Part shown: positions 1-22,947 of the stretch, piece by piece
How positions within the stretch are numbered: position 1 is the first letter of the stretch
Layout of the letters: the number at the start of each line of letters is the position of its first letter
Virus record (IMG/VR): IMGVR_UViG_3300025141_000806
Span: 1 to 22,947 of that record
Length of the DNA: 22,947 nt
Reading direction: 5' to 3' (one strand)
DNA from: a virus
The notes under the pieces: generated by a model
Databases searched by the model: none
Seen by the model: the letters and a program-made list of their open reading frames with translations, nothing else
What the model was told of the DNA's origin: nothing
Translations under genes and position numbers: made by a program

Positions 1-383
1 CATTTCCAGGTCAAGGCGTTACGGTCTGGGGACAGAAAACTCTACAGAAGAAAGCATCAGCACTTGATAGAGTAAACGTTAGACGACTTCTCATTAAAGT
101 TAAGAAATTCATCGCAGCGTCTTCTAGATTTCTTGTCTTTGAACAGAATACAAATGCAACGAGAAAGAGATTTTTATCAATAGCGAATCCGTTCTTAGAA
201 CAAGTTCAGTCAAATTCAGGCTTGAATGCATTTAAAGTCATAATGGATGGTTCGAACAATACACCTGATGTAGTTGATAGAAATATTCTATATGGTCAGA
301 TATTCCTACAACCTACCAGAACAGCTGAATTCGTTGTATTAGATTTTACAGTTCAACCAACAGGGGCGACATTTCCTGAGTAA
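1..383 (+). CDS. 18: Tail sheath protein, C-terminal part (gp18-like)
   Basis: This is the 3' end of a gene that begins before the window; the first whole codon is at position 3 and 126 residues plus a TAA stop are visible. The residues match the C-terminal domain of T4-type tail sheath proteins: a Gly-Val-Thr-Val-Trp-Gly start (FPGQGVTVWGQKTL), the arginine-rich segment DRVNVRRLL, a helix with FEQNT and TRKRF, and an ending of GQIFLQPTRTAEFVVLDF, typical of sheath proteins that clasp neighbouring subunits. The sheath forms the contractile outer cylinder of the tail and drives the tube into the cell. The tail tube gene follows directly, the usual gp18-gp19 order of T4-like phages. A hairpin terminator lies just after the stop. 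The family call is firm although only the C-terminus is seen. Confidence 0.9.
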   Translation, partial: FPGQGVTVWGQKTLQKKASALDRVNVRRLLIKVKKFIAASSRFLVFEQNTNATRKRFLSIANPFLEQVQSNSGLNAFKVIMDGSNNTPDVVDRNILYGQIFLQPTRTAEFVVLDFTVQPTGATFPE

Positions 384-406
384 TTAATACAGAATTTTAA
401 TAAATA

Positions 407-440
407 AAAAGAGTTCACTTATAAGTTGGGCTCTTTTTTT
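407..440 (+). terminator. Rho-independent terminator after the sheath gene
   Basis: AAAAGAG (407-413) pairs perfectly with CTCTTTT (431-437). The loop is partly self-complementary (ACTTATAAGT) and seven T residues follow the C of the right arm. It lies 24 bases after the sheath stop and 11 bases before a promoter-like motif, so it probably separates the sheath and tube transcripts. Confidence 0.75.
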
Positions 441-450
441 ATTTTCTTTA

Positions 451-466
451 TATTTATATATGAAAA
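451..466 (+). promoter_or_regulatory. Putative phage promoter (TATTTATATATGAAAA)
   Basis: This is one of at least four near-identical copies of TATTTATATATGA in the window (others at 1059, 3503 and 19554, with a one-mismatch form at 20734). All are in gaps upstream of a gene. This copy lies 53 bases before the tail tube start and 11 bases after a terminator. Its position suggests a late promoter. The first eight bases, read on the other strand, are the T4 late box TATAAATA, so polarity is not certain from sequence alone. Confidence 0.55.
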
Positions 467-503
467 CGAATAGATATTTTTATTAAAATTTAGGAGAAAT
501 ATA

Positions 504-992
504 ATGGCCGAATTAGTTGATGCCAATGATATCATGTTTACGCCGTTTGAGCCAAAACTCAAAAATAGATATATCATGCAGATCGATGGAATCCCTGCTT
601 ATATGATAAAGGCTGCGAATAGACCAACTATTACATTCGAAGAAGTTGAACTTCATCATATGAATATTAGACGATATGTAAAAGGTAAAGCCACATGGGA
701 AACATTAGAAATAACACTTTATGATCCTGTTGTGCCATCAGCGGCTCAGGCCGTTATGGAATGGGTTAGATTATCTCATGAGTCTGTAACAGGAAGAGAT
801 GGGTATTCTGATTTTTATAAAAAGGATGTAACGATTAATATCTTGGGACCAGTTGGTGATATCGTTGAAGAATGGACGTTAAAGGGCGCATGGGTTCAGT
901 CAGCTACTTTTGGTGATATGACATTTGAAGATAATGCACCTATGGAAATTGCTGTAACTTTAAGATATGATTACGCTATACTTCAATTCTAA
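504..992 (+). CDS. 19: Tail tube protein (gp19-like)
   Basis: The product is 162 residues, nearly the same length as T4 gp19 (163). It belongs to the T4 gp19 tail tube family: an N-terminal extended segment, a KNRYIMQIDGIPAYMIKA core, the TITFEEVELHH strand, RYVKGKATWETLEITLYDP, and a C-terminal beta segment ending in AVTLRYDYAILQF. Hexameric rings of this protein stack to form the inner tube through which DNA passes. Its partners are the sheath (previous gene) and the tape measure (3815-7216). A good ribosome site (AGGAGA) precedes the ATG. It is flanked by terminators on both sides and has its own promoter-like motif, so it is probably transcribed alone at a high level, as fits a protein needed in many copies. 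Confidence 0.92.
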   Translation: MAELVDANDIMFTPFEPKLKNRYIMQIDGIPAYMIKAANRPTITFEEVELHHMNIRRYVKGKATWETLEITLYDPVVPSAAQAVMEWVRLSHESVTGRDGYSDFYKKDVTINILGPVGDIVEEWTLKGAWVQSATFGDMTFEDNAPMEIAVTLRYDYAILQF

Positions 993-1020
993 TATTTAAA
1001 TAGCGGCATTTCACTATAAA

Positions 1021-1047
1021 AGGGCCTATATTTTAGGCTCTTTTTTT
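1021..1047 (+). terminator. Rho-independent terminator after the tail tube gene
   Basis: AGGGCCTA (1021-1028) pairs with TAGGCTCT (1034-1041) with one G-T wobble around a 5-base loop, followed by a run of T to 1047. It is the strongest terminator shape in the window and lies 29 bases after the tail tube stop. Confidence 0.88.
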
Positions 1048-1058
1048 ATATTTACATA

Positions 1059-1074
1059 TATTTATATATGAAAA
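1059..1074 (+). promoter_or_regulatory. Putative phage promoter for the lysis/gp26 unit
   Basis: TATTTATATATGAAAA is identical over 16 bases to the copy at 451-466. It starts 11 bases after the T run of the terminator and lies 81 bases before the holin start. It is the only promoter candidate seen for the unit holin to gp26. Confidence 0.55.
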
Positions 1075-1099
1075 TGTATTGGTTATTAATAAAATTTAA

Positions 1100-1116
1100 A
1101 AAGGTTTTAAACCTTT
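1100..1116 (+). other. Leader hairpin upstream of holin
   Basis: AAAGGTT and AACCTTT form a perfect 7-bp stem with a 3-base loop in the presumed 5' leader of the holin mRNA, 6 bases before the GAGG ribosome site at about 1123. It could tune translation or mRNA stability. There is no T run, so termination is unlikely. Function is inference. Confidence 0.4.
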
Positions 1117-1139
1117 CAAATAGAGGATAAAAAAATCAA

Positions 1140-1544
1140 ATGGGAGTATTAAGTACACTTACGGGGTTTTTAAGTGGGGGAGATATAGTCAAAGATATAG
1201 GAAATGTTTTAGATAATCTCCACACATCAGGTGAAGAAAAAGCCGAAGCAGAAAGAAAGATAAAATCAATTTTAGTACAGGCTGAGCAAGCGGCTCAGCA
1301 ACAAGTTTCAGCTCGTTGGGAAGCTGATATGAAACACGGTAGCTGGCTATCAAAGAACATCAGACCAATAACATTAATATTTTTAACGATATGTTTCGTC
1401 ATACTAAGTGTATTTGACGGAAATATGGGAGAGTTCACAATCGGAGCAGCATATGTTCCTGTTTATCAAACACTATTGATGACTGTATATGCAGCATACT
1501 TCGCTGGTCGTTCAATTGAAAAAGTTAAGAAAGTAACGAAATAA
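1140..1544 (+). CDS. Holin, GTA_holin_3TM type
   Basis: The product has 134 residues. The first part is an amphipathic, Glu/Ala/Gln-rich helix (about 30-58). The segment SARWEADMKHGSWLSKNIRP (57-76) is the typical signature of the three-TM holin family found in gene transfer agents and in phages of alphaproteobacteria and marine hosts. Two clear hydrophobic segments follow at about 77-93 and 106-123, and the tail is basic (SIEKVKKVTK). Holins collect in the inner membrane and open it at the end of infection so the endolysin can reach the cell wall. The next genes fit this role: a small membrane protein overlapping the stop codon, then a muramidase. The ribosome site is GAGGATA, 15 bases upstream of the ATG, rather far. 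Confidence 0.8.
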   Translation: MGVLSTLTGFLSGGDIVKDIGNVLDNLHTSGEEKAEAERKIKSILVQAEQAAQQQVSARWEADMKHGSWLSKNIRPITLIFLTICFVILSVFDGNMGEFTIGAAYVPVYQTLLMTVYAAYFAGRSIEKVKKVTK

Positions 1545-1816
1545 TGGAAAAAATAAAGAAAGCATTAAGCGGCAATATCCCGACTGGCCCAGATAATGTA
1601 AATGGTGGTGATGGACTTCCTGATTGGATGCAGTTCACAATAACAGCAGGAATGTTCTTCGGTTTATTCTGGGTATTATATTTATTATTTCATCCAGTAT
1701 TAGAATTAGACAGCACACATAGAGATTTATTAAACATCATATTGGGGAGTTTCATTGCTAGCTTTGGTAAAGTTATTGATTTCTGGTTTAGAGGCACTAA
1801 GAAAAAGGATAAGTAA
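1544..1816 (+). CDS. Small two-TM protein of the lysis cassette (possible antiholin or second holin)
   Basis: The product has 90 residues and I do not recognise its family. It has a soluble N-terminus of about 28 residues rich in Gly, Pro and Asn, a strong membrane segment (about 31-53, FTITAGMFFGLFWVLYLLF), a second weaker one (about 62-82) and a short lysine-rich tail (RGTKKKDK). The ATG overlaps the holin stop (TAATG), which suggests translational coupling. The endolysin gene follows after 4 bases. Its place between holin and endolysin and its size suggest a holin partner or antiholin. No lipobox is seen, so it is not a clear o-spanin. Confidence 0.6.
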   Translation: MEKIKKALSGNIPTGPDNVNGGDGLPDWMQFTITAGMFFGLFWVLYLLFHPVLELDSTHRDLLNIILGSFIASFGKVIDFWFRGTKKKDK

Positions 1817-1820
1817 AAAA

Positions 1821-2303
1821 ATGACATTGACAACATTTAATGAAATTATCGAAAAGATATTAGAGCATGAAGGTGGTTATGTTAACGATCCTTTAGATGC
1901 AGGTGGAGAAACTAATTTTGGAATTGCGAAAAGATTTTATCCTAATGTTGATATTAAGAATTTAACAAAAGAGCAGGCAAAAAAGATTTATCATCAAGAT
2001 TATTGGCGACCTGCTAAATGTGATGAAGTTCCACCTCATTTAAGATATATCTATTTTGATATGTGTGTAAATTTTGGTAGAAATGGAGCAGTTAAGGTAT
2101 TGCAAAGAGCATCGAATGCTAAAAATAAAGAAAAAATTAAAGTTGATGGTGGAATAGGACCAGCGACATTAAATGCAATACAGAATTTAGAAACTGAACG
2201 AGTTAAAGCATATAGAGTTTTAAGATTTGCAGATATTGTAATCAAGAAACCAGAACAAGAACGATTTTGGTTTGGCTGGTTCAGGCGTGCAGTGAAAGTA
2301 TAG
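1821..2303 (+). CDS. Endolysin, GH108 N-acetylmuramidase
   Basis: The product has 160 residues from the ATG at 1821. The N-terminus carries the glycosyl hydrolase 108 signature EHEGGYVNDPLDAGGETNFGI (E15 to I35). The Glu before GGY (E17) is the expected catalytic acid. A peptidoglycan-binding type C-terminal part (PG_binding_3-like) follows, with KVDGGIGPATLNAI near 110-125 and an ending of RFWFGWFRRA. The enzyme cleaves the glycan backbone of peptidoglycan. No signal peptide is seen, so it needs the holin for export. The frame stays open upstream to a TTG at 1755, which would add a short hydrophobic lead, but that lies wholly inside the previous gene, so the ATG 4 bases after the previous stop is preferred. 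Confidence 0.88.
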   Translation: MTLTTFNEIIEKILEHEGGYVNDPLDAGGETNFGIAKRFYPNVDIKNLTKEQAKKIYHQDYWRPAKCDEVPPHLRYIYFDMCVNFGRNGAVKVLQRASNAKNKEKIKVDGGIGPATLNAIQNLETERVKAYRVLRFADIVIKKPEQERFWFGWFRRAVKV

Positions 2304-2313
2304 GAGAGTTAAA

Positions 2314-2499
2314 ATGGCAAATACAAATGAATTATATAATACATTAAATGATTTATGGGAAGATTTTCAGGAAAATCATAGAAAATTTTCAGAAAAACAT
2401 AATAAAGCAGCCGGCATGAGAGCTCGTAAAGCTATCGGTGAAGTAAAAAAAATAGTTACTGAATATAGAAAGAGTTCAGTATCTGAGTCTAAATCATAG
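2314..2499 (+). CDS. Small basic Hc1-like protein
   Basis: The product has 61 residues. The central stretch HNKAAGMRARKAIGEVKKI (29-47) followed by EYRK (50-53) resembles the N-terminal domain of the chlamydial and bacterial histone H1-like protein Hc1 (pattern GNKAA-x-R-x-R ... LEK-x-A-x-x-YRK). The lysine-rich C-terminal tail of Hc1 is missing. The whole protein is probably helical. It may bind DNA or protein; a role in packing DNA, in virions or in modifying the host nucleoid is inference. It has a good ribosome site (AGGAGAG) and lies between endolysin and gp26 in the same transcript, so it is probably made late. Confidence 0.6.
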   Translation: MANTNELYNTLNDLWEDFQENHRKFSEKHNKAAGMRARKAIGEVKKIVTEYRKSSVSESKS

Positions 2500-2510
2500 G
2501 AGGTTATAAT

Positions 2511-3269
2511 ATGGCCGGTGAGAAACAACCAAAATTTCCAAGTGAAATTATTGATCTTCCATCTAGAGGAATAGTATATCCAAAAGATAGTCCTTTAAGC
2601 GATGGAAAAGTTGAAATAAAGTATATGACAGCTAAAGAAGAAGATATATTAACATCTCAAAATCTTATTAAAAAAGGTATTGTGATTGATGTTTTATTAA
2701 ATTCTTTAATTTTAAATGAAGGGGTTACGGCAGAAGATTTAATTGTTGGTGATAAAAATGCAGTGATGGTTGCAGCGAGAATACTTGCATATGGACCCGA
2801 TTATGAAGTTGAAATAACTAATCCGGGCACTGGTGAAAAGTTAAAACATACATTTAATTTAACTGATTGTCCGTTTAAAGAATTACCTAAAGGAGTTGAT
2901 TATTCACAAAATCTTTTTGAAATGGAATTACCTATTTCGAAAAAGAAAGTTCAATTTAAGTTACTAGACGGAAAAGACGAAAAGGTGATCGATATGGAAC
3001 TTAAAAAGACAGAAAAGTTAGGCACAACATCAGAAGTGACAACTCGATTAAGGAATTCAATTGTTTCTGTTGATGGAGATGAAGACAAGGCTGTAATTAA
3101 TATGTTTGTCAATAATATGCTTTCTCGAGATTCTTTAGCATTCCGTCAATATATTGCTAAAATTGCCCCTGATATAGTATTAGAGCAAGATGTAGACATG
3201 GAGGGTGAGTTGGTCACGGTAGATATACCGTTGACCACTGAGTTTCTTTGGCCTACAACCGAAGCATAA
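2511..3269 (+). CDS. 26: Baseplate hub / tail assembly protein (gp26-like, T4_baseplate family)
   Basis: The product has 252 residues and matches the T4_baseplate family that includes T4 gp26. The N-terminus is diagnostic: IDLPSRGIVYPKDSPLSDGK (about 15-34), then IKYMTAKEEDILTSQNLIKK and a helix with VLLNSLILNEGV. The C-terminus ends in EFLWPTTEA, typical of the family. T4 gp26 helps to build the baseplate hub. In this genome the gene stands just before the tape measure, the place where many tailed phages encode tail-assembly chaperones. It has a very strong ribosome site (AGGAGGT) overlapping the previous stop. The last 35 bases overlap an ORF in the +1 frame that has no start codon of its own, so a longer frameshifted product is possible. 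Confidence 0.85.
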   Translation: MAGEKQPKFPSEIIDLPSRGIVYPKDSPLSDGKVEIKYMTAKEEDILTSQNLIKKGIVIDVLLNSLILNEGVTAEDLIVGDKNAVMVAARILAYGPDYEVEITNPGTGEKLKHTFNLTDCPFKELPKGVDYSQNLFEMELPISKKKVQFKLLDGKDEKVIDMELKKTEKLGTTSEVTTRLRNSIVSVDGDEDKAVINMFVNNMLSRDSLAFRQYIAKIAPDIVLEQDVDMEGELVTVDIPLTTEFLWPTTEA

Positions 3270-3471
3270 ACCCCAAATACACGAAAATATTTTTTTATTA
3301 GTATATCACGGAAACGGATTTAGTTTCGATGACGTATATACTATGCCTATCTATCTGAGGAATTTCTATCTTCAGAAGTTAATCGACACTAAAAAAACAG
3401 AAGCTGATGAAATGAAAAAATCTTCTGGAAAATCTAAATCAGTATCAAGATCAAATATTCCTAGGAAGTAG
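3235..3471 (+). CDS. gp26-downstream ORF in the +1 frame, no normal start (possible frameshift product)
   Basis: This frame is open from just after a TGA at 3232 to a TAG at 3469-3471 and would encode up to 78 residues. The coding-like part begins near 3271: KPQIHENIFLLVYHGNGF (18 residues), then DDVYTMPIYLRNFYLQKL and a Lys/Ser-rich tail. It looks like a real protein domain: aromatic-rich and helical with the MPIYLR motif. There is no ATG, GTG or TTG in frame before the ATG at 3352, which would cut off the first half of the domain and has no clear ribosome site. The frame is +1 relative to gp26 and overlaps its last 12 codons. A likely explanation is programmed +1 frameshifting on TTT CTT TGG (3243-3251), giving a product of about 319 residues. 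Alternatives are a rare start codon (ATA at 3277 or ATT at 3289) or a sequence error. Confidence 0.65.
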   Translation, partial: PLSFFGLQPKHKPQIHENIFLLVYHGNGFSFDDVYTMPIYLRNFYLQKLIDTKKTEADEMKKSSGKSKSVSRSNIPRK

Positions 3472-3491
3472 ATAACATACTTCATTTTTTT
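3465..3491 (+). terminator. Rho-independent terminator after the gp26 unit
   Basis: GAAGTA (3465-3470) pairs with TACTTC (3478-3483) around a 7-base loop, followed by A and seven T. The stop codon of the +1 ORF lies inside the stem. A promoter-like motif starts 12 bases later. Confidence 0.7.
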
Positions 3492-3502
3492 GTTAGTCTT
3501 GA

Positions 3503-3518
3503 TATTTATATATGAAGT
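3503..3518 (+). promoter_or_regulatory. Putative phage promoter for the tape measure/baseplate unit
   Basis: TATTTATATATGAAGT matches the recurrent motif over its first 14 bases. It lies 43 bases before the next gene and just after a terminator. No other promoter candidate is seen for the long unit up to 16049. Confidence 0.55.
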
Positions 3519-3545
3519 AGTTTACTATGTTTTTGGAGATTTCAA

Positions 3546-3812
3546 ATGAAAAAGAAACAATCATATATGGATACAAATAATGTTTTATCAGAAGGATTAT
3601 TAACTAAACTTCTTAATTTGTTATCTGGTGGTTCTGTTAGTGGAATGACTAGCAAGGATTGGGCTCTACTAAGAAGTGGCCCGTTTAGAAAAGCTACGAG
3701 AGCATTTAATAAATCATTACAAAGTCATGATAGAGAATTGCAAAGGATTATAAAGAAGTATGATCTTCAAGGCCTGGATCATATACTAAACCGTGACAGT
3801 GGTGGGGGTTGA
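3546..3812 (+). CDS. Small protein of unknown function upstream of tape measure
   Basis: The product has 88 residues; I do not recognise the family. It is basic and mostly helical by composition: an N-terminal part with NNVLSEGLLTKLLNLLSGGS, a middle part SKDWALLRSGPFRKATRAF and a charged C-terminal helix (DRELQRIIKKY). No membrane segment, cysteine pair or signal peptide is seen. It is the first gene after the promoter motif at 3503, with a GGAGAT ribosome site, and is nearly contiguous with the tape measure gene. A small structural or tail-assembly role is inferred from position only. Confidence 0.65.
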   Translation: MKKKQSYMDTNNVLSEGLLTKLLNLLSGGSVSGMTSKDWALLRSGPFRKATRAFNKSLQSHDRELQRIIKKYDLQGLDHILNRDSGGG

Positions 3813-3814
3813 AT

Positions 3815-6800
3815 ATGGCAGAAGAAAAAATAAAACAGAAAGAAAAAGAATTTACAGAAGAACAAATTAAAACTGCCGCAAGGAAGAAACGTTTGGCTGA
3901 AGCTGAGCTGCGGATCCTTGAAGAGCAACTCGGCAACAAGGCAGAAATAACTGCTGAAGATAAAGAGGATTTACAGTACTTACAAGACAAAGTAGAGACT
4001 CAAAAGGAAATTCTTGCGTTAGATGAAGCACAGCAAGCGGGCAAGAATAAAGCTTTTAGTCTGCAGAAACAATCAGAATCAATCGAAAAGAAGCTTACAA
4101 AACAAATGTTAAAGCAAAGATATAGCGCAAAGGATACTGTAGGTTTCGGAAAACTTCGAAATAATTATGGCTTGAAATGGTTACAGCAACAAAGAGACGG
4201 CCAACAAGTAATGACAGTATTCTTGAAAGACCAAAAAAATCTCATCGAAAATTTGCAGGAAGGAACAGCAGAGGAAGCGCTATACGGCAGCAAAGAGGCG
4301 CAACAAGAGGCCGCTGCGGGCATACAAGATATTCAGAATGATATGGAATCGATTTCTGCGGGGTATGTTGATCAAGCGGGTTATGCGCAGCTGATATCTA
4401 AATATAAATCAATGGAAAAAGATAATAAGCTACCTGAGGTAGAAAGAGAAATGGCTACGTTAGCAAAAAAAAGAGCACAAGATGGCGAGAAATTTCTGAA
4501 AAAACAAAAAATAGCAACAGGACTTGCAGAAAAAATGAAAAGCAGTTGGAAGAAAATAGCGGGTTTTGTTGGTGTTGCTGCTATAGGTCTTGGTGCATGG
4601 AAAGGTTTAAAATCAATTTTTACAGCATTTAGTGGCATTGTTGATAAAGTAGGCGCTACTTTTGGAGCTATTGGTGGTGACGTGGAGGGTGAATTACAAA
4701 CAGAGTTACGCGCTGCTAATATTGAAGCGATAGGATTTGGTAAAGGTTTAGAAGATGTCATCGGTATCACCACGGGCTTATCAGACGAATTTGGTGTTGG
4801 TCTTACCGAAGCTGCAAATATGTCTAATGAAATTTTAAATTCATCTGTTGCTATGGGGTTGAGTGTTGATGAAGGTGCTAAATTATTCGGTATGTTGATG
4901 AAAATAGGTGGAGAAAGTCATGTAACAGCAGAAGAGTTAGCCGAAGGAGCGTATAATTTAGCAGAAGCAAGTCATGTAAATCCCGCGGCTGTGATGAGAG
5001 ATATTGCCAACAATGCAGAGGTATATGCTAAATTTGCTAGAGCGGGAAGTGATAATATCACGGAAGCTGCAGTACATGCTAAACAATTAGGATTAAGTTT
5101 ATCAGATGTCGGAGGGATAGCTGAAAATTTATTAGATTTTGAAAGTTCTCTTAATGCGGAACTAGAAGCTAGCCAGATATTGGGTAGAAGAATATATATG
5201 GGGGAAGCTCGTCGATTGGCACTGATGGGTGATTTACCAGGCATGATGGATGAGGTGGTAAAACAAACCAAGGCAGTGCAGCACTGGACTCAATTAGATT
5301 TCTATGACAGAAGAGCGATTGCAAAGCTTGCAGGTACGGATTTACAAACTCTGGCTAAAATGGTTGCTGAAAAAACGAGAATAGCAAATCTAACAAAAGA
5401 ACAGCTTGCAGAAGAAAGAAAAGCAGAAGATACAATATCAGGATTCACAGACATAATGGGTAAGTTGAAAATGTTGGGCATGACCCTGGTAGAAGGAATC
5501 GGCCCGGAGCTTGAGGGAGTTCTCGGCCTGTTTTCAGATTGGTTGACAGCAAAAAAGGGTGCGGCGGACTCTCCGTTTGGAACGCTTCGAAAAGACGTCA
5601 AGGCCTATGCAGACAGGATTGGGGACGTGATAGGAGCCCTTAAATCTTTTTTTACTGTAAATGAGGAGACCAAAAAATCAGGTATAGATGAAGTATTTGA
5701 AAGAGCTAAAATCGTGGTCGATAGTGTTACTGAAAGGATAGATAAACTTATAAATATTTTGGGAGGAATACCAATCATTTTAGCACTTATTACAACTGCG
5801 TGGATTGGTCTAAAGATTGCTATGATTGGTTTTGCTGCAACGAATCCTTTTGGTTGGATCACTCTTGCTATAACAGGTATCATAATGGGGATAATGTTGC
5901 TATGGAAGAATTGGGATAAGGTTTCGGCTTTCTTTGATAAAACTGCTAAATCTATCGGGACTTGGGCGAAAAAGATTTGGGCTGATCACATTGCACCTTT
6001 CTTTGCAAAGTTTGTAGGGATTGGAGAATTCTTCAAAGGTATTCCGGCAATAATTCTACATGGTCTTTGGGACCCATTCGCAGATGCTTTTAGTTTAATT
6101 AAAGGTTTATTCACCGGAGATATTGGATTTGTAGATTTTCTTAAAGGAATGGCCGGCGCTTGGTTTGATTGGGTGATGAAATTGCCAATAGTACTTCTCA
6201 ATATCATTGGATCGCTGTTTGGCGCTGGAGATTTAGGGAATAAAATATTCGATGGAATAAAATCAATTGGAGGTAAGATTTTTGATTTGATTCTGTATCC
6301 CTTTAAGCTAGCTTATGATGGGATCGTTGGATTCTTTGGCGGAGAATCGGCTTCTAAATTAGGATTATCTATCGTTGATGGTATTAAATCTATTGGAACT
6401 ATGCTTCTTAATTTTTTAACTACACCATTCAAAAGTGCTTGGAAACTGATTAAAGGTGTATTTTCAGGTGATATCGGTATAGTAGATGCTATTAAGAGCA
6501 TTGGCAGTACTGTTTTAGATTGGATTACATGGCCATTCAGGACAGCAATGAATTTTATTGGAAGTCTTTTTGGAATTGAGAGCTTAGGAGATAGTATAAT
6601 ACAACCTATTAAAGATGGATTTGGCGCTAGTGTAGATTGGGTTATGGAAAAATTTACAGCATTGAAAGAATGGTTTGGTGGATTTGGCGAAAAGATTAAA
6701 AATGTATTTAGTGGCGTTGGAGATTTTATTGAAGATATTTGGGGTTCGGTACTCGATATACTTAAAGCTCCCTTTAATTTTATTATTAAAGGCATTAATT

Positions 6801-7216
6801 GGATGATTAGAGGAATAAATTCAATATCGATAGATATTCCGGATGTATTAGGGGGCGGAACAATCGGATTTAACCTCCCTGAAATTCCAGAACTTCAGAC
6901 TAGAAAAGGAGAAGGATGGGAAATAACAGGAGGCGGTTTAGGAGTATTGCATAAAGAAGAAGCTGTAGGTACTTTTAATTTTGATCCGATCATTGCAGAA
7001 ATTCGGGCTCAAAAAGCACAACTAGCAAAACCTCCCGAATTCGATACATCAGAGATGGTTACAGCACTTAATACATTAAACGAGAAGATAGATGCTGGAA
7101 ACGAGATAGCGAAAAAACAAATCACTAAACAAGATGAACTTTTTGGATTTGGTGGAACGGCTACCAAAGCAATCGGAAGAGAACAAACGAATAGATTAAC
7201 GCAGTACGGAAGTTAA
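3815..7216 (+). CDS. Tail tape measure protein (gp29 position)
   Basis: The product has 1133 residues from the ATG at 3815; a TTG at 3809 would add two residues but overlaps the previous stop. The first 230 residues are charged, Glu/Lys/Gln-rich and coiled-coil-like. A hydrophobic segment lies near 250-275 (KIAGFVGVAAIGLGAW) and others near 650-700 (IPIILALITTAWIGLKIAMI, then FGWITLAITGIIMGIMLLW). The part from about 790 to 960 has three or more degenerate repeats with the core DGIKSIG...I/L...PFK.A...I.G.F. This build of coiled coil, membrane-active segments and helical repeats is typical of tape measures, which set tail length and leave with the DNA. At about 1.5 angstrom per residue the tail would be near 170 nm. 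The order gp26, tape measure, baseplate tube genes fits T4-like phages. Two short stretches are clearly richer in GC than the rest. Confidence 0.88.
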   Translation: MAEEKIKQKEKEFTEEQIKTAARKKRLAEAELRILEEQLGNKAEITAEDKEDLQYLQDKVETQKEILALDEAQQAGKNKAFSLQKQSESIEKKLTKQMLKQRYSAKDTVGFGKLRNNYGLKWLQQQRDGQQVMTVFLKDQKNLIENLQEGTAEEALYGSKEAQQEAAAGIQDIQNDMESISAGYVDQAGYAQLISKYKSMEKDNKLPEVEREMATLAKKRAQDGEKFLKKQKIATGLAEKMKSSWKKIAGFVGVAAIGLGAWKGLKSIFTAFSGIVDKVGATFGAIGGDVEGELQTELRAANIEAIGFGKGLEDVIGITTGLSDEFGVGLTEAANMSNEILNSSVAMGLSVDEGAKLFGMLMKIGGESHVTAEELAEGAYNLAEASHVNPAAVMRDIANNAEVYAKFARAGSDNITEAAVHAKQLGLSLSDVGGIAENLLDFESSLNAELEASQILGRRIYMGEARRLALMGDLPGMMDEVVKQTKAVQHWTQLDFYDRRAIAKLAGTDLQTLAKMVAEKTRIANLTKEQLAEERKAEDTISGFTDIMGKLKMLGMTLVEGIGPELEGVLGLFSDWLTAKKGAADSPFGTLRKDVKAYADRIGDVIGALKSFFTVNEETKKSGIDEVFERAKIVVDSVTERIDKLINILGGIPIILALITTAWIGLKIAMIGFAATNPFGWITLAITGIIMGIMLLWKNWDKVSAFFDKTAKSIGTWAKKIWADHIAPFFAKFVGIGEFFKGIPAIILHGLWDPFADAFSLIKGLFTGDIGFVDFLKGMAGAWFDWVMKLPIVLLNIIGSLFGAGDLGNKIFDGIKSIGGKIFDLILYPFKLAYDGIVGFFGGESASKLGLSIVDGIKSIGTMLLNFLTTPFKSAWKLIKGVFSGDIGIVDAIKSIGSTVLDWITWPFRTAMNFIGSLFGIESLGDSIIQPIKDGFGASVDWVMEKFTALKEWFGGFGEKIKNVFSGVGDFIEDIWGSVLDILKAPFNFIIKGINWMIRGINSISIDIPDVLGGGTIGFNLPEIPELQTRKGEGWEITGGGLGVLHKEEAVGTFNFDPIIAEIRAQKAQLAKPPEFDTSEMVTALNTLNEKIDAGNEIAKKQITKQDELFGFGGTATKAIGREQTNRLTQYGS

Positions 7217-7229
7217 TTAGAGTAATGAT

Positions 7230-10200
7230 ATGGCATTAGAGAACTTAAAGAGTGTATTTAGCAGTATTCATTATATAGATTATGATGCAGAAAAAGGTGG
7301 AATTCATGGTGGAACGACAGCAGTAACTCCATCTCAGCCACCCCATTCAAGCGAACATTCGTTATTTGATAACTTTCAGCATAGACCTGGATTTGGCCCT
7401 GGAATGTGGAATGATGGTCAATCTAACCCAAGCGCTTTTGAAAACATGACAGCAGAAGAGTATTCCCCGATTCTTAATTTAGCAACTGGAATGGGAGCGT
7501 ATGGAGAAGGTATGGAAATCGGTGGCGCGCCAGCAAGCCTTTACCCGAGTGTTACGGTTGCTTCACATCAACAATCATTTACAGTTACTAGTCCTATAGG
7601 ATTTAATACACAAGTTACAGGGCAGATAGCATTTACAAGAACTCCAAGAGTTGATGAGAACACTTTACCTGTTAACTTTTTAACTAAAGGGTATTCATAT
7701 ACTGGGATGGGCAATTATTCATTATCTGAACCAAACGAAATTGCTGGATTTACAAAGAATTTTTCAACAACACAATATTCACAGGCCGAGCTTCCTATTT
7801 TGGGTATTCTTAGTGGTCTTGGTCAAAACGTTGGATATTCTGGGCAAACCATTTCAACCAATTTTGATGGATTATATTCACCGGTTGAAGTTGCTTCAAC
7901 CCAACAGTCATTTGCAGTTACTAGTCCAGCAAGTGCCGCCGATCCATTAAATCAAGTCACGGGGCAGATAGCATTTGGTCGAACACCTCTTGCAGGTGGT
8001 GATAATTCAGATGCACATATGAATGGATTACCTTTTAGCATGCTCGAAGTAAATTTTTTAGGGGGTGGGCAAAGTGCTGGTGGTGAATTTTATAATTTAT
8101 CTCCAGGTGGTAATTATTCTTATTTGGGATTGGGTAATTATTCATTAGGTATATCAAGCACAATCCCTGGATTCACAAAGAATTTTAATTCTTATGGATA
8201 TTCAGAAGATTCAACCCCATGGGGAAGTTCAAAATTTTTAAATGATGGTGGAATAGTAATAGATAGCGGCTTAGCCCCGAAAACTTCAGATCTTGCCGAA
8301 TATGTAGTTTCGTCAGATTACACTGACATTCAAGTGGGAGCTGTTGATTATATGCATGCAGGATATTCATATTATCTCATGAGTAATTATGTTGGTACAC
8401 CAAGCACTATTCCTGGATTTACGACGAATTTTGATCCTATTTTTCCAGGAGGATTTAGCCAAGATACTCCAGAGGGAGAATCAAAGTTTTTAACTATAAC
8501 TTCCGGATTGAGTAGTTTATTTGCTCCAAGAATTAGATCTACATATTCCGGAGATTTAACTACATGGCCGTTCACATCCCCGGATATAGATGAGAATACT
8601 GGATTGTTTTCATTAGGAGTAACTAATAGCATACCAGATAAAAGTTATGATACACATGGTTATGATCATAGAGCAGCTCATGGAATTCCAACAACAATTT
8701 ATCAAGGGGGAATTTTCTCTCCCAATGAATATCAAGGAAGTATGTTTGATAATGAAAATATACCCGCCGGTAATTTATTAGTTGGCAATCATCCTGTTGT
8801 AGACAGAGCAGTTAATTTCTTCGGAGCAGGATATTCATATTCTGAAATGAGTAATTATTCATTAGATACACCAAATACAATTGATGGATTTAATACAGAG
8901 TTCAACCCTAATTTCCCTGGTGGATGGACTGCGGAAGCTCCATACGGAGTATCAAAATATCAAAATGCTGGTGTAGCGATAGAAAGCGGATTAAGCAGTT
9001 TACTTGCTCCAAGAATTAGATCTACATATTCTGGAGATTTAACTACATGGCCGTTCACAGCTACTGATGCAAATACAGGATTGTTTTCACTAGGAGTAAC
9101 CGATAGCACACCAGATAAAAGTTATGATACACATAGTTATGACCCTAGAGTAGCTCATGGAATTCCAACAACAATTTATCAAGGGGGAATTTTCCCTCCC
9201 AATCTATATCAAGGAAGTATGTTTGATGATGAAAATATACCTGCTGGTAATTTATTAGTTGGCAATCATCCTGTTGTAGATGGAGCAGTTAATTTCTTCG
9301 GAGCAGGATATTCGTATTCCACACATCCTGATTATGGAACTATTGTCGACTTCACAATCCCAGAAATTGATGGATTTAATACAGAATTCAAACCTGCTTT
9401 TCCTGGCGGATGGACTGCGGGAGCTCCATGGGGAAGTTCAAAATTTTTAAACAATGACGGAACAGCAATATCAAGCGGGTGGGCACCAAAAGGATGGAGT
9501 AGTACTGCTGTAGATTCGATCAATTATACTAACGTTGTATCAAATATCGTTGATTATATGGAAGGGGGGAATTATTCATATACATATCCCGGTGGTAGTA
9601 CTTTAACTCCATCTACATCACCAGGAATTCCCGGATTTACGAAAAATATGACAACAACTCAATTCAGTACTGTAAGTGGATTACATCCAGCGAATTGGGC
9701 TGCTTGGATGAATAGTGATGCAGTACAGATCGGTACGCCAGTAGATGTAAAAGAAGGATATACGGGCACGAATATTAGTTCTTATGAAATTAATTTCTTT
9801 GGAGCAGGACATTCGTATTCCACACATCCTGATTATGGCGCTGCTGACGATATTCCAGAAATTCCTGGATTTACAACAAGATTTGACTATCAGAAGGGTG
9901 GGTGGACTACAGATCTTCCGTGGGGACAATCAAAATTTCTAGTCATGACAGAAGATGACCCTCCTGTTACAACTGGCGTAGCAATAACAAGTGGTTGGGC
10001 ACCAGGTACATCAAATATTGTTGATTATATGCAAGGGGGAAATTATTCATATACTTATCCTACTGAAGCCTCTGTAACTACATCACCGGAAATTTCTGGA
10101 TTCACGAAGAATTTTGATACTCTTGCTGCACTTGGTGGAAATATAACGTGGGGTGGCTCAAAATTTATATCAGATACAGCAGACGGAACAATAATAATAA

Positions 10201-12167
10201 GCGGTTTAGCTCCAAAAGGGTGGACTGGTTTTGAACCTGTAACTACAGAATGGTATAGTGATGTTAATTCATATACTGTTAATTTTATGCATGGAGGCGC
10301 CCATGTCCCTACTGGAGAAACAACCGGGTGGTCTAGTTATTCATATTCTACTCATGCGGATTATAACTTAACTCCATTGACATCACCAGGAGTTCTTGGA
10401 TTTACAGCAAACTTCGATTACGAGAAGGGTGGGTGGACTACAGATCTTCCATGGGGACAATCAAAATTTCTAGTCATGACAGAAGATGACCCCCCTGTTA
10501 CGACAGGAGTAGCAATAACAAGTGGATGGGCACCTAAATCTTCAAATCTTGCTCAATATGTAGCTTCATCAGATTTTGAAATGCTTCAAGCGGGAATCCA
10601 TCCAGGCCCGGCTAAGATTGCAGATGGAGAGACATATGGGTGGTTAAACAATGCGCTTGGATCTTTAGCATTTGTTCCAAATATGTTAGATTCCGTACTT
10701 TTCGGCACTGATGATACCACCGGTGGGTCTTGGTCGACATTATATAATTCAGATCACACTGCTAAAGGTGATGTCGGCTATACATATCCCAATGTATCTA
10801 GAGACAATTTAAATATTCGTTATGCAGGATCGGGAGTTTCTTTAAAACCTACAGATAGAGGTGAAGAACCATATATTGTTACTGATATAGGTAGTGATCA
10901 AAATAAATGGACGGGACGTTCAATTCCCCTTGAACGAGCTCTTGTAGACGTAGATCGTATTCTTCAATTTATGTATTCAGATGCTGGAAAGCTTTTTATT
11001 GGAAAACAAAATTTACTAGGATCGATGGTCAGAGATCCGGAAAGAGAGTACGTACAACTTAATCCGGAGGTCCAAGGCGCAGGCATATTGAGAGGTCAGC
11101 TCTTTCCTAGACCGCAAAGATATGGGCCATTTTATGACGCTGGTGCATCGACACTCGCGAGTACAGCAGCACATCTAGTAGGACAAGCTGTACCAAATGT
11201 TTTATTGAGAAGAGATACTCTGTTTCCTTATCTTTCTACCATTACCGGCCTTTATAATACATATACAGATTATTTAGATTCTCAAGAATATACTGACAGC
11301 CAACAGCTGAAATTTAGTCGAGAATCTGCAGCAGCAAAAGATAATGCTGCTGCAAAAGAGGGTTTAAGCGAGACTCAGAACAGAAAAAGTAAAGAAGAAA
11401 TAAATAGTTTAAGGAGTGTTAATAGATCAGTTGCTGCATCGAGTGTGGGAAGAAGTGCATCCAATTCATGGAAGGGGCAAGATGTCATTTCGACCTTCCC
11501 TACCCTGAATAAGGGTAAAGAAACAGATGAACATCTTCATCGCCTAGAAGGAGAAAAACATGGCGCGCCATTTTATTTTAAAGATTTGCGAGATGACAAT
11601 GTGATAATTTTTAGAGGGTGGATTGAAGGATTATCTGAAAATATTTCTCCATCATGGACTGAAGAAAATTATATTGGCAGAAGCGAATCAGCTTTTATTT
11701 ATGAGAGAGCAACAAGAGATATTTCATTTACTTTAAAATTATTTGCTCAAACTCAAGTAGAGTTAAGATATATCTATAAAAAATTAAATCGATTATCATC
11801 ATTATGTTATCCAGAATATAAAAAAGATATAAATCTAAATAGTAAAACAAGAATGAAACCACCGCTTACTAAATTTAGATTAGGAGAATTATTCGGAAAT
11901 GAACATAGTGAATTGCTTGGTTTTATAAAAAGTCTTTCATATACATATGATGATAATTCACCATGGGAAACAACGCAAGGTAGAAGAGTTCCAAAATACG
12001 TACAGGCGTCGATATCATATCAAGTAATTCATCAAGAAGTTCCTTCATTAGCGTTTGTAACAGAGACCGGCGATGCTGGCGCTTATCAAGAACATTTTTA
12101 TGGAATTAATATTCCAGTAAAAGATGGAGGCGTAGGCGTTGACGCCCCAGCATTCAGAGACAGATAA
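7230..12167 (+). CDS. Large repeat-containing baseplate/tail structural protein
   Basis: The product has 1645 residues. Residues to about 1130 are built of about nine degenerate units rich in Gly, Ser, Tyr, Thr and Pro. Each unit holds a GYSYS...NYSL-like stretch, an IPGFTKNF-like stretch and, in seven, PWGSSKFL followed by an I.SG.AP stretch. Next comes a non-repeated region (about 1200-1300: RGEEPYIVTDIG, RSIPLERALVDVDRI) and an Ala/Lys/Glu-rich linker. The C-terminal domain (about 1440-1620: FKDLRDDNVIIFRGWIEGL, SPSWTEENYIGRSESAFIYE, ELRYIYKKLNRLSSLCYPEY) is of a type seen in marine T4-like structural proteins at the tube-baseplate junction. I think it fills the place of gp48/gp54 (tube cap or initiator), though I cannot prove homology. 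The gene after it overlaps by one base (TAATG). The repeats could form an extended, possibly adhesive, structure on the baseplate. Confidence 0.7.
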   Translation: MALENLKSVFSSIHYIDYDAEKGGIHGGTTAVTPSQPPHSSEHSLFDNFQHRPGFGPGMWNDGQSNPSAFENMTAEEYSPILNLATGMGAYGEGMEIGGAPASLYPSVTVASHQQSFTVTSPIGFNTQVTGQIAFTRTPRVDENTLPVNFLTKGYSYTGMGNYSLSEPNEIAGFTKNFSTTQYSQAELPILGILSGLGQNVGYSGQTISTNFDGLYSPVEVASTQQSFAVTSPASAADPLNQVTGQIAFGRTPLAGGDNSDAHMNGLPFSMLEVNFLGGGQSAGGEFYNLSPGGNYSYLGLGNYSLGISSTIPGFTKNFNSYGYSEDSTPWGSSKFLNDGGIVIDSGLAPKTSDLAEYVVSSDYTDIQVGAVDYMHAGYSYYLMSNYVGTPSTIPGFTTNFDPIFPGGFSQDTPEGESKFLTITSGLSSLFAPRIRSTYSGDLTTWPFTSPDIDENTGLFSLGVTNSIPDKSYDTHGYDHRAAHGIPTTIYQGGIFSPNEYQGSMFDNENIPAGNLLVGNHPVVDRAVNFFGAGYSYSEMSNYSLDTPNTIDGFNTEFNPNFPGGWTAEAPYGVSKYQNAGVAIESGLSSLLAPRIRSTYSGDLTTWPFTATDANTGLFSLGVTDSTPDKSYDTHSYDPRVAHGIPTTIYQGGIFPPNLYQGSMFDDENIPAGNLLVGNHPVVDGAVNFFGAGYSYSTHPDYGTIVDFTIPEIDGFNTEFKPAFPGGWTAGAPWGSSKFLNNDGTAISSGWAPKGWSSTAVDSINYTNVVSNIVDYMEGGNYSYTYPGGSTLTPSTSPGIPGFTKNMTTTQFSTVSGLHPANWAAWMNSDAVQIGTPVDVKEGYTGTNISSYEINFFGAGHSYSTHPDYGAADDIPEIPGFTTRFDYQKGGWTTDLPWGQSKFLVMTEDDPPVTTGVAITSGWAPGTSNIVDYMQGGNYSYTYPTEASVTTSPEISGFTKNFDTLAALGGNITWGGSKFISDTADGTIIISGLAPKGWTGFEPVTTEWYSDVNSYTVNFMHGGAHVPTGETTGWSSYSYSTHADYNLTPLTSPGVLGFTANFDYEKGGWTTDLPWGQSKFLVMTEDDPPVTTGVAITSGWAPKSSNLAQYVASSDFEMLQAGIHPGPAKIADGETYGWLNNALGSLAFVPNMLDSVLFGTDDTTGGSWSTLYNSDHTAKGDVGYTYPNVSRDNLNIRYAGSGVSLKPTDRGEEPYIVTDIGSDQNKWTGRSIPLERALVDVDRILQFMYSDAGKLFIGKQNLLGSMVRDPEREYVQLNPEVQGAGILRGQLFPRPQRYGPFYDAGASTLASTAAHLVGQAVPNVLLRRDTLFPYLSTITGLYNTYTDYLDSQEYTDSQQLKFSRESAAAKDNAAAKEGLSETQNRKSKEEINSLRSVNRSVAASSVGRSASNSWKGQDVISTFPTLNKGKETDEHLHRLEGEKHGAPFYFKDLRDDNVIIFRGWIEGLSENISPSWTEENYIGRSESAFIYERATRDISFTLKLFAQTQVELRYIYKKLNRLSSLCYPEYKKDINLNSKTRMKPPLTKFRLGELFGNEHSELLGFIKSLSYTYDDNSPWETTQGRRVPKYVQASISYQVIHQEVPSLAFVTETGDAGAYQEHFYGINIPVKDGGVGVDAPAFRDR
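8523..9312 (+). repeat. Tandem near-identical ~480-base repeat pair inside the repeat gene
   Basis: The stretch from GCTCCAAGAATTAGATC at 8523 recurs at 9006 (offset 483). Further along, the sequence around 8784 recurs at 9261 (offset 477), the difference being a 6-base in-frame deletion. Both copies encode APRIRSTYSGDLTTWPFT and NLLVGNHPVVD, with few differences. The high DNA-level identity suggests a recent duplication or gene conversion. Confidence 0.85.
9893..10521 (+). repeat. Near-identical ~100-base direct repeat inside the repeat gene
   Basis: AGAAGGGTGGGTGGACTACA near 9892 recurs at 10423 (offset about 531 bases, 177 codons), and the near-identity runs on through the codons for WGQSKFLVMTEDDPPVTTGV and ITSGWAP. 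The two copies enclose other, more diverged units. This is in-frame and would allow loss or gain of a 177-residue block by recombination. Confidence 0.85.
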
Positions 12168-12490
12168 TGAATAGATATTCTAAAACAATAAAAAATAGTT
12201 TTGATATGAAATCAAGATATCATGATAGAAGAGGAAATGTATCTAAACTCAATACAACGATTTATAAACCTGCAGATCGTGCAATGAGCGAAGAATTGCA
12301 TGGTAAAAATAGTGATATTTATCTTCTCGCACAAGAAGGAGATAGATTAGACAATTTAGCAAATGAGTTTTATGGAGATTCTACTCTTTGGTGGTTTATT
12401 GCAAGAATAAATCATCTGAACGCAATAAATGTTCCAGCAGGAACTTCTTTACGACTTCCAGTTTCGTTAGAAGATGCAACGAGCGAATAA
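12167..12490 (+). CDS. LysM-domain baseplate protein (gp53-like)
   Basis: The product has 107 residues. After a basic N-terminus the second half is a LysM-type fold (about 50-98): IYLLAQEGDRLDNLANEFYG, then STLWWFIARINHL and a PAGTSLRLP ending. Small LysM proteins are common next to tail hubs of contractile phages; T4 gp53, a baseplate wedge protein, also carries a LysM-like domain. The domain here probably binds other baseplate proteins or the tube rather than the cell wall. The ATG overlaps the previous stop (TAATG), so it is translationally coupled to the large structural gene. The hub gene follows. I am sure of LysM, less sure that it is the exact gp53 equivalent. Confidence 0.78.
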   Translation: MNRYSKTIKNSFDMKSRYHDRRGNVSKLNTTIYKPADRAMSEELHGKNSDIYLLAQEGDRLDNLANEFYGDSTLWWFIARINHLNAINVPAGTSLRLPVSLEDATSE

Positions 12491-12509
12491 ATATTGAGGG
12501 TTTTAGGTT

Positions 12510-15500
12510 ATGAAAATTAAAGATAGAGCGTTAGGCGCAGATATCCCCTCAGATATTAAACAAAAGTTAGCTTTACGGCAAGAATTAAATAGATCTGTAG
12601 ATGTGAATGAAGCTATTAATAACGTCGAAACTCGTTATGGTGGTCGTCCCTCTAGCTATGAAATCGATTTCAAAGATAAAGATGGAAAAAGAGCTTTAGC
12701 TGACCTTTCATCTCGTACGCCTTTCGTCCGAATGTGGGTTGCGTTGCAAACTTATACTATGAATGAAGCAGTACCATGTTGGCCTGCCGGCGATACAGCC
12801 GTTCCACCAGCAGGAATGGAGGAATGTAAGACAGATTCAAATTATGCGATTTTTAGAACTTTTAAAGGTTATTGGAATAAAAAAATCAAAAAGAGCAGTC
12901 AGGGTGCCCAGATTTATCAAATTGGAAATCATGTGTTAAATATGTTGACAAATACAGATGTGAATGAATCTATTGCTCCTATAGACGAAACTGGAGCGGT
13001 AATGCCAGAGCTTGCATCAAATCCATTTTTTAAGCCACAGTCAGGAATACTTTCGCTTTCATCTGAAACCCAATCTGCGTCATCGGGCCCTATAGGAACA
13101 AGACTATCTACAACAGTTAATTTTGTTGTTCATAATTTTCAAGACTTTGAAAAAATTTATCGTCCTTATTTTTTACGTCCCGGCGCTTTAGTATTTATTG
13201 ATTATGGATGGAGTACTGCTGATTTGTATGATCCTGAAAAGTTGAAGTTTGATATTGATGATATTGAAGATAAAATATTAGGATTTATAGAGGAAGCATC
13301 AGGAGACCTTGATATAATTATGGGATACGTCCAGAATTATGAAGCGAAGATTAAAGAAAATGGTAGTGTAGAATGTAGCATTACGGTAGTGTCTCAGAAT
13401 TCGGCCTTAGTTGATGTAAAAACAAATACAGAATTGATATCTGTGTTAGCTCGCGCAGTGACTGATAATACTCCAGAGTCCAAATATATGAAATGGGGAG
13501 ATTTTGAAGATAAAGTTTTAAATCCTTCGGTTGGATTTGCTATTCCTTCCGACAAATTTGATGTCAAAGTGGGCCCTAGATTTAATTCATCAGGTTCATA
13601 TGCGAGATATGTTCCTGAACTAGCAAAAGATAATAAAAATTTTAAATACCCAGATACGTGGGATTCTATAAAAACTGATACGGAAGTTCCGGAACATAAA
13701 CGGATTCCTGTGCGTGATTTATTATTTCACCATGATGTCCTTCATCCAACAGAAGGAAGCCCAACGATTGCTAATAATGCCTCTATAAATAATTATATTG
13801 ATGGTATTTTAAATCATATTAATGGAAATAATGATGAATTGATAAAGTTAGAAAAATATTCGAATACATATGTTTATACAACGATAAGTATCTGTGATAG
13901 TAATTATTTATTATCTATTGATAGTGGAGTAAACGATTCTTTAAATTCCGCGGGCACGACATCATCAGAATTTGAAAATTTTTTTATGTTTAAACCAGGT
14001 TCACCCAATTCAATAGTTAAAACATATGATTTATCATTTACGATGCCTCAAGGTGATTTACAAAATAGGATCGCAATTAAAAGTAGATCATCTGAACAAG
14101 GATTTTTTCCAGTTCATAATAAAATGGATCAATTATTAGCAAGTGAAGTAGTCGAGATACAACATGTTGAACAGATTATAAGTGGCTACGCTGAACATTT
14201 ACCTACGTTTCCAGATATACCGACGGGTGTTACAGCTGGAGAGGATAAAAAGGGACCCGATCAGCGCGCAAAAAATGAAGTTTTTACTAAAGATACATCA
14301 CCTATTACTTGGTTAAATTTAACTTTAACTATTTATGGAATTTCTTCTCTCGCTCCAGGTGATTTATTTAGAGTAGATTATTTACCTGGATATCACCTCG
14401 ATAATACCTTTTTTAGAATAACAGGAATTTCTCACGATATTTCTCCTTCAACATGGACTACTACATTGACAACGATTCAATGCTTATTATATAAAGCGAA
14501 ACATACAGATGCCGGCCTTTTATATAAATCTGATCCACATGGAGATATAAGTGATGATAATCCAAGTAAAGGGGCGGAAGATAATAGCGGTGCTATTGGC
14601 GGGACTAGTGTTGAGGCAGCTAAAGAAAATGCTGGTCTAAAAGAAGCCTTATGTGGAAGATTGATGAATATTGGTCTAGAATGCACATCTGAAAATTTAA
14701 ACGTACAAAGGATAGAGAAGCTCGAAGCAGAATTTAAGAAAAACGAAGGAATACATGGTCAAATTATTAATCTTTTTGGTCACTGTCATAATATCCGAGG
14801 TAAAGAAAATCGACTTGAGTATCCAGTATTTGATTCAATAATCAGTAAGAAAGGCGATACAGAAGCATCGCGCGTTCTGGGCGAGGAGGGCTACGAAAAG
14901 CGGGACAACTATGATCCCTTGAATTACATCGACGGAAAGCGGGGTTGGATTTCATCTCCAGGAAAAAAAAAGAAATATGGAGGAATTTATTTATTAAATA
15001 ATTTACGATTTGATTGCGATGTTAAAATTTATGGTGAAGCTAGTAAAGGATGTGATACGTCAACAGGTTTAGCAGGTTTACTACCTTGTGAATATAAAGG
15101 ATACGGTCATAATAAAAAAATAGAGAAATTATGGAGAGAAGCAATTCCTTCTGGTTCGACCGCCGGAGAAATTGGAAAGTATACTACGGGGAAACATTGG
15201 ATGCACGGTATTGGTATTGCTGAATTAAAAAAGGGACAATCTTATTATTTAATTCGAAATATCTCATTAAAGGACGAGTTACAAAGAAATATTTTAGCTC
15301 CCGCACAGGCAAATTTTAATGCAGAAGATTACGATTTTAATATTGGATGGGGGCGGCATATGGATACTTATAAAAAATGTGAGTATGGATGGGAAGAAAA
15401 TTATGAATGCAGCAGCACTTATGATTGGACAGGAGCTGAGAATATTACAGCTGCACATGTGCAAGTTAATGAGAAAGATGGTAAAGCAGTAGTAGATTGG

Positions 15501-16049
15501 GATGGAGGTCATAATATAAGAAGCCCTGGATGGTCTCAATTTACCTCAAATTGGGCTGAATATTTTTATGCGACGTTTGGCTATAAATTATGGGAATTCG
15601 CGAATTATACTCAATATGCTTATTTTATTGATTGCAATCCAACATCTGACTGCTATCATAAAGCTTTTTCTGTAACTAGCTCAGGTGGAAAGGTTAGAGC
15701 TGCTATGGAACCGATGCGGATTCTTAATTTTAAAACTGGCGAAACAAAGGTATATGGTAGAGGAGGTTACGCATTCCTGCGAGGGTCTACTTATATGGAT
15801 GAAACCGGCCAGTATTATCCAGGAACGATTGACGGAATTCTAGATGGTGTGGCTAATGTTGTAAAAGGTCCGTTTTGTGATGATTGGAGGTATTCAACAG
15901 ATGACGGAAAGAATATGAGCACAATAAAATCTTCTTTTAATTTGGAAGAAAATGCAGGCCTGTTTGAAAAAAATGAAGGCTTTGATTCTTTTTGTAAAGA
16001 ATTCAACAAATATGGACCAAACCCACCATCACCAGAAGAACCGCACTGA
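12510..16049 (+). CDS. Baseplate hub protein (gp27-like) with cysteine-rich C-terminal extension
   Basis: The product has 1179 residues. Residues 1 to about 665 look like a tail hub protein: SSRTPFVRMWVALQTY (68-83), IGTRLSTTVNFVVHNFQDFE (195-214), YFLRPGALVFIDYGWS (220-235) and the typical end of hub proteins, FFRITGISHDISPSTWTTTL near 635-655. Hub proteins of this type (T4 gp27, Mu gp44, VgrG-like) form the trimeric centre of the baseplate. A Gly/Ser/Asp-rich linker (about 675-710) leads to a 470-residue C-terminal part I do not recognise, with 12 cysteines, many aromatics and motifs such as KHWMHGIGIAELKKGQSYYL. It might be a membrane-piercing, cell-binding or enzymatic part in place of the T4 gp5 lysozyme, but no known catalytic motif is evident. 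The gene is the last of the long tail unit. Confidence 0.75.
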   Translation: MKIKDRALGADIPSDIKQKLALRQELNRSVDVNEAINNVETRYGGRPSSYEIDFKDKDGKRALADLSSRTPFVRMWVALQTYTMNEAVPCWPAGDTAVPPAGMEECKTDSNYAIFRTFKGYWNKKIKKSSQGAQIYQIGNHVLNMLTNTDVNESIAPIDETGAVMPELASNPFFKPQSGILSLSSETQSASSGPIGTRLSTTVNFVVHNFQDFEKIYRPYFLRPGALVFIDYGWSTADLYDPEKLKFDIDDIEDKILGFIEEASGDLDIIMGYVQNYEAKIKENGSVECSITVVSQNSALVDVKTNTELISVLARAVTDNTPESKYMKWGDFEDKVLNPSVGFAIPSDKFDVKVGPRFNSSGSYARYVPELAKDNKNFKYPDTWDSIKTDTEVPEHKRIPVRDLLFHHDVLHPTEGSPTIANNASINNYIDGILNHINGNNDELIKLEKYSNTYVYTTISICDSNYLLSIDSGVNDSLNSAGTTSSEFENFFMFKPGSPNSIVKTYDLSFTMPQGDLQNRIAIKSRSSEQGFFPVHNKMDQLLASEVVEIQHVEQIISGYAEHLPTFPDIPTGVTAGEDKKGPDQRAKNEVFTKDTSPITWLNLTLTIYGISSLAPGDLFRVDYLPGYHLDNTFFRITGISHDISPSTWTTTLTTIQCLLYKAKHTDAGLLYKSDPHGDISDDNPSKGAEDNSGAIGGTSVEAAKENAGLKEALCGRLMNIGLECTSENLNVQRIEKLEAEFKKNEGIHGQIINLFGHCHNIRGKENRLEYPVFDSIISKKGDTEASRVLGEEGYEKRDNYDPLNYIDGKRGWISSPGKKKKYGGIYLLNNLRFDCDVKIYGEASKGCDTSTGLAGLLPCEYKGYGHNKKIEKLWREAIPSGSTAGEIGKYTTGKHWMHGIGIAELKKGQSYYLIRNISLKDELQRNILAPAQANFNAEDYDFNIGWGRHMDTYKKCEYGWEENYECSSTYDWTGAENITAAHVQVNEKDGKAVVDWDGGHNIRSPGWSQFTSNWAEYFYATFGYKLWEFANYTQYAYFIDCNPTSDCYHKAFSVTSSGGKVRAAMEPMRILNFKTGETKVYGRGGYAFLRGSTYMDETGQYYPGTIDGILDGVANVVKGPFCDDWRYSTDDGKNMSTIKSSFNLEENAGLFEKNEGFDSFCKEFNKYGPNPPSPEEPH

Positions 16050-16092
16050 TAACTCAGCCCAACAGTTATATTAAGATTATTTTTTATTTTAA
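16049..16092 (+). terminator. Weak possible terminator after the hub gene
   Basis: ATAACT (16049-16054) pairs with AGTTAT (16064-16069) around a 9-base loop; T-rich sequence (TTATTTTTTATTTT) starts about 8 bases later. The stem is short and AT-rich, so this is only a possibility, but it stands where a terminator would be expected. Confidence 0.35.
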
Positions 16093-16121
16093 AAAATTAC
16101 CTTTTTGCACAAAAAAGAATA

Positions 16122-16135
16122 TATTTATTATTAAA
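16122..16135 (+). promoter_or_regulatory. Possible diverged promoter before the polymerase-like gene
   Basis: TATTTATTATTAAA shares the first seven bases of the recurrent TATTTATATATGAA motif and some later positions. It is 31 bases upstream of the polymerase-like start in a 103-base gap that holds little else. AT-rich sequence makes chance matches easy, so confidence is low. Confidence 0.3.
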
Positions 16136-16152
16136 TAAATAGGTTACATTAA

Positions 16153-17430
16153 ATGAATAGTTATATTGTCTTACCTATATTCATAGACAATCAGTTCCAC
16201 CCTTTACATAAAGATAATCATCTTTCTTTACTATATGTCAAGGAATTAAATCATGAGTCACAAATTTTAACATTTGATCATCTCGACTCTCTATCAACTG
16301 ATAATTTTGATTTTTTAGAGAACAGTATAATACTTACACCAAATAAAAAACATTTATTATCAATCCATTCCTTTAAAACTGTTTATGATATCGACCTTTT
16401 AAATTATTATTTATTTAATAAACCGCTAAACTTTGAAGATATCCGCATTAATGCTATTGATACGATTAGTAGTAGATATTATGATATGAATAATCTTAAT
16501 ACAATTATTCCGATTTATAAACATCTAGAATATTGTGATGAGATAGCGAATAGGATTTTAGAGGTATGGGATAGAAAGGATGAAGTTGATTGGAATTCAT
16601 ATGAACAATATAACAATGAAGCAATTTTAGCATTTTATTCTATTGAAAAAGAAGGAGTCGATGTAAGTAATGATGTGGTTGATATTTTTGATAAAAGGGT
16701 TGAAAAGCATTTATCTGATAATAAATTATTTACAGATTATTTTTTATATACTACTGCTGGTAGACCAAGTAATAGTTTCGGATCAATTAATTTTGCAGCA
16801 CTAACTGAATCGAAACGCAGAGCTATAGTACCGAAAAACGATATGTTGTTTGAATTCGACTACGATGCTTATCATTTGAGATTAATTGCAGATATAGTGG
16901 ATTATCAATTTCCCGAAGGTCCGGCGCATGAACATTTGGCTAAATTCTATGGTAGTGAAGATTATGAAGAAAGTAAAGCTAAATCTTTCCAATATCTCTA
17001 TGGTGGAATTCCACCTGATGTCGTGCAGATGAATCCATTTTTTTCAAACGTTGATGATCTATCACATATTTTATGGAAACAATTTAAGCAACAAAAATAT
17101 ATCGAAACACCTATTTATAAAAGAAGAATGATGGCGTGTAATTTGCAAGATATGAATCGAAATAAGTTATTGAACTACCTAATCCAGGCTACCGAGACAG
17201 AACGTAATATTAAGACGATAATTCAAGTTCAGAGATATTTATATAAGAAGAAGACTTCGCTAATTTTATATAATTACGATAGTTTTTTATTTGATTATTG
17301 TAAAGAAGATGGATTGAAATTATTAAAAGGAATTATGAAAATATTAGAAAGAAATAATTTTTTAACTAAAATTAAGATGGGGATGGATTTTGGTCAAATG
17401 GTTGTGCTCGAAAGAGAAAAATTGTTATGA
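16153..17430 (+). CDS. Minimal family A (Pol I-like) DNA polymerase
   Basis: The product has 425 residues, with Pol I landmarks in order. YTTAGRPSNSFGSINFAAL (199-217) matches the TGRLSS...PNLQNIP region. Motif A is FDYDAYHLR (235-243) with catalytic D236. Motif B is KAKSFQYLYGG (275-285) with the O-helix lysine K275, F279 and Y283. The Q-helix is NYLIQ (341-345), matching N845 and Q849 of E. coli Pol I. Motif C is LYNYDSFLF (372-380) with D376. Both metal-binding aspartates are kept. Differences: the steric-gate Glu of motif A is His (H241), the O-helix Arg is Tyr (Y271) and HDE of motif C is YDS. The first 160 residues are unlike a 3'-5' exonuclease and no DEDD signature is seen. T4-like phages normally replicate with a family B polymerase, so this one may do repair, lesion bypass or a special task. 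It overlaps the nuclease-like gene (ATGA). Confidence 0.85.
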   Translation: MNSYIVLPIFIDNQFHPLHKDNHLSLLYVKELNHESQILTFDHLDSLSTDNFDFLENSIILTPNKKHLLSIHSFKTVYDIDLLNYYLFNKPLNFEDIRINAIDTISSRYYDMNNLNTIIPIYKHLEYCDEIANRILEVWDRKDEVDWNSYEQYNNEAILAFYSIEKEGVDVSNDVVDIFDKRVEKHLSDNKLFTDYFLYTTAGRPSNSFGSINFAALTESKRRAIVPKNDMLFEFDYDAYHLRLIADIVDYQFPEGPAHEHLAKFYGSEDYEESKAKSFQYLYGGIPPDVVQMNPFFSNVDDLSHILWKQFKQQKYIETPIYKRRMMACNLQDMNRNKLLNYLIQATETERNIKTIIQVQRYLYKKKTSLILYNYDSFLFDYCKEDGLKLLKGIMKILERNNFLTKIKMGMDFGQMVVLEREKLL

Positions 17431-19121
17431 GCTTTAATTTAAATAAAATCGTAAAAGAATGGTCATATCGAGTTCATGACGGGATGCCGGATATGAAGAA
17501 TCCTCTTCATATGGTTAAATTACAACAAGTATTGCATGAAAGGAAATATCCAAGAAAGTTTATTGAAGCGCTGTTGAATAGATTGAGAGAGACAGGAAAA
17601 TCAGATTTTCCAGCAGTAACTAAAAAAGGACGTACAGTTTATTTCGGTACAGCGGAGAGACAACAAGCTGCTATTAATGCCAAAACACATTTTAAATTAG
17701 GCAGCCCGGAAGCAAAAGAAGCAGAAAGGGGAGAAGGAGAATCTGCAAAAAAGAAAACGAGGGAACCGGCGGCCGCAGAGAAAGCAGCAAAAGTAGCAGC
17801 AGAGAAAAAAGCTAAACAAAAAACTGCCGAGAAAGCTGCTAAATATAAAGAAGCTAATAATAAACGAGTACACGATATAGTTAATGATCCTAATAGATCT
17901 GAGGTGGAAAAGCAGGATGCGTTGGAAGCTCTAAAATTTAAGGGAGAAATTTTTGATCTCTATCCAAAAATTAAAATTACACTTGCCCGGAAGGGGTATG
18001 GAGGAAAAGATCCGTTAATACCAGTTGAGATTGACCAGATCAATCCAGAAACCGGCGAACCCTATGAGTATATGAAAGCATCTGAATTACTTCGGAGATG
18101 GACAAATGAAATGTTAGCTTTAGTTGAAGATATTCCACTTGAGGAAAAGCAGGCATTTGCAGAGTACTTGAGCGATCCAGAGAGGCAGGTAGACTATAAT
18201 CCTGCTAACATGGGTACACTAACCACGGATTTGGAAAAAGCTGGAGTTCCTGCAGCGATTGTTAAGAGAATACTTACTCACACTAGCCAAGACGAAGGTA
18301 AACGGGGTGTTGGTATGGGAGAGTTTGGTATGTCATTAGTATTTAAGAACGTTCGGAATAGCGCAGGAAAGGGCGATCTTGAATTTTATAATCCGGAAAC
18401 AGAGGAGTGGGAACCGTTTGAAGTCAAAGGTCAGGGCGCAGTACTGGGAGATAAACCGACAGATAAAAATGGCGCTGATCGCCAACGATTAGAGTCACAG
18501 GGTATGCGAATTGGACGATTAGATTTTAATGATCCTGACGAAAAAGGTGATGGGTTGATTTATAAGGGGAAAAAATATAAATTAAATCAGTTATCTGACG
18601 TACTTGCGTTAAGATATCAAGATGCCGTAGAGGAAGGAACAGAAGCTGAATTTATGAAGTTTTTTAGAGATATGTTAACTCATGATGTGCACGGCAGGGC
18701 AGAAAAGGAAGCTTTCGAAGAGGGATATCCTAAAGATAATCCAAATCCACCCCCAGAAAAGTTTGAAAATATTGCTGATGAATTGATAGCTGACCCGGAA
18801 GTAGGTGGATTACTTGATTTTACTAATCCTAAAGATATTAATACTTTAGTAGGCATAATTAATTTAGCTACTTATCAGACTAAAGATGGATTTAGGCATT
18901 TTATTGCTCATGATTATGGGGCACAAGGACCAAATAGTGGTGATTATGTTTATGCAAAAGGCTCACCCATTGAAGTAGCTCGTCAGCTGATTAAGACAAA
19001 TATAGGATTTCAAAAAATAGCTTGGAATATTATGAAACCTAGAGTGGGAGTAGGTGAAAAGTTTGTTAGTAGAGATAATCCTTTAACAGAATTATTACAA
19101 ATGTCGCAATTAAGTAGATAA
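17427..19121 (+). CDS. PD-(D/E)xK nuclease-like protein
   Basis: The product has 564 residues. The N-terminus (1-65) is a small helical domain with VHDGMPDMKNPLHMVKLQQV, a type common at the start of marine T4-like phage proteins. Then comes KKGRTVYFGTAERQQAA, an Ala/Lys/Glu-rich linker (about 90-150), and a larger domain. Residues 293-340 read RGVGMGEFG (E299), then KGDLEFY with D317, then EVKGQGAVLG with E332 and K334. Acidic residue, GD, then E-x-K is the active-site pattern of PD-(D/E)xK nucleases. The start overlaps the polymerase stop (ATGA), so the two are probably made together and may act together. Known relatives in phages are often annotated as structural proteins, so a virion nuclease is also possible. 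The nuclease call rests on the motif alone. Confidence 0.6.
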   Translation: MSFNLNKIVKEWSYRVHDGMPDMKNPLHMVKLQQVLHERKYPRKFIEALLNRLRETGKSDFPAVTKKGRTVYFGTAERQQAAINAKTHFKLGSPEAKEAERGEGESAKKKTREPAAAEKAAKVAAEKKAKQKTAEKAAKYKEANNKRVHDIVNDPNRSEVEKQDALEALKFKGEIFDLYPKIKITLARKGYGGKDPLIPVEIDQINPETGEPYEYMKASELLRRWTNEMLALVEDIPLEEKQAFAEYLSDPERQVDYNPANMGTLTTDLEKAGVPAAIVKRILTHTSQDEGKRGVGMGEFGMSLVFKNVRNSAGKGDLEFYNPETEEWEPFEVKGQGAVLGDKPTDKNGADRQRLESQGMRIGRLDFNDPDEKGDGLIYKGKKYKLNQLSDVLALRYQDAVEEGTEAEFMKFFRDMLTHDVHGRAEKEAFEEGYPKDNPNPPPEKFENIADELIADPEVGGLLDFTNPKDINTLVGIINLATYQTKDGFRHFIAHDYGAQGPNSGDYVYAKGSPIEVARQLIKTNIGFQKIAWNIMKPRVGVGEKFVSRDNPLTELLQMSQLSR

Positions 19122-19123
19122 TT

Positions 19124-19549
19124 ATGAAAACACAACTACTTTGCACATTTACGGATAAAAAAGATCTTGAGAATAGTATCGAAAAGATCAAACAGAGTTA
19201 CGATATTGCTTTTAATAAAATTTATGTTCTTCAAAACGAAGAAAACCCTAAAGAAATGGTCTGTACATATAATGTAGAAGTGGACAACGATCTCGATTAC
19301 AATTTAGTATTAAATACAATTTCATTACATAGAAAGAAGTATACGAATACTCTATATACGATAAATGCTTTGAATGAAGTTATTAAAAATCTCAATAATG
19401 GAATACTCGATACGAGTTATAAAATCCCTTGGGAAAATTTTCAAAATACAATTATGGTGACAAATTCTGATGGGTTGCATAAAATCCCAACACGAATTTA
19501 TCAAATTATTGAAGTTGATAAAGATAAATCAACTGGTTTTAATAATTAA
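19124..19549 (+). CDS. Conserved-looking protein of unknown function
   Basis: The product has 141 residues. It begins MKTQLLCTFTDKKDLENSIE, suggesting a beta-alpha start, followed by a strand (KIYVLQNEENPKEMVCTYNV) and a helix-rich part, and ends in IYQIIEVDK. I recall similar small proteins in marine T4-like genomes without a known role, but cannot name a family. Only two cysteines are present and no membrane segment is seen. It starts 2 bases after the nuclease-like stop, so it belongs to the same transcript as the polymerase and nuclease. A promoter-like motif for the next unit follows directly after its stop. Confidence 0.7.
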   Translation: MKTQLLCTFTDKKDLENSIEKIKQSYDIAFNKIYVLQNEENPKEMVCTYNVEVDNDLDYNLVLNTISLHRKKYTNTLYTINALNEVIKNLNNGILDTSYKIPWENFQNTIMVTNSDGLHKIPTRIYQIIEVDKDKSTGFNN

Positions 19550-19553
19550 TATA

Positions 19554-19569
19554 TATTTATATATGATTT
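19554..19569 (+). promoter_or_regulatory. Putative phage promoter for the thioredoxin-like unit
   Basis: TATTTATATATGATTT matches the recurrent motif in its first 13 bases. It lies 46 bases before the thioredoxin-like start. Unlike most copies it is not preceded by a hairpin, so transcription from upstream may also run through. Confidence 0.55.
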
Positions 19570-19599
19570 CAAATTAAATAAACGATTAGGAGATAGGTT

Positions 19600-20322
19600 A
19601 TGAGTGAAACACAATCAAATTGGTATTATTTTTGTTCAACCGGCTGTGGTTTTTGTAAAAAAGTAGAGCCGATAGTAGAGCAGATAAATAAAGAAAACGA
19701 TAATCCAGACCGTAAAATTCTTAGATTAGATCTTGCAGATGGAGATAATGAAAATCTTGCAAAGGAACTAAAAGAAAAGTATAAGGTTCAATGTGGAACC
19801 CCTTGGTTTATTAATGCCGAAACTGGCAAAGGATTTTGCGGATATAGAGAAAAGGATATAATAGAAAAATGGTTAAATGGCGAAGATATTCCAGCACCTC
19901 CAAGACCTAAAGGTCCAATGCCTCGACCACCATTCCATGGTGCGAGTAAGAAAGAAGAAAAGAAATGGAAAGATGAATATAAAAAATGGACTGAAGAAAA
20001 CAGCCATCTCCCTAATCTCAAGACAGTAGATGAACTTTTATCTCAGCCACGGCCTAAGTCTATGCCACCTCAACCTTGGCCTAATCCTCAAATGGGGGAT
20101 AAAGAGATTAAAAAATGGACAGTAGAATATGAAAAGTGGTTAAAAGAAAATAGTCATCTTCCAAATACAATTCCAACAGATCAGATTTTGCAAAGAATGA
20201 GAAATGCTCCATCTGCCGGCAGTCCTGGTAACCCTCCACAAGCAAATCCACAATTGGAAAGGCGAATAAGAACTATCGAAACTAAACTTGACAAGTTAAT
20301 GGCCCATTTAGGAGTTAAGTGA
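19600..20322 (+). CDS. Thioredoxin-fold protein with two proline-rich repeat modules
   Basis: The product has 240 residues. Residues 7-93 are a thioredoxin-like domain: active site C16-G-F-C19 after an extra Cys (C12), the cis-proline loop CGTPWF (P68) and GFCGYR at 78-83. Two copies of a module of about 50 residues follow (101-149 and 150-199): a PRPK...P-rich start, a helix KKW..EY.KW and ENSHLPN. Another Pro/Gly-rich linker leads to a short coiled coil (218-237, LERRIRTIETKLDKLM). The domain could reduce disulfides or assist protein folding; the modules may bind partners or let the protein multimerise. It overlaps the next gene (GTGA). A strong ribosome site (AGGAGAT) precedes the ATG. Confidence 0.8.
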   Translation: MSETQSNWYYFCSTGCGFCKKVEPIVEQINKENDNPDRKILRLDLADGDNENLAKELKEKYKVQCGTPWFINAETGKGFCGYREKDIIEKWLNGEDIPAPPRPKGPMPRPPFHGASKKEEKKWKDEYKKWTEENSHLPNLKTVDELLSQPRPKSMPPQPWPNPQMGDKEIKKWTVEYEKWLKENSHLPNTIPTDQILQRMRNAPSAGSPGNPPQANPQLERRIRTIETKLDKLMAHLGVK

Positions 20323-20702
20323 AATTCAGGCCAACTCCTACAGTAGACAGGCCACCAACTCAAAATGAATTAGACCATATAGATAAAACAGAGCAGATGC
20401 TCGATGGCGAAAAGAAACTCCCACCAGCATCTCAAATAGTGAGAAATCTAGCTGTCGATCACTGGAGAAGTTTAAAAGCATTTATCAAAGGTAAGCAAGT
20501 TATAGTTCCACAGGAAATAGCTGAACAGCGTTGGGAAATTTGTAAACAGTGCCCTTATCTAAAATATGACGAAACTAATCCCGATACAAATAAAAAGGAC
20601 GGCCGATGTACTGAATGTGGATGTTTTATGAATGTAAAAGTTCATTATGCTACTGCGAAATGCCCGATCGGAAAATGGGGACGAGAAGATAAAAAGAAAT
20701 AA
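20319..20702 (+). CDS. Zinc-ribbon protein of unknown function
   Basis: The product has 127 residues and starts at GTG overlapping the previous stop (GTGA). The ribosome site AGGAG lies 4 bases before the GTG. The first 70 residues are helical and charged. Six cysteines follow: C75 and C78 (CKQC), C97, C100 and C102 (CTECGC) and C115 (KCPIGKW). This spacing is typical of small phage zinc ribbons such as the DUF6171-like group, ending in CPIGKW. It may bind zinc and then nucleic acid or protein. Coupling to the thioredoxin-like gene may mean that the two act together or just that they share expression. Confidence 0.72.
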   Translation: MKFRPTPTVDRPPTQNELDHIDKTEQMLDGEKKLPPASQIVRNLAVDHWRSLKAFIKGKQVIVPQEIAEQRWEICKQCPYLKYDETNPDTNKKDGRCTECGCFMNVKVHYATAKCPIGKWGREDKKK

Positions 20703-20709
20703 AAAATTT

Positions 20710-20732
20710 GATATGTTTGGGGAAAACATGTC
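20710..20732 (+). other. Hairpin before the gp32 promoter motif
   Basis: GATATGTTT (20710-20718) pairs with AAACATGTC (20724-20732) with one G-T wobble and a GGGGA loop. No T run follows; instead an alternating AT tract that is part of the promoter-like motif. It may be a weak terminator or mRNA-end stabiliser for the unit before it. Confidence 0.45.
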
Positions 20733-20733
20733 A

Positions 20734-20749
20734 TATATATATATGAAAT
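20734..20749 (+). promoter_or_regulatory. Putative promoter for gp32
   Basis: TATATATATATGAAAT differs by one base from the recurrent TATTTATATATGAA over its first 14 bases. It is 82 bases before the gp32 start and directly after a hairpin. The alternating AT tract makes the match less specific than the other copies. Confidence 0.45.
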
Positions 20750-20750
20750 G

Positions 20751-20803
20751 GTTATATTAGAAAAATATAACATTAAATACTGAATACTAAATACTGAATA
20801 CTA
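20751..20803 (+). promoter_or_regulatory. gp32 leader: hairpin plus fourfold 7-base repeat (possible translational operator)
   Basis: GTTATATT (20751-20758) and AATATAAC (20764-20771) form a perfect 8-bp stem with an AGAAA loop. Then AATACTGAATACTA occurs twice in tandem (20776-20789 and 20790-20803), that is four copies of AATACT(G/A). The last copy abuts the ribosome site AAGGAG of gp32. In T4, gp32 represses its own translation by binding a structured element followed by an unstructured repeat-containing leader reaching the ribosome site. The layout here is alike but the sequences differ. The operator role is inference. Confidence 0.6.
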
Positions 20804-20815
20804 AGGAGAATAATA

Positions 20816-21577
20816 ATGGATATTCAAAAAATAAAAGATCGTCTAAATCAGTTACAACAAACGTCAACCGCATCAAATTCCTTTTGGAAACCTCAACCAG
20901 GTAAAACACAAATTCGAATGGTACCATATAAGTTCAATAAAGATAACCCTTTTATTGAATTATATTTTCATTACAGCATGGGAGATAATAAAACTCATTT
21001 GTCCCCTATATCATTCGGTCGTCCAGACCCGATTAATGAATTTGCATCCAAGTTAAAATCGACTGGTGATAGAGACGAATGGATCCAGGGCAGAAAACTT
21101 GAACCTAAAATGAGAACTTTCGTACCAATGGTGGCGAGAGGTCAAGAACACGAAGGTATTAAATTTTGGGGATTTGGAAAAACTGTTTACCAAGAACTTT
21201 TGGGATTCATTGCTGATCCGGATTATGGTGACATTGCAGATCCAATCACAGGTAGAGATATTGTTGTTGAACGCCAGACACCTGCAGAAGCAGGAAATCA
21301 ATATGGAAAAACTACAATTCGTGTAAAACCGAATCAACTTCCACTTACTGAAGATAAAGAAGTTCTTACAAGGATGTTTGATAGTCAAGTTGATATTAAA
21401 GAAATTTATACTGAACCGACTTATGAAGAATTAAAAGAACTTCTTAAAAGTTATCTCAGTCCTGATAATAATGAAGAGCCTTCAGAATCTTCACAAACAT
21501 CTACATCTACGACTAAAACTAACACATCGGCTGTTTCAGATGTCGAGGATGCGTTTGACCAGTTATTTAATAGTTAA
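20816..21577 (+). CDS. 32: Single-stranded DNA-binding protein (gp32-like)
   Basis: The product has 253 residues and matches T4-type gp32. The N-terminus is a short basic helix; the core begins FWKPQPGKTQIRMVPYKFNK and continues with IELYFHYSMG, RTFVPMVARG and IKFWGFGKTVYQELLGFIAD. The end is a Ser/Thr-rich linker and an acidic tail (DVEDAFDQLF), the part that binds other replication and recombination proteins. It coats single-stranded DNA during replication, repair and recombination. It has no cysteine at all, so it lacks the zinc site of T4 gp32 (one His and three Cys). It is shorter than T4 gp32 (301). The leader may carry an autoregulatory site. uvsX, its main recombination partner, follows. 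Confidence 0.9.
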   Translation: MDIQKIKDRLNQLQQTSTASNSFWKPQPGKTQIRMVPYKFNKDNPFIELYFHYSMGDNKTHLSPISFGRPDPINEFASKLKSTGDRDEWIQGRKLEPKMRTFVPMVARGQEHEGIKFWGFGKTVYQELLGFIADPDYGDIADPITGRDIVVERQTPAEAGNQYGKTTIRVKPNQLPLTEDKEVLTRMFDSQVDIKEIYTEPTYEELKELLKSYLSPDNNEEPSESSQTSTSTTKTNTSAVSDVEDAFDQLFNS

Positions 21578-21594
21578 GTGAATTAAATTCACTT
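21576..21594 (+). other. Hairpin between gp32 and uvsX
   Basis: AAGTGAAT (21576-21583) pairs perfectly with ATTCACTT (21587-21594) around a 3-base loop. It overlaps the gp32 stop. No T run follows, so it may be a processing or stability element that lets gp32 and uvsX levels differ, rather than a strong terminator. Confidence 0.5.
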
Positions 21595-21613
21595 ATAATG
21601 TTGGAGGTTTATT

Positions 21614-22711
21614 ATGGCAAAAAAAAATGAACTTGCAACGATTATTGCTGATGAATTAAATAAACAATTTAAACATCGACAGGTTGTTTATTTTCTAGGA
21701 GAAGATAAAAATTCACCGACTGACGTTACCGAATGGGTTTCGACTGGTTCGTCATTATTAGATTTAGCAATATCGAATAGAGCATCAAGTGGGATTCCTG
21801 TAGGGAAGATAACCGAAATAAATGGCTTAGAAAGTAGTGGTAAATCTCTTTTAGGCGCCCATGCCCTTGCAAGTACTCAAAAAAAAGGTGGCATTGCAGT
21901 ATATATCGATACTGAATCAGCAGTATCATCTGAATTTCTTGAAACGATTGGTATCGATACAACAAAAATGCTTTATGTTCAACTTGAAACTGTTGAAGAA
22001 ATTTTTGAAGCGATTGAAAATATTATTGTAAAGATTAGAGAATCAAATCGTAAAAAAATGGTCACTATTCTAGTTGATAGTCTTGCAGCAGCATCTACTA
22101 AGATTGAAATGGATGCTGATTTTGATAAAGATGGCTGGTCGACGGCTAAAGCAATTATCATCAGTAAAGCGATGCGAAAGATTACACAAATGATAGCACG
22201 TCAGAAAGTTGCTTTAATATTTACAAACCAATTAAGGCAGAAATTAGGCGTTATGTTCGGCGATCCGTGGACAACAAGTGGAGGTAAAGCTTTACCATTT
22301 CATTCATCAGTCCGCATACGAGTAAAGAATGTAGGTCAAATTAAAGATAAGAAAAATAATACTATTGGGATTAAAATTAGAGCTCAAGTTATTAAAAATA
22401 GATTAGGCCCCCCTTTAAGGACTGCTGAATTTCCTTTATATTTTGATAGGGGGATTGATGACTATGGAAGTTGGTTAAAAACCATGAAAGAACATAAGCT
22501 AGTAAAACAAGCCGGTGCATGGTATACATTTGTTGATCAAAATGAAAAGGAAATTAAGTTTCAATCGAAAGATTGGGAATCTAAATTAGCTGATAAAAAA
22601 TTAAAAGAGTATGTTTATAATTTAATATGTGATAAAGTAATTCTAAAATATCAATCTAGTGAGTTAGGGATTGATGATGTTATAGAGACAGATAAAACGG
22701 TAGATGAATAA
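21614..22711 (+). CDS. uvsX: UvsX recombinase (RecA-like)
   Basis: The product has 365 residues (T4 UvsX 391). Walker A is GLESSGKS (71-78), preceded by IPVGKITEIN. An acidic strand IYIDTESA-like motif is at about 97-103 (VYIDTESA). Walker B is VTILVDSLA (150-158, D155). The loop and beta-hairpin region has FTNQLRQKLGVMFGDPWTTS and GGKALPFHSSVRIRV. It forms ATP-dependent filaments on single-stranded DNA and performs strand exchange for recombination-dependent replication and repair. Its usual partner gp32 is the gene before it. A strong ribosome site (GGAGG) precedes the ATG. Its last 8 bases overlap the start of the next gene. Confidence 0.93.
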   Translation: MAKKNELATIIADELNKQFKHRQVVYFLGEDKNSPTDVTEWVSTGSSLLDLAISNRASSGIPVGKITEINGLESSGKSLLGAHALASTQKKGGIAVYIDTESAVSSEFLETIGIDTTKMLYVQLETVEEIFEAIENIIVKIRESNRKKMVTILVDSLAAASTKIEMDADFDKDGWSTAKAIIISKAMRKITQMIARQKVALIFTNQLRQKLGVMFGDPWTTSGGKALPFHSSVRIRVKNVGQIKDKKNNTIGIKIRAQVIKNRLGPPLRTAEFPLYFDRGIDDYGSWLKTMKEHKLVKQAGAWYTFVDQNEKEIKFQSKDWESKLADKKLKEYVYNLICDKVILKYQSSELGIDDVIETDKTVDE

Positions 22712-22947
22712 AATTTCATCTAAATATGCAACTCTTATTAATGAAATAGAAAAGGAACATTCCATTGATGATGAGAAGGGATTTGACATTAGTAGTCGAG
22801 TTCTCATCATTGATGGGCTTTGACTCAATACATTCATCCGTTCTTTTAGTGCTAACCCAGCTGTCAATGATGATGGTATACACATCGGAGGTTTAATTGG
22901 TTTTCTGAAGTCTCTTAGATATAGCATTGCGAGGATAAAACCAACCA
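22704..22947 (+). CDS. PIN/5'-nuclease-like protein, interrupted by in-frame TGA; runs off the window
   Basis: The ATG at 22704 overlaps the uvsX end. The frame reads MNKISSKYATLINEIEKEHS (1-20), then SSRVLIIDGL (30-39), TGA at 22821-22823 (codon 40), then LNTFIRSFSANPAVNDDG and IHIGGLIGFLKSLRYSIARI to the window end. The two halves are in the same frame and together match the N-terminus of the PIN-type 5'-3' exonuclease-like proteins found beside uvsX in marine T4-like phages (IIDGLNTFIR...GGLVGFLKS pattern). D37 would be an active-site acid. The stop plus one Leu codon is an extra six bases relative to that pattern. No usual start codon is seen in frame soon after the TGA. The gene is either recoded (see findings), a recent pseudogene or a sequence error. 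The 3' part is outside the window. Confidence 0.7.
22762..22816 (+). other. 16-bp inverted repeat just upstream of the in-frame TGA
   Basis: CCATTGATGATGAGAA (22762-22777) pairs with TTCTCATCATTGATGG (22801-22816), 16 bp with two G-T wobbles and a 23-base loop. The right arm ends one base before the codon CTT that precedes the TGA. Both arms are coding sequence. It could form an mRNA hairpin behind a ribosome stalled at the stop. Confidence 0.75.

What the first reader, a model, noticed from the sequence alone, without database searches (positions are those of the whole stretch)
22762..22832. Candidate 6-base ribosomal hop over a stop codon in a PIN/5'-nuclease gene
In the gene after uvsX the frame reads ...IIDG-Leu(CTT)-TGA-Leu(CTC)-NTFIRSF... 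Removing either CTT TGA or TGA CTC gives IIDGLNTFIR, which is what I expect for this family. CTT and CTC can be read by one leucine tRNA (anticodon GAG). A peptidyl-tRNA that leaves CTT (22818) and lands on CTC (22824) would skip exactly the stop and restore the conserved protein. T4 gene 60 bypassing has the same build: matched take-off and landing codons with a stop right after take-off. CTTTGAC is also the core of the prfB shift site. A 16-bp inverted repeat (22762-22777 with 22801-22816) ends one base before the take-off codon, so an mRNA hairpin could form right behind the ribosome. TGA ends several other genes here, so general reassignment is unlikely. Competing ideas: plain UGA readthrough, recent pseudogene, scar of a lost intron, or a sequence error.
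Basis: partly seen in the sequence, partly recalled or inferred. Interest (0 to 1): 0.85.

Follow-up and report, generated by a model that had tools for sequence, protein, structure and literature searches.

The report
Ribosome stop-hop in phage nuclease gene
In many unrelated aquatic phages a conserved DNA nuclease gene carries a stop codon right at its active site, flanked by matching codons and preceded by an RNA hairpin, which strongly suggests that ribosomes hop over the stop; such in-frame stop-hops had been demonstrated only with artificial genes.

Summary
The same insert (CTN-stop-CTN, 6 nt) sits at the same place, just after the catalytic Asp-Gly, in nuclease genes of diverse IMG/VR phages (to 38-43% protein identity). 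TGA, TAA and TAG are all used and the gene downstream is intact. Further homologues carry 5-nt inserts that only a hop or frameshift can pass (ACG-TGA-CA, TTG/CTG-TAG-TG, ACT-TAG-CT, ACG-TAG-CG). None of about 290 stop-less homologues has a sense-codon insert. In 29/29 stop-bearing contexts a strong hairpin ends 0-1 nt before the take-off codon (mean z -5.8 against synonymous recoding; stop-less homologues -0.8). In five of eight stop-bearing clades a homing endonuclease gene, or its remnant, lies just upstream; one pair (L218/L244) shows a co-conversion-like tract around the site. No suppressor tRNA was found. Best explanation: programmed ribosomal hopping over a stop, in-frame (+6) or frame-changing (+5), driven by a trailing hairpin, originally part of homing-endonuclease cassettes as with T4 gene 60. 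A 2016 review states that no natural in-frame stop-hop was known. Protein-level proof is lacking, and landing codons do not match in a few variants.

The parts
21614..22711 (+). recA/uvsX-type recombinase gene, upstream neighbour; no homing endonuclease gene between it and the nuclease in this phage
   Evidence: Pfam RecA E 6e-62; gap of 106 nt from its stop to the hop site
22704..22820 (+). first part of the 5'-3' exonuclease gene (39 codons, ends in IIDGL; the Asp is the conserved active-site residue)
   Evidence: Asp-Gly aligns with the Taq polymerase 5'-nuclease Asp-Gly; relatives hit Pfam 5_3_exonuc_N
22762..22777 (+). 5' arm of the trailing hairpin
   Evidence: conserved with G.U and two-sided changes in 8 relatives
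22801..22816 (+). 3' arm of the hairpin; stem ends 0-1 nt before the take-off codon in all 29 stop-bearing contexts
   Evidence: inner helix 22781-22787 with 22795-22801 in the minimum-energy fold
22818..22820 (+). proposed take-off codon CTT (Leu)
22821..22823 (+). stop codon TGA (TAA or TAG in relatives)
22824..22826 (+). proposed landing codon CTC
22827..22947 (+). second part of the nuclease gene (NTFIRSF...), runs off the contig end; intact ~317 codons in relatives

Best explanation
The gene encodes a phage 5'-3' exonuclease (flap-endonuclease family) expressed by programmed ribosomal hopping. A ribosome translates 39 codons, stalls with peptidyl-tRNA-Leu on CTT in the P site and TGA in the A site, the tRNA lets go of CTT, the mRNA moves 6 nt, and the tRNA re-pairs with CTC. 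Translation resumes at AAT and gives the normal ...IIDGLNTFIR... protein. The hairpin just 5' of the take-off codon is held open by the ribosome and can re-form only as the mRNA moves forward, so its refolding behind the ribosome favours the forward hop. In evolution the insert plus hairpin is most likely the altered target site of a free-standing homing endonuclease gene inserted just upstream: it spoils the endonuclease site while the hop rescues the conserved gene. The endonuclease is often lost later, as in this window. Shown by sequence: insert, hairpin, selection, matched codons, endonuclease association. Inferred: the hop itself, its efficiency, the role of the hairpin, protection from cleavage.
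For: (1) Same-site stop inserts in nucleases only 38-43% identical, with all three stops. [quoted passage not shown] (4) About 290 stop-less homologues are contiguous D[G/A/S]xN; none has a sense-codon insert. (5) Hairpin: 29/29 stop contexts, mean -25 kcal/mol, z -3.1 to -8.3 against synonymous recoding, ending 0-1 nt before take-off; stop-less mean z -0.8; independent tree pairs agree, 0 opposed. (6) Purifying selection on both sides of the stop. (7) Homing endonucleases or remnants upstream in 5 of 8 stop clades; L218/L244 tract. (8) First ATG downstream lies ~90 codons on in L002/L207/L218. (9) No tRNA genes in 22 stop-bearing records; one 303-kb record has about 40 tRNAs, no suppressor anticodon seen.
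Against: No protein, ribosome-profiling or reporter data. Two 6-nt variants have poorly matched landing triplets (L188 CTT TGA CGA, L392 CTT TGA GTA), and most 5-nt variants match at only two of three bases. Some stop-less relatives also have a strong hairpin (L004 at the same place; L306/L368 shifted upstream), so the hairpin alone is not diagnostic. No homing endonuclease sits beside the gene in the window clade, and a few stop-less loci have one (L240, L015/L019). Covariation within the window clade alone is modest. Host unknown.
Confidence: 0.82

Rival explanations
1. Stop codon readthrough: a near-cognate tRNA decodes the stop and the protein carries two extra residues (DGL-X-LNTF).
For: Stop followed by C is a weak terminator context (general knowledge); a 5' or 3' RNA structure can aid readthrough; the 6-nt insert keeps frame.
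Against: 5-nt inserts at the same site with the same hairpin cannot be rescued by readthrough; all three stops are used; no homologue has a sense codon in the insert; two extra residues would lie beside the catalytic Asp; 3' flank shows no extra structure; no suppressor tRNA found.
Confidence: 0.07
2. The six bases are removed from the mRNA (tiny intron, hairpin-guided cleavage and ligation, or RNA editing), so translation never meets the stop.
For: The hairpin abuts the insert; T4-like phages carry RNA repair enzymes (general knowledge).
Against: No reason for an in-frame stop directly after the codon nor for CTN-CTN or X2X3-X2X3 matching; no conserved splice-like bases; insert length varies.
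Confidence: 0.05
3. Split gene: the 39-residue peptide and a separately initiated C-terminal protein assemble, as in other genes split by homing endonucleases (nrdA of Aeh1, gene 43 of phage 25; PMC2988022).
For: A homing endonuclease neighbourhood is typical of split genes.
Against: First ATG after the stop lies about 90 codons downstream in L002, L207 and L218, past conserved nuclease core; the stop falls 2-3 residues after the catalytic Asp; matched codons and hairpin stay unexplained.
Confidence: 0.03
4. Same stop-hop, but kept for regulation (low or timed nuclease synthesis) rather than as relic or protection of a homing endonuclease cassette.
For: The insert persists in the window clade, L181 and L219/L222 without any adjacent endonuclease; strong synonymous constraint in the L207 clade.
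Against: Patchy distribution with frequent change of state (at least 12-17 changes) and endonuclease association suggest selfish origin; constraint is also expected if the hop must stay efficient.
Confidence: 0.3
5. Sequencing error, assembly artefact or recent pseudogene.
For: None beyond single-contig data for the window itself.
Against: The same insert occurs in dozens of contigs from independent metagenomes; dN/dS is 0.1-0.5 upstream and 0.0-0.2 downstream of the stop in the window clade.
Confidence: 0.01

Closest known systems
T4 gene 60 programmed ribosomal bypassing (50-nt gap)
   Same: [quoted passage not shown] 2011, cited in PMC8300805; PMC11194080; PMC5009743).
   Different: Gap is 5-6 nt, not 50; mostly in-frame; Leu or Thr codons instead of Gly; another gene (5'-3' exonuclease); nascent-peptide signal not tested; repeated in several phage clades; endonucleases of HNH-NUMOD3 and NUMOD3-MTES_1575 types.
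Synthetic 'stop-hops' in E. coli
   Same: Matched codons flank a stop, 9 nt give one amino acid (PMC5009743, its ref. 54).
   Different: Those were test constructs; the review says no natural in-frame occurrence was known. Here it is natural, conserved and has a hairpin.
Byp elements of yeast mitochondria (Magnusiomyces)
   Same: Short in-gene inserts passed over in translation; imperfectly matched codons in several cases (PMC5009743).
   Different: Mitochondrial, many genes, independent of mRNA context; here one gene, bacterial-type ribosomes, a defined stop and hairpin.
prfB +1 frameshift site (CTT TGA C)
   Same: The window's heptamer CTTTGAC is identical to its core (general knowledge).
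   Different: Relatives use TAA/TAG and other Leu or Thr codons, and a +1 shift would not restore the frame.

Membership tests
Programmed ribosomal bypassing (gene 60 type) | non-coding nucleotides inside a conserved gene, flanked by matched codons | tested here: met
   6-nt CTN-stop-CTN in 23 of 24 surveyed contexts; 5-nt variants match at two bases; mismatched exceptions L188, L392
Programmed ribosomal bypassing (gene 60 type) | stop codon directly after take-off codon | tested here: met
   all insert-bearing loci
Programmed ribosomal bypassing (gene 60 type) | stimulatory mRNA structure at the take-off site | tested here: inconclusive
   structure present and selected: hairpin in 29/29 contexts, z -3.1 to -8.3; that it stimulates was not tested
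Programmed ribosomal bypassing (gene 60 type) | nascent-peptide signal | not tested
Programmed ribosomal bypassing (gene 60 type) | fused protein product shown | not testable with these tools
   needs mass spectrometry or in vitro translation
Homing endonuclease plus bypass mobile cassette | endonuclease gene adjacent to the bypass site | tested here: inconclusive
   met in L207 clade, L203, L376/L385, L387, remnants in L204/L310/L388/L209; not met in the window clade, L181, L219/L222
Homing endonuclease plus bypass mobile cassette | insert protects the site from cleavage; co-conversion of flanks | tested here: inconclusive
   L218/L244: tract with 14 differences in the first 68 nt after landing, then about 1,665 identical nt; cleavage not testable
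Stop codon readthrough | frame kept and an amino acid at the stop | tested here: not met
   5-nt inserts break frame; no sense-codon insert in about 290 homologues; for the window itself direct proof needs the peptide
5'-3' exonuclease / FEN family | conserved nuclease domain with active-site Asp in the first strand | tested here: met
   Pfam 5_3_exonuc_N E 1e-28 to 3e-30; Taq polymerase alignment, Asp-Gly aligned

The most novel reading that the evidence does not exclude
A widespread natural class of minimal, hairpin-driven ribosomal stop-hops (+6 and +5) that arose or spread repeatedly in phage nuclease genes with different homing endonucleases, in which refolding of a hairpin at the ribosome's trailing edge does most of the work and landing may need only two of three base pairs.
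Probability: 0.55. Interest if true: 0.95.

Novelty: new variant of a known kind. Interest (0 to 1): 0.9.

Why it matters
T4 gene 60 has been the only well-established phage case of ribosomal bypassing, and in-frame stop-hopping was known only from constructs (PMC5009743). Here is a natural series with many sequence variants, two hop lengths, three stops and several codon families. It lets one ask directly what makes a ribosome let go and re-land, and whether a trailing hairpin alone is enough. It also suggests that homing endonucleases repeatedly produce translational bypasses at conserved active-site codons. Such genes will be annotated as broken, truncated or missing.

Tried and rejected
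Sequence error and pseudogene (conserved, selected). UGA reassignment (TAA and TAG do the same; all three stops end genes in the window). Suppressor tRNA (no tRNA genes in 22 records; about 40 tRNA genes in the L385 record, no stop-reading anticodon seen). prfB-like +1 shift (does not restore frame). 3' stimulatory structure (60 nt after landing: -9.8 vs -9.7 kcal/mol, p 0.64). Recent spread of the whole L207-clade cassette: the endonuclease is as diverged as its neighbours (about 75% identity) while the hairpin is 94-100% identical, so constraint explains it better. Genome collection scan found no bacterial contig with the motif; annotated phages with this gene lack the insert where checked. 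Gap length for L217 was misjudged; one search shows that it has the HNH gene.

Full report
Observation. The window is one 22,947-base virus record. After a recA/uvsX-type gene (Pfam RecA) an overlapping ORF starts at 22704 and reads ...RVLIIDGL, TGA, LNTFIRSFSANPAVNDDG... to the contig end. CTT, TGA and CTC are at 22818-22826. The 16-bp inverted repeat 22762-22777 / 22801-22816 is complete if G.U pairs are allowed, and ends one base before CTT. It folds at -26.4 kcal/mol, z -4.1.

It is conserved. Relatives in IMG/VR carry the same six-base insert at the same codon: CTT TAA CTC, CTT TAA CTG, CTT TAG CTC, CTG TAG CTG, CTT TAG CTA and CTC TGA CTT/CTC in the window's own clade; CTT TAA CTG (L203), CTT TAG CTA (L181), CTG TGA CTG (L204), CTT TAG CTT/CTG (L207 clade), CTG TGA CTC and CTT TAG CTG (L219, L222) elsewhere. 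The nucleases of these clades are mostly 38-43% identical in pairs. The remainder downstream is intact, about 314-323 codons, with dN/dS 0.0-0.2 downstream and 0.1-0.5 upstream of the stop in the window clade. The product is a 5'-3' exonuclease, and its Asp-Gly aligns with the Asp-Gly of the Taq polymerase 5' nuclease.

A second insert length. At the same site other homologues have five bases: ACG TGA CA in L310 (same contig as L383), L384 and L386; TTG TAG TG in L367, L369, L376 and L379; CTG TAG TG in L385; ACT TAG CT in L387; ACG TAG CG in L388. Here the stop is in frame, but the rest of the gene lies in another frame, so readthrough cannot work. In the TAG forms the two bases before AAY repeat the last two of the take-off codon; in the TGA form ACG is followed by ACA. 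Two six-base forms match poorly (L188 CTT TGA CGA, L392 CTT TGA GTA). No homologue was found with a sense codon in place of the stop, and about 290 stop-less homologues are contiguous.

Hairpin. All 29 distinct stop-bearing contexts of the survey have a stem ending 0 or 1 base before the take-off codon, mean -25 kcal/mol against -10 for 219 stop-less contexts. Against synonymous recoding with the gene's own codon use, z is -5.8 on average (all below -3.1) for stop-bearing and -0.8 for stop-less genes. Stems of different clades are unrelated in sequence. Within the window clade 91% of cells pair, with several G.U and a few two-sided changes; the shuffles of that tool keep column make-up but not kinship, so this alone is modest. 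G.U pairs point to RNA, not DNA, as the acting molecule. In the L207 clade the 50 bases before the take-off are 94-100% identical in most pairs (86% for L207-L218) while recA, endonuclease and downstream gene are mostly 62-83% identical; for L208-L218 dS is 0.07 against 2.8. Of 13 independent pairs on the tree, a strong hairpin goes with the stop in about 7 and against it in none. Some stop-less relatives keep or have a hairpin (L004; L306 and L368 shifted upstream).

Homing endonucleases. Between recA and the nuclease, the L207 clade has an HNH-NUMOD3 gene of about 200 codons; L203, L376, L385 and L387 have NUMOD3-MTES_1575 genes; L310/L384, L204 and L388 have remnants of the latter kind, and L209 of the former (several of the Pfam scores are below the curated cut-offs, and the L388 and L209 remnants were judged by eye). 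The window clade, L181 and L219/L222 have none. L218 (stop) and L244 (no stop) differ by the whole endonuclease gene and by a tract up to 68 bases after the landing codon, beyond which about 1,665 bases are identical. This looks like homing with co-conversion. Stop-less loci with an endonuclease at this place were few (L240, L015/L019). On the tree, endonuclease and stop go together in about 8 of 13 independent pairs (endonuclease presence was assigned by hand). The stop state changes at least 15-17 times on the best tree, 12 of them forced by well supported branches; gains and losses cannot be told apart without a root. The count of eight clades is my reading of that tree plus L387/L388.

Mechanism. 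The best account is hopping: peptidyl-tRNA leaves the take-off codon while a stop is in the A site and re-pairs five or six bases on. [quoted passage not shown] closing would push the ribosome forward. In T4 gene 60 the 5' stem-loop and take-off stem-loop fold behind the ribosome and guide sliding (PMC11194080). The geometry here is inference. CTN-CTN matching across clades, in the window's case in a genome that prefers TTA/TTG, and the X2X3 rule of the 5-nt class, argue that re-pairing matters; the exceptions argue that it need not be perfect.

What is known. A 2016 review states that synthetic stop-hops with matched codons exist and that no natural in-frame stop-hopping was known (PMC5009743). 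Literature searches found no later case in the held library, which lacks most subscription papers. The link of the gene 60 bypass to a homing endonuclease is the title claim of Bonocora et al. 2011 (reference list of PMC8300805; the paper itself was not held). I therefore rate this a new variant of a known kind: gene-60-like in logic, but minimal, in another gene and repeated.

Limits. No protein evidence; hosts unknown; most contigs are fragments; the window contains only the start of the second ORF; tRNA content of hosts is unknown, and phage records with the stop mostly carry no tRNA genes, while the one with about 40 has no stop-reading anticodon among those called.

Noticed in passing
L306, L362, L365, L366, L368, L380, about 10-65 nt upstream of the DG codons: Stop-less sisters of the 5-nt clade have a very strong hairpin (z -6 to -9 where tested) that ends about 9 nt further upstream and, in several, hides an AGGAGG sequence; no insert is present.
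   Followed up: partly
L188, -920 to -215 relative to the site: A Mom-family DNA modification gene (Pfam E 2e-40) sits where other phages have the homing endonuclease.
   Followed up: partly
L204 +1793 to +2699; L379 +1889 to +2435: Further endonuclease-like genes interrupt or follow the start of the neighbouring helicase gene in these phages.
   Followed up: no
L385 record (303,564 bases), L413-L416: Array of about 40 tRNA genes including Leu CAG, UAG, GAG, CAA and UAA; one predicted tRNA with a four-base anticodon (L414 2770-2843), possibly a misprediction.
   Followed up: no
L240; L015/L019: Homing-endonuclease-like HNH genes upstream of stop-less nuclease genes; their target site may be altered in another way.
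   Followed up: no
L314-L324, between recA and the nuclease: A conserved gene of about 70-84 codons (MSKLKEMLKASAEADRAKALLTLELLE...) of unknown function occupies the same intergenic slot in one stop-less clade.
   Followed up: no
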